NCBI GenBank assembly: GCA_026397955.1
Contig: JAPLTV010000014.1
Coordinates: forward strand, 62,001 to 126,000
Length of the DNA: 64,000 bases
DNA from: Verrucomicrobiota bacterium
GTDB lineage: Bacteria; Verrucomicrobiota; Verrucomicrobiia; Opitutales; UBA953
Direction: 5' to 3'
The notes beneath the pieces are model-generated. The model was not told where the DNA came from, searched no databases, and was given only the letters and a program-made list of their open reading frames with translations. The translations under genes were made by a program, and so were the position numbers. Shown here one piece after another: positions 1 through 64,000 of this stretch (positions are counted from its first letter, which is position 1; each line of letters starts with the position of its first letter).

Positions 1-1489
1 GCACGAAGGCCAAGGCATCCTCGGGCTCGAGCCACGCAGGCAGAGCCTGGATGCGCCAGAAATTGCGGCCATACTCCTCGAAATCGAAACCGGCAGAAGC
101 GAGTAGCGGCATACGTTCCTTGAGCACCGAGGCGGGTAAAGGATCGAGTTCGATGCTCAGAGGCACGAGCATCGGCTGGCTGACGGGCTTCTGCGCAGTG
201 AATTGCGCGAGGATGGATTCGTAGAGCACGCGCTGGTGCGCGGCACCGATATCGAGGATCGCCAGACCGGTGGGCGTCTCGAAGACGGCACGTTCTTCGC
301 GCAGACGCGAAAGCAGACGCCAGCCAAGGCGGACGGCCGGAGTATGAGATGACGCGGACGGAACGGCTGAAGGCGGTACGTAAGCCGGCGAAGTTGCGGT
401 GGATGCGACCGGTGAGCTTAGCGTCGGTGCGATGGAAGCTGCCAGCGGTGTCGCCGGCGTGACCGAAGGAATCGTCGACACCGGCAGTCCGTCGTCGGCC
501 CGGGCGCGTAGCACCGCGAGAACGGACTCGATCAGGAAGTTGCGGACCTTGGCTTCGTCGCGGAAGCGCACTTCGCGCTTGGCCGGATGGACGTTCACGT
601 CGACCCAGGCCGGGTCCATCTCCAGGAACACGAACGCCAGCGGGTAGCGGCCCTTGGGGATCAGCGTGTGATAGCTCTCCGTCAGCGCGAAGGCCATCGT
701 GCGACTATCCACTGGACGGCCGTTGACGACGGTCACCAGATCCTGACGGGTGCCGCGGCTGACGCCCGGCTTGCCCAGCAGACCGCTGAGACGCATGCCC
801 GGACGCTCGAAGAGCGGCATGATCGTGACTTCCTCGGCCACCTGTCGGCCCCAGATCTCGCGGACGCGATCCAGGAGCGGAGCATTACCCGGCGAACGGA
901 AGATCTCGCGGCCGTCTTCGCGCAGCAGGAAACCGACTTCCGGGTGGGCGATGGCGTAGAGGCGGACCAGGCGGACGATATGGGCGGCCTCGGTCTCGTC
1001 GGACTTCAGGAACTTGAGCCGAGCCGGGACCGGATGGAAAAGATTCGATACCTCGATGCGCGTGCCTGGCGCCATGCCATGGTCGCGGCGATGGACGAGC
1101 TTGCCGCCATTGATCGCAACCTCGGTGCCTGAGGGAGCAGAGGCGGGCCGGGTCTGCATCGTAAACCGGGCCACGCTGGCGATAGAAGGTAGTGCTTCGC
1201 CGCGGAAACCGAAGGTAGCGATACGGTCGAGGTCGGACGCTAGTTGAATCTTGCTGGTCGCATGGCGCTCGAGGCTCAACAGGGCTTCGTCGCCCGTCAT
1301 GCCTTTACCGTCATCCTCGACGATCATCTGGGCCTTGCCGCCGCGCGAAAAGTCGACCGTCACACGACGCGCATCGGCGTCGAGGGAGTTCTCCAGCAGC
1401 TCTTTGATGACCGCGGCAGGGCGCTCCACCACCTCGCCGGCGGCAATCTGGTTGGCCACCGTCGGCTCAAGGATGCGGATCGTTGACAT
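1..1489 (-). CDS. mutL: DNA mismatch repair protein MutL (truncated by window start)
   Basis: Reverse-strand translation from ATG at 1489 gives MSTIRILEPTVANQIAAGEVVERPAAVIKELLENSLDADARRVTVDFSRGGKAQMIVEDDGKGM, the GHKL ATPase signature of MutL; the ORF runs off the left edge. Confidence 0.95.
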   Translation of the reverse strand, partial: MSTIRILEPTVANQIAAGEVVERPAAVIKELLENSLDADARRVTVDFSRGGKAQMIVEDDGKGMTGDEALLSLERHATSKIQLASDLDRIATFGFRGEALPSIASVARFTMQTRPASAPSGTEVAINGGKLVHRRDHGMAPGTRIEVSNLFHPVPARLKFLKSDETEAAHIVRLVRLYAIAHPEVGFLLREDGREIFRSPGNAPLLDRVREIWGRQVAEEVTIMPLFERPGMRLSGLLGKPGVSRGTRQDLVTVVNGRPVDSRTMAFALTESYHTLIPKGRYPLAFVFLEMDPAWVDVNVHPAKREVRFRDEAKVRNFLIESVLAVLRARADDGLPVSTIPSVTPATPLAASIAPTLSSPVASTATSPAYVPPSAVPSASSHTPAVRLGWRLLSRLREERAVFETPTGLAILDIGAAHQRVLYESILAQFTAQKPVSQPMLVPLSIELDPLPASVLKERMPLLASAGFDFEEYGRNFWRIQALPAWLEPEDALAFV

Positions 1490-1655
1490 GGTCAGGCAGG
1501 GCTAGCCGCGGACCGTCCGTAGGGACGACCGATGACGCGGCTGGGGCGGACGGAAGGCACCGGGAGACCTTTGCCCTTCACCCCCTCCCCTGCAAGTCGA
1601 ACGGCTCGGAAACGGTCTTTGTTGCACCCTGCCGAAGGATGCCAACCTTCCAGAC

Positions 1656-3662
1656 GTGTCGAACCGACTGGCCCACGAAAGCTCGCTCTACCTCCGCCAA
1701 CACGAGGCCAACCCCGTGCATTGGTGGCCGTGGTGCGCCGAGGCGTTCGCCGAGGCCAAGGCGAAGGACAAGCCCGTGCTGGTCTCGGTCGGCTACTCCT
1801 CCTGCCACTGGTGCCACGTCATGGCCCGCGAATCCTTCGAGCAGTCGTGGATTGCCGACCTGATGAACCAGCACTTCGTCTGCATCAAGGTCGACCGGGA
1901 GGAACGTCCCGAGGTCGATAAGCTGATGATGGACGCTGTGCAGATGATCCAGGGCCACGGCGGCTGGCCGCTCAACTGCTTCTGCCTCCCCGACGGTCGC
2001 CCCTTCTTTGGCGGCACCTACTTCCCTCCTGACGACCGCGGACACGGACAGGTCCCTTGGCCGCAGCTGCTGATGCGCGTGTCGGACTTCTACCATCGCA
2101 ACAAGTCCGAGCTTGCCGCCAACGCCGACGCCATCGCGCAGAACCTGACGCACCTCACGCGGGCGCCCGACGCCGATGGCAGCGCGCCTTCGCCCGACGA
2201 CCTCGTCGCCGCCGCCCGTCGCATCTGCGAGCAGCACGATGACACCTTCGGCGGCTTCGGCGCGGCGCCGAAGTTCCCGACCCCGCACACGCTCAACTTC
2301 CTGCTCGGCATCCGTGGCGCTGCCGCGGTCGAAGCCGACCGGGCCCTCGCCTCACGAATTGACGCCGTCCTGACGATCACCTTGGGCTCAATGGCTCGCG
2401 GCGGACTGTTCGACCAAGTCGGCGGCGGCTTCCATCGCTACTGTGTCGACCGCGACTGGACCGTGCCGCACTTCGAGAAGATGCTGTACGATAACGCCCA
2501 GCTGCTCGGCACCTACGCCGAGGCTTGGGCCCGCTACCGCGATCCACTCTACGCCGACGTCTGCGCTGAGACGGTCGGCTGGCTGCTCCGCGAGATGCGC
2601 ACCGCCAACGGACTGTACGCCGCCTCGCTCGACGCCGATACGGATCACCACGAAGGCACCACGTACGTCTGGACCGCACCCGAAGTGGCGACCGCGCTGG
2701 GCGACGACGCCTTCGCGTTCGCGCAGGCCTACGGGTTGTCCGACAAGGGTAACTTCGAGGGGAAGAATATCCCCAAGCTCAAAGGCGACCATGCGGCGCG
2801 GAAACGCTTCGCCCCGGCGCGCGCCAAACTGCTCGCCCTCCGAGACCAGCGACCGCAGCCCGCCCGCGATGACAAGAACCTGCTCAGCTGGAACGCCCTG
2901 CTCGTCGGCAATCTCGCCAAGGCTGGCTGGATTTTTGGCCGCAAGGACTGGGTCGAGCTCGCGATCGAATTGGAAGCGGTCCTCTGGAAGCGCTTCGCTA
3001 GCGATACCGGTGGCCTCCGGCTCCTCTCGGTCGCGCATGGCGACAAGATCACGCTCGGCGGCAACCTCAGCGACTACGCCTGGTTTGCCGAAGCGGAACT
3101 CGCCCTAGCGGCCTACGCCAATTGGGCTCGCCCCGGACAGTCGCATCCCTACGCCGCCCGCGCCGAGCAGATCCTCCTGTCGGCGCAGACACTCTTCAGC
3201 GATCCGCACTCCATCGGTTCGTTCGTGGTACCGGCTGATCGCGAGGATCTTTCCGTCCGCCAGAAGGACTGGTTCGACAACGCCGTCCCGGCCGGCAACT
3301 CCTCGCTCCTCCACGGCTTCGGCCAGATTCAGATGCTCTCGGCGGACACCCGCTGGGCCTGCGAGTTCGCCGACCTGACCACGGCCTACGGAGGCCTCTG
3401 TAAGAACGTCCCCAACGGCGTCGCCCACGCCTTGGATGGCATCGCACGCTTTGCCATCGGCCATGCGACCGTGAAGTCTTCCGGCCGATGGGACGAACTG
3501 CGGCTCGCGCTCAACGGCGATGAGAAGACCGCTCCGCACGCACGCCCCTACCGACCCCTGTTCCTCCTTGCCGAGCCTACTGCGACCGGCTTCGCCATCT
3601 GCGTAGGCCAGACCTGCCTCGCGCCCGTCCAGACCGCCCAAGAGGCCGCCGCGAGCCTCTGA
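1656..3662 (+). CDS. Thioredoxin domain-containing protein, YyaL/SPATA20 family (DUF255)
   Basis: N-terminal [23 protein letters not shown]...[13 protein letters not shown]...[24 protein letters not shown] typical of the family; GTG start. Confidence 0.92.
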
Positions 3663-3687
3663 CGGGCAATCCGCTCTTGCCCGCTCC

Positions 3688-5460
3688 ATGCGGAGCGGGA
3701 ACATCGTGGCAGGCATGTCAGCCGACCCCCATTACGTCTACGGCCAAGGGCAGAGCTCACGCTCGAGCTACCCTATCCTGCTAGGGATGGTCACCGTCGA
3801 GGTCATCGGCTATAAAGAACGTAAATATCGCCCTAACTGGAAGCGCATCGCCCTGCTCTCCCCAGTTTTCCTCCTGGCCCTCTGGGTAGCGCTCTCAGAA
3901 GTGAACTACTTCAAGGAGCGCTACATGAACGGCATCCCGACCACACGCCGGGCTGATATGTATCTCTATCTGCCGGATACTGTGGTCAACTCCGCTACCA
4001 ACCTCTTCTACGATAAGGAACAGGTACGCCTCCGCGAGCGTGCAAAACTCCTCACGGTCAAAGATTCGTACGGTCGCTCCGCGCATCTCTACCGCAAGGG
4101 CGAATACTTCGTGAGCGTCGCCAAGGCCGCGCTCGCCCGCCAGGACTACGCCGAGTTCGCTCGCTACATCGGCACCGGCGCGCAGCTCACCCCGGCCAAT
4201 CTTGATGCCCAGCGGCTCTGCGCGGATCTCTTCTTCCAGTTCCAACGACCCCTTGATGCCTACCAGCTACTCGAGGAGTCGCTCGTCTTTGCGAAACAGG
4301 ACCGCGAATACTTCAGCCAGTATATCGACCGCTGCTTCCTCTTCGACCAGGACGCCCGGCTGATCGCGACGGCGACCAAGTACCTGGGAGACAAGGAGGT
4401 TTCGCTGGGGATCCAGGCCGACCTCCAGCTCGCGGCGGCCCAAGCCCACTTCCTCCGCGGCAACTTCACCGTAGCGGCCCAGTTCATCAAGGACTACCAC
4501 CTCGACCAGACCGCCGACGGATTCCTGCTGAACTGCCAGATCCTCTGGGAGAGCGGCGACCGAGCCGGCGCCCTGGCCGAGCTCGACGCCGCCCTCGTCT
4601 CCTATCCGGCCGGGCTACGCCTGCTGGCGACGAAGGCATTCTGGCTAAAGGAGCAAGGGGAGCTGTCACGCGCGAAGGACTGCCTCGACCTGATGGACGT
4701 GAGCGCACCTGGCAAACCCGAGCCCTTAATCCAGTCGCTCAACGTCCTGCCCGGCGAAGCGAACCGCACCGCCCGCGCCGCGATCGTCGAGAAGGCCATC
4801 CTGAAGTTCGGCAACCAGGAAAAACCGATGCTCGACCTCGCGCGCTTCGGCAACGAGATCGCCGACGTCGACCTTACTGTCCGCCTGGCGAAGCTTGCCA
4901 AGGACCGCCGCTTCACGAACCGAGTCCGCTTCGACCTCGTCCGCGTCGAGTGCCTGCTGAACGCAGGTCGCGCGCGGGAGACCATCCTGTTGGTGGATGA
5001 ACTCTACAAGCAGGCCGAACGCGACCAATGGGTACCCGAGACCCGCATGTCGTTCGAGGCGCTCCGCACCATCGCCTACTTCGCTGACGGCCAGACGGAG
5101 ATCGGCTCGATCAACCTGCAGAAACTGATGCAGAACCGCAAGGTGCCGCCGCAGATCCTGATCTCGGCGAGCCGTAAGCTGATTATTGCTAAGCGCTACG
5201 ACGAGGCCAACGACGTCCTCATCCAGGCCCACCTCCAGAATGAGAGCAGCCAGGCCGTCCTACAGCAGATCGTGCAGCTGAAGCTCGACCATCCACGCAT
5301 CGCGGCCGACCTCGAGACCTACCTGCGCCGCCTGATGGAGAACCGTCGCCCGTCGAAGGAAGTCCTGCAGGCCGCCCTGCGGCGGCTGGGCTCCGACATC
5401 TACCTGTTCTCCGGCAACCGCGAGACCTTACTGAGGGATATCGAAGCGAAGCTCAGGTAG
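3688..5460 (+). CDS. Membrane-anchored tetratricopeptide-repeat-like protein
   Basis: One N-terminal TM (RIALLSPVFLLALWVAL) followed by degenerate helical TPR-like repeats; the true start may be the ATG at 3787. Confidence 0.7.
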   Translation: MRSGNIVAGMSADPHYVYGQGQSSRSSYPILLGMVTVEVIGYKERKYRPNWKRIALLSPVFLLALWVALSEVNYFKERYMNGIPTTRRADMYLYLPDTVVNSATNLFYDKEQVRLRERAKLLTVKDSYGRSAHLYRKGEYFVSVAKAALARQDYAEFARYIGTGAQLTPANLDAQRLCADLFFQFQRPLDAYQLLEESLVFAKQDREYFSQYIDRCFLFDQDARLIATATKYLGDKEVSLGIQADLQLAAAQAHFLRGNFTVAAQFIKDYHLDQTADGFLLNCQILWESGDRAGALAELDAALVSYPAGLRLLATKAFWLKEQGELSRAKDCLDLMDVSAPGKPEPLIQSLNVLPGEANRTARAAIVEKAILKFGNQEKPMLDLARFGNEIADVDLTVRLAKLAKDRRFTNRVRFDLVRVECLLNAGRARETILLVDELYKQAERDQWVPETRMSFEALRTIAYFADGQTEIGSINLQKLMQNRKVPPQILISASRKLIIAKRYDEANDVLIQAHLQNESSQAVLQQIVQLKLDHPRIAADLETYLRRLMENRRPSKEVLQAALRRLGSDIYLFSGNRETLLRDIEAKLR

Positions 5461-6388
5461 CCGCTTCCTCCGAGGAAGTCGTCGTGGTTTCGGGCGCCGC
5501 GCGATCGGTCACCTCGAAATAAGTCACGGAGCCGAGCTTGGTGCCGTCGGGCAGCCAGAGCCCGCGACTGCAGCCGCGATTGACGAACTCTTCGGCTTCG
5601 GAGGCGTTCAGGATGGCGCCGGCCATCGCTAGGCCTTCGGCCTCGAGGGCGGAAGTCGCGATTGAACGCACCGGGCCGGGTAAGGAAATCACCTGGCCCG
5701 TGCGCGGGTCGACGAGATTACCGTGCAACGTATCGGCCGTCTTGCTGGCCATGGCGAAGCGGCAGAGCTTGATTTCGGAGTTGGCGCCGACGCCGATGCG
5801 CCAGCCGATGGATTCACCGGGCGGATCAAGGGCGAGGGTCACGCTACCGGAAGCCATCAGGAGGGCGCGATGGATTCCCCAGCTGCTCTCGAGCATGTCG
5901 GCCATCCGATCCAGCGCGTAGCCGCGGACGATTGCGCCGAAGTCGACGGCAGCGCCAAACTTGGCGCAATGGAGTTCGCAACCTTCGAGGCGGAATTCGC
6001 CATCGCGGTAAGCCGTCATCACCTGAGTCCAAGCATGGTCGTCAGGATTGAAAGCCATCTCGCCACGGTTCTTCCAATAGGAGAATAAGGCGCCCGCGGT
6101 GGCATCGAAAGCCTTGTTGGTATCGGCGCTGACGTCCTTCGAGAAATTCCAGAGCGCCTGCACGTGCTCCGAGACGGCGACCATCGCCCCTTCGGGCATC
6201 TGATTGATCGCCGTGACCGGACCGCTGTCATGACGACGGTCGGTCTGGAAATCGAGGTCGTCGAGCAACTGGAACAGGGCCTCGGCGGCGTTACGGGCGT
6301 AGACGCCATCCTCGGCGGCGATGCGCACCCAGAAACGGGAGCCGAAGGCTTCGTGCGAGAAATTGTGGATGATGGGGGTGTCTTCCAT
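5453..6388 (-). CDS. apbE: FAD:protein FMN transferase (ApbE family)
   Basis: Contains GSRFWVRI, DRRHDSGPVTAINQ, AFDATAGAL and DFGAIVRGYALDRM, an ApbE-like layout; somewhat divergent. Confidence 0.75.
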   Translation of the reverse strand: MEDTPIIHNFSHEAFGSRFWVRIAAEDGVYARNAAEALFQLLDDLDFQTDRRHDSGPVTAINQMPEGAMVAVSEHVQALWNFSKDVSADTNKAFDATAGALFSYWKNRGEMAFNPDDHAWTQVMTAYRDGEFRLEGCELHCAKFGAAVDFGAIVRGYALDRMADMLESSWGIHRALLMASGSVTLALDPPGESIGWRIGVGANSEIKLCRFAMASKTADTLHGNLVDPRTGQVISLPGPVRSIATSALEAEGLAMAGAILNASEAEEFVNRGCSRGLWLPDGTKLGSVTYFEVTDRAAPETTTTSSEEAAT

Positions 6389-6391
6389 GGC

Positions 6392-7807
6392 TTACTTGCC
6401 GATGAAAACGCTTTCGTAGCCTTTGGCAACCAGCACCCAATAGCGGTCACCACCCTCGCGGAGCGTCAGACTCGTGACGGCGTAGCCAGGCACGGCCGGC
6501 TCGCTGGTATCTGTTACAGGGATAAGCCGGAGGGGAGCCTGGGCCGCCTGAGGGAAGTTGCCGAAGCCGACCGGATACTTCCGGAGGTAATACGGCAAGG
6601 GCCAGTAATGGCCTCCGTCAGCCACCGCGATATAGAATTTACCCCCCTTATACTCCTGACTGAGTCGCGCCACGCGCTGCTCGAATTCCCGAAGTGGCGC
6701 CCGGGCGGTCTCGGAGTGGGTGGCGAAATCCCCTGCCGCATAGGCGGCCGAGACGAGCAGCCCGAACAACAGCAAGGCGTCGCGCCTCCAATCTTCGCCG
6801 AGCAAAGAAGGCACGAGCAGCACCAGCGGCAAAGCCATGACGCCATAAAGCAACCAAGGCGTCTTGTAAGGCAGGGCGAGATGGAAGCAGAAGATCAGAC
6901 CGACGAAGATCAGGATGAAGTCGGTCGAGCTCGAGCGGAACGGCACAAAACGCTCCCGCAGGAACCGCTGCAGGGAGAACTCGGCTAGCCAGAGAGCGCC
7001 CCATATCCAAGGCCAGTAACTGACCGCCGTCAGCGTGTCCTCGGAGCGTCCGCTCGCCACGCCGAACGAGCGGGCCAGCTGTCCCCACCAGCTCGCTAAG
7101 CCGTGGCGGTCCGTGAAGGCAACGCTCTGGAAGAAGGCCCAGGAGAAGATCAGGCCGAGGATGAATCCGAGAAGATGACGGTCGGCCCATGGCTTACGGA
7201 CAATCATAAGCGCAACGAAGAAAAACAGGAGGTAGGCCCCGGCCGTGACCTTGCAGGCCAAAGCGAAGCCGAAGGCCACGCCCGAAAGCAGCCGCCACAG
7301 GGCCTTTCGCTCCGAGGTGTCGGCACGAAGCCACAGCACCGCCCCCCAAGCAAGGCCTGCCACCAGCAGCACCTCTTGCACGAAATAGAACCCGAACGGA
7401 GCACCGCCGCCGATGAGGAAACAGAACGCCGTCGCGGTGACACGTGAGACCAGGCTCGCTCCCGGCAACGCCAGGGCCGCGAACGAAAGCAGGATCAGGT
7501 AGCATCCGGCGACGTTACGTAGGTACGTCTCGGACATGTCCGTGAACGCGGTGCCCGTCAGCTTCGATGCGACCAGCAGCGAAGTCGCCAAGGTCGGCCC
7601 ATGGAAACGATCCTCGTTGGTGCTATAGGGAATGCCCTCGGACATCTCCATGGCTCGTGACCACTGCACCGCTTCGTCGGCATGCAGAGGCTGCGGTATG
7701 CCTGAAAGGCGCGGCGGCTGCTGGACTCCGATGGCCGAAAAGAGCAGGAAACACGCGACCACGGCCGCGAAGATCGACCAAGGCTTCTGCGTGGGGCCCG
7801 CGTCCAT
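6392..7807 (-). CDS. Multi-pass membrane protein, GT39/Agl23-like glycosyltransferase family
   Basis: Many TM segments and an early acidic loop motif (PLHADEAVQWSRAMEMSEGIPYS...HGPTL) resembling TIGR03663-type/GT39-like proteins. Confidence 0.6.
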   Translation of the reverse strand: MDAGPTQKPWSIFAAVVACFLLFSAIGVQQPPRLSGIPQPLHADEAVQWSRAMEMSEGIPYSTNEDRFHGPTLATSLLVASKLTGTAFTDMSETYLRNVAGCYLILLSFAALALPGASLVSRVTATAFCFLIGGGAPFGFYFVQEVLLVAGLAWGAVLWLRADTSERKALWRLLSGVAFGFALACKVTAGAYLLFFFVALMIVRKPWADRHLLGFILGLIFSWAFFQSVAFTDRHGLASWWGQLARSFGVASGRSEDTLTAVSYWPWIWGALWLAEFSLQRFLRERFVPFRSSSTDFILIFVGLIFCFHLALPYKTPWLLYGVMALPLVLLVPSLLGEDWRRDALLLFGLLVSAAYAAGDFATHSETARAPLREFEQRVARLSQEYKGGKFYIAVADGGHYWPLPYYLRKYPVGFGNFPQAAQAPLRLIPVTDTSEPAVPGYAVTSLTLREGGDRYWVLVAKGYESVFIGK

Positions 7808-7810
7808 CGC

Positions 7811-8230
7811 TCAGACCCCGAAATGCTTCTGCAGGGCCGTCTTGATGTCGAGCGGCACGAGGGCGGCCGACATGGGGCCTTGGGCTTCGCGCCAGGCGTA
7901 GACGGTGGTCAGGGCGCCCTTGGCGACGGCGCGTTCGCCGACCTTGGCTTCGAAGCCCCAGACGAGTTTCTTGTCGCCAATCTCGATCGGCGTCAGCGCA
8001 ACGGTGACGATGTCTTCGCGGTAAATCGGGAAAAGGAAATCACACTCGACCCGGACGCGCGGGAAACCGGTCAGCTTCGTACCTTCGGTACGGAGGAACG
8101 GGAGCTTGAGCTGGCGGAAGAGGGCCTCTTCGGTCGCCTCGACCCAGAAGAAGATCGTCGAGAAGTGCACGATGCCCGCGGCGTCGGTATCGGAGAAATT
8201 GGCGCGGTAATCTACCGTGAAGGGGGCCAT
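7811..8230 (-). CDS. Acyl-CoA thioesterase, YbgC/4-hydroxybenzoyl-CoA thioesterase family
   Basis: MAPFTVDYRANFSDTDAAGIVHFSTIFFWVEATEEALFRQL: hotdog thioesterase with the Y..R..F.DTDAAGIVHF motif; start set to ATG 8230 rather than the longer ORF. Confidence 0.88.
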   Translation of the reverse strand: MAPFTVDYRANFSDTDAAGIVHFSTIFFWVEATEEALFRQLKLPFLRTEGTKLTGFPRVRVECDFLFPIYREDIVTVALTPIEIGDKKLVWGFEAKVGERAVAKGALTTVYAWREAQGPMSAALVPLDIKTALQKHFGV

Positions 8231-8267
8231 GCAGCTATCCAAGCCGTCCCGCCCGAGGGTGCAACCG

Positions 8268-9350
8268 TCAAGGCGCCTTCCGGCCGCCCTTGCGCAGCCA
8301 TGACACCGACGTGGCCGACCCTCCGGAGGCGGCCACGCAGGCCTGCAGGAAGGCCTGGGGCGGCTGCTGGACGGTGAACAGGTAGAGCCGCGGCCCCGCG
8401 CCCTGCGGGGCCTTGCCGAAGGCCTCCAGCCACTCGCGCTGCCAACGAGTATGCCCTTTCTGCGAACCGCCGACCTTGTGGTAAGAGCTGTCCGAATAGA
8501 CCAGCTTCGGCTCGCCCTTCTTCGCCTCGTAGAGGCGGACGCCGTCCTGGAAATCCGAGAAGACCACGAGGGCGTCATAAGGCTCGGCGAGCAGGCGATC
8601 CATCCAAGCGCCCAGCGATCCCTTCTCGCAAGCCGTCCGGACCTTCACCTGCACGGAACGACCCGCGGGCGTGAGCGTCTCCACCGCGGTCTGCGTCGGT
8701 CCCTCGCGCAGTCGCGGAGCGACGCCATGGAAGCGACGGCCATACACGACCATATCGCCCATGCCCACGACCCGGGCGCCGTCAAAGCGGAAGACGTCGG
8801 CATCGGGGAACTGCTTCCTGATTTCGGCTTCGACGCGCGGCAGGTAAGAGCGCATCGAGCCGGAGCAGTCTAGGTAGACCGCGACGCGCTTCGCCCGGAT
8901 GAAGGCGCCCATCACCGGGCGACCGACGAAGCCCGCGCGATTGCCCAAGCCGGCGCCGAGGCCGTTGCCGCCGAAGGAACCAAGGCCGCGTCCGAAGCCA
9001 CCCTTCCCTTGTCCGCCGGAGAGCCCAGCCAACCCCATCTCCGGCGTCAACGTCTTCATCGGTGGCAAGGCGAGTGTCGCGCTCGCCGACTTCGACGTCA
9101 GGCGCTTCTGTGGCGTCGGCACCTTCGGCTTACGCTGGACCGGATGCGTCGCGGCCGGACCGCCGGACCGGCCGCCGGCGACCGCATGGGACGTAAATTC
9201 CTGCTTCGGCGGCGCCGGCGGCGAACGGAACACGATCCAACATGCCGCGACGACGAGAAGCCCGTGCAGGCCAAGGGAGAGCGCGAGGCTGCGCCAGGAA
9301 CGGGCCGGTGAGCGATGTCGGCGGGCCACGGACGACTCAGTTTGATCCAT
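8268..9350 (-). CDS. vWA-like protein with TonB/TolA-like S-x3-H TM anchor and Gly-rich linker (paralog 1)
   Basis: SLGLHGLLVVAACWIVF TM with S-x3-H; RLTSKSASATLALPPM; Gly-rich linker; GRPVMGAFIRAKRVAVYLDCSGSM (D-x-S-x-S MIDAS-like); YDALVVFSDFQDG. Confidence 0.75.
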   Translation of the reverse strand: MDQTESSVARRHRSPARSWRSLALSLGLHGLLVVAACWIVFRSPPAPPKQEFTSHAVAGGRSGGPAATHPVQRKPKVPTPQKRLTSKSASATLALPPMKTLTPEMGLAGLSGGQGKGGFGRGLGSFGGNGLGAGLGNRAGFVGRPVMGAFIRAKRVAVYLDCSGSMRSYLPRVEAEIRKQFPDADVFRFDGARVVGMGDMVVYGRRFHGVAPRLREGPTQTAVETLTPAGRSVQVKVRTACEKGSLGAWMDRLLAEPYDALVVFSDFQDGVRLYEAKKGEPKLVYSDSSYHKVGGSQKGHTRWQREWLEAFGKAPQGAGPRLYLFTVQQPPQAFLQACVAASGGSATSVSWLRKGGRKAP

Positions 9351-9444
9351 GCCACCGAGGCTACGAACCCACGTCCCGCATCAACCGTGCGGACGCACAG
9401 GTTCACCTTGCATCCCGACCGCAGGATGACCCCAGGGAATGGCC

Positions 9445-10203
9445 TCAGTTCGCGGGCTTGGGCGGCCCGTCCGGACGAAGCCAATCGATGAGCTTGAACT
9501 TGCCGCCCGAGACGTCGGCCGACTTCTGCAAGATGCGGCTGGCGGGATTACGCGTGGAGAAAAGATAGAGCACCGGCGCCTTGCCGGCATTGGCTAGATC
9601 GAAGGAGCCGACCCAGGCATCTTCCCAAGCCTTCTCGGAAACGGTACGGTCATCCTTGATCTCCGCCTCAGGCAAGAGACGCTGACCTGCGTCGTCGACG
9701 TAAGTCTGTACGGTCGGCTTGCCCGGGCGCACCTGTAGCACCTGATCGTTGAAGTCGGAGAAGATCACCAGCGCGTCGTAGCGCTTCTCGGTCCGCAGGA
9801 TATCCACCCAAGCGCCGATGGAGCCGGTTTCGAAATTGCCGGCGTAGCGGGCCAGAATCGCCTTGCCCGTCGGACTGAGGCGGCTCGTGTCTAGACTGAC
9901 CTTAGGCCCCGAAGCCGCGGGCTTATGCGGCAGCACGGACGTCGCGCCGCCGCGGACGAGGGCGCCATCGACCCACACCTTGATGGCCGGGATCTTGAAG
10001 ACGTCGGCGTCGGGAAACTGCTTCCGGACCTCGGCTTCGACGGCGTCGAGGTAAGGCACCATGGAGTTGGAGCAATCCAGGTAGACCGCGATACGCGGAG
10101 CCGGCTCGTCGCCGCCCCCAGTCTTGCCGCCGGTCTTGGCCGCATGGGCGAAGGCGGCCAGCAGAGTCAGGACGACAATCGTGAAAATCTTGAGGGCTTT
10201 CAT
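9445..10203 (-). CDS. Secreted vWA-like protein (paralog 2)
   Basis: Signal peptide MKALKIFTIVVLTLLAAFAHA, then RIAVYLDCSNSMVPYLDAVEAEVRKQFPDADVF and GSIGAWVDILRTEKRYDALVIFSDFNDQV shared with the flanking paralogs. Confidence 0.75.
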   Translation of the reverse strand: MKALKIFTIVVLTLLAAFAHAAKTGGKTGGGDEPAPRIAVYLDCSNSMVPYLDAVEAEVRKQFPDADVFKIPAIKVWVDGALVRGGATSVLPHKPAASGPKVSLDTSRLSPTGKAILARYAGNFETGSIGAWVDILRTEKRYDALVIFSDFNDQVLQVRPGKPTVQTYVDDAGQRLLPEAEIKDDRTVSEKAWEDAWVGSFDLANAGKAPVLYLFSTRNPASRILQKSADVSGGKFKLIDWLRPDGPPKPAN

Positions 10204-10296
10204 CGGCGGGGGTGACATCAATGATGCCGGCGGTCGCGGGGCCTTGGAATCATATTATGTTTTTACGGCGTGGGGACTTCTCCCTAAGCACAAAAA

Positions 10297-10320
10297 AGGC
10301 GAGGCCGGGTGGCCTCGCCT
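10297..10320 (-). terminator. Rho-independent terminator after vWA paralog 3
   Basis: Perfect 10-bp stem AGGCGAGGCC/GGCCTCGCCT with T-run on the minus strand. Confidence 0.8.
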
Positions 10321-10343
10321 TTCAGTTACGACGCTGAATCGAC

Positions 10344-12323
10344 TCAGCGAGTCGGAGCGGCGCCGCGGGAATTGCCCGTGCTCGAGGCGGCCGGGCGGAA
10401 GCGCAGGACGGCGTTCGGCGCGGCGGCGGTGGCGGGCGCGGACATCTCGACGTTGAAGAAGCCGACCGCACCCTTGACCGGGGTCACCGAGATGACCTTG
10501 GTGGCGAGGGGGAAGCGGGCGTCCACGATGAGCATGCCGGGTTTGAGGTCGATCGAGCCGGAGACGTCGTCGATGACCTTGGAGTCCTTGGCGAGCGTAC
10601 CGACGGCCTGGATTAGGGGGGTGAACGCGAAGACCGCGTTGGTGGCATCTTCGGCCACCGGGGCGGAAATCGTCAGCTGCTTGTCGACGACGCGCTTCTT
10701 GCGCTTCTTCTCGGGATCGTCGGGGTCGATGATCTCCTTGAACGTCGGCATCGCCACGAGCGTGGCGCCATCGGGGATGCCGCGTCCGCTGACGGGCATG
10801 CCGACGTAAAGGTCGTCGTAGTTGTGCAGGTCGTTGACCGTGCTGGTGCCCTTCTTGGCGTTACCGAACTTGACCATGATGGCGCTGCCTTCGGAAGCGG
10901 AGACGCAACGCTGAAGGATGGTGCCAGGCTTGTTGCCGTAGGCGCGCGAGGTGCTGATCAGGTAGAGGCGCGGGCCCTTGTTTTCGCGGGCGCCGGCGAA
11001 GGCCTTCTCCCACTCGTCTTCCCACTTCTTCTCTTCGGGGAAACGCTTGTCGCCGCCGTTGTTGCAGACCAGGCGTCCGGAGGCGGCGGCGGTGAGGGGC
11101 TTGCTGAGGGTGATGCTGACGTTATCTTTGATCTCGGTGACGGTCGTACCCTGCGGGATACCGGAGCCGAGGATGACCATGCCGACGATGAGGCCGGTGG
11201 TTTCCTTACACTGGACGACCGGCTGGCCGGAGGCGCCGCCGCTCGCGATGAGTGTGACCGAGCGGGCGAAACCGCCGCCCTGATTGGTGCGATCGGAGAA
11301 GACGACGGGAGGGTCGGCGCGCATGCCTTTGTCCGGCTTGTAAGCCGAGACGCCACCGATCGCCTTAGTACGAATCTGACGGACGCCGTCCTGGAAGTCG
11401 GAGAAGATGATCAAGGCGTCGTAGGTGCGGTCGTCCTTGAGGATATCGAGCCAGCCGCCGACGGAGCCCGTCTTGAAGTTACTGGCGTACTTCTTGTAGA
11501 TAGCTCGCCCAGCGGTGGTGAGCTTATTAATATTTGTCTCGGTCGAGACGACTTCTCCCTTGGCGTTCTTCTTGGAGCCGCCGCCCGTCGGACGATTAAG
11601 GAAAGGCGTACCCTTAAACTTTTCACCACCGACGACTTCGTTGTCATGGACGTCGACGAAGACCCCATTGCTCAGGTAGACGTCGGCGTCCGGGAACTTG
11701 TCGCGGATTTCCGCTTCGACCCGGTCGAGGTAAGGAAGCATCGAGGCCGAGGCGTCGAAATAGACCGCCAAGCGCTGGGAGAAGATGTTCGCGCCCATGA
11801 CCGGGCGGGCGACGAAGTTCTTGCCGCCGCCGGAGCCCATACCTTTACCCGTGCCGATACCGCCGCCGGCGCCGCCGCCGAAGCCCTTGGAGGCACCTCC
11901 GGCCATCGCGCCAGAGATCATCGAGGACGCCGAAGCGGAGTTCGGCATGTCAGGCAGCGCGATCGAAGCCGAGGCGCTCTTGGAAGTGATACGCGTGGTC
12001 GTCTTGGCGAGCGACTTGACGTTCTTCGGCTTAACCTTGCGCTCAGTGCTCTTGACGCGCTCACCGCCGGAACCGCCGCCCGCGCCTGTGGCGAAGGTGT
12101 TCGGGTCCTTCTTGGCGTTATCGGTGACCGTGGAGACAACGAAGGCCGCGGCGATGAAGACCAGCAGGACGTGAATCGCCAGGGAGACCGAAAGACCGCT
12201 GGCGCCGATGCGCTGCCAGAACGTGCGCTTCATGCGCTTCGATCCGAGGGAGTCTGATTCGACCTTGGTACGTTCAGTCGGAGGGACGTCGCCGGACGGG
12301 GGCGGGGGAGTTTCTTCAGTCAT
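10344..12323 (-). CDS. vWA-like protein with TonB/TolA-like S-x3-H TM anchor and inserted/appended beta-repeat modules (paralog 3)
   Basis: SLAIHVLLVFIAAAFVV TM; RITSKSASASIALPDM; ARPVMGANIFSQRLAVYFDASASM; TYDALIIFSDFQDGVR; repeats with GSGIPQGTTVTEI...ITLSKP and SGRGIPDGATLVAM...LTISAP. Start set to ATG 12323. Confidence 0.75.
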   Translation of the reverse strand: MTEETPPPPSGDVPPTERTKVESDSLGSKRMKRTFWQRIGASGLSVSLAIHVLLVFIAAAFVVSTVTDNAKKDPNTFATGAGGGSGGERVKSTERKVKPKNVKSLAKTTTRITSKSASASIALPDMPNSASASSMISGAMAGGASKGFGGGAGGGIGTGKGMGSGGGKNFVARPVMGANIFSQRLAVYFDASASMLPYLDRVEAEIRDKFPDADVYLSNGVFVDVHDNEVVGGEKFKGTPFLNRPTGGGSKKNAKGEVVSTETNINKLTTAGRAIYKKYASNFKTGSVGGWLDILKDDRTYDALIIFSDFQDGVRQIRTKAIGGVSAYKPDKGMRADPPVVFSDRTNQGGGFARSVTLIASGGASGQPVVQCKETTGLIVGMVILGSGIPQGTTVTEIKDNVSITLSKPLTAAASGRLVCNNGGDKRFPEEKKWEDEWEKAFAGARENKGPRLYLISTSRAYGNKPGTILQRCVSASEGSAIMVKFGNAKKGTSTVNDLHNYDDLYVGMPVSGRGIPDGATLVAMPTFKEIIDPDDPEKKRKKRVVDKQLTISAPVAEDATNAVFAFTPLIQAVGTLAKDSKVIDDVSGSIDLKPGMLIVDARFPLATKVISVTPVKGAVGFFNVEMSAPATAAAPNAVLRFRPAASSTGNSRGAAPTR

Positions 12324-12460
12324 TGAGAGAAGGGGGTGGGCAATCTTCCCCCCTGCCCCGCCTGCTTCAACCCTTTTTGCCCTCAAGCTGGGGGTGGAAC
12401 TCGCATAAGAAATGGCTTGCGAGTCGGCCCTAGCCGCTTTCTCCTTCGCCTCCCACTTAT

Positions 12461-12538
12461 TGCAGGGTGGAGCAGCCCGGTTAGCTCGTCAGGCTCATAA
12501 CCTGAAGGTCGTAGGTTCAAATCCTACCCCTGCACCCA
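12461..12538 (+). tRNA. tRNA-Met (CAT), probably initiator-type
   Basis: TGCAGGG...CCCTGCA acceptor, TGGAGCAGCCCGG D-region typical of initiator tRNAs, anticodon loop CTCATAA, T-arm GTAGGTTCAAATCCTAC, encoded CCA. Confidence 0.93.
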
Positions 12539-12686
12539 ATTTTAAGCCCTTGAAGGGCAGTCACTTAAAAGAGTGGCCAAAAAGATTAGGAATAGACTTG
12601 AACCAGCCGTAATTAATTGCACGGTATCAGGTATTAAATTTGTCCTACGGGACAATGGGGTAAGTAAGATAAAGCAGTAAAAAACA

Positions 12687-12716
12687 GGCGGCTTGCATAG
12701 GGGTATGCAAGCCGCC
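12687..12716 (+). terminator. Strong hairpin / putative terminator downstream of tRNA-Met
   Basis: GGCGGCTTGCATA-GGGG-TATGCAAGCCGCC followed by TCCTTTTT. Confidence 0.7.
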
Positions 12717-12755
12717 TCCTTTTTGGGGGATTGCTCCCCTGCCCTGGACACGAAA

Positions 12756-12782
12756 AAGCCCGGCACCTTGCGGACCGGGCTT
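12756..12782 (-). terminator. Rho-independent terminator of pilus ATPase operon
   Basis: AAGCCCGG...CCGGGCTT stem with T5 on the minus strand after pilC. Confidence 0.8.
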
Positions 12783-12804
12783 CGTCATTTCTACGCGGGC
12801 TGGC

Positions 12805-14049
12805 TTAGCCGCCGCCGGTCATCTTGGTGATGAGCGCGATGAGCGGCAGGAACATCGCGAGCACGATCGCGCCGACCACGACCGCGAGGAAGACGATGAG
12901 GACGGGTTCGATGATCGAAGTCAGCGCGGTGACGGCGTTATCCACTTCTTCGTCGTAGATGTCCGCGACGCGGTTGAGCATCTCGGGCAGCTGGCCGGTT
13001 TCTTCGCCGACCTGAATCATCGAGGTCACCATCTGCGGGAAGACGCCGGACTGCTCGAGCGGCACGGAGAGCGGCTCGCCGTCGCGGACGCGGTCATGCA
13101 CGCGCTCCAGCGACTTCGCGATGACGACGTTATCGAGCGTGTCGCGGGTGATCGAGATGGACTGCAGGATGGGGACGCCGGACGCCATGAGCGTTCCGAA
13201 CGTGCGGGCGAAGCGCGAGACCGAGACGATCTGCACGAAGGTGCCGACCTTGGGCAGGCGGAAGATAATCTGGTCAAAGATCTGCTTGCCCTTCTCCGTC
13301 GACAACCAGGTCTTCAGCCCGAAGTAAATGCCGAACACGAGGATCGGGGTGGCCCACCAGTAAACCGTCAGCAGCTGGGAGATGCCGATGACGAACTTCG
13401 TGAGAGGAGGCATCTCGGTCTTCTGGCCGTCGAGGAGCTTCTGGAAAGAAGGGACGACCTTCACCATCAGGATGTAGACGATGATGATGGCCACGGACAT
13501 AACGACGCCCGGGTAGACCATCGCGGACTTGACCTTCTTCTGGATGCGCTCGGCCTTTTCGCGAAACTTCGCAAGACGGTCGAGGACCTTGTCGAGCACG
13601 CCGCCCGCTTCACCGGCGCGGATCATGTTGACGAAGAGCTTGTCGAAGACCTTCGGGTGAGCCTGCATGGCTTCGGAAAGGTTATTACCTTGGGAGACGC
13701 TCTCGGCGACGTTGGCGAGGATGACCTTGAAGGCCGGGTTGCGCTCCTGCTTCGTAATCAGTTCGAGGGCGCGCAGGAGAGGCAGGCCAGCGACGATGAG
13801 CGTCGCCAGCTGGCGGGTCATGATGGTGACGTCATTCTGGCTGACCTTCGCCCCAAAGGAGAAGCCTCCCTTGGACGGGGCGGCCGGGGCGGAGGCGGGC
13901 TTCGCCGAGCCGGCGTCGTTGGCCAAAGTCGTGACCATCAGACCCTTCGCCATCAATTTCTGGCGGGCCTGTTCGTCATTGGTGGCTTCGATCTTGCCGG
14001 AGGTCTGCGCCCCGTTGCGATCGATGGCGGTGTACTTGTAGTCGGGCAT
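12805..14049 (-). CDS. pilC: Type IV pilus / type II secretion inner membrane platform protein (PilC/GspF)
   Basis: MPDYKYTAIDRNGAQTSGKIEATNDEQARQKL...LATLIVAGLPLLRALELI...VGEETGQLPEML; canonical T2SF family. Confidence 0.93.
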   Translation of the reverse strand: MPDYKYTAIDRNGAQTSGKIEATNDEQARQKLMAKGLMVTTLANDAGSAKPASAPAAPSKGGFSFGAKVSQNDVTIMTRQLATLIVAGLPLLRALELITKQERNPAFKVILANVAESVSQGNNLSEAMQAHPKVFDKLFVNMIRAGEAGGVLDKVLDRLAKFREKAERIQKKVKSAMVYPGVVMSVAIIIVYILMVKVVPSFQKLLDGQKTEMPPLTKFVIGISQLLTVYWWATPILVFGIYFGLKTWLSTEKGKQIFDQIIFRLPKVGTFVQIVSVSRFARTFGTLMASGVPILQSISITRDTLDNVVIAKSLERVHDRVRDGEPLSVPLEQSGVFPQMVTSMIQVGEETGQLPEMLNRVADIYDEEVDNAVTALTSIIEPVLIVFLAVVVGAIVLAMFLPLIALITKMTGGG

Positions 14050-14076
14050 GGGAGTGGTGGGGTGTTGTGTGAAAGG

Positions 14077-15759
14077 TTAGGTATACTTAAGGACTTCCTC
14101 GATGGAGGTATGGCCGTCGAAGATGCAGCGCAGGCCGTCTTCGCGGAGCGGACGCATGCCCGACTCGATCGCCTTCTGCTTCAGGACGAGCGTCGGGGCC
14201 TTCTGGGTGATGAGCGAACGAAGCTGGTCATTGATCGTCATCAGCTCGAAGAGGCCTTGGCGGCCCTTGTAGCCGGAGCGGTTACAGTCAGGGCAACCCT
14301 TGCCGTAGTAGAACTTCTTGTTGGCGATCTCGAGCGCATCGACGTCCAGCATATTGATGACGTCCTTGTCCGGCTCGTAGGCGGTACGGCAGGTCTTGCA
14401 CACGCGACGGAGTAGACGTTGGGCGAGCACGCCTTCGAGGGAAGCGGAGATAAGGAACGGCTCCAGGCCCATGTCGATGAGTCGGGTGACGGCACCGGGG
14501 GCGTCGTTAGTGTGGAGCGTGGAAAGCACGACGTGGCCGGTCAGCGAAGCCTGCACGGCGATCTGCGCGGTCTCGAGATCTCGGATTTCACCGACCATGA
14601 TGGTGTCCGGATCCTGTCGGAGGAACGAGCGGAGCGCCGCGGCGAAGGTCAGGCCGACCTGGTGGTTGATCGGCACCTGCATGATACCTTCCACTTCGTA
14701 TTCGACGGGGTCCTCGGCGGTCAGAATCTTGACGTCCTCGGTATTCACCTCGCGGAGCGCCGAGTAAAGCGTGGTCGTCTTGCCCGAACCAGTCGGACCG
14801 GTGACGATGAAGATACCGTTGGGGCGTCCCACCATGCCGCGGATGCCTTCCTTAATGTCATCCTGCATCGAGAGGGCCTCGAGGCTCAGGTTGACGACGG
14901 TCTTGTCCAGGATTCGAAGCACCACGGACTCGCCGAACTGCGTCGGCAGGGTCGACACACGAAGGTCGATCTGGCGGCCGCTGATGGTGGTCTTAATGCG
15001 TCCGTCCTGGGGCACGCGGCGCTCCGCGATATTGAGCGAAGAGAGGACCTTGACGCGGGCGATGACGGCCGAGGCGAGATTCTTGGGCGGCGGGGCCATT
15101 TCGTACAACGAGCCGTCGATGCGGAGACGGATGCGGAACTCGTGTTCGAAGGGCTCGAAGTGGATGTCCGATGCCTTGGCCTTAACACCTTCCTGAAGGA
15201 CGAGGTCGACGAAACGGATGATCGGTGCTTGGCTGGCCTGCTTGGTGACATCCTCGTCGGTGACGGCAGCGGTATCGACTTCGCCGAATTCACCGAGCAG
15301 GTCTTCCATCGAGGAAGAGGTGGCTTCGCCGTAGACGCGGGTGACGGCGGCTTCGACCTGGGCGGGGTCTGCCACGGCCAGTTCGATATCCTTCTGCAGG
15401 ATGAAGCTTAGTTCGCTGATGACGGACGAGTTGAAGGGATCCTTCGCAAGCAACGTGAGCTTGCCGGCTTCGTCGGCGACGGGCAACACGACGTACTTGT
15501 GGGCCTGCGGTGCCTTGAGCAGCTTGGTCAGGGCTTCGCCCGGGTCGGCTGGAACGACGGAATAGAACTGGACCTGAAGGTGGTCGGCGATGGCCTGCAG
15601 GATGGTCGGACGGTCGGCCAAGCCGGCGTCCACGAGGCTGTCGCTGAATGACTTGCCGGTGGTCGCGTGGGACTCCCAGATCTCCTCGGCCTGGGCAGGC
15701 GTCACGAGGCCTGCCTCGAGGGCGATATCACGGATCACGTCACTATGGTCGTCGAACAT
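14077..15759 (-). CDS. pilB: PilB/GspE-type assembly ATPase (paralog 1)
   Basis: [15 protein letters not shown] Walker [21 protein letters not shown], and CxxC...CxxC zinc module (CKTC / CPDC). Confidence 0.92.
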
Positions 15760-15792
15760 GGGAATGGAGGGGGAAAGGGGTTGGGTTGAGTT

Positions 15793-16866
15793 TTAGCGGG
15801 CCGCTGCTCCGCCGCGCATGCGCTCACGCATGGCTTCGGGGTTCTGGCAGTAATTGAAGACTTCCTCCTCGGACACGGTGCCTTGGAAGAACAGGGCTAG
15901 CAAATCGCTGTCGAGAGTGCGCATGCCGCGGGCGCCGCCGGTCTCGATGTCGGTGAGGAGCTGGTAGGTCTTACCCTCGCGGATCTTCGCACCAATGCCG
16001 TCGGTACGCACCATGACCTCGAAGGCCGCAACGCGCTTATCGTCGGTGGTGTGCAGCAGACACTGCGAGATGACGGCGCTGAGAGAGGTGGAAAGCTGGG
16101 CGCGGATCTGGTCGCGAGCGGACGCCGGAAAGGCGTCGATAATGCGGTCGATTGTGCGCGTCGCCCCAGAGGTATGGAGCGTGCCGAGGACGAGGTGGCC
16201 GGTCTCCGCGGCGGTGACGGCGGCCTCGATGGTCTCGAGGTCGCGCATTTCGCCGATGAGGATGACGTCGGGGTCCTGACGGAGCGCGGCGCGGACGCCT
16301 TCCGAGAAAGAAGGCAGGTCGACGCCAACTTCGCGCTGGGTGACCAGGCAGTTCTTATGCGCGTGGGTATACTCGATCGGGTCCTCGATCGTGATGATGT
16401 GTCCCTGCTCGTTCTCATTGATCCAATTGATCATCGAGGCGAGCGTGGTCGACTTACCGGAGCCGGTCGGGCCCGTGACGAGCACCAGGCCGCGGGCGCG
16501 CTTGAGCATGTCCTTGATGACCGGAGGGAGGCGCAACTGCTCGAGCGTGAACATGGCCGAAGGCAGCAGGCGCAGCACCATGCCGTAGCCACCGAGGCCG
16601 CGGAACGCGTTGACGCGCAGACGAGTCTTATTGCGAAAGGAGAAGGCGAAATCGCAGCCGCCGTCGGCGTCAAGTCGGGCGGTCTGGGCCGGCGGAACGA
16701 CGGATATAACCATCGCCTTGGCGTCGGCTTCCGTGAGTGCCGGGCCATCGATGGAGACGATGTCGCCGTTGACGCGAAGGCTGGGGGAGCGGCCCACGCG
16801 GATGTGCAGGTCCGAAGCGCCATTCTCGATCATGGCCTCCAGCAGCTGATTCATCTCGTAGGCCAT
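15793..16866 (-). CDS. pilT: Type IV pilus retraction ATPase PilT
   Basis: MNQLLEAMIENGASDLHIRVGRSPSLRVNGD...GPTGSGKSTTLASMI...GEMRDLETIEAAVTAAETGHLVLGTLHT. Confidence 0.92.
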   Translation of the reverse strand: MAYEMNQLLEAMIENGASDLHIRVGRSPSLRVNGDIVSIDGPALTEADAKAMVISVVPPAQTARLDADGGCDFAFSFRNKTRLRVNAFRGLGGYGMVLRLLPSAMFTLEQLRLPPVIKDMLKRARGLVLVTGPTGSGKSTTLASMINWINENEQGHIITIEDPIEYTHAHKNCLVTQREVGVDLPSFSEGVRAALRQDPDVILIGEMRDLETIEAAVTAAETGHLVLGTLHTSGATRTIDRIIDAFPASARDQIRAQLSTSLSAVISQCLLHTTDDKRVAAFEVMVRTDGIGAKIREGKTYQLLTDIETGGARGMRTLDSDLLALFFQGTVSEEEVFNYCQNPEAMRERMRGGAAAR

Positions 16867-16870
16867 GGGC

Positions 16871-18595
16871 TTAGATGACGTCGTCGGCGACGGTGGCTCC
16901 GAGCACTTCCTCGATGGTCGTCATGCCGGAGGCGACCTTGCGCTGACCGTCCTCGCGCATGGTGCGCATGCCGGCCTCGCGGGCCTTACGACGGAGCTCG
17001 ACGAGATTGGAGCCGCCGTAGATCATCTCCTGGACCTCCTCGGTGATGACGAAGAGCTCGAAGACGCCGCGACGACCCTTGTAGCCGCGCTCGCCGCACT
17101 TGGGGCAGCCGGCACCCTTCATGGGCGTGGCGCTGGCGAGATCCTGCTCAGTCATGCCGATGGAGTAGAGTTCCTTGGCGGTCGGCTTGTAGGGGGCCGC
17201 ACAAGCCTGGCAATTACGACGCACCAGTCGCTGGGCGAGCGCGCCGCGCAAGGCCGCAGACACGAGGAACGGCTTGACGCCGATGTCCACGAGACGGGTG
17301 ACGGAGCTGACGGAGTCGTTGGTGTGGAGGGTCGAGAACACCATGTGGCCGGTGAGGGCCGCGTTGATCGCGATTTCCGCAGTCTCGAGATCTCGGATTT
17401 CACCAATCATGACGATGTTCGGCGCCTGACGAAGCATGGCGCGAAGGGCGGCGGAGAACGTCATGCCGACGTCGCGCTTCACCTGCACCTGATTGATGCC
17501 GGCCATCTGGTATTCGACGGGATCCTCGACGGTGATGATCTTGCGGTCCGGCTTATTGATGTAGTTCAGCGCCGAATAAAGCGTGGTCGACTTACCCGAA
17601 CCGGTCGGACCGGTGACGAGGAAGACGCCGTCCGAGCCCGAGATCAGGCCCTGGAACTTGGCTTGGTCGTCGGCGAAGAAGCCGAGCTCAGGGAGACCCA
17701 GCTTGAGGCCTTCCTTGTCGAGGATTCGCATGACGATCGATTCGCCGTAGACGGTCGGCAGGACCGAGACGCGCAAGTCAATGTCGCGGCCGCCGGTGCG
17801 GGCTTGGATGCGTCCATCCTGCGGGATGCGCTTCTCGGCGAGTGAGACTTCCGCCATGAGCTTGAGACGGGAGATGATTGAAGGCTGGAGGCGCTTGGGC
17901 GGGCCCTTCATCTCCTGCAGCACGCCGTCGACGCGGAAACGGACGCGAAAACGCTTCTCGAGAGGCTCGAGGTGGATGTCGGAAGCCTTCCGACGGATGG
18001 CGTCGACGATGAGCGAGTTGACGTAACGGATAATCGGCGCGTCGTCTTCCTTGACGTCGCCGCCCTGCGGGAGCTCGACGGCCAAGCCGTCATCGCCGCC
18101 CTTACCAAGGATGTCGGAATAGGAGGCGGACCCACCGATTTGCCCCCCGTTATAACAGCGTGAAATGGCTTCCTTGAGCGCGTCCGGAGGAGCCAGCTTC
18201 GGGTTGATGGCAAGCTTGAGCACGCGCGAGACGGAATCGATGGTCTCGGTGTCGAGCGGATCGGAGATGGCCAGCAGCAGTTCGTTGCCGTCCATCTGCA
18301 ACGGGAGGATGTTGTGCTTCTCGGCCTGTTCGCGGCTGATGAGCTTGAGGATATCGTCGGAGGGAGCGACCTGCGCGACATCCACGATTTCCATGTCGAA
18401 CTCTTGGCTAAGGGCGGCCGTGATCTTGGTCCAAGCGACCTTGTTGGTCTCGACCAGTTTGGCGATGGCCAGGGTGTCGGCATTCTGGCCGTCCGGGACG
18501 GGCTCGATGGCGGCACGGGCCTCTGTCACGTCGGCAGGGGACACCAGTCCCTTGTCCTGAATGAATTGGATGACGTAGTCGTCGGCGGTCGTCAC
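16871..18595 (-). CDS. PilB/GspE-type assembly ATPase (paralog 2)
   Basis: [53 protein letters not shown] / CPKC zinc module. Confidence 0.92.
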   Translation of the reverse strand: MTTADDYVIQFIQDKGLVSPADVTEARAAIEPVPDGQNADTLAIAKLVETNKVAWTKITAALSQEFDMEIVDVAQVAPSDDILKLISREQAEKHNILPLQMDGNELLLAISDPLDTETIDSVSRVLKLAINPKLAPPDALKEAISRCYNGGQIGGSASYSDILGKGGDDGLAVELPQGGDVKEDDAPIIRYVNSLIVDAIRRKASDIHLEPLEKRFRVRFRVDGVLQEMKGPPKRLQPSIISRLKLMAEVSLAEKRIPQDGRIQARTGGRDIDLRVSVLPTVYGESIVMRILDKEGLKLGLPELGFFADDQAKFQGLISGSDGVFLVTGPTGSGKSTTLYSALNYINKPDRKIITVEDPVEYQMAGINQVQVKRDVGMTFSAALRAMLRQAPNIVMIGEIRDLETAEIAINAALTGHMVFSTLHTNDSVSSVTRLVDIGVKPFLVSAALRGALAQRLVRRNCQACAAPYKPTAKELYSIGMTEQDLASATPMKGAGCPKCGERGYKGRRGVFELFVITEEVQEMIYGGSNLVELRRKAREAGMRTMREDGQRKVASGMTTIEEVLGATVADDVI

Positions 18596-18722
18596 AGTGG
18601 GGAAATCCGGGGCGGAAGATAGGGGTAGGGAGATTGTTCCTCAGAGAGGAGAACAACGGGGAAAAATAACCTAAATCTAGGCACCTTGCCCGCAATCGCA
18701 AATTAACCAAAGATGCCCGGTA

Positions 18723-19298
18723 TTACGGGGCCGGAAGCCGACCGACGAGCGCCGCGACCTGCTCGCGTAGAAATGGCTGGCCTCCATCGTTCCACAGGAC
18801 GGCATCAGACCGCTTAACCTTCTCCGATAGAGGTAGTTGCGAATTAATGCGTCGAGTGATTTCATCCTCATTGAGTCCCTTTTTAAGCAAGCGAGCTCGG
18901 CGCACCTCTTCAGAGCAGTCGACACACACGATCAGCTCGAATCCAGCGGTCAGGTTTTTTTCGAAAAGCAGCGGAATTTCAACCACGTGATGTCGTTTGG
19001 TATCTACGACGGCGGCCTGCCTAAGCCGTGCTACCTCCGGATGCGTCAGGCCCTCTAGGAAGGCCAGCTCTACCGGGTCAGCGAAAACTTTCGCGGCAAT
19101 CCATCGACGGTCGGGCCGACCATCCGGCCCCAGGCTGGCGTCGCCCCAACGGGCGCGCAGCTGGCTCACGGACGCGGCCGACTCCAAGACCTGACGTGCC
19201 AGCTGATCGGCATCGACGACATTGAATCCGAGCTCTGCAAAGCAGGCGGCCGCCGCGGACTTGCCGCAGCCGATACCGCCCGTGAGTCCGATGACCAT
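18723..19298 (-). CDS. coaE: Dephospho-CoA kinase
   Basis: MVIGLTGGIGCGKSAAAACFAELGFNVVDADQLARQVLE. Confidence 0.95.
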   Translation of the reverse strand: MVIGLTGGIGCGKSAAAACFAELGFNVVDADQLARQVLESAASVSQLRARWGDASLGPDGRPDRRWIAAKVFADPVELAFLEGLTHPEVARLRQAAVVDTKRHHVVEIPLLFEKNLTAGFELIVCVDCSEEVRRARLLKKGLNEDEITRRINSQLPLSEKVKRSDAVLWNDGGQPFLREQVAALVGRLPAP

Positions 19299-19335
19299 GC
19301 CCTACCCTACCTTCCCGGTCGGCCGAGGGCAAACC

Positions 19336-21336
19336 TCAAGCGGGACTGGGAGAGGACTGTAGGCCAGGGCCGGCGTCAGCCGCAGGGCTGGCCGCAGGCT
19401 GGGCGACATCCGGCGCCGGAGCAGGCGCCACGGCAGATCCGGCGATCGGCGTCTGAATAGAGCCGGTCTTGAGGATTTCCATCACATGGACGCCGTCGAG
19501 GGTCTCGTACTGCAGAAGCGCCTCGGCGATCTTGCGGTGGGCTTCGGCGTTATCGGCGATGAGTTTCTCGGCGCGGACATACTGCTCCTGCACGATGGTG
19601 GAGATGGCCTCGTCGATACGGCGCGCGGTGGCGTCGCTATGGTTCTGCGTGCGCGAGATCTCGCGGCCAAGGAAGACGGTGTCGGAATTCTCGCCAAAGG
19701 CGATCGGACCCAGGTCACTCATACCCCAGTCACAGACCATCTGGCGGGCGAAACGCGTGGCCTGCTTGATGTCGCTCGAGGCGCCATTGGAGATCTCGCC
19801 GGAGATGACCTTCTCGCCGATGCGGCCAGCCATCGCCATGCAGATGTAATCGAGCAGGCGCTTACGGGAATAGCCGAGAATCTCCTTGGTCGGCATGAGC
19901 ATGGCCATGCCGAGGGCGCGTCCGCGCGGGATGATGGTGACCTTGTGGAGCGGCAGTGCGCCGTCGTCGATGAGCGCCTGGACCACGGCGTGGCCGGCCT
20001 CGTGGTAGGCGGTGTTCTTGAGGTCGGCTTCATCCATGACCTTCTTGCGCTCACGGCCGTAGGCGATCTTGTCGCGGGCTTCCTCGATGTCGGACATCTC
20101 GACCTTCTCGCGATTGCGACGGCCCGCATGGAGGGCGCCTTCGTTGAGGAGGTTGGCGAGGTCCGCGCCGGACATGCCGGTCGTGATGCGCGCAACGCGC
20201 TGGAGGTCGACGGACGGAGCGAGCTGGAAGCGCTTGGCGTGCACGGCCAGCACGGCCTCGCGGCCGCGGAGGTCGGGCAGGTCGACGAAAACCTGACGGT
20301 CAAAGCGTCCCGGACGCAGCAAGGCGGCATCAAGGACGTCGGAGCGATTGGTAGCGCCGATGACGATCACGCCGGCCTGACCATCGAAGCCATCCATCTC
20401 GACGAGCAGGGAATTCAAGGTCTGCTCGCGTTCGTCGTTGCCGCCGCCGACGCCGGCGCCGCGCTGGCGACCGACCGCGTCGATCTCATCGATGAAGATG
20501 ATGCAGGGGGCGAGCTTGCGGGCCTGCTCGAAGGTGTCGCGCACGCGGGCGGCGCCGACTCCAACGAACATCTCGACGAAGTCCGAACCGCTGATGCTCA
20601 GGAAAGGCACGCCGGCCTCGCCGGCGACCGCGCGGGCGAGCAGCGTCTTGCCCGTGCCGGGAGGACCGACCATGAGCACGCCCTTCGGGATACTCGCGCC
20701 GATCTTGGTGAAACGCTTGGGGTCCTTAAGAAAGTCGACGATCTCCTTCACCTCTTCCTTGGCTTCATCGCAGCCCGCGACGTCCTTGAAGGTAGTGGAT
20801 TCCTTGTCGGTGGAATTGAGCCGGGCGCGGGACTTGGCGAACTGCATCGCGCCGCGATTGGCGTTCTTGAGGAAGCGGTACATCATAAACAGCACCACGC
20901 CCGAGACAAGGAGCGTAGGCAGCACGTTGTAGAGGAACATCGTCCAGCCGGTCTGGGCGGGGACTTCTTTGAAAGCGTCGCGAGAGACCGAGGCGCGCAG
21001 CGCCTCGAATTCCTTCTCGGTCAGGTGGCCGTCAGCGAAGAAGCGGTCCTTTTCGTCTTCCTTGGCACCCGCGACTTCAAGCTCACCCGTGACGTGCACC
21101 CAGCGCTCGGAACCGGCGGTCGGATTGGGCTGGAGCGTGAGGTTCTTGATCTTCTTCTCCTGGGCGTAAGCCAGGACCTGGCTGACCTCCAGCTTTTGGA
21201 CGGCATTACGGGAGTCGGCGCCCGGCATGTTGAAAAGGGCGATGATGGCAGCCATCAGCAGCAGCCAGACCAGCACGGGTTTGGCGTTCAAGCGGGGGCC
21301 GTTTTTATTATCATCCGGCTGGTCGTTTTGACTCAT
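19336..21336 (-). CDS. ftsH: ATP-dependent zinc metalloprotease FtsH
   Basis: [43 protein letters not shown] zinc-binding motif; start set at [13 protein letters not shown]. Confidence 0.96.
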
Positions 21337-21347
21337 GGGCAGAAGAT

Positions 21348-22742
21348 TTAACCTAAGCAGAGGCCAAGCCAAGTCAACCGGAGAGCCCCCTTCGTGGGGC
21401 CCGTCAACCGGGCGGATTCAGCCGGAGGCAGGCCGGGCACCCAAAGGATTTCGCCGCCGCATAGCACCACGGGCAGAGCTTCCCGCCTTTCCGCAGGGAT
21501 TTTACGATTGATGAGCAGGTCCGATAGTTTAGCCGAGCCGGGCGAACCCAGCGGCTGATAGCGATCGCCCTCCACGCGAGCCCGCCAAGCAAGAGGGGCT
21601 TTCGGTGCGACGACATAGACTTCCTGCGCGGGCGAGATGTCGCCACGGGACAGACTTGCCCACAGGGACGCGTCAACCTCCACGATTTCGGCGAGCAAGC
21701 CGACCTCGTTATCAGGCGATCCGATCCGCACAGGGCGCTCAACGGGACCAAACGACGGAGCCTCAGTCCGGACGGAAAGCTCCCCGCCTTTCACGCGCAC
21801 GACCAAACCGCTCACGGCAGACTGAGCATCGTCGCCGGCGGCGATCGCCGCCGTCAGAGGCAGGAGCGACTTCGCGCTCGGATCGTTGAGACCATGGTGG
21901 TGGAGGAATTCGCGGACGCACTCCTGGGCCAAGGCCTCCGGGCGACCACGCAACGAAGAGACGGGCATGCTGCCGTCATTACGAATGACGCATCCCAGTT
22001 CCCGCGCCCAACAGGCCAAGGCCGCCTGAGCCTCACCGATAATCCGGGCGGAACGAGCAAACCCTTCGGCATAGCCGGCCCCTAAGGCCACTTCTCCGCC
22101 TTCGGCCATCCAGGCGCGGATGCGGTTGCGGGCCGCGATAGGTAAACCGTTCGTAGCGTCTTCCCGCCAAGGGATTCCGGCGGACCGAAGCGAAGCCAAG
22201 AGGGCCGACTTCGCAATGCCGGCTGCGATCAAGGGACGCCAGCGACGGTGGCCGTCGCGAAATTCCTGTAGCACGCGCGGGGCGGCGAGTCCCGCCAGAC
22301 CGGCCCCGCGAGCGAGACGGAGCAGTGCGTTCTCAGCAACATCATCAAGATGATGCGCGGTGCAGAGCAGTTCGAAATCAATGACCTGACGCTGTTCGGC
22401 GAAAAACGCATCGCGGGCGGAGCGCAGGTCCGCCTCCGAAGCAGCACCCTGCCCTGCGCGCAGACCCAACACACAAGGGACACCGAGCGCGGTGCAAAGC
22501 GCAGACACGAAGAGCGCATCTTCCGCGGAAGCTTCGCCGCGGACACGATGATCGAAATGGAGGACGCGCAGACGCGGGCGCAAGGCCTCATCCGCCCAGA
22601 GCGCGCAGAGGAGATAGACCGAATCCGCGCCGCCCGAGACCGCGACGGCGACCGGGCCGGCCGAAGCGGGCGGCGACGGCAGACGCGGCAACCGGGAAGC
22701 GGCCGCGCGCAAGGCATCAGGAGTGGGCAGGCTCATCGGCAC
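21348..22742 (-). CDS. tilS: tRNA(Ile)-lysidine synthetase
   Basis: VAVAVSGGADSVYLLCAL...HFDHRVRGEASAEDALFV...TAHHLDDVAENALLRLARGAG. Confidence 0.93.
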   Translation of the reverse strand: MPMSLPTPDALRAAASRLPRLPSPPASAGPVAVAVSGGADSVYLLCALWADEALRPRLRVLHFDHRVRGEASAEDALFVSALCTALGVPCVLGLRAGQGAASEADLRSARDAFFAEQRQVIDFELLCTAHHLDDVAENALLRLARGAGLAGLAAPRVLQEFRDGHRRWRPLIAAGIAKSALLASLRSAGIPWREDATNGLPIAARNRIRAWMAEGGEVALGAGYAEGFARSARIIGEAQAALACWARELGCVIRNDGSMPVSSLRGRPEALAQECVREFLHHHGLNDPSAKSLLPLTAAIAAGDDAQSAVSGLVVRVKGGELSVRTEAPSFGPVERPVRIGSPDNEVGLLAEIVEVDASLWASLSRGDISPAQEVYVVAPKAPLAWRARVEGDRYQPLGSPGSAKLSDLLINRKIPAERREALPVVLCGGEILWVPGLPPAESARLTGPTKGALRLTWLGLCLG

Positions 22743-22789
22743 GCGTTCAGACTACGCCGCGAGGACAGCCTGCCAATCCAAAGCGGCCG

Positions 22790-24058
22790 TCAGAACGACA
22801 GCGTTTCCTTGCCGTACCAGCGACGGAGCGCTTCGGGCACGCGCACGGTGCCGTCGGCCTGGAGGTTGTTCTCCAGGATGGCGGCGAGGACGCGCGGCAG
22901 GCCGAGGCCGGAACCGTTAAGGGTATGGACGAACTCTGGCTTTCCATCCTTCGGACGGAATCGTATCCCTGCGCGACGGGCCTGGAAGTCGGTGAAGTTG
23001 GAGCAGCTCGAGACTTCGAGCCAGCGCTTCTGGCCGCCGGCCCAGACTTCGAGGTCATACTGCTTGCTGTGCGAAAAACCGATGTCGCCGGCGCAGATCA
23101 TCAGCACGCGGTAAGGCAGGTTAAGCTTCTGGAGCAGGCGCTCGGCATCGCCGCGCAAGAGTTCGAGTTCTTCGAAAGACTTATCGGGGTGCGTCCATTT
23201 CACGAGCTCGACCTTATCGAACTGGTGCAGGCGGTTCAGGCCACGCACGTGCGCACCCCAACTGCCGGCTTCGCGGCGGAAACAGGGCGTGTAGCCCACG
23301 CGCTTCACGGGCAGCGAAGATTCCTCGAGAATCTCGTCGCGGAAGAAATTCGTAACGGGCACCTCGGCGGTCGGGATCAGATAGAAGTCATCCGTCTGCG
23401 CGTGGTACATCTGTCCTTCCTTGTCGGGCAGCTGGCCGGTGGCGGTAGCGGACGCGGCGTTGACCAGCAACGGCGCATGGACCTCGGTGTAGCCGTTGGC
23501 GCCGGCCTCCTCGAGGAAGTACTGAATCAGCGCGCGGACGAGGCGGGCCATGTCGCCGATGTAGAACGGGAAGCCCGCGCCGGCGACCTTCACGCCACGC
23601 TCGAAATCGATGGCCTTGCTGAACCAGGAAATATCCCAGTGAGCCTTGGCGGCCGGGGAGATCAGTTGTGCATGGTCGCCCCATTCAAGGATGACCTTGT
23701 TGTCGGCCTCGGTGCGACCTTCGGGCACGGAGTCGTGCGGGATGTTCGGGACGGAGAGCGCGACGGCCTTCATCTGCTCTTCGGCTTCGGAGACCTTCTT
23801 CTCGAGTTCCTTCACCTTGGCGGAGGCGGCCTTCATCTCGACGACCTTGGCCTGGAATTCCGGCGAGCCTTTCGGCATCGCGGCCATCTCCTTGTTCGCG
23901 GCGTTCTGCGCGGAACGCGCCACCTCGAACTCGGCCACCGCGTGGCGGCGGGCTTCGTCGGCGGCCAGGACGGCGTCGAGGTCGACTTGGAACTTCTTCC
24001 GGGCGACGCCCTTACGGACGAGGTCGATGTTTTCGCGAAGGAACTTGGGATCCAGCAT
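22790..24058 (-). CDS. serS: Seryl-tRNA synthetase
   Basis: MLDPKFLRENIDLVRKGVARK...class II motifs FRREAGSWGAHVRGLNRLHQFDKVE. Confidence 0.96.
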   Translation of the reverse strand: MLDPKFLRENIDLVRKGVARKKFQVDLDAVLAADEARRHAVAEFEVARSAQNAANKEMAAMPKGSPEFQAKVVEMKAASAKVKELEKKVSEAEEQMKAVALSVPNIPHDSVPEGRTEADNKVILEWGDHAQLISPAAKAHWDISWFSKAIDFERGVKVAGAGFPFYIGDMARLVRALIQYFLEEAGANGYTEVHAPLLVNAASATATGQLPDKEGQMYHAQTDDFYLIPTAEVPVTNFFRDEILEESSLPVKRVGYTPCFRREAGSWGAHVRGLNRLHQFDKVELVKWTHPDKSFEELELLRGDAERLLQKLNLPYRVLMICAGDIGFSHSKQYDLEVWAGGQKRWLEVSSCSNFTDFQARRAGIRFRPKDGKPEFVHTLNGSGLGLPRVLAAILENNLQADGTVRVPEALRRWYGKETLSF

Positions 24059-24101
24059 GGGCCGACTTTGCCCAATCCCCCCGCCCGAGGGCAACGGGGA
24101 A

Positions 24102-24776
24102 TTATCGCCCTCTCTGGATTCGTCCGGCCAGGAATCGGCTGACCCAGAGCATCGACGCGCGCTCGGCGCCGACCCCGAGGAGCAAGGGCTCTGCCCCTGA
24201 GACCGAGACCTCGACCTGATAGGTGGTCGTATAGGAATTACGACCGCGGCGGGAGGCTTCCCTCAGACGACAGGAAAGGACGTCATCCCAGGCGGCCGAC
24301 TTGGTCCGGTAGATCCCTAAGGCGCCCGTACGGATTGAAAGTTTGCCTGCCGCCAGCTCCACGACCGTGCGGCCAGCCACGGCCATGACGGTGATTGCGA
24401 CAAGGAAGACCGAACCAGCGAGGAAAGGTAGGCCGAAGAGCGACATCCACAGGTTGAACTCCCCTTTCGCAATCTGGGTACCGTAGATACCGCCGAGTGA
24501 TCCCCCGGCCCAGAAAAGAGTGAACGGCACGAGAAAGAAGGCCACGCAGCTGCGCATCGATAACACCAACCGGAATCCGTCCATGGTCTCTTCGACCTTC
24601 ACGCCCTTCGGCAAGGCAAGTCCGGGTGTGATATTGCGTCGCTCAAACGGAATCGCCTCCTGGCAAACAGCGAGCGGATGAGACTTCTCACAGAAGCGGC
24701 AGACCGCGAGGCCCTGCGCCGGTGCGAGGTCGGCCGTCTCAATGGGTAATCCGCATTCTGGGCAGTGGAATTCCAC
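24102..24776 (-). CDS. Zinc-ribbon membrane protein of unknown function
   Basis: N-terminal CPECGL...CRFCEKSH zinc ribbon, two TM helices, C-terminal beta-rich PH-like region. Confidence 0.55.
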   Translation of the reverse strand: MEFHCPECGLPIETADLAPAQGLAVCRFCEKSHPLAVCQEAIPFERRNITPGLALPKGVKVEETMDGFRLVLSMRSCVAFFLVPFTLFWAGGSLGGIYGTQIAKGEFNLWMSLFGLPFLAGSVFLVAITVMAVAGRTVVELAAGKLSIRTGALGIYRTKSAAWDDVLSCRLREASRRGRNSYTTTYQVEVSVSGAEPLLLGVGAERASMLWVSRFLAGRIQRGR

Positions 24777-24868
24777 GCCGTATTCTTAGCACGCCATCGC
24801 GTGGCGTGGGAAGCAAACCTTCCAATTATGATTGAGGGGTGCGCCTTTTGTTCATCCACTGCCGGCCT

Positions 24869-25480
24869 ATGTCCGAAACCAAGAAAGACGCCCCTGCGAC
24901 CACCCCTACTCCCGACGCCTGGACCAAGTGGGTCGCCCTCTCCACCACCCTCCTCGCGGTGTGCGCCGCCTTCGCGACGCTCAAGGGCGGCAGCTTCTCG
25001 ACGAAGACCCAACTCGCTACGGTCAGCGCTTCGAACAAGTGGTCCTATTACCAGGCCAAGAGCCTCAAGGAGACCGCCCGCGACACCGAAAGCACCATCA
25101 TCAAGGTGATCGAAGCCTCCGCCTCCACCCCTGAAGCCAAGGCGATCGCCCGTAAGGCCATCGATAAGGCCGACGAAGAGATTAAGCGCTACAAGGGCGA
25201 GAAGGCCGAGATCATGAAAGACGCCGTCTACCTTGATGCCGAAGCCGCCTATAGCCAGGCCCGCGGCGGTAATTTCGGTCTCGCGATCATGTTCCTGCAG
25301 ATTGCCATCATGCTCTCCGCTATCGCGGCCTTGATGAAGAAGCAGTCGTTCTGGATCGTCGGACTCTGTGCCGGTGCGATCGGAGTCGGCTTCCTCACCT
25401 ACGCCTGGCCGCTCTACGAGAAGTTCAACCCAGCCCCGATCGCGCCCGTCCATGCGGACGCCGCCAAGGCCGCGAAGTAA
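24869..25480 (+). CDS. DUF4337-like membrane protein
   Basis: WTKWVALSTTLLAVCAAFATLKGGSFSTKTQLATVSASNKWSYYQAKSLKE resembles DUF4337 proteins; start chosen at MSETKKDAP. Confidence 0.75.
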   Translation: MSETKKDAPATTPTPDAWTKWVALSTTLLAVCAAFATLKGGSFSTKTQLATVSASNKWSYYQAKSLKETARDTESTIIKVIEASASTPEAKAIARKAIDKADEEIKRYKGEKAEIMKDAVYLDAEAAYSQARGGNFGLAIMFLQIAIMLSAIAALMKKQSFWIVGLCAGAIGVGFLTYAWPLYEKFNPAPIAPVHADAAKAAK

Positions 25481-25508
25481 GCCCTCGCGTCAGCCGTAAA
25501 AAAGATAG

Positions 25509-25532
25509 ACCCCGCAGCGCGAACTGCGGGGC
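25509..25532 (+). terminator. Rho-independent terminator
   Basis: CCCCGCAG/CTGCGGGG stem followed by ATTTTT. Confidence 0.8.
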
Positions 25533-25553
25533 CTATTTTTGCTATGCTTTCGC

Positions 25554-25988
25554 TTAGACTCGGCTCGCCTCGGGGGCGAAAACTTCGTCAGGACGGAAGA
25601 AACGGCGGACCTCGGCCTCCGCGGCGGCGGGGCTATCGGAGGCGTGGCAGACGTTGCGCATCATCTCGGTGCCGAAATCGCCACGGATGGTGCCCTTGGG
25701 AGCCACTTTGGAATTGGTCGGTCCGAGGAGTTCGCGGACGCGGGAAATGACGTTGTCTCCGACGAGGACGGCGACGATCACCGGGCGGGAGGACATGAAG
25801 GCCTCGATCTCCGGGTAGAAGGGCTTGTCGGCGACGTGGGCGTAATGCTCGCGGAGCTGAGCCGACGTGAGGCGGGTCATCTTGCTGGCCTGGATCTCGA
25901 AGCCGGCGGCTTCGAAACGGGCGAGGACGGTGCCACACAGACGACGCTCCATGCAGTCGGGCTTGAGGATGATAAGAGTCTTTTCCAT
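25554..25988 (-). CDS. ndk: Nucleoside diphosphate kinase
   Basis: MEKTLIILKPDCMERRLCGTVLARFEAAGFEI...RGDFGTEMMRNVCHASDSPAAAEAEVRRFF. Confidence 0.93.
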   Translation of the reverse strand: MEKTLIILKPDCMERRLCGTVLARFEAAGFEIQASKMTRLTSAQLREHYAHVADKPFYPEIEAFMSSRPVIVAVLVGDNVISRVRELLGPTNSKVAPKGTIRGDFGTEMMRNVCHASDSPAAAEAEVRRFFRPDEVFAPEASRV

Positions 25989-26077
25989 AGGGTCCCCCTC
26001 GTACTGAAGGGTCATTCAGTATTCGGTTTTAGGGCCAAAAATACAAGCCCGAACCTTAAGACGCCCCTGTAAACGGC

Positions 26078-26578
26078 TCAATTAGCCTTAAAAACGAGAC
26101 AAATTGCCTGAACGGCGAGGGCCTTCCCCTGCCCAATCGAGTCCATGCCTTCGTTGGTCGTGGCCTTAATGCCCACCTGGGAGGGGGAAATTCCGATGAT
26201 TCCCGCCACCTTGGCCTTCATTGCCTCGACGTGAGCCATGACCTTCGGGCGCTCGCCGATGATCACGATATCGACATTGCCGACGAACCATCCACCGGCC
26301 GACTTCGCTTCGGTGACGGCCTTCTGCACAATCACGGCGGAATCCAATCCTTTGATGGCGGCGTCCGTGTTGGGAAAATAATGCCCGATGTCGCGCAAGC
26401 CAGCGGCGCCGAGAATCGCATCAGCGACGGCATGCAGCACCACGTCGGCATCGGAATGCCCGTCCGGACCGACGTCCGAAGGGATTTTCACACCGCCCAG
26501 GATGCAAGGACGACCGGCGACAAGCGGGTGGATATCATACCCGAGACCGACTCGAAAGGCTGGCTGGGACTGGTTCAT
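26078..26578 (-). CDS. ispF: 2-C-methyl-D-erythritol 2,4-cyclodiphosphate synthase
   Basis: RVGLGYDIHPLVAGRPCILGGVKI...GHSDADVVLHAVADAILGAAGLRDIGHYFPN. Confidence 0.95.
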   Translation of the reverse strand: MNQSQPAFRVGLGYDIHPLVAGRPCILGGVKIPSDVGPDGHSDADVVLHAVADAILGAAGLRDIGHYFPNTDAAIKGLDSAVIVQKAVTEAKSAGGWFVGNVDIVIIGERPKVMAHVEAMKAKVAGIIGISPSQVGIKATTNEGMDSIGQGKALAVQAICLVFKAN

Positions 26579-26678
26579 GCCCCGTTCTTAGGCGATATTA
26601 CGGCCAAAGGGAAGCCCTCGCACAAAACCCTTGAAACGCCCTCCCCGAGGAGACATTTTGTGGGCCTGTCAGTCTTAA

Positions 26679-26753
26679 GGCGCGGTAGCCAAGTGGTAAG
26701 GCCGGGCTCTGCAAAAGCCCCATGCGTCGGTTCAATTCCGACCCGCGCCTCCA
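26679..26753 (+). tRNA. tRNA-Cys (GCA)
   Basis: GGCGCGG...CCGCGCC acceptor, anticodon stem-loop GGGCT-CTGCAAA-AGCCC, encoded CCA. Confidence 0.93.
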
Positions 26754-26762
26754 GTTTAAAAC

Positions 26763-26795
26763 AAGAAGGGCGTCCCGCACCGGGACGCCCTTCTT
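26763..26795. terminator. Bidirectional hairpin terminator
   Basis: AAGAAGGGCGTCCCG/CGGGACGCCCTTCTT between tRNA-Cys (+) and argG (-). Confidence 0.75.
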
Positions 26796-26812
26796 CTTTC
26801 CTGAGGCTGTCC

Positions 26813-28069
26813 TTAACGGACCGTCTTGCTGAGGTTGGCGACGCCGTTGACCTTCGAGTTCACGCGCAGGCGCAGGCCGTTGAGGCGGATGAAGCCCGTG
26901 GCGTCATCCTGATTGTAAGCCTTGGTCGGGTCCGCTTCCATCGTGGCAATGTGCGGGTTGTAGAGCGAACGCGGGCTCTTGCGGCCGGCGACATAGACGC
27001 TGCCCTTGTAGAGCTTCACGCGAACGGTGCCGGTGACGTTGCGCTGGGACTCGGTGATGAGGGCCTGGAGGGCGAGGCGCTCCGGGGCATACCAAAAGCC
27101 GTTGTAGACGAGCGTGGCGTAGCGCGGGACGAGCGAGTCGCGCAGGTTCATCACCTCGCGGTCCATGGTCAGGGATTCGATCTGACGATGGGCGAAGTGC
27201 AGAATCGTGCCGCCCGGGGTCTCGTAGACGCCGCGGCTCTTCATGCCGACGAAGCGATTCTCGACCATGTCGACGCGGCCGACGCCATGGCGGCCGCCGA
27301 TCTTATTAAGGGTGCGCATGACGCCGAGGGGATCGAGCTTCTTGCCGTTGACGGCGATGCAGTCTCCCTGACGGAACTCGAGTTCGGCGTACTCGGGCTT
27401 ATTCGGCGCATCTTCCGGGGAGACGGAGAGCTTGAACATAGCCTTGTTCGAAGGATGGAAGGCGTCCATCCACGGGTCCTCGAGGATGCCGGCCTCGAAC
27501 GAGATGTGGAGGAGGTTACGATCGGAGGAGTAAGGCTTCTTGGCGCTGGCTTCGACCGGGATCTTGTTGTCGGCGCAATAGGCGATCATCTCGGCGCGGC
27601 CGGGGAAATCCTTACGGAAGGCTTCGTTGCGCCAAGGGGCGATGATCTCGAGATCGGGGGCGAGGGCGGCGCAGGTCAGCTCAAAGCGGACCTGGTCATT
27701 ACCCTTGCCGGTGGCGCCGTGAGCGATGGCGGTGGCGCCTTCTTTGCGGGCGATCTCGACCATGCGCTTGGCGATGAGCGGGCGGGCGATGGAGGTGCCG
27801 AGGTAGTACTGGCCTTCGTAGATGGCACCAGCCTGCATCATCGGGAAGATGAAGTCGCGGGCGAATTCGGCCTGGAGGTCGTCGACGTAGAGCTTGGAAG
27901 CACCGGTCTTCATGGCCTTCTGCTTAAGTCCCTTGAGTTCGTCTTCCTGGCCAATATCGGCGCAGAACGCGATCATCTCGGCGTTGTGCTTGTCCTTGAT
28001 CCAGGAAAGGAGGACGGAGGTGTCGAGGCCACCGGAGTAGGCCAGGACGATTTTCTTCTTCTTGCTCAT
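26813..28069 (-). CDS. argG: Argininosuccinate synthase
   Basis: [23 protein letters not shown]...[17 protein letters not shown]. Confidence 0.96.
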
Positions 28070-28087
28070 GTTAGTGGGATGGAAAAA

Positions 28088-29035
28088 TCAGCCGCGGTGG
28101 GCGGCGAGGTGGGCGAGGATGGCCTTCTGTACGTGCAGGCGGTTCTCGGCTTGGTCGAAGATGATGCTCTGCTTGCTCTCGAGCACCTCGGCGGAGACTT
28201 CCTCGCCGGGATGGGCCGGGAGGCAGTGCATGAAATAGGCTCCGGGCTCGGCCAAGGACATCAACTTCGCGTTGACCTGATAAGGCTGCATGGTGCGCAG
28301 ACGTTCAGCCTTCTCGGCTTCCATGCCCATGCTGACCCAGACGTCGGTGTAGACCATGTCGGCGCCCTTCACTGCAGTGGCGGGATCGGTCGAGAACGTA
28401 AAGGTCTCGGGCAGGCCGTCTTTCTTCAGCTGGGCGCGGATCTCAGCGCCGGGCTCGTAGCCAGCGGGACCAGCCAGCGCAATCTCGACCCCGAGGGCGG
28501 CGCCGCCGAGCACGAACGAGTTGGCCATGTTGCAGGCGGTGTCGCCGAGGAAGGCTACCTTCTTGCCCTTCAGGGAAGCGGCGTACTGTTCCGGACGGCC
28601 AGGCGCATAGCGCTCAGCCAGCGTGAACATGTCCGTCATGAACTGGCACGGATGCAGGAAGTCGGACAGCGCGTTAACAACCGGCATCGTGCCGCAGCGG
28701 GCAAACTCCTCGAGCAGGCTATGCTCATGGCAACGGATGACCATGCCGTGGAGGTAACGGGAAAGGACGCGAGCGGTGTCCGCGACAGTCTCGCCACGGG
28801 AGATCTGCAGGTCATCGGCATTGAGCATCACCGGTTGGCCGCCGAGCTCATGGACGCCGACTTGGAAGGACACACGGGTGCGGGTGCTCTTCTTGAAAAA
28901 CATCAGGCCCCAAGACTGGTGCGCGAGGGCGACCCCAGCGGACTTGCCCCGGCTGGCCTTGAGCGCCGCAGCCGCAGCGAAGACCTGGGCCGTTTCGGCC
29001 GGACTCAGGTCGGTCTCCTTTAGGAAATGACGCAT
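28088..29035 (-). CDS. argF: Ornithine carbamoyltransferase
   Basis: MRHFLKETDLSPAETAQVF...KKSTRTRVSFQVGVHELGG...MHCLPAHPGEEVSAEV. Confidence 0.93.
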   Translation of the reverse strand: MRHFLKETDLSPAETAQVFAAAAALKASRGKSAGVALAHQSWGLMFFKKSTRTRVSFQVGVHELGGQPVMLNADDLQISRGETVADTARVLSRYLHGMVIRCHEHSLLEEFARCGTMPVVNALSDFLHPCQFMTDMFTLAERYAPGRPEQYAASLKGKKVAFLGDTACNMANSFVLGGAALGVEIALAGPAGYEPGAEIRAQLKKDGLPETFTFSTDPATAVKGADMVYTDVWVSMGMEAEKAERLRTMQPYQVNAKLMSLAEPGAYFMHCLPAHPGEEVSAEVLESKQSIIFDQAENRLHVQKAILAHLAAHRG

Positions 29036-29103
29036 CTCGGAAAGCGTTTGAACATAGGCTTCCGCTCCTGTTTGGACAGCGGAAAATAAGGGCTGAAAAC
29101 CTC

Positions 29104-30327
29104 TTAGGCAGCCTTCCAAGCGCCAAGAACCTGACGCAGGATCGCCACGGACTCGGCCAACTCCTCGGGAGAGGCGTTGAGCGGAGGGAGTAGACGCACA
29201 GCCACCCCGCCCGCCGGAGCGGTTAGGATACCGGCCTCGCGCAGGGCGGCGACGACCGGAATCGGGTCGATGTTCAGGATGACGCCGACCATGTAGCCGG
29301 CGCCACGGACTTCCTTCACGAGGTCAGGGCGGAGTTCGACCAGCTTACGGAGTTCGGCATGCCAACCAACGGAGCGTTCGGCCACCTTGGCGACGAGCTG
29401 TTCGGCTTCGATGATCTCGAGCACAGCGAGTCCGGCGGTGGCCGCCAGCGGACCTCCGCCGAAGGTAGTGCCATGCGAACCAGCCTGGAAAAGGTCATCG
29501 TGGGGAGGAGCCATCCAGATTGCGCCAATCGGGAAGCCGCCGCCGAGGCCCTTGGCCATGGCGATGGCGTCAGGCTTCACGCCCGCGAACTCATAGGCGA
29601 AGAACTTGCCGGTCCGGCCGATGCCGCACTGGATTTCATCGATCATGAACAGCACGTTGCGTGCGCGGCAGAGCTGCTCGACGCCGCGTAGGAATTCGGG
29701 CGTAGCCGGGTTCACGCCACCTTCGCCTTGAATCGATTCAATCAGGACGGCGGCGGTAGTCTTGGCGTCGATGGCCTTATCCCAAGCGGCGAGATCGTTG
29801 AGCGGCGCGGCGGTAAAACCGGACAGCAACGGACGGAAGCCCTTCTGGATCTTCTCCTGCGGCGTGGCGGACATGCCACCGAAGGTGCGGCCATGGAAGG
29901 CCTTCTCGGCGACGATGACGCCGATGCAGGCACCTTCCGCGCCGGACTTGCGCTGGCCATGGAGACGGGCGAGTTTCAGCAGGCCTTCGTTGGCTTCGGC
30001 GCCGCTGTTGCAAAAGATGACACGTCCGGGGCCGCAACGCTGCGAGAGGGCATGGGCGAGCTGGCCTTGCGGCTCATTCCGGTAGAGATTGCTGACATGG
30101 ACAAGCTTGCCGGCCTGCTCGGAGACGCGCTTGACCCAGTGCGGGTGGGCGTGGCCGACGGCGTTGACGGCGATGCCTGAGGCAAAATCTAGGTAGCGCT
30201 TTCCGGCGGCATCCCAGACATGCGTCCCCTGCCCCTTCACGAGCGTGATGGGTGGAGCGCCGTAGTTATGGGCGACATTATCCGCGTAGTTCGCGGCGGT
30301 AGGATCTGGGGACGGACCGTTCATCAA
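29104..30327 (-). CDS. argD: Acetylornithine/succinyldiaminopimelate aminotransferase
   Basis: Class III aminotransferase: [63 protein letters not shown]. Confidence 0.95.
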
Positions 30328-31205
30328 CCGTGGACGATTTCGGTGCCGATGCCCTTGTCGGTGAAGACCTCGAGCAGGAGCGCATGCGGGACGCGGCCGT
30401 CGATGAAGTGCACACGGCGGACGCCTTCCCGCAGGGCCTTCACGGCGCTATCGACCTTCGGGATCATCCCGCCGGCGATGACGCCCTTACGCTTGAGTTC
30501 TTCGACTTCGCTGACCTTCAGCGTGGTGATGAGGGAGGTCGGGTCCTTCGCGTCGGCGAGGAGGCCCGGGACATCGCTCATGAAGATGAGGCGGCGGGCG
30601 CGCAGGGAATTAGCCACGGCCGCGGCGGCGACATCGGCGTTGGTATTGTAAGCCTGGTCATCGGCGTCGAGCGCGATGGGCGACACGACCGGGAGATGGC
30701 CGTCGGCGAGCGCCTTCTTGATCAGCTTCGTCTTCACGAACTTGATATCCCCGACGAAACCGATGTCGACGGGCTGCCCTTTATCGTCGGAGCCGAAGAG
30801 CTTCTCGCAAAGGTTGACGTGGTTACCCGGCATGCCGAGCGGATTGGCGCCGCGGGCCTTGAGGGATTCGCAGATCTGTCCGTTGATCTCGTGGTTGAGG
30901 GTCTCTTCGACGATCTTGACCGTCGCGGCGTCGGTGACGCGCATGCCGCCCCGGAACTCGGATTTGATGCCGGCCTTGTCCATGGCCCGCGTGATGGCCT
31001 TGCCGCCACCGTGGACGACGACGACCTGGATGCCGACGGCGGCTAGGAAGGCGATATCCGTGGCGACGCGGTCGCGGCCTTCGGGGCTCGGATCATCCAT
31101 GAAGCTACCGCCGTACTTCACCACGAAGGTGGAGCCACGGAACTTGTGGATATACGGAAGCGCCTCGAGAAGGACCTCGGCTTTTTGCGTGGCGGGAATG
31201 CTCAT
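30324..31205 (-). CDS. argB: Acetylglutamate kinase
   Basis: [31 protein letters not shown]; 4-nt overlap with argD. Confidence 0.95.
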
Positions 31206-31255
31206 CTTGCGAAGGGAGTGTCAGGACTGCGGACGGGAGAGTAAACGGAAAAACC

Positions 31256-32485
31256 TTACTCGCTCTTGTTGTAATTCACGTAGCCGTCGGTGAGGTCCGC
31301 GGCCAGGAGCCGGAACTTCGCGTCACCGAGGTTAAGCTTCAGCCGGACGGCGAAACGGGCCGCCTTCACGACTTGCTTCCACTGGGGCTTGTTCTCGGGC
31401 AGCGGCTTACCGCCGAGGACGGCCGGGACGTCGTCGTAATAGATATCCAGTTTGGCTTCGTCGAGGCCCGTGCGGGCGTAGCCAGCGGCATCGGCGAGAC
31501 GGCCCCAATTCGGGTCTTCGCCAAACCAGGAAGACTTAACTAGGAGGGAGTTACCGATCGCGCGGGCAATCTTCTCGGCGTCGGCGCGGGTGCGGGCGCC
31601 TTCGACCTCCACGGAGACGACCTTGGTAATCTTCTCGCCGTCGCCGACGATCTTCTCCGCCAAAGCGAAGCACACCTTGTCGAGGGCTTCCTGGAAGAGG
31701 GTCCGGAGGCCGGCTGGGGCGGCAGCTCCCACGGAGACGCCGGAGACGCCGGAAGCAAGAAGCAGGACGGTGTCGTTGGTGGACATGTCGCCATCGACGC
31801 TGACGCAATTGAAAGACTGGTCCGAAGAGGATTTCAGGGCCGTCTTGAGTTCTGCCGGCGAGGCAGCCGCGTCGGTGCAGACGAAGGCGAGCATCGTGGC
31901 CATATTGGGCTCGATCATGCCAGCTCCCTTGGCGATGCCGGCGATGGTGACGGTCTTGCCCTCCCAGACGAAACGCGCGGTGACGGACTTCGGACGGGTG
32001 TCGGAGGTGAGGATGGCGTTGGCGGAGCGCACGCCTTCGGCGGCGTCACGCGTGAGGCGGGAAGCGGAGACCTTGATGCCCTCGGCGACCTTGGTCATCG
32101 GGAGGAGTTCGCCGATACGGCCAGTGGAGCAGACGAGGAAGGCGTCGCTCGGAGCGCCCACGGCGGCGGCGGCAAGCTTCGCCATTGCGATGGCGTCGGC
32201 ATCGCCTTGGGCGGCCGTGCAGGCGTTGGCGTTGCCGCTATTTCCGACGATGCCCCGGATCTTATCTGCGGAGACGGCGAGCACCTGCTGGCAGAAGCGC
32301 ACCGGCGCGGCCTTCACGTCATTGGTCGTGAAGACGCCGGCGGCGGCGCACGGCTGATCGGCGACGACAATCGTCAGGTCGAGGCGGTCGAGGCCCTTAT
32401 TACGGATGTCGCAGCCGGCGGCGCCGACGCGGAAGCCGGGAACGTCGGAGACGCCCGGCGAATCATTGGTGAACTCGATGGACAT
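31256..32485 (-). CDS. argJ: Bifunctional ornithine acetyltransferase / N-acetylglutamate synthase
   Basis: GIAKGAGMIEPNMATMLAFVCTDA, the conserved autocleavage region of ArgJ. Confidence 0.95.
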   Translation of the reverse strand: MSIEFTNDSPGVSDVPGFRVGAAGCDIRNKGLDRLDLTIVVADQPCAAAGVFTTNDVKAAPVRFCQQVLAVSADKIRGIVGNSGNANACTAAQGDADAIAMAKLAAAAVGAPSDAFLVCSTGRIGELLPMTKVAEGIKVSASRLTRDAAEGVRSANAILTSDTRPKSVTARFVWEGKTVTIAGIAKGAGMIEPNMATMLAFVCTDAAASPAELKTALKSSSDQSFNCVSVDGDMSTNDTVLLLASGVSGVSVGAAAPAGLRTLFQEALDKVCFALAEKIVGDGEKITKVVSVEVEGARTRADAEKIARAIGNSLLVKSSWFGEDPNWGRLADAAGYARTGLDEAKLDIYYDDVPAVLGGKPLPENKPQWKQVVKAARFAVRLKLNLGDAKFRLLAADLTDGYVNYNKSE

Positions 32486-32491
32486 GGGAAA

Positions 32492-33541
32492 TCAGCGGAG
32501 ACCTTCGGACTCGTCCCAACCCATCATCAGGTTGAGGTTCTGGACCGCCTGACCGCCGGCGCCCTTCAGGAGATTGTCGATCACCGAGGTGATGATGAGG
32601 TTGCCCGTACGCGCGTCGGCGACGACGGAGCAGGCGACCCGGTTCGTGTTGGCTACGTGGGCGGTGTCAGGGAATTCGCCCGACTTGAGCAAGGTGACGA
32701 ACGGCCGGCCGGCATAGGCTTTCTGCCACACAGCCTCGACCTGCGCGACGGTGACGCTGGGGGCGGGCACGACGATGGTGGTGGCGATACCCCGATGCAT
32801 AGGTGCGAGGTGCGGATTGAACTGGACCACGACCGGCTGGCCGGCGGCCACGCCGAACTGCTCCTCGATCTCGGCGATGTGCCGGTGACCGGGAATACCA
32901 TAGGCCTTGATCGAGCTGTCGCGCTCGGAGAAGAGGAAAGCCACGTCGGCCTTCTTGCCGGCGCCGGAGACGCCGCTGTACGAATTGATAATCAGCCGAC
33001 CCGGCTCGGGCTTGAGCAATCCCGCGCGGAGAAGCGGCACCAGCGGCACCTGGATACTGGTCGGGTAGCAACCCGGGCAGGCGATGAGCTTCGCGGATTT
33101 CCACGCGTCGTCGGTCTGGAGTTCCGGAATGACGTAACGCGCCTGCGCGGCGAGGGCCGGGGCCGGGTGGTCATGCCCGTAATACTTTTTGTACAAGCCG
33201 AGGTCGCGCAGACGGAAGTCGGCGGAGAGGTCGAGCACCCGCTTGCCGGCCGCGACGAGCGGCTGGGCATATTCGGCGGCGACGCCATGCGGCAGCGCCA
33301 GGAACCAGACGTCCACGTCGGACTTCGCGCATTCTTCGGGCGAGGAGGCGGAAAACAGCAGGGCCGGGTCCACGATGCCACGAAGGCGAGGGATCTCGTC
33401 GGCCACGGACTTGCCGGCCAAGGTGCGGGAACAGACCGCGGCGAGCCGGACCCGCGGGTGGCGGGCCAGGACGCGGACGAGCTCCTCCCCGGTGTAACCG
33501 GAGGCGCCGACGATGCCGACCTTGGTCAGGTTTTGGGTCAT
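32492..33541 (-). CDS. argC: N-acetyl-gamma-glutamyl-phosphate reductase
   Basis: KVGIVGASGYTGEELVRVLARHP...ACPGCYPTSIQVPL. Confidence 0.95.
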   Translation of the reverse strand: MTQNLTKVGIVGASGYTGEELVRVLARHPRVRLAAVCSRTLAGKSVADEIPRLRGIVDPALLFSASSPEECAKSDVDVWFLALPHGVAAEYAQPLVAAGKRVLDLSADFRLRDLGLYKKYYGHDHPAPALAAQARYVIPELQTDDAWKSAKLIACPGCYPTSIQVPLVPLLRAGLLKPEPGRLIINSYSGVSGAGKKADVAFLFSERDSSIKAYGIPGHRHIAEIEEQFGVAAGQPVVVQFNPHLAPMHRGIATTIVVPAPSVTVAQVEAVWQKAYAGRPFVTLLKSGEFPDTAHVANTNRVACSVVADARTGNLIITSVIDNLLKGAGGQAVQNLNLMMGWDESEGLR

Positions 33542-33606
33542 GGCTTGAGAGGATAGGTGGGTTTGATGACGAAGTGATGGCGGGACACAGGGAACTGGGC
33601 AACAAA

Positions 33607-33630
33607 AAGGCCCCGGGGTGCCGGGGCCTT
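33607..33630 (-). terminator. Rho-independent terminator of rplM-rpsI
   Basis: AAGGCCCCGG/CCGGGGCCTT stem with T5 on the minus strand. Confidence 0.75.
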
Positions 33631-33654
33631 CGAGGGTTCCTGTCTCTTCGCGGA

Positions 33655-34053
33655 TTAACGCTTCGAGAACTGGAAGCGCTTGCGGGCACCAGGGCGGCCG
33701 GGCTTCTTACGTTCGCGCATACGACCGTCGCGGGTAAGGAGACCTTCCTTCTTGAGAGGAGCGCGGAGGGTGGCGTCCATCTTCTGGATCGCGCGAGCGA
33801 GACCATGGGAGATGGCACCAGCCTGGCCGTTGGGGCCGCCGCCGATAACGCGGACGATGACGTCGAGCTGGCCGTCGAGGCCGGCGGTCGTGATCGGGAG
33901 GGTGGCGGACTTCACCAGGGCCTCGGTGTAGAGGTATTCTTCAACGGGCTTGCCGTTGACGACGATGACGCCGGTACCGCGGGAAAGGCGGATGCGGGCC
34001 GAGGCGGTCTTACGACGGCCGACAGCGAGGATAGCGGAGGACTTGGCGCTCAT
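33655..34053 (-). CDS. rpsI: 30S ribosomal protein S9
   Basis: AVGRRKTASARIRLSRGTGVIVVNGKPVEEYL...RMRERKKPGRPGARKRFQFSKR. Confidence 0.96.
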   Translation of the reverse strand: MSAKSSAILAVGRRKTASARIRLSRGTGVIVVNGKPVEEYLYTEALVKSATLPITTAGLDGQLDVIVRVIGGGPNGQAGAISHGLARAIQKMDATLRAPLKKEGLLTRDGRMRERKKPGRPGARKRFQFSKR

Positions 34054-34072
34054 TTAAGAAAGATAAGGGCGA

Positions 34073-34516
34073 TTAGACCTTCTTAGCCTCGGGGAAAGGC
34101 TGAGGGTTGTTGGCGGCCTGGTCATGCTTATCGCCGGCATAGACGCGCAGCTTAAGGAGCATGGCGTTGGCGAGGCGGTTCTTCGGGAGCATGCCCTTGA
34201 CGGCATGGGTCACGATGAACTCCGGGCGACGCTCGCGCATGGCGGCGGCGGTGCGGCGGTAGGCGGTACCGACCCAGCCGGTGTAGAACATGTAGGTCTT
34301 GTCCTCTTCCTTGGAACCCGTGAGGCGGACCTTATCGGCGTTGATCACGATGACGTAATCGCCGGTGTCGACGTGGGGGGTGTAGGTGGGCTTGTGGCGG
34401 CCGCGGAGAATATTGGCAATTTTGACAGCGAGACGGCCCAGGATCTGGTCCTTGGCGTCAACGACGTACCAGGTCTTGTCCTTGAGCTGCACGTTCTTGG
34501 CTAGCGTGGTCTTCAT
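34073..34516 (-). CDS. rplM: 50S ribosomal protein L13
   Basis: WYVVDAKDQILGRLAVKIANILRGRHKPTYTPHVDTGDYVIVINADK...VKGMLPKNRLANAMLLKLRVYAG; start at ATG 34516. Confidence 0.96.
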   Translation of the reverse strand: MKTTLAKNVQLKDKTWYVVDAKDQILGRLAVKIANILRGRHKPTYTPHVDTGDYVIVINADKVRLTGSKEEDKTYMFYTGWVGTAYRRTAAAMRERRPEFIVTHAVKGMLPKNRLANAMLLKLRVYAGDKHDQAANNPQPFPEAKKV

Positions 34517-34610
34517 AGAGAGGGAAAGGGGGAAAATGAGAAAGCACCCCCCTCCGTCAACACTCGAATGCACCCCGGCGGGGGGGTGCCTGAAATAGGC
34601 CAAAAACAAG

Positions 34611-34638
34611 GGAGGCGCGGCCTTAAGCCACGCCTCCC
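34611..34638 (-). terminator. Putative terminator of the 34667..35431 gene
   Basis: GGAGGCGTGGC-TTAA-GGCCGCGCCTCC-type stem followed by T-rich tract on the minus strand. Confidence 0.6.
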
Positions 34639-34666
34639 TGTCCTGCCCTATTTTAAAGAGGGCGGA

Positions 34667-35431
34667 TTAGAAGCGGAAGTTGGCGTAGACGCGGGCCCAG
34701 AGGGAGCCGCCGGCGGTCTTGATCTGGCTGTCGGTGTTGTAGGCCCAGTTGGCGCCCACGCCGAGCTCCGCACCACGGCCGACCTGACGGGTAAGGTCAA
34801 GGGAGGCGCCCAGGTAGCCATAAGCGTTCTTGGCGGCATAGACGGAGGCCGAGGCATCGCTGAGGCCGCCGTAAACCTTCGTCACGACATCGACGCCAGA
34901 GAGACCGATACTGGAGCCAGCGAAAGTCTTGGAGCCGGCGACTTCGACGGTGAACTGCTGCAGGTCGAGGCTGTAGTAGGCGTAGAGCGAAGGCTTGAGC
35001 GAGACGTTGGCGAAGGACAGACCAGCATAGACCTCGGAGTTAGAGGCGATCTGCGTGAAGCCATTCGCGCCGATGCTATGAACGGTCGGGGCGGTCATGC
35101 GCTGGAAGCCGAGGTCGACTTCACCGAAGCCGTAATCCTTACGGGCGCCGAAGGTGTAGGTGCGCTCCATGGCATCAGCGTTGAAGAAGTTGGCGTAGAC
35201 CGAAGTACCGGAAAGGCCCGGGACGCTGTAGTCGAGGGTGACGGCGGCCTGGAAGAGTCCGTCGGTGGAGGAACGCTCGATGCCGCGGAAGACGTTCTTG
35301 CCGCTCCACGAAGCGCTGCCACGAAGGGAGAGATCCGTGGTGGAGGCGGCGACCGGGGCCGGCGCGGGGCTCTGGGCGTTGACGCCTGCGACGAAGACAG
35401 ACAGGGCGAGGGCGGTAAGGGCGTGCTTCAT
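34667..35431 (-). CDS. Small outer-membrane beta-barrel / putative porin-like protein
   Basis: Signal peptide MKHALTALALSVFVAGVNAQ, alternating beta-strand pattern, C-terminal ...ARVYANFRF ending in Phe. Confidence 0.65.
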   Translation of the reverse strand: MKHALTALALSVFVAGVNAQSPAPAPVAASTTDLSLRGSASWSGKNVFRGIERSSTDGLFQAAVTLDYSVPGLSGTSVYANFFNADAMERTYTFGARKDYGFGEVDLGFQRMTAPTVHSIGANGFTQIASNSEVYAGLSFANVSLKPSLYAYYSLDLQQFTVEVAGSKTFAGSSIGLSGVDVVTKVYGGLSDASASVYAAKNAYGYLGASLDLTRQVGRGAELGVGANWAYNTDSQIKTAGGSLWARVYANFRF

Positions 35432-35470
35432 AGAGTGGTGTTTGGACCTTTATTTCCGCCCAAAAATAAA

Positions 35471-35501
35471 CCGTTGGCAAGCCCCAAGGGGCCGCCAACG
35501 G
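35471..35501 (-). terminator. Rho-independent terminator of icd
   Basis: CCGTTGGC...GCCAACGG stem followed by TTTATTTTT on the minus strand. Confidence 0.7.
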
Positions 35502-35533
35502 CGTGGTGCGGATTATGTGACGATCCCGGACGA

Positions 35534-36787
35534 TTACATCGACGCGATGATCGCGTCGCCGAATTCCGAGCACTTGATCTCGGTGGCGCCCTGCATCTGG
35601 CGGGCGAAATCGTAGGTCACGCGACCGCCGCCGATCGCACCGTTAAGCCCCTTGAGCACGAGGTCGGCCGCTTCGGTCCAACCCATGTAGCGGAGCATCA
35701 TCTCGCCGGAGAGCACGACGGAGCCCGGATTGACGACGTCCTTGTTGGCGTACTTGGGAGCGGTGCCGTGCGTGGCCTCGAAGATCGCGTGGCCGGTGAG
35801 GTAGTTGATATTGCCGCCGGGGGCGATGCCGATGCCGCCGACTTGTGCCGCGAGGGCGTCGGAGAGATAGTCCCCGTTCAGGTTGAGGGTCGCGATGACG
35901 TCGAAGTCCGTCGGTCGAGTAAGGATCTGCTGGAGGGTGATGTCGGCGATGGCGTCCTTGATGATGAGACCGGCGCCGGGCTTACCTTCCGGGATCTTGC
36001 ACCAGGGACCGCCGTCGATTTCCTCGGCACCGAACTCGCTCTTGGCGAGGTCGTAGCCCCACTTCATGAAGGCGCCTTCGGTGTACTTCATGATATTACC
36101 CTTATGGACGAGGGTCAGCGACTTGCGCTTATTGGCGATGGCGTACTGGATGGCCGAGCGGATCAGGCGCTCGGAACCCGGGCGGGAGACCGGCTTGATA
36201 CCGAGGCCCACGGTTTCGGGCTGTTCGGCGCCGAAACGGATCTTCTTAAATTCCTTCGGGAAGTTCGTCTTGATGAAGTCGAGGGTCTTGAGGGCGATCT
36301 CCGAACCGGCTTCGAAGTCGATGCCGGCGTAGATGTCCTCGGTGTTCTCGCGGAAGATCACCATGTCGACCTTGCCGGGATTCTTCACCGGAGAAGGCAC
36401 GCCCGTGAACCACTGCACGGGACGGAGACAGACGTAGAGGTCGAGCTGCTGACGCAGGGCGACATTAAGGGAACGGATGCCGCCGCCGGTCGGAGTGGTG
36501 AGCGGGCCCTTGATGCCGACGAGGTAATCACGGAAAGCGGTGAGCGTGGCCTCAGGCAGCCAGTCGCCGGTCGCCTTGAAGGACTTCTCGCCCGCGAGGA
36601 CTTCGAGCCACTCGATCTTGCGCTTGCCGGCGTAGGCCTTGGCGACTGCGGCGTCGAGGACGCGGACGGAGGCGCGCCAAATGTCCGGGCCGGTGCCGTC
36701 GCCTTCGATGAAGGGGACGACCGGATGGTCAGGGACGGTCAGTTTGCCGTTGGCGATCGTGATACGGCCGGATGCGGGGGAGCTCAT
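35534..36787 (-). CDS. icd: NADP-dependent isocitrate dehydrogenase
   Basis: [24 protein letters not shown]...[18 protein letters not shown]...[27 protein letters not shown]. Confidence 0.95.
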
Positions 36788-36866
36788 AGTAAGAAGGAAG
36801 ATAACAAACCGTGTTCAGGGGGCCTGTTTCAAGCCAATACGCTGGTCGGCATCCTAGGGAAAAGAA

Positions 36867-36890
36867 AAGGACCCCCTTGCGAGGGTCCTT
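36867..36890 (-). terminator. Terminator of tandem RHH gene
   Basis: AAGGACCC...GGGTCCTT with T-rich tail on the minus strand. Confidence 0.6.
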
Positions 36891-36948
36891 GTGATGACCG
36901 GGAGTGCCGGCGCCATCCGCCCCGAGGGACGGAAAAGACTAGGAAGAA

Positions 36949-37014
36949 TTACTTCTTCTTAGCTTTGGTGGCCTTCTTGGCGCTCTTCTTAGCAGCAGCC
37001 TTCTTTTTAGCCAT
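36949..37014 (-). CDS. Possible internal in-frame 21-aa Lys/Ala-rich protein MAKKKAAAKKSAKKATKAKKK
   Basis: In-frame ATG preceded by AAAAAAAGGACACACCTATG (AAGGA, 7-nt spacing to ATG). Confidence 0.4.
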   Translation of the reverse strand: MAKKKAAAKKSAKKATKAKKK

Positions 37015-37344
37015 AGGTGTGTCCTTTTTTTGGATCGTTGTTGGGTTTGAGGGCAGCGCCTGAAGCGCCACCCTGACGATTCGCCCCACGCTCACCCGGG
37101 CGTTGCGCGCCTGGCGGGTGATACGAGTACGGAGCTCCGACGGTACGCGGAAAGAAACCTGGCGGGACCGGGTGGTCTCCAGGGAAGGACGAGAGTCATC
37201 GTAACGGTCGAGCGCGTGACGGATCACTTCGCTCAAGGTGCTCAAACCAGACCGATGCTGAAAGGCGACCACCTCAGAGTGGAGCTTCGGGGGAAGCGAC
37301 ACTGTGATGAGACTTTCGCTCGGGGTTTCGGTTCGGTTCGTCAC
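36949..37344 (-). CDS. Tandem ribbon-helix-helix DNA-binding protein with Lys/Ala-rich histone H1-like tail
   Basis: LITVSLPPKLHSEVVAFQHRSGLSTLSEVIRHALDRYD and RQVSFRVPSELRTRITRQARNARVSVGRIVRVALQAL are two RHH-like segments; C-terminus MAKKKAAAKKSAKKATKAKKK. Confidence 0.7.
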   Translation of the reverse strand: MTNRTETPSESLITVSLPPKLHSEVVAFQHRSGLSTLSEVIRHALDRYDDSRPSLETTRSRQVSFRVPSELRTRITRQARNARVSVGRIVRVALQALPSNPTTIQKKDTPMAKKKAAAKKSAKKATKAKKK

Positions 37345-37536
37345 GTTGCGGTTAACTCTTGATAAGATTCATAGGTATAACCCGCGCTTGCGCAAGAGGA
37401 AACTTTCATGTCACCGGAACGTCTCCGACAACGCGTAAAAAATCTGTTCACACAACGTCGCGTAAACATGAATTCGATACGGTCGGAGACCGTGCGAGCA
37501 GTTGACCGACGCGATGCGCGCCGACAGGATGACGAC

Positions 37537-39441
37537 ATGAGCGACCACGCGCACGATCCGGAACACGAAGCGCCCGGTGAATGGCGTAAGCTCGCCTTCC
37601 TCGCGGCCGTGAGCGGCGTATTAGGCCTGCTATCATTGGTCGCAGATCACTTCCTTGGCGCACGCTCGGCCTGGGCGCTCGCCCTCGTCGCCGGCTCCTG
37701 CCTCGCCGGCGGATGGGACGCCGCCATCGACGGATGGGCGTCACTGCGAGAACGGCGCGTCGACGTCCACCTCCTGATGATCGTCGTGGCGGTCGGCGCC
37801 TGGATCGTCGGCGCCGAGTGGGAGGGAGCCCTCCTTCTTTTTCTGTTTTCGACCGCCGGCGCCATCGAACATTACGCGATGGACCGGACCCGCGGCGCCA
37901 TCGACGCCCTCCTCGACAAGTCTCCGAAGCATGCCCGCCGACTGGGTCCAGATGACTCCGAAACCGAGGTACCAGTATCCGCCCTGCTCCCCGGCGACCG
38001 CATCGCCATCCTGCCCGGCGAACTAGTGCCGGCGGACGGCAAAGTCCTCTCCGGCGAGAGTGCCGTGGATGAGTCCAACCTCACTGGCGAAGCAAAACCG
38101 GCCCCAAAACAGGCCGAATCCGATGTCGCCGGGGGCACGCTCAACTCCTGGGGCCGCCTGATTGTCGAAGTCACCCGGGCGGAGCGCGACAGCGCCCTGC
38201 AGCGTATCGTCCGATTGATCCGCGAAGCCCAGGACAGCAAGGCCCCGGCCCAACGCGCCATCGACAAGTGGGGCGACGCCTACGCGATCTTCGCCCTCTC
38301 GGCCTCGGCGCTCTTCTTCCTCTTCCTGCAGTTCACCGCCCCCGATGGCCTCCGCGAGGCTTCACCTCTCTATCGGGCAATGACCCTGCTGGTGGTGCTC
38401 AGCCCCTGCGCCTTGGTCCTCTCCGTCCCCTCCGCCGTGCTCGCCGCCATCGCGGCGGGCGCTCGCCAGGGCATCCTCTTCCGCGGCGGCGCGGCGGTGG
38501 AGCGACTAGCCGACGTCGATTGCATCTGCTTCGACAAGACGGGTACGCTGACCGCCGGCGTCCCCGAGGTCGCCGCCCTTGAAGTGTACCCTGAAGGCCC
38601 GGGTCGCCTGCGCGCCCTGAGCGCCCTGCTCACGCTGGAATCCTCCACCACCCACCCGTTCGCTGCCGGAGTAGTCCGGGCCTGCCTTAAGGAAGGCGCC
38701 AGCCTGCTCCCGGTCCAAGGCCTCTCCAACTCTCCAGGACAAGGCGTCTCCGGCACCGTCTCCGGCACCCGCTGGAGCGTCGGCACCCGCGAGTTTGTCG
38801 GCGGAGGCTCCCTGCCCCCTGCGACGGTGGCCGAAGGCGCCATCGTCAGCGAAGTCTGGGCCTCCGACGGCACGGTGACCGTCCGCGCCACGCTGGTCGA
38901 CCGCATCCGCGACGAAAGCCGCTCGACCTTGATCGCCCTGCACGCCCGTAAGATCCGCACGGTGATGCTCACCGGCGACCGCGAGGAAGCGGCGGCCGTC
39001 GCCGCCCGCCAGGTCGGCATCCAATCCTACGCCGCGGCGCTCACGCCTGACGCCAAGATGGCCGCCATCCGCCGCTACTCCGCCGAAGGCCACATGGTCG
39101 CGATGGTCGGCGACGGGGTCAACGACGCCCCCAGCCTCGCCGCCGCGGACGTCGCCATCGGGATGGGCGGCCGGGGCAGCGACGCCGCCCTGGAATCCAG
39201 CGACCTCGTCCTGACCGACGACCGAATCGGCCGCTTGGTCGATGCGATCGAGCTCAGCCGCAGCGCCCGCATGGCGATCCGCTTCAACGTCCTGATTTCA
39301 ATCGGCGCAGCCCTCGGCATGGCCGCCTATGTGGTCTTCCGCGGCGCCCCCCTGCCCTTGGCCGTCAGCGTCCACGAAGGCAGCACCATCGTGGTCTGCC
39401 TCAACGGACTGCGCCTGCTCGCCCATCGCCCCCGCCGGTAA
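37537..39441 (+). CDS. Heavy-metal P1B-type ATPase, P1B-4-like (SPC / HEGST)
   Basis: VVLSPCALVLSVPSAVLAA, DKTGTLT phosphorylation site, GDGVNDAPSLAAADVAIGMG, SVHEGSTIVVCLNGLRLL; start likely ATG 37537 with AGGAT upstream (longer ORF starts 37408). Confidence 0.88.
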   Translation: MSDHAHDPEHEAPGEWRKLAFLAAVSGVLGLLSLVADHFLGARSAWALALVAGSCLAGGWDAAIDGWASLRERRVDVHLLMIVVAVGAWIVGAEWEGALLLFLFSTAGAIEHYAMDRTRGAIDALLDKSPKHARRLGPDDSETEVPVSALLPGDRIAILPGELVPADGKVLSGESAVDESNLTGEAKPAPKQAESDVAGGTLNSWGRLIVEVTRAERDSALQRIVRLIREAQDSKAPAQRAIDKWGDAYAIFALSASALFFLFLQFTAPDGLREASPLYRAMTLLVVLSPCALVLSVPSAVLAAIAAGARQGILFRGGAAVERLADVDCICFDKTGTLTAGVPEVAALEVYPEGPGRLRALSALLTLESSTTHPFAAGVVRACLKEGASLLPVQGLSNSPGQGVSGTVSGTRWSVGTREFVGGGSLPPATVAEGAIVSEVWASDGTVTVRATLVDRIRDESRSTLIALHARKIRTVMLTGDREEAAAVAARQVGIQSYAAALTPDAKMAAIRRYSAEGHMVAMVGDGVNDAPSLAAADVAIGMGGRGSDAALESSDLVLTDDRIGRLVDAIELSRSARMAIRFNVLISIGAALGMAAYVVFRGAPLPLAVSVHEGSTIVVCLNGLRLLAHRPRR

Positions 39442-39447
39442 ACAAAA

Positions 39448-39472
39448 AGGCCCCCAGGCGAACCTGGAGGCC
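39448..39472 (-). terminator. Terminator of RNase E/G gene
   Basis: AGGCC...GGCCT stem with T5 on the minus strand. Confidence 0.65.
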
Positions 39473-39496
39473 TCGATGGCATAAGCCCTTGGGGGC

Positions 39497-41218
39497 TTAG
39501 CGCAGTTCCTTCCCGGAGCCGTCGAAGAGCTTGAACGCCTCGATGCTATAGGTCGGGTCAGGCTTGGTACCCAGGCGGACCTTACAGGACTTCATCAGGT
39601 CGCGGAAGAACTCGCGGTCCTCCGTGATGATGCGCTCGAGGTTCACCGGGTGCAGCAGGATGTTGATCTCGATCTCCTTCTCGGCGCCGACGGACTCGCG
39701 CAAGCGACGGATGACGCTGAGGAGCTTGCGCTGGATCTCGACGGAAACGGTGCGGGGATTCTTGACGATACCGCGACCCTGACAATGTGGGCAGGCCGTG
39801 TACATCGAGGTCGTGTTAGACTCCGTGTGGCGCTGGCGCGTCATCTGGAGCACGCCCAGCTGCGAGATGGGCAGGATCTGGTGCTTGGCCCGGTCGTCCT
39901 CCATCGCATCGCGCAGGGTGTCGAAGACCTTCTTCCGGTCCTTCGGGTTCTTCATGTCGATCGTATCGATCATGATGAGTCCGCCAAGGTTGCGGAGCTT
40001 GATCTGGCGGGCGGCTTCGGTGACCGCCTCGAGATTGGCCTGGGTGATGAAGTTGCCGTCCTTGGCACCATCCTTGCCGCGGTGGCCGCCAGTATTGACG
40101 TCAATCGCCGTGAGCGCTTCGGTCTCGTCGATGACGATCTCGCCACCACTCGGGAGCGGGACACGACGCTGGAAGAGCTGCTCGATCTGGCGCTCGATAT
40201 TGTAACGCTCGAAGACCGGAATCGGATCGGCATACAGCTCGACGCGGGAACGGGAGCGCGGCGACACTTCGCCGACGAGATCCTGGACCAGTTTGAAGTC
40301 CTCAGGGTTGTCCACGAGGATGCGGTCGACTTCCTCGGTCAGGAAGTCACGGACGGTACGCTCAATCAGCCCGGGCTCCTGGTAGAGCAGGACGGGACGG
40401 CGGTCAGGTGCGTTGATCTTCTCGACGATACCCTGCCAGCGCTTGAGCAGCATGTGCAGATCGCGGACGAACCAGCGGGCCTGTTTGCCCTCGCCGGCGG
40501 TGCGGATGATGACGCCCATGCCTTCCGGGATGGTCAGGGAGCGGAGGATGTCCTTCAGGCGCTCGCGCTCCTTGGGGTCTTCGATTTTACGGGAGACGCC
40601 GCACGCGCCGCTGGACGGCATGAGCACGAGGTAGCGACCGGGTAGCGCAATGTTGGTCGTTGAGCGGGGGCCCTTGGTGCCGATCTGATCCTTCACGACC
40701 TGGATGACGATGTCCGAGCCAGCTGGGAAGAGCTGCGGGATGTCCTTGGCCTGGTAACGGGCCATGCGCTGCTTCTGCTCGGCGGACTCGTTGTCGCGGA
40801 TGAACTCGACCTGCGAGTCGTTGGCCGCGGGAAGCATGTCCCAGTAATGCAGGAAGGCGTTCTTCGGCTGGCCGATATCCACAAAGGCGGCCTTCAGGCC
40901 CCCTTCGAGATTCTGGACACGACCCTTGAAGATCGCGCCGACCATGCGGTTCTCGCCCTTGTGCTCGATCTCGAACTTGTCGAGGACGCCGTTGGTGAGG
41001 AGCGCGACGCGCTTCTCCAGTGTCTCGGCGTTGATGACGAGTTCTCGATAGACCGCGCGGTCCTTGGAGAAGTGTTTGACGATGCGCTGGAGCAGCGGGA
41101 GCTCCTTGCGCCGCTTCGCCGCCTCGTCGGCCAGCTGACGCTGGTCGATCGGGGTGGTCTGTTCGCCGCCCTCGGGCAGCTCGTCGTTGATATCTTCGGG
41201 TTCGTTATTATCGGGCAT
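39497..41218 (-). CDS. Ribonuclease E/G family
   Basis: S1-like GAIFKGRVQNLEGGLKAAFVDIGQPKNAFLHYWD; GGLIMIDTIDMKNPKDRKKVFDTL; ACPHCQGRGIVK Zn-link; no long C-terminal scaffold. Confidence 0.93.
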   Translation of the reverse strand: MPDNNEPEDINDELPEGGEQTTPIDQRQLADEAAKRRKELPLLQRIVKHFSKDRAVYRELVINAETLEKRVALLTNGVLDKFEIEHKGENRMVGAIFKGRVQNLEGGLKAAFVDIGQPKNAFLHYWDMLPAANDSQVEFIRDNESAEQKQRMARYQAKDIPQLFPAGSDIVIQVVKDQIGTKGPRSTTNIALPGRYLVLMPSSGACGVSRKIEDPKERERLKDILRSLTIPEGMGVIIRTAGEGKQARWFVRDLHMLLKRWQGIVEKINAPDRRPVLLYQEPGLIERTVRDFLTEEVDRILVDNPEDFKLVQDLVGEVSPRSRSRVELYADPIPVFERYNIERQIEQLFQRRVPLPSGGEIVIDETEALTAIDVNTGGHRGKDGAKDGNFITQANLEAVTEAARQIKLRNLGGLIMIDTIDMKNPKDRKKVFDTLRDAMEDDRAKHQILPISQLGVLQMTRQRHTESNTTSMYTACPHCQGRGIVKNPRTVSVEIQRKLLSVIRRLRESVGAEKEIEINILLHPVNLERIITEDREFFRDLMKSCKVRLGTKPDPTYSIEAFKLFDGSGKELR

Positions 41219-41223
41219 CTCGG

Positions 41224-42558
41224 TCAGGCGGTTAAGCCGGTTGCCGGAGAGCCTCCGCCTTCGCCGCCACCGGCCGAATGCCGGTGAACGCTCTGGACTA
41301 GTCCAAGGAGCAGGAAACAGCTGAGAACGAAAGACCCTCCGTAGCTAAGGAAAGGAAGGGGGACCCCGGTGACGGGCATCAGGTTGATGTTCATGCCGAC
41401 ATTGACCACGACGTGCGTGCCGAGCACGACCGCCGCGCCAATCGCGAGCAAGGAACCAAAACGATCCGCCGCCCGGGCCGCCGTTCGCACGACGCGCCAG
41501 AACAACAGGATAAATGCGCCAATCACCAAGAGTCCACCGGTGAAGCCGATCTCCTCGGCCATACCGGAAAAAAGAAAGTCATTATGGGCCGCGGCCTCGG
41601 GCAAGTAGCCGAAGCGGGCCTGCGTGCCGTTGCCGACCCCTTGGCCACGGAAACCGCCGCGACCGACGGCGATGACGGCCTGGTTCACATTCCAGGTCAC
41701 GCCGAGCCCCTTGGGGTCGATCACCTCAGGAGCGACGAAGGACATGATGCGCTCGCGTTGGTAGTCCTTGAGCAAGAAGAACCAAGCCTCAGCCTCATGC
41801 TCGCCACGGACGGCGCGCACGGGGTCCTTGGCGGTAGGATTGGCCTTCGAGTATTGGTCGATCTTGGCCGCGTATTCGCGCATATCCAGAGCCACTACTC
41901 CCACCAGCAAAAAGGCGGCCGCTCCGGCCACCAAGAAGAACCTGTAGGTCAGGCCGGCAACGAAAAGCAGGATGAATGAGAGCGGCAGGTAGATGAGAGC
42001 AGAACCTAGGTCAGGCTGCACAAAAATCAAGACAAACGGGACCGCGGCGGCCCCGAGACACCAGAAGACGGTACGCCAAGTCGCGCGAAAGGAGCCGATC
42101 GGCGAACGCGCCAGCATGGCCGCGAGAAACACAAGCACGCCGATTTTAGCGAACTCCGACGGCTGGATCGAAAACGGTCCGAAATCCATCCAGCGACGCG
42201 CGCCGTTGATGCTGCGGATGAAGGACCCGAGGTCGCGATGCAGGAGCGCGCAGAGCGAGACGGGCAGCAGGATGGCCAGGCAGCCCAGATAGATGCGGCG
42301 CGCATAACGCTGGATGAGACGGTAATCGAGGGCCGCGACCGCCCAATAGGCCAGCCAACCGATGGCGACGAAGACGATTTGGGACTTGTAGAACGTAGAC
42401 TCACGGGCGCTCCCGGCCGACTGGATCGCCACGACCCCGAGACCGCTCAGGAAGAGAATGATGACCACCTGCGTCCAATCCGTCCGCCAGGCGAAATTGG
42501 CGAAATTATCCCACCAGACCGCGGCCGGAGACCGCTCATCGTCAAGGTGTTGGGACAT
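41224..42558 (-). CDS. rodA: Rod shape-determining protein RodA (SEDS family)
   Basis: GARRWMDFGPFSIQPSEFAKIGVLVFLA...GLGVTWNVNQAVIAVGRGGFRGQGVGNGTQARFGYLPEAAAHNDFLFSGMAEEIG; start MSQHLDDERS at 42558. Confidence 0.93.
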   Translation of the reverse strand: MSQHLDDERSPAAVWWDNFANFAWRTDWTQVVIILFLSGLGVVAIQSAGSARESTFYKSQIVFVAIGWLAYWAVAALDYRLIQRYARRIYLGCLAILLPVSLCALLHRDLGSFIRSINGARRWMDFGPFSIQPSEFAKIGVLVFLAAMLARSPIGSFRATWRTVFWCLGAAAVPFVLIFVQPDLGSALIYLPLSFILLFVAGLTYRFFLVAGAAAFLLVGVVALDMREYAAKIDQYSKANPTAKDPVRAVRGEHEAEAWFFLLKDYQRERIMSFVAPEVIDPKGLGVTWNVNQAVIAVGRGGFRGQGVGNGTQARFGYLPEAAAHNDFLFSGMAEEIGFTGGLLVIGAFILLFWRVVRTAARAADRFGSLLAIGAAVVLGTHVVVNVGMNINLMPVTGVPLPFLSYGGSFVLSCFLLLGLVQSVHRHSAGGGEGGGSPATGLTA

Positions 42559-42672
42559 GCTGGAGGCAACCCCGATTAGAGGCCGGAGGCAAGGCGAACC
42601 TCCCGAAAGGGCTTGCCGAAGGGGCTCCGTCCGCAAGGGTATCCCCCCGGACCTCCGGTTTTCGCGACGAAC

Positions 42673-44109
42673 ATGCCTGTGGCAGCCGACCAAAGCATCC
42701 TCGCCGCCGTGGCGTTCTCCTCTGGAGCCATCGTGGCCTATGCGGTCGCAAAGTGGCGCGAAAATACCCTCGGCGCAATCCGCGACGCCCGCCTCCGTTC
42801 CGAGATCGAGCTCGCCCGCCGCGAGGCCACCGTTGACGCCGCCGAACTCCACGCGAAGGCCGAAGTGGAGAAGAGTGAGGCCGCCAGGCTGAAAGCCGCC
42901 GCCGAAGTCGAAGCCCACGGCGCCGCCGAACTTTCCCGCGAGAACGCGCGCCAGCGCGACCACCTGGTCCGCGAACTCCAACGCCTCGCCAAGGTTACGC
43001 CGGAACAAGCGCGCGAACTGCTCATCGACCACCTTCGCGAAGAGTATGGCGAGGAAGCCCAGCACCTCCGCCGCGGCCTGCTCGATCAGGTCGAACAGGA
43101 CATCGACGACGAAGCACGCCGCAAGCTGCTCTCGGCGATGCAGCGCCTGACATCCTCGACGACCCAAGATGCGACGGCGATCACGGTCTCACTCCCCAAT
43201 GAGGACATGAAGGGTCGCCTGATCGGCCGCGAAGGCCGCAACATCCGCACCTTCGAACAGTCCACAGGGGCGACGCTGCTCATCGATGAAACCCCTGGTT
43301 TAGCTATGGTTTCCTGCTTCGACCCGGTCCGCCGCGAGATCGCGCGCATCGCGCTCGAACGCATCGTGAAGGACGGACGCATCTCGCCGGGACTCATCGA
43401 GGACAGCGTCCGCGACGCTGCCGACGAAGTGGTGAAGCACGCCCGCCGCCTGGGCCGCGACGCGGTCCGCGACCTCGGCCTGCCGCCGATGGATGCCTCG
43501 GTCGAAGAACTCCTCGGTCGCCTCCACTTCCGCCTCTCCGCCAACCAGAACACACTCTCGCACTCGATCGAAGTCGCGCAGCTCTGCGCGATGCTCGCCG
43601 CGGAGATCGGCATCGACCCGATTCCGGCGAAACGCGCCGGGCTTCTGCATGACCTCGGCAAGGCGATCGAAGCCGAAGCTGGCAGCAGCCATGCCCTCGC
43701 CGGCGCCGCCCTACTCCGCCGCCTCGGCGAAGATCTCCGCGTGGTCAACGCCGTCGCCGCCCACCACCGCGAAGTCGAAGCCGAAAGCCTCTACGCTCCG
43801 CTGGTGATGATCGCCGACGCCGCCTCCGGCTCCCGCCCCGGCGCCCGCTCCTCCACCCTCGAGTCCTACGCCCAACGCGTCCGACGCCTGGAAGAGGTCG
43901 CCCTCTCCTTCGACGGCGTCCGTGAGGCCTATGCCTTCCAGTCCGGCCGCGAACTCCGGGTGATTGTCGACCCGGTCAAAATCGATGACTTCGGCGCCAC
44001 GGAACTCGCCCGGCGCCTCCGTCTTAAGGTGGAAGAAACGCTTTCCTATCAAGGAACGGTCAAAATCGTGCTGATTCGTGAACAAAGGTTCACTGAAGAG
44101 GCCCGCTGA
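42673..44109 (+). CDS. rny: Ribonuclease Y
   Basis: N-terminal TM and coiled coil, KH segment VSLPNEDMKGRLIGREGRNIRTFEQSTGATLLIDETPG, HD segment GLLHDLGKAIEAE...HH. Confidence 0.93.
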   Translation: MPVAADQSILAAVAFSSGAIVAYAVAKWRENTLGAIRDARLRSEIELARREATVDAAELHAKAEVEKSEAARLKAAAEVEAHGAAELSRENARQRDHLVRELQRLAKVTPEQARELLIDHLREEYGEEAQHLRRGLLDQVEQDIDDEARRKLLSAMQRLTSSTTQDATAITVSLPNEDMKGRLIGREGRNIRTFEQSTGATLLIDETPGLAMVSCFDPVRREIARIALERIVKDGRISPGLIEDSVRDAADEVVKHARRLGRDAVRDLGLPPMDASVEELLGRLHFRLSANQNTLSHSIEVAQLCAMLAAEIGIDPIPAKRAGLLHDLGKAIEAEAGSSHALAGAALLRRLGEDLRVVNAVAAHHREVEAESLYAPLVMIADAASGSRPGARSSTLESYAQRVRRLEEVALSFDGVREAYAFQSGRELRVIVDPVKIDDFGATELARRLRLKVEETLSYQGTVKIVLIREQRFTEEAR

Positions 44110-44113
44110 GGGA

Positions 44114-44302
44114 CTTTCTTGTTGTTAAGCCAGAGGGGATAATTATTCACATTCTTTCCGGGAGTCTCTCCCGGGTCATTTCGGCACCCCAAGGAGGTTC
44201 GTCCTCCGTCACCAAGGGTCCGACAAACCGCGTCGCCGCTCCACAACGGAACGGCCGCATCATCCGGTCGGCCACAACGAAGGCCGCCCCAACATAAGCA
44301 AC
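44114..44302 (+). promoter_or_regulatory. Putative promoter plus structured leader upstream of Arg/Gly-rich gene
   Basis: AT-rich TTCTTG...GATAAT-like element (about 44115-44143), then hairpins CCGGGAG-TCT-CTCCCGG (44158-44174), GGAGG-TTCGT-CCTCC (44193-44207) and a GGCCG/CGGCC pair before the ATG at 44303. Confidence 0.35.
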
Positions 44303-45253
44303 ATGAGCCAAGAAGAAACCCAGGGTCAGGAGCCAGTCTCCCCCCACCAGCCCGCCGCGGACGCAGGCGCCAATGAAGTCCGCACCCCCGCACCCCGCCT
44401 CAACGAAGCCAAGCTGGAGTCCGCCCACGCGGAACTCCCTCCGCTCTCCGTGATCGGGGCCTCGTCCGAACCCGCCGCCAAGCCCGGTACCATCACGACG
44501 CCGAAGCAGTTCGGTCGCCGTGGTACGCCCCGTGGCGCCGCTCCCTCGGCCGCCAATGGTCAGGCCGCCCGCCCGACCTGTGGCGTCGTCGAAGACCCGT
44601 CTCAGCTAACCGAGAACCTCTCGGGCGATCGCGCCCAGTCGTCCGCCCCGGAACAGCGCGAGCACCGTGAACCGCGTGAACGTCGTGAACCGCGCGCCGA
44701 AGGCGAGCCTGGTCCCCGCCGCGAACCGCGTGAACGCCGCCCCGAAGGCTTCACCGAAGAAGGCCGCCAGCCCGGCATCCCGCAGGGCGACCGCCCGCGT
44801 CGTGAACCGCGCGCCGAAGGCGACCGTGGTCCTCGTCGTGAACCGCGCGCCGAAGGCGATCGTGGCCCTCGCCCCGAAGGCGACCGTGGTCCTCGTCGTG
44901 AAGACCGCCCGCGTCGTGAAGACCGTCCGCGCATCCAGATCGAGCCCGTCGTCATCCCGGTCCAGGCACCCATCGGCTTCTGGGCCACGCTGAAGCGCAA
45001 GTTCGCCACGCTCTTCGGTATTCCCACCAAGGCCGTCTTCGTCCCTTCCGCCCGCACCCAGCAGCCTCGCGGCGAACACCGCGGCGAACGCTCTGATCGC
45101 GGTCAACGCGGTGGCCGTGGTCGCGGTGAATTCCGCGGCGGATCCCGTGATGGTTCCCGCGGTGGCCGTGAAGGTTCCCGCGATGGCTCCCGTGGAGGTC
45201 GCGGTGAATTCCGCGGCGATCGCGGTCCTCGCAGCGGTCCTCGCGAAGGCTGA
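44303..45253 (+). CDS. Low-complexity Arg/Pro/Glu-rich protein with RGG/GR-rich C-terminus; putative RNA-binding
   Basis: RREPRAEGDRGP repeats, then IQIEPVVIPVQAPIGFWATLKRKFATLFGIPTKAVFVP, then RGQRGGRGRGEFRGGSRDGSRGGREGSRDGSRGGRGEFRG. Confidence 0.7.
   Translation: MSQEETQGQEPVSPHQPAADAGANEVRTPAPRLNEAKLESAHAELPPLSVIGASSEPAAKPGTITTPKQFGRRGTPRGAAPSAANGQAARPTCGVVEDPSQLTENLSGDRAQSSAPEQREHREPRERREPRAEGEPGPRREPRERRPEGFTEEGRQPGIPQGDRPRREPRAEGDRGPRREPRAEGDRGPRPEGDRGPRREDRPRREDRPRIQIEPVVIPVQAPIGFWATLKRKFATLFGIPTKAVFVPSARTQQPRGEHRGERSDRGQRGGRGRGEFRGGSRDGSRGGREGSRDGSRGGRGEFRGDRGPRSGPREG
44798..44937 (+). repeat. Tandem coding repeats (36-, 24- and 18-nt units)
   Basis: CGTCGTGAACCGCGCGCCGAAGGCGA[C/T]CGTGG[T/C]CCT x2, CGCCCCGAAGGCGACCGTGGTCCT, then CGTCGTGAAGACCG[CC/TC]CGC-type units x2. 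Confidence 0.8.
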
Positions 45254-45260
45254 ACATAAC

Positions 45261-45282
45261 GGGGGCGCCAATCGGCGCCCCC
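45261..45282 (+). terminator. Rho-independent terminator
   Basis: GGGGGCGCC-AATC-GGCGCCCCC followed by GCTTCTTTT. Confidence 0.75.
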
Positions 45283-45298
45283 GCTTCTTTTACCCGAC

Positions 45299-46591
45299 GT
45301 GCTCCAGGTCGCGCGCATCCGAGGTGGTCACGTGCTGAAAGGCACGGTCCGTGCCGCTGGTTCGAAGAACGCCTCGCTGCCCCTGCTCGCCGCTTCGCTC
45401 CTCACGGGCGAGACGGTGACGCTGCGCAACGTGCCCGACCTCAGCGATGTCCGCTACATGGCCGAGATCCTCGGCCACCAAGGCGCGATCGTCGCTAACC
45501 CGGAGCCCGGCGTCTGGACGATCCGCGCTGAACAGGTCTCCCACCGCACGCCCTACGACCTCGTCCGCAAGATGCGCGCGTCGGTCTGCCTGCTGGGCTC
45601 GCTCGTTGGCCGCCTCCGCCAAGCGGAGATGGCCATCCCTGGCGGCTGCGTCATCGGCCCCCGCCCCATCGACCTCCACTTGAAAGGCCTCGAGGCCCTC
45701 GGCTGCATCGTCACGGTCGAGGCCGGATTGGTCCAAGTCGACGCCTCCCGCGCCCGCGGTGATATGGTCTTCATGGGCGGCCCGATGGGCAGCACGGTCC
45801 TCGGCACCGCCAATATCGTGATGGCCGCCACGCTCACGCCCGGCATCACCCGCATCGAATGCGCCGCCCGCGAACCAGAGGTCGTCGATCTCTGCACGAT
45901 GCTCATCCAGATGGGCGCCAAAATCAGCGGCCAGGGCACGAGTATCATCGAGGTCGAAGGCGTCGCCAAACTCCATGGCTGCGACCACACGGTCATCGCC
46001 GACCGCATCGAAGCCGGCACCTACTTGGTCGCCGGCGCGATCACGGGCGGCGACGTCACGGTGACACACTGCGACCCTTCGCATCTCACGGCGTTCCTCG
46101 ACAAACTCCGCGAAGCGGGCGTCCACGTCGAGACCGGCCCCGACTTCATCCGCGCCCACGGTAAGCCGACACACGCGGTCGAGATCATCACCGAACCCTA
46201 CCCGGGCTTCCCGACCGACCTGCAGGCGCAGTTCATGGCCCTCCAGCTCCTCGTCGACGGACGCAGCACGGTGACCGAGAAGGTCTACCCGGCCCGCTTC
46301 ATGCACGCCGCCGAACTCCAGCGCATGGGCGCCGAGATCGCCATCGACGGAGCCACGGCTGCGATTTACGGCGACCGCCCGCTTTCCGGTGCACCGGTGA
46401 TGGCCTCCGACCTCCGCGCCTCCGCCGCCCTCATCCTGGCTGCGTTGGTCGCCAAGGGAGAGACCTGGGTCCAACGCCTCTATCACCTCGACCGCGGCTA
46501 CGAACGCTTCGAGGAACGCCTGCGCTCTTTGGGCGCCGACGTCGAACGCCTCCCCGCCTCCGACCTGCCGAAAGGCTTCGCGGAGGACTGA
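45299..46591 (+). CDS. murA: UDP-N-acetylglucosamine 1-carboxyvinyltransferase
   Basis: IRGGHVLKGTVRAAGSKNASLPLLAASLLT...MAIPGGCVIGPRPIDLHLKGLEALG (active-site Cys retained); GTG start. Confidence 0.95.
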   Translation: MLQVARIRGGHVLKGTVRAAGSKNASLPLLAASLLTGETVTLRNVPDLSDVRYMAEILGHQGAIVANPEPGVWTIRAEQVSHRTPYDLVRKMRASVCLLGSLVGRLRQAEMAIPGGCVIGPRPIDLHLKGLEALGCIVTVEAGLVQVDASRARGDMVFMGGPMGSTVLGTANIVMAATLTPGITRIECAAREPEVVDLCTMLIQMGAKISGQGTSIIEVEGVAKLHGCDHTVIADRIEAGTYLVAGAITGGDVTVTHCDPSHLTAFLDKLREAGVHVETGPDFIRAHGKPTHAVEIITEPYPGFPTDLQAQFMALQLLVDGRSTVTEKVYPARFMHAAELQRMGAEIAIDGATAAIYGDRPLSGAPVMASDLRASAALILAALVAKGETWVQRLYHLDRGYERFEERLRSLGADVERLPASDLPKGFAED

Positions 46592-46629
46592 GGGTTGCCA
46601 ATTCGTCCCGACCCCGCACCTTGCGCTCC

Positions 46630-47658
46630 ATGGCCAGCAAGGATTCGCCCGATGACCCCCAGCCGCTCGCCGGCAAGGAAACCGTGTCGCGCGCGAACCG
46701 CTCGCTCGACGCCGCCCTGCGCCCGCCGAAGCTCGACGACTTCGTCGGCCAGCAGCGCACGGTGGAACGCCTGCGCGTGATGATTGGCGCCGCGCGCCGT
46801 GAAGGCCGCACGCTCGACCACATCCTCCTCCACGGCCCGCCCGGCCTCGGCAAGACGACCCTCGCGATGATCCTCGCTGAAGAGATGGGCCGCCCAATCC
46901 GCGTGACTTCCGGACCCGTCGTCGAGAAAGCCTCCGACCTCGCCGGCCTGCTCACGAGCCTCCAGGAAGGCGACCTGCTCTTCATCGACGAAATCCACCG
47001 CATCCCGAAGACGGTCGAGGAGTTCCTCTACTCAGCGATGGAGGACTTCCGTATCGATATCATGATCGATCAAGGTCCGAACGCGCGCAGCGTGCGCCTC
47101 GACCTGCCGAAGTTCACGCTCGTCGGCGCGACGACCCGCACGGGCCTGCTCACCGCGCCGCTCCGCAGCCGCTTCACGCTGCAGACGCGCCTCGACTACT
47201 ACACGCGCGACCAGCTGCTCAGCATCGTACGCCGCAACGCCGACCTCCTCAGCCTCGACATCGACCAAGGCGGCGCCGACGAGATCGCCCGCCGCGCCCG
47301 CGGCACGCCGCGCATCGTTAATAACCTCCTGCGCTTCACGCGCGACTACGCCCTCGAACGCGCCGGCGGCAAGGCGAACGCCGCCGTGACGGCCGCCGCC
47401 CTCGAGCTCCTCGAAATCGATCAGCATGGCCTCGACGACATGGACCATCGCTTCCTCCGCGCGATGGCCGAGAAGCATAACGGCGGTCCGGTCGGACTGA
47501 GCAGCATCGGCGCCGCCATCGGCGAAGACGCACATACGCTCGAGGAAGTCCATGAGCCGTTCCTCGTACAAGAAGGCTACGTCGTGCGCACCCCGCAGGG
47601 ACGCGTCCTGGCCCCGAAAGGCTGGCTGGCCGTCGGCCTGCAGCCGCCTTCGTTCTGA
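46630..47658 (+). CDS. ruvB: Holliday junction branch migration helicase RuvB
   Basis: LRPPKLDDFVGQQRTVERLRVMIGAA...HILLHGPPGLGKTTLAMILAEEM...GATTRTGLLTAPLRSRF. Confidence 0.96.
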   Translation: MASKDSPDDPQPLAGKETVSRANRSLDAALRPPKLDDFVGQQRTVERLRVMIGAARREGRTLDHILLHGPPGLGKTTLAMILAEEMGRPIRVTSGPVVEKASDLAGLLTSLQEGDLLFIDEIHRIPKTVEEFLYSAMEDFRIDIMIDQGPNARSVRLDLPKFTLVGATTRTGLLTAPLRSRFTLQTRLDYYTRDQLLSIVRRNADLLSLDIDQGGADEIARRARGTPRIVNNLLRFTRDYALERAGGKANAAVTAAALELLEIDQHGLDDMDHRFLRAMAEKHNGGPVGLSSIGAAIGEDAHTLEEVHEPFLVQEGYVVRTPQGRVLAPKGWLAVGLQPPSF

Positions 47659-47720
47659 GGTCGGCGTTCTGACGCTGGACAACGGCGTTTTCCCTCGGCT
47701 AAGGTCGACCCCTCAAAGCC

Positions 47721-48491
47721 ATGGCAAAACGATGGGTCATCAAGCTCGGTTCCGGCCTCCTTACCCGCAAGGACGGCAAGATCGACCGCGTCCAGATCGG
47801 TCGCATCGTCGACCAGGTCGCCGGCCTGCATAAGCGCGGCATCCAGGTCGTCCTGGTGACCTCCGGCGCCGTCGCCGCAGGCATGACCGCCATGGGCCTC
47901 GAGAAACGCCCGAAGGAAGCCCGCGAACTCCAGGCCTGCGCCACCGTCGGCCAGCCCGAGCTGATGTCGGAATACGGCAAGCACCTCCGCCGCCACAAGC
48001 TGCTCGGTGCGCAGATGCTGCTCACCTACTGGGACCTCGACAGCCGTGCCTGCACCCGCAACGCCCGCGCGACCCTCGACCTCCTCCTCGCCCGCAAGCG
48101 CTTCATTCCGATCATCAACGAGAATGACGCCATCGCCGACGAAGAAATCAAGGTCGGTGACAACGACCGCCTCTCGGCCCACGTCGCCGCCCTCGTCGGC
48201 GCCGATCTACTTATTATTCTTTCCGGCATCCAAGGCCTGATGACGAAGTCCGACGGCACCGGCGACCTCATCCCTTCCGTCCGCAAGATCGACGACTCCG
48301 TGCGTGCGCTCGCCGGCGGCGCCGGTTCCGAACGCAACGTCGGCGGCATGGTCACGAAGCTACTCGCCGCCGAGATCGCGGCCGAAGGCGGCGTCGACAC
48401 GATCATCGCCAGCGGCCGCCGCGAAGGCGTCCTGCTCGAACTCGCCGCCGGCAAGAAGCTCGGCACCCGCTTCTCGCTGAAGAAGAAATGA
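47721..48491 (+). CDS. proB: Glutamate 5-kinase, short form apparently lacking a PUA domain
   Basis: RWVIKLGSGLLTRKDGKIDRVQIGRIVDQVAGL...VTSGAVAAGMTAMG...NENDAIADEEIKVGDNDRLSAHVAALVGADLLIILS; only 256 aa. Confidence 0.93.
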   Translation: MAKRWVIKLGSGLLTRKDGKIDRVQIGRIVDQVAGLHKRGIQVVLVTSGAVAAGMTAMGLEKRPKEARELQACATVGQPELMSEYGKHLRRHKLLGAQMLLTYWDLDSRACTRNARATLDLLLARKRFIPIINENDAIADEEIKVGDNDRLSAHVAALVGADLLIILSGIQGLMTKSDGTGDLIPSVRKIDDSVRALAGGAGSERNVGGMVTKLLAAEIAAEGGVDTIIASGRREGVLLELAAGKKLGTRFSLKKK

Positions 48492-49747
48492 GCGACCTCC
48501 TCCAGCGCGTGACGGAGATCGCCCGCACGGCCAAGAAGGCCTCGCGCGCCCTCGCCCTTGCCCCGACCGCCGTCCGCGACGCCGCCTTGTGCGCCGCCGC
48601 TCAGGCCCTCCGCGCCGACGAAGCCGCCATCCTCGAAGCCAACGCGAAAGACCTCGCGGCCGCCAAGGCCAAGGGCCTCACGGACGCGATGACCGACCGC
48701 CTGCGCCTCGACCACGCCCGCCTTGAGGATATCGCCGTTGCCTGCGAAGCGGTCGCGAAACTCCCCGACCCCGTCGGCGAAGTCACCGAGGATTGGACCC
48801 GTCCCAACGGCCTGCGCATCATCCGCCGACGCGTCCCGATCGGCCTCGTCGCCATCATCTTTGAATCGCGCCCGAACGTCACCGTCGACGCCGCCGCCCT
48901 CTGCCTGAAGTCCGGCAACGGCTGCGTGCTGCGCGGCGGCAGCGAAGCGATCCATACGAACATCGCGCTGTCGAAGTCCTTTGCGACTGGCCTGCGCACC
49001 GCCGGCCTGCCCGCCGAAGCCGTCACGCTCCTGCCTTTCACCGACCGCGAAGCGGTCCCCGCGCTCGGTTCTCTCCGCGGCATCGTGGACATCATCGTCC
49101 CTCGCGGCGGCCCCGGCCTCATCGAGGCGGTGGTCAATTCCGCCAAGGTCCCCGTCATCAAGCATGACGCCGGCATCTGCCACGTCTACGTCCACGCGCA
49201 GGCTGACCTCGCGATGGCCGAACAGATTGTGCTCAACGCAAAGTGCCAGCGCCCCAGCGCGTGCAACGCCCTCGAGACCTTGCTCGTCGACGCCGCCATC
49301 GCCGAGAAATTCCTCCCAAAGATGGCCGCCGCGCTCGCCGCCAAGCAGACCGAGGTCCGCGCCTGCGCGCAGTCGCAATCGCTGATGCCTGGAGCCAAGG
49401 TCGCGACGGAACAAGATTACCGCACCGAGCACCTCGGGCTCATCCTCAACGTGAAGATCGTCGCCGGCCTCGCCGCGGCGGTTGCCCACGTCGAAGACTA
49501 CGGCTCGCACCATTCCGACGCCATCATCACGGCCGACGAGTCCGCCGCCCGCTCCTTCCTGGCTCAGGTCGACAGCGCCTGCGTCTACTGGAACGCCAGC
49601 ACCCGGTTCACCGACGGGGGCGAATTCGGCTTCGGGGCCGAAGTCGGCATCTCCACAGACCGCCTGCACGCCCGCGGACCCATGGGGATTCGTGAATTGA
49701 CCACTTGGAAGTTCGAAATCGTCGGCCAAGGTCAGGTTCGGGGCTAA
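48488..49747 (+). CDS. proA: Gamma-glutamyl phosphate reductase
   Basis: RRRVPIGLVAIIFESRPNVTVDAAALCLKSGNGCVLRGGSEA...LNAKCQRPSACNALETLLV; overlaps proB by 4 nt. Confidence 0.96.
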   Translation: MSDLLQRVTEIARTAKKASRALALAPTAVRDAALCAAAQALRADEAAILEANAKDLAAAKAKGLTDAMTDRLRLDHARLEDIAVACEAVAKLPDPVGEVTEDWTRPNGLRIIRRRVPIGLVAIIFESRPNVTVDAAALCLKSGNGCVLRGGSEAIHTNIALSKSFATGLRTAGLPAEAVTLLPFTDREAVPALGSLRGIVDIIVPRGGPGLIEAVVNSAKVPVIKHDAGICHVYVHAQADLAMAEQIVLNAKCQRPSACNALETLLVDAAIAEKFLPKMAAALAAKQTEVRACAQSQSLMPGAKVATEQDYRTEHLGLILNVKIVAGLAAAVAHVEDYGSHHSDAIITADESAARSFLAQVDSACVYWNASTRFTDGGEFGFGAEVGISTDRLHARGPMGIRELTTWKFEIVGQGQVRG

Positions 49748-49814
49748 TTTGGGTCGGTTTTCCGTTTGACAGACCCCCTCCCCGAAACCTTTCTTACCCT
49801 TCCTTTTGGCTACC

Positions 49815-49891
49815 GGGGTGGTAGCTCAGTTGGTTAGAGCGCCGCACTGTCACTGCGGAGGTCGCGAGTTCGAGTCTCGTCCATCCCGCCA
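49815..49891 (+). tRNA. tRNA-Asp (GTC)
   Basis: GGGGTGG...CCATCCC acceptor, G73, anticodon stem-loop CCGCA-CTGTCAC-TGCGG, encoded CCA. Confidence 0.94.
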
Positions 49892-50035
49892 GCCAAAAGG
49901 GCTTACTTTCCGACCGGTCTCCGGTCCGGAAAGGGCTGCCCGGCCGCCGTCGCCCGACCGTCACCCTGTCCTTGCGGGACTGTGCATGCTTTTTGCTTCC
50001 CCCTCCGTCCCGAGTGGACAGAAATCAGTCATCTC

Positions 50036-51235
50036 ATGAGCAAAAAAGTCCTAATCATCGGCGCGGGCGGCGTCGGCAATGTCGTCACCCATAAGTGCGC
50101 CATGGACACCGAGTCCTTCTCGGAAGTCATGCTGGCCTCCCGCAACGAGAATAAGTGCAAGGCCATCGCCGCCGACGTGAAGGCCGCCACCGGCCGCACG
50201 ATCCGCACCGCCGCCGTCGACGCAGACGACGTCAAGGCCACGGTCGCCCTGATCAAGTCCTTCGGCGCCGAGCTGCTCATCAACGTCGCCCTGCCTTACC
50301 AGGACCTCAACCTGATGGACGCCTGCCTCCATGCCGGCATCCACTACGTCGACACGGCCAACTACGAGCCGCCCCACCTCGCGAAGTTTGAATACTCCTG
50401 GCAGTGGGCCTACCGCGAACGCTTCGAGAAAGCCGGCCTCACCGCCCTCCTTGGCTCGGGCTTCGACCCTGGCGTGACCAACGTCTTCTGCGCCTACGCC
50501 CAGAAGCACCTCTTCGACACGATCGAGACGATTGATATCATGGACGCCAATGCCGGCGACCACGGCTACAAGTTCGCCACGAACTTCAACCCGGAGATTA
50601 ATATCCGCGAAATCACCCAGCGCGGCCGCTTCTGGGAAAAGGGCGAATGGAAGGAAACCGACCCGCTCTCCGTCAAGTGGGTTTATGACTACCCGGTCGT
50701 CGGTCCGAAGGACAGCTACCTGCTCTACCACGAGGAACTCGAATCCCTCGCCATCAATATTAAGGGCCTGAAGCGCATCCGCTTCTTCATGACCTTCTCC
50801 GAGAACTACCTCACACACCTGCGCGTCCTCGAGAACGTCGGCATGACCCGCATCGACCCGATCGACTTCCAGGGCCGCCAGATCGTCCCGATCCAGTTCC
50901 TCAAGGCGCTGCTCCCCGACCCGGCTTCGCTCGGCCCCCGCACCAAGGGCAAGACCTGCATCGGCTGCGAGATCACGGGCATGAAGGACGGCAAGCCCCG
51001 CAAGGTCTTCATCTACAACGTCTGCGACCACCAGGAATGCTTCGCCGAGGTGAAGTCCCAGGCCATCAGCTACACCACCGGCGTTCCGGCCGCCATCGGC
51101 GGCGCGATGCTCGCCGGCGGCAAGTGGCTCAAGCCCGGCGTCTGGAATATGGAAGAGATGAATCCTGACCCGTTCATGGACGAGCTCAACAAGCGTGGCC
51201 TCCCTTGGCACGTGAAGGAACTCCCGGTCGCCTGA
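50036..51235 (+). CDS. Carboxynorspermidine dehydrogenase (saccharopine dehydrogenase-like)
   Basis: KKVLIIGAGGVGNVVTHKCAMDTESFSEVMLASRN...GSGFDPGVTNVFCAYA; directly followed by nspC. Confidence 0.88.
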   Translation: MSKKVLIIGAGGVGNVVTHKCAMDTESFSEVMLASRNENKCKAIAADVKAATGRTIRTAAVDADDVKATVALIKSFGAELLINVALPYQDLNLMDACLHAGIHYVDTANYEPPHLAKFEYSWQWAYRERFEKAGLTALLGSGFDPGVTNVFCAYAQKHLFDTIETIDIMDANAGDHGYKFATNFNPEINIREITQRGRFWEKGEWKETDPLSVKWVYDYPVVGPKDSYLLYHEELESLAINIKGLKRIRFFMTFSENYLTHLRVLENVGMTRIDPIDFQGRQIVPIQFLKALLPDPASLGPRTKGKTCIGCEITGMKDGKPRKVFIYNVCDHQECFAEVKSQAISYTTGVPAAIGGAMLAGGKWLKPGVWNMEEMNPDPFMDELNKRGLPWHVKELPVA

Positions 51236-51249
51236 ACGACTGCCACCGA

Positions 51250-51270
51250 AGCCCGCTGCCAAGCGGGCTT
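51250..51270 (+). terminator. Hairpin terminator
   Basis: AGCCCGCT-GCCA-AGCGGGCT followed by TTTCG. Confidence 0.65.
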
Positions 51271-51310
51271 TTCGTTTGCACCGCCCACCGACGCTCTCAA
51301 TTTCAACGCC

Positions 51311-52486
51311 GTGTCCGACGCCCTCACCGAAGCTTTCCGGAAGGTCGACCTGAGCCAGGTCCCTAGCCCTTGCCACGTCCTCCATCGCGGCCTGCTGGAA
51401 CAGAACCTCCGTATCCTGCGCTCCGTGATGGACCGCTCCGGCGCCAAGATCCTCCTCGCGCTCAAGGGCTTCGCCCAGTTCAGCGAGGCGAAGCTGATCT
51501 CGAAGCATCTCGTCGGCACCACGGCCAGCGGCATCAACGAGGCGCTCCTCGGCCGCGAGGAATTCGGCGGCGAAGTCCACGCCTACTCGCCGGCCTTCAA
51601 GGACGAGGAGTTCGCCCACCTGCTCCGCGTCGCCGACCATATCTCCTTTAATTCGCCGACGCAGTGGAAGCGCCATAAGGCCGCCGCGCTCGCGGCCGGC
51701 CGCAAGCTCTCCTTCGGCTTGCGCGTCAATCCGGAGCACGCCGAGGTCGACGTGGAACTCTACAACCCCTGCGCGGCAGGCTCCCGCCTCGGTACGCTCC
51801 GGTCCGAGATTAAGTCGGCCGCCGACCTCGAAGGCCTCGAGGGCCTCCACTTCCACACGATGTGCCAGCAGGGCTCCGACGTCCTCGAGCGCACGGTCGC
51901 GGCCTTCGAAGCGAAGTTCGGGGAGTTCATCCCGCAGCTGAAGTGGGTCAATTTCGGCGGCGGGCACCACATTACCCGCGAAGGCTATGACCTAGACCGC
52001 CTGATCCGCGTGATCACGGGCTTCCGCCAGCGCTGGGGTCAGCACATCCAGGTCTACCTCGAGCCGGGCGAAGCCATCGGCATCGGCACCGGCGTCCTCG
52101 TGGGTACGGTCCTCGACCTGGTCCATAATGGCGTCGACATCGCCATCATCGACATCTCGGCGACCAACCACATGCCGGACACCCTCGAGATGCCCTACCG
52201 GGCCGACATCATGGATGCCGACCTGCCAGGCAAACTCCCCCACACCTACCGCCTAGGCAGCGTCACCTGCCTCGCTGGCGATGTGATCGGCGACTACTCC
52301 TTCCCTTCCCCGCTTAAAATCGGCCAACGCCTCGTCTTCATGGACATGTCGCATTACACGTTCGTCAAGAACACGACGTTCAACGGCGTCCCCCTCCCAG
52401 CGATCGCCAGCTTCGACCCCGCCTCCAGCCAGACGCAAGTTGTCCGCCGCTTCGGCTACGCGGACTACAAGAACCGCCTCTCGTAA
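51311..52486 (+). CDS. nspC: Carboxynorspermidine decarboxylase
   Basis: PLP decarboxylase fold: ILLALKGFAQFSEAKLISKHLVGTTASGINEALLGREEFGGEVHAYSPAF...NFGGGHHITREGYDLDRL...ATNHMPDTLEMPYR. Confidence 0.93.
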   Translation: MSDALTEAFRKVDLSQVPSPCHVLHRGLLEQNLRILRSVMDRSGAKILLALKGFAQFSEAKLISKHLVGTTASGINEALLGREEFGGEVHAYSPAFKDEEFAHLLRVADHISFNSPTQWKRHKAAALAAGRKLSFGLRVNPEHAEVDVELYNPCAAGSRLGTLRSEIKSAADLEGLEGLHFHTMCQQGSDVLERTVAAFEAKFGEFIPQLKWVNFGGGHHITREGYDLDRLIRVITGFRQRWGQHIQVYLEPGEAIGIGTGVLVGTVLDLVHNGVDIAIIDISATNHMPDTLEMPYRADIMDADLPGKLPHTYRLGSVTCLAGDVIGDYSFPSPLKIGQRLVFMDMSHYTFVKNTTFNGVPLPAIASFDPASSQTQVVRRFGYADYKNRLS

Positions 52487-52549
52487 GCGAGGGGGTAGGT
52501 TCTTGACCCGCAGGGCGGGCCTGACAAGGTTGCGTCCACTCAATCATTC

Positions 52550-53164
52550 ATGAAGCCCCGCGAAATCATTCTCATCCTTCTTGCTGCTGCCTTTGGTGCC
52601 GTGGCCATCGTCACCTGGAGCGAGGAAATCGCCGCCAACGAACGTGCGGCCAAGATCAGCAAGGAAGCCGCCGAGGCTCGCCTCAAGAGCGCCGCTGACA
52701 TCAAGACCCTCAACGAAAAGATCGTGAAGGACGCCGCTGCGGCCAAGAAGGCCGCCGATGACTCTAGCACGAAGGCTACTGCCCTCCTCGCCCAGACCAA
52801 GGCGGACGCCGAAAAAGTCGTGAAGCAGGCGGTCGAGGTCCTCGCCAAGGCCAAGGATGACGCCGCCAAGGCCGCTGTGAAGGCCGCCGAGCTCGAGAAG
52901 TCCAAGGCCGCCGCCGACAACCGCGTCAACGAACTCACCGCCGAACTCGCCCGCCTCCGTGACGGCTCCGAACTGAAGGAAGCGATCGCCAAGCAGAAGA
53001 AGGCGGAAGCCGACCTGGAAGCCGCTTCCACGGCCCTCCGCGAGGCCAACGCCGCGACCGCTAAGGCCGTCGCCCGCCTCGCCGAAGTCGAAGAAGAGAA
53101 TCGTCGCCTCCGCGAGCAGACCAAGGGCACCGACAACGTGTCGCCCAACTACCGCGCGCTCTGA
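52550..53164 (+). CDS. Membrane-anchored Ala/Lys-rich coiled-coil protein
   Basis: N-terminal TM (EIILILLAAAFGAVAIV), then a long Ala/Lys/Glu helix with heptad character. Confidence 0.65.
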   Translation: MKPREIILILLAAAFGAVAIVTWSEEIAANERAAKISKEAAEARLKSAADIKTLNEKIVKDAAAAKKAADDSSTKATALLAQTKADAEKVVKQAVEVLAKAKDDAAKAAVKAAELEKSKAAADNRVNELTAELARLRDGSELKEAIAKQKKAEADLEAASTALREANAATAKAVARLAEVEEENRRLREQTKGTDNVSPNYRAL

Positions 53165-53184
53165 GTTACCTGGGAACTCCGCGA

Positions 53185-53643
53185 TCAGCCCGACCGTATG
53201 GTCGGGCTTTTTTGTGCCTGCGCGAAGAGGCGACAGAGCTTGGCGAGCAACCTAGGTCGCGCCTTGGTACGCAACTCATGCTCCCATAAGCGCACGACGT
53301 TCCAGCCGGCCCGTCTTAGGTTGCGCGTGTCGCGGCGATCGCGTTCCTGGTTGCGACGGAACTTGGCGCGCCAGAAGACGGCGTTGCCCCTAGGCTTCGT
53401 GCCGTGGCGAGGACAGCCATGCCAGAAGCAGCCATTGACGAAGATCACGAGCCGCCTGAGCTGGTAGACGAAGTCCAGACGCACCCTGAACGGCTCACCC
53501 TGGGCGTCACGCCCACGCACGGCCTGCTGCCGCCAGCCTGACCACCCCTGGGCCCGGAGCACGGCCGCCAAGGCGCCTACGGTGCTGGCGTTGCCTCGCC
53601 CCCGCACCCTGGCCATCAAGGCGCTGCGCTGGGCGTGGATCAT
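53185..53643 (-). CDS. vsr: Very short patch repair (Vsr) family endonuclease
   Basis: RLDFVYQLRRLVIFVNGCFWHGCPRHGTKPRGNAVFWRAKFRRNQERDRRDTRNLRRAGWNVVRLWEHEL matches the Vsr core (D, GCFWHG, FW..K...N..RD, GW.V...WE.EL). Confidence 0.88.
   Translation of the reverse strand: MIHAQRSALMARVRGRGNASTVGALAAVLRAQGWSGWRQQAVRGRDAQGEPFRVRLDFVYQLRRLVIFVNGCFWHGCPRHGTKPRGNAVFWRAKFRRNQERDRRDTRNLRRAGWNVVRLWEHELRTKARPRLLAKLCRLFAQAQKSPTIRSG
53187..53208 (+). terminator. Rho-independent terminator overlapping the 3' end of vsr
   Basis: AGCCCGACC-GTAT-GGTCGGGCT followed by TTTTTT. Confidence 0.85.
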
Positions 53644-53723
53644 GAGGTCCGCGATGTCGTATCATGAATACGAAACAGCCCGGGCCTAAAGGTCCGGGCT
53701 GGTCGGCGACTCCGCCAAACAAA

Positions 53724-53749
53724 GAGGGCCGGCATCCCTGCCGGCCCTC
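53724..53749 (-). terminator. Hairpin terminator of the 53776..55200 porin gene
   Basis: GAGGGCCGGC/GCCGGCCCTC stem just after the stop codon. Confidence 0.65.
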
Positions 53750-53775
53750 GTGCTATGAAGCTAACCAGTTACGCC

Positions 53776-55200
53776 TTAGAAGGCGACCTGAGCCTGGAGG
53801 CGTAGCGTGTCGATCGTCGCCTTGACCTGCGTCGAGGAGAGGACGTTGACGTTCGAGGTGGTGGTCAGGTTATCCTTGAACTCGGCGCGCTCGATACCGA
53901 ACTGGATCTTGGCGTTGTAACCATTCACCTGCTGGCCGAGGGCCTCGAGGTTGAAGTAGTAGTTCACGCCGAGGTAAATCGCGCTCGACTTGTCGTAGTT
54001 CAGGCCGACACCGGAAGAACCGGCAGCCTTGAAGCCACGCTCGCCGTCGCCGATCTGCTGGCCGCGCATGTCGGTGTCGAGGCTGGTGTAGCGGGCGACG
54101 CCTTCCCAGTTGTCGTTGATCTTGTAGACGACCATAGCGTTGTAGCCGGTCGGGGTGTGATCGCCGTCAGCGGTGTTGTTGGCGTCATCAAGGGAGGACT
54201 TGACCTTGGTGCTCATGTACTCGCCCTGGAAGGTCCAGTTGAAGTACTTGGCCATGAGGAAGGGGTTGTAGCCTTCCATGCTGGCGAGGGTATTCACGGC
54301 GCCGGTCGAGTTGAAGTAGCGGGAGTTACCGTAGGTAACGCCGACGGAGTAGGCTTCGTTATCCGAGACCTTATTGTTCCATGCGACGTTCGCGTAGTAG
54401 GCGAGATCGTTGGTGTTCGTGCCTTCAGTGAAGCGACCCTGGGCGGCATTCACAACGGAAGCGCCGAACTCGAAGCCCTGGGGGTTCGGGACGGAGTTGT
54501 AGTGAAGGCCGGTGTGGTGGGCGCCGAAACCGAGACGACGGCCATCGGAGGCAGCCTTTTCGGCGTTGGTAGCCGAAGATCCAGCGAGGGAGCGGTTTTC
54601 GCCTTCGTTCCAGTAACGATTGGTGATGCCGCGCTCGACGGTGGAGAGCTTACCGGAGGAGGACTTGAAGAGGGAGGTCAGGGTGCTTTCTTCGTAGCCC
54701 CAAGCCACCTTGCGGTAACCGAGGTCGAAGCTGCCGATCTCGCTGGCGTGGGAGACCATCGCGCGGTCGAGCCAGGAGGTGGAAGAGGAGGTGGTGTTGC
54801 CGGAGGTATCGAGGACGATGTTGCCCGAGATGCCGTTGCCGACGTCGGCGAGGATCTCGAGGTAGAGGCGACGCATCAGGAAGCTGCCCTGGGTCGGTGC
54901 GCTGGAGTTGGTCGTAACGCCGGAGGCGGTGGAGGCCTGGGAGTAGTCGAAGCTCTGGTACTGAGCCTGGAAGTATCCGCCGATGGTGAGGCGCTTGGTA
55001 GCGTCTTCCTTGACGAACACCTTGTTCACGCCGGAAGCGGAACGAGCCTTGGCGGCTTCGTCCAACGTCTTGGCGCGCTCTTCGGCGGTGATGAGGCCCT
55101 TCTTCACGAGAAGATCGAGCGTGGCTTTGTCTTGGGCGAAAGCCGAAACCGACGTAATGGCGGCAGCGGCGATCAGCATGGACTTGAGGGTGCTATTCAT
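53776..55200 (-). CDS. Putative outer-membrane porin (OprO/OprP-like)
   Basis: Signal peptide MNSTLKSMLIAAAAITSVSAFA, ITAEERAKTLDEA segment, KRLTIGGYFQAQYQSFDY, many beta strands, C-terminal ...LRLQAQVAF. Confidence 0.8.
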   Translation of the reverse strand: MNSTLKSMLIAAAAITSVSAFAQDKATLDLLVKKGLITAEERAKTLDEAAKARSASGVNKVFVKEDATKRLTIGGYFQAQYQSFDYSQASTASGVTTNSSAPTQGSFLMRRLYLEILADVGNGISGNIVLDTSGNTTSSSTSWLDRAMVSHASEIGSFDLGYRKVAWGYEESTLTSLFKSSSGKLSTVERGITNRYWNEGENRSLAGSSATNAEKAASDGRRLGFGAHHTGLHYNSVPNPQGFEFGASVVNAAQGRFTEGTNTNDLAYYANVAWNNKVSDNEAYSVGVTYGNSRYFNSTGAVNTLASMEGYNPFLMAKYFNWTFQGEYMSTKVKSSLDDANNTADGDHTPTGYNAMVVYKINDNWEGVARYTSLDTDMRGQQIGDGERGFKAAGSSGVGLNYDKSSAIYLGVNYYFNLEALGQQVNGYNAKIQFGIERAEFKDNLTTTSNVNVLSSTQVKATIDTLRLQAQVAF

Positions 55201-55310
55201 AGGTTGTGGTGCGGTTATGCGAGCGGACTATCTCATCCTATTGTTACAGGATGAAGACGGTCCGGTGAAGAACCTGCCGTAAAGCAGGCAGGCTTAGACG
55301 GGTGGAAACC

Positions 55311-56186
55311 TCAGAAAAGCTCACTTAAGCCCGCAAAAACGTCCGGAAACCGAGCATTCCACGCTAATTCCACCCGAATCAGGCCCGTTGCCACTACGCG
55401 ATTAGGCTGCGTGCGACCACCTTTTGCCACCCTCGGACCCGCTGGAGCCGACGAATCGAAGACTGGTTCCGCCAAGCCGAGCCGCTTCGCGATCCATTTC
55501 GCCAGCGCTTCTTTCGTCACAGGATTCCCATCACCGACATTATACACGCGAGCGCCGATCGGCCCGCCGACGATTGCGGCGAGGATGGATGACGCTGCGT
55601 CATCGCGATGCAGATAATTGATGAAGTGATCGACACGTCCGCCGATGACGTTGTCGCCGCGACGCAACTGATCGACGAGATGATGACGAGCCGGACCATA
55701 GAGTCCGCCGAAACGCAGCACGCGTGCCTTGGCGAAACCGGAAGCCAGCACGGCGCGCTCTCCACCGAGGATTGCATCGGCGGTCGGCGCGCCCCCAACC
55801 GGAGAGGCTTCATCCACGACGCTGCCGTCATCCTGACGATAGACGCCAGTGGAACTGGTGAAGACGAAGCTCTGCGCGCCGACCGCGCGGGCCCAAGCGA
55901 GCGCCCGCTTCACGCCAACATCGTAAGCCAACGCATACGCTTCCGGCCCGCCGCCGCCCGTACTGGCGGCGTAGACGACGGCATCGAAGCGGGCCGGCAA
56001 CAAAGACCAATCGCCGGACTGGAGGTCGAACGCTTCGGCGGAGATACCTTCGGAGAGAAGCTTGTCGCGGGAGGCCTCCGAGCGCACAATGCCAAGGACG
56101 TCATGTCCGGCCGCGCGTGCCTGACGGGCGAACTCCGCGCCGACATAGCCACAACCGAGCACGGCAATCTTGAGAGAGGCACTCAC
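55311..56186 (-). CDS. NAD-dependent epimerase/dehydratase (SDR) family protein
   Basis: LKIAVLGCGYVGAEFARQARAAGHDVLGIVRSEASRDKL...VGAQSFVFTSSTGVYRQDDG; GTG start overlaps the lpxB stop. Confidence 0.8.
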   Translation of the reverse strand: MSASLKIAVLGCGYVGAEFARQARAAGHDVLGIVRSEASRDKLLSEGISAEAFDLQSGDWSLLPARFDAVVYAASTGGGGPEAYALAYDVGVKRALAWARAVGAQSFVFTSSTGVYRQDDGSVVDEASPVGGAPTADAILGGERAVLASGFAKARVLRFGGLYGPARHHLVDQLRRGDNVIGGRVDHFINYLHRDDAASSILAAIVGGPIGARVYNVGDGNPVTKEALAKWIAKRLGLAEPVFDSSAPAGPRVAKGGRTQPNRVVATGLIRVELAWNARFPDVFAGLSELF

Positions 56187-57370
56187 TTGGGCAGGAAGGT
56201 GGCGACCCACTCGGCCGGCGTGGAGCCGGACTGCGCGGAAAGCATCCGCAGCAGCTCGCCGGCGTCCGCTACAGCCTGAGAGCGAGGGCCCGGAGTCTCG
56301 ACGCACTCACGCAAGCGGGCGGCCAAGGGCGCGGGTTCACAGGCGCCTTGGAGGTATTCAGGCCAAGCCTGACGCTTGAGGAGGATATTCGCGATGCCGA
56401 GGTTATCGACGCGTCCGGCGATCAAACGGCGACCGACGATCCAGGTGATAGGATTGGCTCGATACACGACCGCGCCGGGGATGCCCGCGAGCGCGACGGT
56501 CAGGGACATGGTGCCCGAGCTGACGAGCGCGGCGCAACCGGCGGCCGGGCCTTCGGAGACGGGGCGCAGGTCGATGCCCTTGGCCTGGTCGCCGTATTCG
56601 GCCAGCAAGCGATAGAGTTCCGCATGCACTTCGCCGCCGGTATGCAGCACGAGCGCACGGCGCTTGGGATGATCCTGGCGGAAGAGCGCAAACGCCTCGA
56701 CCAGCGCAGGGAAGATCTTACGGACCGGCTTCGGTCGGCTGCCCGGTAGCAGCAACACGGGACCCTCAGGGTCGTACTTCAATCCGTGCTGGTGGTCGGA
56801 CTCCGCGAACGGATGACCGACGAAACGGGCATCCAACTTAGTGTCGGCATATACCGCCGGCTCGAACGGGAAGATCGTGCCGACGCTATCCAGATCGCGT
56901 GCCATGGTGAAACGGCGCTTCGGCTTCCAGGCCCAAAGCTGCGGACTCACGTATTGGATGACGGCGGTCTCGCCGAAGCCGGCGCGCGACAGGCCGGCCT
57001 TGCGCAGTTCGTTCGCGAGGCGCAGGTTGAGCCCGGGATAATCGACGAGTACGACTACCTTCGGCTTCCACTGCGTGGTCCAAGTGACCATGCGCGCGAA
57101 AAGCCGGCGATAGAAGGGATACGCGGCAAGCACCTCGACGATACCCACGGCCGAGAAACCGGTCATGTCCATGAGCAGTTGGGCGCCCGCGGCGCGCAAC
57201 TGCGGGCCGCCGAAAGCGGCGATACGGAGGCCCGGATGGGCCTTGAGCAGTTCCGTGACGACCTTGGCGGCATGCTGGTCACCCGAATGCTCACCGGCCA
57301 CCACGAGGATATCGACCTCGCCCGCGCGGGGTCGGTCGAAGTTCGCTGGAATGGTCGGGAACGCGCTCAT
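56183..57370 (-). CDS. lpxB: Lipid-A-disaccharide synthase
   Basis: DILVVAGEHSGDQHAAKVVTELLKAHPGLRIAAFGGPQLRAAGAQLL...GLSRAGFGETAVIQYVSPQLWAWKPKR; start at 57370. Confidence 0.92.
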   Translation of the reverse strand: MSAFPTIPANFDRPRAGEVDILVVAGEHSGDQHAAKVVTELLKAHPGLRIAAFGGPQLRAAGAQLLMDMTGFSAVGIVEVLAAYPFYRRLFARMVTWTTQWKPKVVVLVDYPGLNLRLANELRKAGLSRAGFGETAVIQYVSPQLWAWKPKRRFTMARDLDSVGTIFPFEPAVYADTKLDARFVGHPFAESDHQHGLKYDPEGPVLLLPGSRPKPVRKIFPALVEAFALFRQDHPKRRALVLHTGGEVHAELYRLLAEYGDQAKGIDLRPVSEGPAAGCAALVSSGTMSLTVALAGIPGAVVYRANPITWIVGRRLIAGRVDNLGIANILLKRQAWPEYLQGACEPAPLAARLRECVETPGPRSQAVADAGELLRMLSAQSGSTPAEWVATFLPK

Positions 57371-58311
57371 TTGCGCGCCATGCCGGCGCGGATCTGTTCG
57401 GTAATTTTGATGGCGACTTCCAAGGCAGTGCGCCCGAGCTCGCCGCTGACCTTTGGGCTCTTGCGATCGCGGACGCAGGCGGTGAAAGAAGCGAGCTCGA
57501 TGGCGAGCGGTTCGCCCTTCTCGATCGGGATCTCTTCTTTGGCAAAGCCACCCTCGGCGGTCGGGTCGACGCGCACGGTGTGGCCCTTCTGGCCCATGAA
57601 GTCGATGGAGAGGTAGCCGCCAGTCTGGAAGACACGGATCTCGCGGTTCTTCTTCAGCGAGACGCGGCTGGCGCTCAGGTTGGCGACGCACCCGTTCTTG
57701 AAGGCGATGCGGGCGTTGGCGATGTCCTCGGTCTTGGTCACGACGGACACGCCGACGGCGTCGATGCGTTCGACGGGCGAGTTGGCCAACTGGAGGACGA
57801 TACCAATGTCATGGATCATCAAATCCAGCACGACGCCGACCTCGGTGCCGCGCGGCGTGAAGGGCGCCAGACGCTCAGCGGTGATGTAACGGGCGTCAGT
57901 GACGGCCTTCTCGAGGTAAGACATCACGGGATTATAATGTTCGATATGTCCGACCTGGACGATGCGGTCGGCCTTGGCGGCGGCGTCCAGGATCTGGGCA
58001 GCCTCCTCGAGTGTGACGCAGATGGGCTTCTCAATCAGGAGGTGCACGCCCTTGGCGAGCAGCGGCAACGCGACCGCGGCATGGTGGTTGGTCGGGACGA
58101 CGACGCTGACGGCATCGCAGCCGGCGGCCATCTCGTCGAGCGTGGCGAAGCGGTGGCAGCCGTGCTTGGCGCAGATTTCGGCCGCCCGGGCGTCGTTCGG
58201 TTCGAAGATGCCGGCCAGTTCGGCGCCGGGCAGGGTCGAGTAGATGCGGGCGTGGTGCTGGCCGAGCGAACCCGTGCCGGCCACCCCGCAGCGGATGCGC
58301 GTAGCGGTCAT
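57367..58311 (-). CDS. Gfo/Idh/MocA family oxidoreductase
   Basis: IRCGVAGTGSLGQHHARIYSTLPGAELAGIFEPNDARAAEI...LLIEKPICVTLEEA; 4-nt overlap with lpxB. Confidence 0.9.
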   Translation of the reverse strand: MTATRIRCGVAGTGSLGQHHARIYSTLPGAELAGIFEPNDARAAEICAKHGCHRFATLDEMAAGCDAVSVVVPTNHHAAVALPLLAKGVHLLIEKPICVTLEEAAQILDAAAKADRIVQVGHIEHYNPVMSYLEKAVTDARYITAERLAPFTPRGTEVGVVLDLMIHDIGIVLQLANSPVERIDAVGVSVVTKTEDIANARIAFKNGCVANLSASRVSLKKNREIRVFQTGGYLSIDFMGQKGHTVRVDPTAEGGFAKEEIPIEKGEPLAIELASFTACVRDRKSPKVSGELGRTALEVAIKITEQIRAGMARK

Positions 58312-58343
58312 GAACCCCAGACTCCCTCGGGCTACGGCTTCCT

Positions 58344-60941
58344 TCAATCCGAAAACCCGCCCGCCTTGACCTCGAAGGCGAGGGCATCCTTCGCCCGCTT
58401 GACGCGGACGAGGCTGCCTTCAGGGATTTCGCCGCCCAACATGGCCTTGGCGAGCGAGGTCTCGACTTCGCGCTGCAGGTAGCGACGCAGGGGGCGTGCT
58501 CCGTAGACGGGGTCGAAGCCCTTCTCGGCGATCAGGGCCAGGGCGGTCTGATCGAAATCGAGGCGGATGCGCTTGATGGCGAGACGTTGGTTGAGGCCTC
58601 GGAGCATGATGCCCGCGATCGCAGCGACCTGCTCCTGACCCAGCGGATTGAAGAGCGCGATATCGTCGATACGGTTCAGGAACTCCGGACGGAAGTGGGC
58701 CCGCAGGTCAGCCATGACGGCTTCGCGGACGCTATCCGTGAGGCCGAAGCCGGCTTGCTCGGCGATATGCCGGCTGCCGATGTTCGACGTCATGATGAAG
58801 ATCGCGTTACGGCAGTCCACGGTGCGACCCTGCGAATCGGTCAGGCGACCGTCGTCCAGGACCTGGAGCAAGATATTGAACACTTCCGGGTGCGCCTTCT
58901 CGACTTCGTCGAGGAGCACGACCGCGTAAGGGTGGCGACGAAGGGCTTCCGTAAGCTGGCCGCCCTCTTCGTGACCGATGTAACCGGGAGGCGCACCGAC
59001 GAGACGGGACACGGCATGCTTCTCCATATACTCCGACATATCGATGCGGATCATCGACTTCTCGCTGTCGAAGAGTTCCATGGCCAAAGCCTTGGCGAGC
59101 TCGGTCTTGCCAACGCCGGTGGGACCGAGGAAGAGGAAAGAGCCGACCGGGCGACGCGGATCCTGGACGCCAGCGCGCGAACGTTGCACGGCCTCGGCGA
59201 CGACGCGCACGGCCTCGTCCTGTCCGACTACGCGAGCCTTAAGGTTATCAGCCAGACGGAGGATCTTCTGGCGTTCGCCTTCGAGCAGCTTGCTCACGGG
59301 CACACCCGTCCAGCGCGCGACGACTTCGGCGACTTCTTCCGGAGTGACGGTCTCGCGGAAAAGGCCGGTGGCGGACTTCGCGACGCCTTCAAGTTGGGCG
59401 ACCTCCTTCTCGAGGTCGGGGATAGTGCCGTAGCGGAGCTTGGCGACCTCCTCCAGCTTGCCGGCGCGTTCGGCCTTGGCCATCTCGGCCTTGGCGTCCT
59501 CGAGCTGCGAACGGGAGGTGCGCACCTTGGTCACGGCCTTCTTGTCGGCGTCCCAGCGGGCACGGAAAGCCGTCTGCTCTTCGCGGGCGGCGCCAAGCTC
59601 CTTGCGGAGCACGGCGAGACGGGCCTTGGAGGCGTCGTCCTTCTCGTTCTTAAGGGCGGATTCTTCGACCTCGAGTTGGAGCACGCGGCGGTTGAGGGCG
59701 TCGAGCTCCTGCGGCACGCTATCGATCTCGGTCCGAATCTGCGCGCAGGCCTCGTCGATCAGGTCGATGGCCTTGTCCGGCAGGAAACGCGCGGTGATGT
59801 AGCGGTCGGAGAGCGTGGCGGCCTCGACGAGGGCGGCATCCTCGATACGCACGCCATGGTGCACTTCGAAGCGCTCCTTGAGGCCGCGGAGGATGGAAAC
59901 CGTGTCGGGGACGCTCGGGGGTTCGACCAGGACCTGCTGGAAACGGCGCTCGAGGGCGGGATCCTTCTCCACGTGCTCGCGGAATTCCTTGAGGGTGGTG
60001 GCGCCGATGCAATGCAGCTCGCCGCGGGCCAGCATGGGCTTGAGGAGATTGGCGGCGTCCATCGCGCCGTCGGCCTTGCCCGCGCCGACCAGCGTGTGCA
60101 TCTCGTCGATGAAGAGCAGGATGCCACCCTCGGCGGACTTGATCTCGTTGAGGACGGCCTTGAGGCGTTCCTCGAACTCGCCGCGATACTTCGCGCCGGC
60201 CACGAGCGAGCCCATGTCCAGGGAGAACAGGGTCTTGTCGCGCAGGCTTTCCGGCACGTCGCCGTTGACGATGCGTTGGGCGAGGCCTTCGACGACGGCG
60301 GTCTTGCCGACGCCGGGTTCGCCGATGAGCACGGGATTATTCTTGGTGCGCCGGGAAAGGATGCGGATGACGCGGCGGATCTCCTCATCGCGGCCGATGA
60401 CGGGGTCCATCTTGCCCGTGCGGGCGAGCGCGGTGAGATCCTGGCCATACTTGGCGAGGGCTTCGTAGGTGGCCTCAGGATTGGCCGAAGTGACGCGCTG
60501 GGAGCCGCGCACAGCCTGGAGAGCTGCGAGGATCGCCTTGCGATCGAAGCCGACGGCCGCGAAGGCGGGGCGAAGGGAAGATGTCTCGGCGAGCGCGAGC
60601 AGGACGTGCTCAGCCGACACGAAGTCATCCTTCATGCTCTCCGCTTCGTCCTTCGCCTTGAGCATGAGCGCGTGCGTCTCGGACGAAAGGCCCGGCTGGC
60701 CTGCGGACTGGGCAAGCTTAGGCAGACGCGCCAGCTGCCCGGCGACAGCGGAAGCGAGCGCCGCCTCGTCCTTGCCAGCTCGCCGGAAGAGCGAGGAGGT
60801 CACGCCGCCCTCCTGACTCAGGAGACCGTGGAGGATGTGCGCCGGCTCCAGCGAAGGGTTGCGGCGCTGCATCGCTTCGCTCTGCGCCTGCTGGATGGCT
60901 TCGGAGGTCTTTTCGGTAAGGTTGCCGTAGGGAGATGACAT
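58344..60941 (-). CDS. clpB: ATP-dependent chaperone ClpB
   Basis: Two AAA modules ([33 protein letters not shown]), ClpB-type N and middle domains; start at [11 protein letters not shown]. Confidence 0.95.
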
Positions 60942-61156
60942 GCTTCCCTTCATGCACCAACTGTTCCAAGCCCGGATGACGGATTCGGGCCTCAAACCGA
61001 GCACTAACGCCGCCACGGAGAGACAGCCGAGCGACAATGCGTCCCGCGGGCGACGAGTTGTCGCTTCCCCGCCCGCCGCTCCGTCAATCCCTAAAAGACT
61101 CGGCGGGACGGACTCCCTTGTTGCCGTAGCCCTCTGGTCGTCGGTAGAAAACCCGC

Positions 61157-62002
61157 ATGACGCACGCAGCGGAGCTGGCGACCTTGGAGCGCCTCCTCGA
61201 CGACCCCTCCCCGGTCGTCCGCCTCGCCGTGCTCGGCAAGATCAAGGCCGCTGGGCTGCCTGGCGTCCTCTGGCTCGAAACCCTGACTAAAGACGAAGCA
61301 CTCGCGGCCCACGCCCGCACCTTGCTCGCCGACCTGCGCACGCCGGAAGCGGCCGCCCACTCCTTCCTCGCACATATCCGCGACCCTCACTGCGATTTGG
61401 AAGCAGCGTGCCTCCTGCTCGAACGCGCCACTGACCCGTCTTTGGCCGATGACGCCTACTCCGCCGAACTGGACCGACTGGCAGATCGCATCCGCGAACT
61501 CATCGCCGAACCGCTCGACGTCCGTGCGAAGTGCCGCCTGCTCTGCCGTGTGATCTTCGGCGAAGAAGGCTATCGCGGCGCCCAAGAAAGCTTCGCCGTA
61601 CCGTCCTCCTCCCTGCTCTCGCAGGTCATCCACAGCCGACGCGGCATCCCGATCTCGCTCTGCCTGATCTTCCTACTCGTCGCCCGCCGCCTCGGCTTAC
61701 CCGTCGAACCGGTCGGCCTGCCCGGCCGTTTCATGGTCGGCATCTTCCGCGGCCGCGAGCCACTCTACATCGACTGCTACGAAGGCGGCGCTTTCCGCAC
61801 CCGCGCGGAAGTTCAGCTGCTGCTGCTCGATAACCAGTTGCCGGCCGACGAAGCGTTCCTGCTCCCAGTCACCACGCACCAGACGCTCGCGCGCTGCTGC
61901 CGCAACCTCGTGTCGCAGTTCGAAGCCCAAGGCGACGACCGTAGCAGCCGGCTGTTCCTCACCTTCGTCCACGCTCTGGAAAAGACCGATGAGCGCTCCT
62001 GA
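61157..62002 (+). CDS. SirB1-like transglutaminase-family protein
   Basis: [59 protein letters not shown] typical of the SirB1 family. Confidence 0.85.
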
Positions 62003-62876
62003 TACCCTCACGCTCGCATCCCTGCGAACGACCGAGTTCGCACCCGGCCAGCTCGGCGTGCTCGGCGACCCGATCGCGCACTCGCTCAGCCCGGCGATGC
62101 ACAACGCCGCCATCGCGATACTGCTCCCGACGAACCCACGCCTCGCCGGCGTGCGCTACCATCGCCTGCACATCACCGCGGAAGAACTCCCGGCTGCGCT
62201 CGCCTTGCTGCACGCCAAGGGCTTCGCCGGCGTCAATCTCACGGTGCCGCACAAGATCCAGGCACTCTCGATCGCCGAGTCCCTCTCGCCGGAAGCCCGC
62301 CGCGCCGAATCCGTCAACACGCTCGTCCGCACCGCGACCGGCTGGACTGGTCACACCACCGATGGCCAAGGCTTCCTGGAAGCCCTCCGCGAACGATCCG
62401 GCCGCACGACCAAAGGCCGACCGGTGATCCTGCTCGGCTCGGGGGGCGCCGCCCGCGCCGTGGCCGCGGCCTGCCTCGCTGACGGCTGCACCTCGCTCCA
62501 CCTGCACAACCGCGACACCGCCAAGGCCGCCGCCCTCGCCTCCGTGCTCGCCGACGCTCGCGTCCATTCTGCCGGCCTCACCGAGATCAAGGCCTCCCCT
62601 GACGCCGTCATCGTCAACTGCACGACGCTCGGCCTGAAGCCTTCCGACGCTTCGCCCTTCCCTGCGGCGCTCCTCGCGCCCGGACAATTCATCTTCGACA
62701 CCACGTACGGCAGCGAAGCCTCTCGCCTACTCAAGGACGCCCACGAACGTGGCATCACCTGCTGCGACGGACGTTCGATGCTGCGCTGGCAAGGAGCGCT
62801 CGCCTTCCGCCTCTGGAACGGCATGCTTCCCCCTGAAGCCCCGATGCGTGCCGCGCTCGGCGAAACCGCCCCTTGA
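61989..62876 (+). CDS. aroE: Shikimate dehydrogenase
   Basis: LGVLGDPIAHSLSPAMHNAAIA...GFAGVNLTVPHKIQAL...TDGQGFLEAL...LLGSGGAARAVA. Confidence 0.95.
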   Translation: MSAPDTLTLASLRTTEFAPGQLGVLGDPIAHSLSPAMHNAAIAILLPTNPRLAGVRYHRLHITAEELPAALALLHAKGFAGVNLTVPHKIQALSIAESLSPEARRAESVNTLVRTATGWTGHTTDGQGFLEALRERSGRTTKGRPVILLGSGGAARAVAAACLADGCTSLHLHNRDTAKAAALASVLADARVHSAGLTEIKASPDAVIVNCTTLGLKPSDASPFPAALLAPGQFIFDTTYGSEASRLLKDAHERGITCCDGRSMLRWQGALAFRLWNGMLPPEAPMRAALGETAP

Positions 62877-62880
62877 CCTC

Positions 62881-63738
62881 ATGACGCTCGTCGACCTGCA
62901 GAACTTCGCCAAGCTCCACCCAGGCATGGCCGCCTTGAGTGCCGGAGCCTTCGGCGCTTGCGTCGGCAGCTTCCTCAACGTCTGCATCCATCGCCTGCCC
63001 AAAGGAGAATCGATCGTCTCCCCGGGGTCGCATTGCGCCTGCGGCCAGCCGATCCCTTTCTGGTACAACATCCCGCTCTTCGGCTGGCTCTTCCTGCGTG
63101 GCCGCGCGAAGTGCTGCGGCGCGAGCATCTCCGTCCGCTACCCGCTCGTCGAGCTCATCACCGCCCTGCTTTTCATCGCGGCTTGGACGTTCCTGCCTCC
63201 GGCGAAAGCCGCGGTCGCTTGCGTCTACCTGCCGCTGCTCGTGCTGCTCGCTGGTTGCGACCTCGACGACATGATGGTGCCCGATGCCCCGAACTTCGCA
63301 CTGGTCGGCACGGGCATCATCCTTGCGATGCTGGTCCCTTCGATCCACGGAGAGACCCTGCATTCGATTGAAGCCGTGAATCGCTTCCGCGCCCTGATGG
63401 ATGCCTTGATCGGCGTCGCCGTTGGTACGGCCTTGGTCTGGTGGATCCGGACCATCGGCAGCGTGATGGCTGGCCGTGAAGCCATGGGCGAAGCGGACAT
63501 CATCCTTTGCGCCGGGGTCGGCGCCTACTGCGGCTGGCAAGGTGCTCTTTTTTGTCTTTTCGGGGGGTCGGTCATCGGGGTCATCACCGCTCTTCCCGGC
63601 CTGATTCAGGCCAAAATAAAGGGGGAAGAGTACGCCGGAGTGGTGCCTTTCGTCCCCAGCATGGCCATCGCCGGGGCGGTCTGGTTCTTCCGCGGGCCCG
63701 AGCTGGTCACCCTTTGGCGGGGCTGGACCGCATCGTGA
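62881..63738 (+). CDS. pilD: Prepilin peptidase (A24 family)
   Basis: GACVGSFLNVCIHRLPKGESIVSPGSHCACGQPIPFWYNIPLFGWLFLRGRAKCCGASISVRYPLVEL; GCDLDDMMVPD; MGEADIILCAGVGAYCGW. Start at ATG 62881. Confidence 0.92.
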   Translation: MTLVDLQNFAKLHPGMAALSAGAFGACVGSFLNVCIHRLPKGESIVSPGSHCACGQPIPFWYNIPLFGWLFLRGRAKCCGASISVRYPLVELITALLFIAAWTFLPPAKAAVACVYLPLLVLLAGCDLDDMMVPDAPNFALVGTGIILAMLVPSIHGETLHSIEAVNRFRALMDALIGVAVGTALVWWIRTIGSVMAGREAMGEADIILCAGVGAYCGWQGALFCLFGGSVIGVITALPGLIQAKIKGEEYAGVVPFVPSMAIAGAVWFFRGPELVTLWRGWTAS

Positions 63739-63793
63739 ATCATTCTGACTTGTCAGCCCCCTCCCCGCGTCCAATCATCGAACTCACCCCACT

Positions 63794-64000
63794 ATGAAGC
63801 AGCTCGCCCTTGCTACCTTGATCGCTTCCGCCGCCCTCGTCGGTTGCACCACCTACGACACCCCTAACCATGGTCGGAATGTCTCGATGGAACCCGCCCA
63901 TAACTTCCTTGGCCTCGTCAAGGTCGAGTCTGGCTCCTTTGCCCCGAACGAACAGCCTACCATCGGCGTCAACATGCGTGAATTCTCCAGCCGTCGCATC
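63794..64000 (+). CDS. Small lipoprotein, YcfL/DUF1425-like (truncated by window end)
   Basis: MKQLALATLIASAALVGCTTYDTPNHGRNVSMEPAHNFLGLVKVESGSFAPNEQPTIGVNMREFSSRRI: lipobox LVGC; runs off the right edge. Confidence 0.65.
   Translation, partial: MKQLALATLIASAALVGCTTYDTPNHGRNVSMEPAHNFLGLVKVESGSFAPNEQPTIGVNMREFSSRRI

Follow-up and report, generated by a model that had tools for sequence, protein, structure and literature searches.

The Ton and Tol systems have long been regarded as the main envelope systems that are run by ExbB/TolQ motors via a transducer of the TonB/TolA type. The residues Ser16 and His20 of the TonB transmembrane (TM) helix contact ExbB in cryo-EM, the Ser/His pair being set against TM1 of ExbB/TolQ (PMC12215075), and the D-box strand is held by the ExbD pair in systems of the TonB/TolA type (PMC10907165). 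Force transducers carrying a vWA domain were predicted in June 2025 beside TPR-tolQ-tolR-tolR genes in PVC bacteria (Williams-Jones et al., PMC12204202), so that the force-transducer principle is not new. A preliminary description of the locus studied here had not recognised it as a named system, a view that is out of date since vWA force transducers of such a layout are described in that publication.

The locus is part of a stretch of 64,000 nucleotides from a Verrucomicrobiota bacterium (the window). By their layout, its genes are members of the class that Williams-Jones et al. described, the founder proteins of which come from Tichowtungia. Both groups of proteins combine a TM helix of the SHLS type containing conserved Ser and His, a disordered linker and a C-terminal vWA domain. 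Whereas the genes described in 2025 stand together with genes encoding TPR, one tolQ-like and two tolR-like proteins, the window cluster lies 18-20 kb away from the motor genes, consists of three paralogs including a soluble vWA copy and encodes vWA domains that are too divergent for Pfam; moreover, its anchor module also bears PA14 and toroid heads and sometimes a SAM domain. The terms PA14 and squalene are absent from the main text of PMC12204202. Neither that main text nor literature searches covering openly accessible main texts yielded heads of the PA14 or toroid kind, versions with SAM, a cluster apart from its motor or a soluble copy. Head-swapping on one module, a cluster separated from its motor and a soluble vWA copy go beyond the main text of PMC12204202.

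The anchored window proteins share with TonB and TolA the N-terminal TM helix with Ser-x3-His, the periplasmic linker, the C-terminal head and a motor partner of the ExbBD/TolQR type. In contrast to TonB and TolA, the linker is Gly-rich instead of Pro- or Ala-rich, the window-type motor operon has two different ExbDs, and the TonB/TolA C-terminal domain is lacking, as no Pfam or NCBIfam match to it above the cut-off was obtained with the window paralogs. The TolQ-only TPH-vWA proteins (PMC12204202) likewise have a vWA domain tethered at the motor, but they contain an ExbD-like Asp helix and no Ser-x3-His, whereas the window proteins have Ser-x3-His and a motor operon with ExbD genes.

The three paralogs and their vWA-like heads

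The three paralogous genes are present at positions 8268-12323 of the window, corresponding to 70.3-74.3 kb of contig C36 of the source genome, and the frames and shared core previously assigned to them were borne out. Paralog 3 (10344..12323, on the reverse strand as are the other features of this paragraph; 659 aa) comprises an acidic/proline cytoplasmic N-terminus, a TM helix with SLAIH (S47, H51; codons at 12171..12185), which is the TonB/TolA-like Ser-x3-His, a Gly-rich linker and a vWA-like domain. The same arrangement of TM helix with SLGLH (S25, H29; codons at 9264..9278), Gly-rich linker and vWA-like domain is found in paralog 1 (8268..9350; 360 aa), while paralog 2 (9445..10203; 252 aa) consists of a signal peptide and a vWA-like domain and is devoid of the TM anchor and the Gly linker. 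A gene encoding a thioesterase of the 4HBT superfamily (7811..8230) is located 37 bp past paralog 1 and is a conserved neighbour only inside the genus. Since a hairpin resembling an intrinsic terminator is positioned at 10294..10323, immediately 3' of paralog 3, this gene probably forms a transcript separate from that of paralog 2, paralog 1 and the thioesterase gene. The order paralog 3-(2)-1-thioesterase is kept in dozens of relatives; paralog 3 orthologs are conserved within the genus, and a comparison of the relatives' loci confined paralog 2 to one sub-clade.

At the level of sequence, the core common to the three paralogs is far beyond chance. An alignment of 48 relatives revealed 11 residues that are identical in all of them (D161, S163, S165, G247, W249, D251, Y258, F264, D266, F267 and D269 in paralog 1 numbering), including the D-x-S-x-S residues D161, S163 and S165 and the Asp of S-D-F (D266). 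The AlphaFold2 model of paralog 1 showed a single TM helix at residues 19-42 and an alpha/beta domain at 145-355, the latter with pLDDT values mostly above 90, connected by a linker that is disordered from about 45 to 140. The vWA-like fold with D-x-S-x-S that had been proposed for this core agrees with the vWA-like alpha/beta model and with profile-profile comparisons. Foldseek gave weak matches to solved vWA domains, the vWA of CLCA1 being found with an E-value of 0.06, a probability of about 0.7 and a TM-score of 0.47 on the target, and no match to viral models. Evidence from profiles for vWA membership is firmer than that from Foldseek: the window-type head matched an intermediate vWA type of another family with an E-value of 1.8e-13, this intermediate type matched heads of which two are recognised as VWA by Pfam with 5.9e-7, and the direct comparison of the window-type head with the partly Pfam-recognised VWA heads yielded 3.4e-5. 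The predicted vWA domain of the three paralogs is divergent, as Pfam did not recognise it (best 12.5 bits) and searches of Pfam, NCBIfam and PDB sequences provided no name for the head. Profile matches of the window proteins to PDB entries were rejected as glycine-linker artefacts.

The cleavable signal peptide previously suggested for paralog 2 is of the Sec type and ends with AHA-A, as judged by eye. Paralog 2 looks like a derived vWA head that has no anchor and would be secreted and soluble. Paralog 3 contains additional beta repeats (VGMxVxGxGIPxGTTV) in and behind its vWA core, according to a model of moderate confidence. These repeats of the gene at 10344-12323, in longer form VGMxVxGxGIPxGTTVxxI...ITLS, were gained in its sub-clade, as orthologs from sister clades are without them, and they resemble repeats of adhesin-like beta repeat proteins.

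The anchor-linker module and its association with ExbB-ExbD-ExbD genes

The S-x3-H anchor of paralogs 1 and 3 was recovered as SLGLH and SLAIH, and its conservation in orthologs, which the preliminary description had put forward as a check, was confirmed. H29 of paralog 1 is present in 44 of the 48 aligned sequences, the four exceptions being of the anchorless paralog 2 type; TM positions near this His vary among the 44 anchored members, each of which retains it. When the comparison was widened to 121 hydrophobic regions at N-termini, among them the signal peptides of paralog 2, the His occurred in 89%. Compared with SHLS, the window family has Ala in place of Leu and is missing the last Ser. 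The TM helix is followed by a conserved linker box R-I-x(8-10)-LPD (RITSKSASA-ALPD), in which the single-chain AlphaFold2 model of paralog 1 contained no beta strand.

A profile of the module, consisting of TM helix, linker and R-I-x...LPD box and built from just three window-type sequences, detected modules with PA14, toroid and Pfam-recognised vWA heads, with E-values of 1e-7 to 1e-14 for most of them. The module is present in 106 of 388 genomes of a phylum-wide Verrucomicrobiota sample. The source genome encodes two more vWA paralogs (contigs C101 and C44); a further two proteins, on C5 and C21, share their N-terminus but differ in the head.

Gene-by-gene inspection identified module genes together with TPR-TPR-ExbB-ExbD1-ExbD2 genes in six loci of several families, directly downstream in five of them; in other families, TPR-TPR-ExbB-ExbD-ExbD is followed by module genes of the same orientation. 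When the 388 genomes were searched with a profile of the ExbD2 type, the closest type (E < 1e-50) was found in 31 genomes, each of which contains the module. It is located within 1.1 kb of exbD2 in 21 of these 31 phylogenetically non-independent genomes and within 7 kb in 23, compared with 0.06 and 0.41 genomes, respectively, that are expected under random placement; the maximum for 1.1 kb adjacency in 200,000 simulations was three genomes. The same adjacency was detected in 24 additional genomes of a more distant ExbD2 tier.

The motor operon of the source genome is located on C36 at about 46.9-53.1 kb and comprises genes for a TPR protein, a second TPR-like protein, ExbB, ExbD1 and ExbD2, the last three showing 42-54% identity with their counterparts in intact operons. 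There is no transducer gene beside this operon, and the vWA cluster lies about 18 kb off on the same contig. A motor-to-cluster spacing of 18-20 kb is found in four genomes of the window's family, which would fit a short-range relocation of the transducer genes away from the motor. The part of the operon ahead of ExbB-ExbD-ExbD (C36 about 46.9-51.3 kb; L048:1900-6320) encodes a large secreted-looking TPR protein and the second TPR-like protein.

The preliminary description had asked for ExbBD/TolQR homologs in the same genome, and five ExbB loci were detected, on C36 and at four other places. C57 carries an ExbB-ExbD-transducer locus with an SVAVH anchor of its own, and TonB_C proteins are encoded on C102 and C16, the latter near an ExbB locus. 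The TPR-TPR-ExbB-ExbD-ExbD operon on C36 is the most likely partner motor of the window paralogs; the other candidates (C57, C16, C107 and C93) are partly accounted for, namely C57 and C16. Ser and Trp/Tyr are present in TM1 of the C36 ExbB, but the TonB-contact pair Ser34/Trp38 was not counted because the spacing is one residue longer.

Proposed force transduction and alternative explanations

Taken together, we assign a probability of about 0.78 to the reading that paralogs 1 and 3 are proton-driven force transducers of the inner membrane, which dock on ExbB-ExbD-ExbD and extend a vWA head to a target in the outer membrane or cell wall. It is from the observed domain layout, conservation and genomic association that we infer physical coupling, force and target. 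Points that speak against this reading are the distance between cluster and motor in the source genome, the four further ExbB loci, the incompletely kept SHLS motif, the missing strand in the modelled linker box and the weak Foldseek matches. By analogy with TonB and TolA, the N-terminal helix would dock on a dedicated ExbB-ExbD-ExbD proton channel via Ser/His, and the linker box would be the likely handle gripped by the ExbD1/ExbD2 pair. The Gly-rich linker may then span the periplasm and pass force to the vWA head, which would reach the putative target. Paralog 2 might act as a free periplasmic vWA head, perhaps as a competitor or partner.

The pilC, pilB, pilT and pilB genes are located beside the cluster at positions 12805-18595 of the window, and PilB-PilT-PilB-PilC is found upstream of paralog 3 in nearly every genus member with a long enough locus. 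This neighbourhood would suit vWA proteins that are parts of the type IV pilus machinery, similar to PilY1 with its vWA-like N-terminal part. Such a role is very unlikely, as pilC and paralog 3 are separated by tRNA-Met and about 480 bp and no pil genes were present around the paralogs on C101, C44, C5 and C21 or near the motor operons of other families; PilY1-type proteins are also not known to have a motor-type Ser-x3-His anchor. The thioesterase gene is absent from the same surroundings, and both kinds of genes were given little weight as functional partners because they are neighbours only within the genus. The thioesterase after paralog 1, along with the TolA-like anchor, might instead indicate that the cluster belongs to Tol-Pal or stands in for it, with TolQR-driven stabilisation of the outer membrane and the thioesterase as YbgC. 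The enzyme previously termed YbgC-type does belong to the 4HBT superfamily and adjoins paralog 1, but it is not a YbgC equivalog: its score of 28.6 bits is far under the NCBIfam equivalog cut-off of 141.35, so that the YbgC neighbour is weak as an argument for a tol-pal link. Considering also the separate transducer locus with its SVAVH anchor on C57, the TonB_C proteins on C102 and C16 and the absence of a TolA/TonB C-terminal domain from the window heads, we regard a Tol-Pal function as improbable.

The proteins might also be mere membrane-anchored vWA scaffolds or adhesins that pass no force, their S-x3-H being inherited or coincidental. The loss of Leu and Ser of SHLS would be compatible with this explanation, as would the fact that coupling is deduced from sequence and genomic context. 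It was judged to have a very small chance of being correct, given the His in 44 of 44 anchored members amid varying TM positions and the module adjoining ExbB-ExbD-ExbD across many families. The conserved Ser/His and this adjacency argue for the motor coupling advanced in the preliminary description, the interpretation of which stands in this part but not in its claim of an unnamed system or its YbgC argument.

Different heads on one anchor-linker module

In other families, the module is joined to a Pfam-recognised vWA domain, a Pfam PA14 domain or a toroid resembling squalene cyclases and prenyltransferases, and a cytoplasmic SAM domain precedes the TM helix in one locus of module genes. The same anchor on other kinds of heads implies that a single motor may power several exchangeable tools. 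With about even odds, a single proton-driven ExbB-ExbD-ExbD motor may serve interchangeable trans-envelope transducers in Verrucomicrobiota, which share the anchor-linker module and differ in their vWA, PA14 carbohydrate-binding-like or squalene-cyclase-like toroid heads, sometimes with SAM and with soluble heads as regulators, thereby forming a toolkit distinct from Ton and Tol. If one anchor module, placed behind a single type of motor, indeed carries several unrelated heads, trans-envelope force would serve more tasks. The findings supply concrete genes and residues that are testable in genetically tractable Verrucomicrobiota.

The module proteins with PA14-like heads are encoded on C5 (17.7-19.1 kb; L046:5690-7111) and C21 (L047:3175-4461) in near-duplicate gene neighbourhoods on the two contigs. 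Since the two proteins are 57% identical, C21 may represent either a duplicated block or contamination by a contig of a related species. A SAM domain is unusual on a TonB-like protein. In the locus L091:6229-10323, three successive genes start with a cytoplasmic SAM domain. In the first two, this domain precedes the motor anchor module, to which a vWA or a PA14 head is attached; the third encodes a DUF5077-like head.
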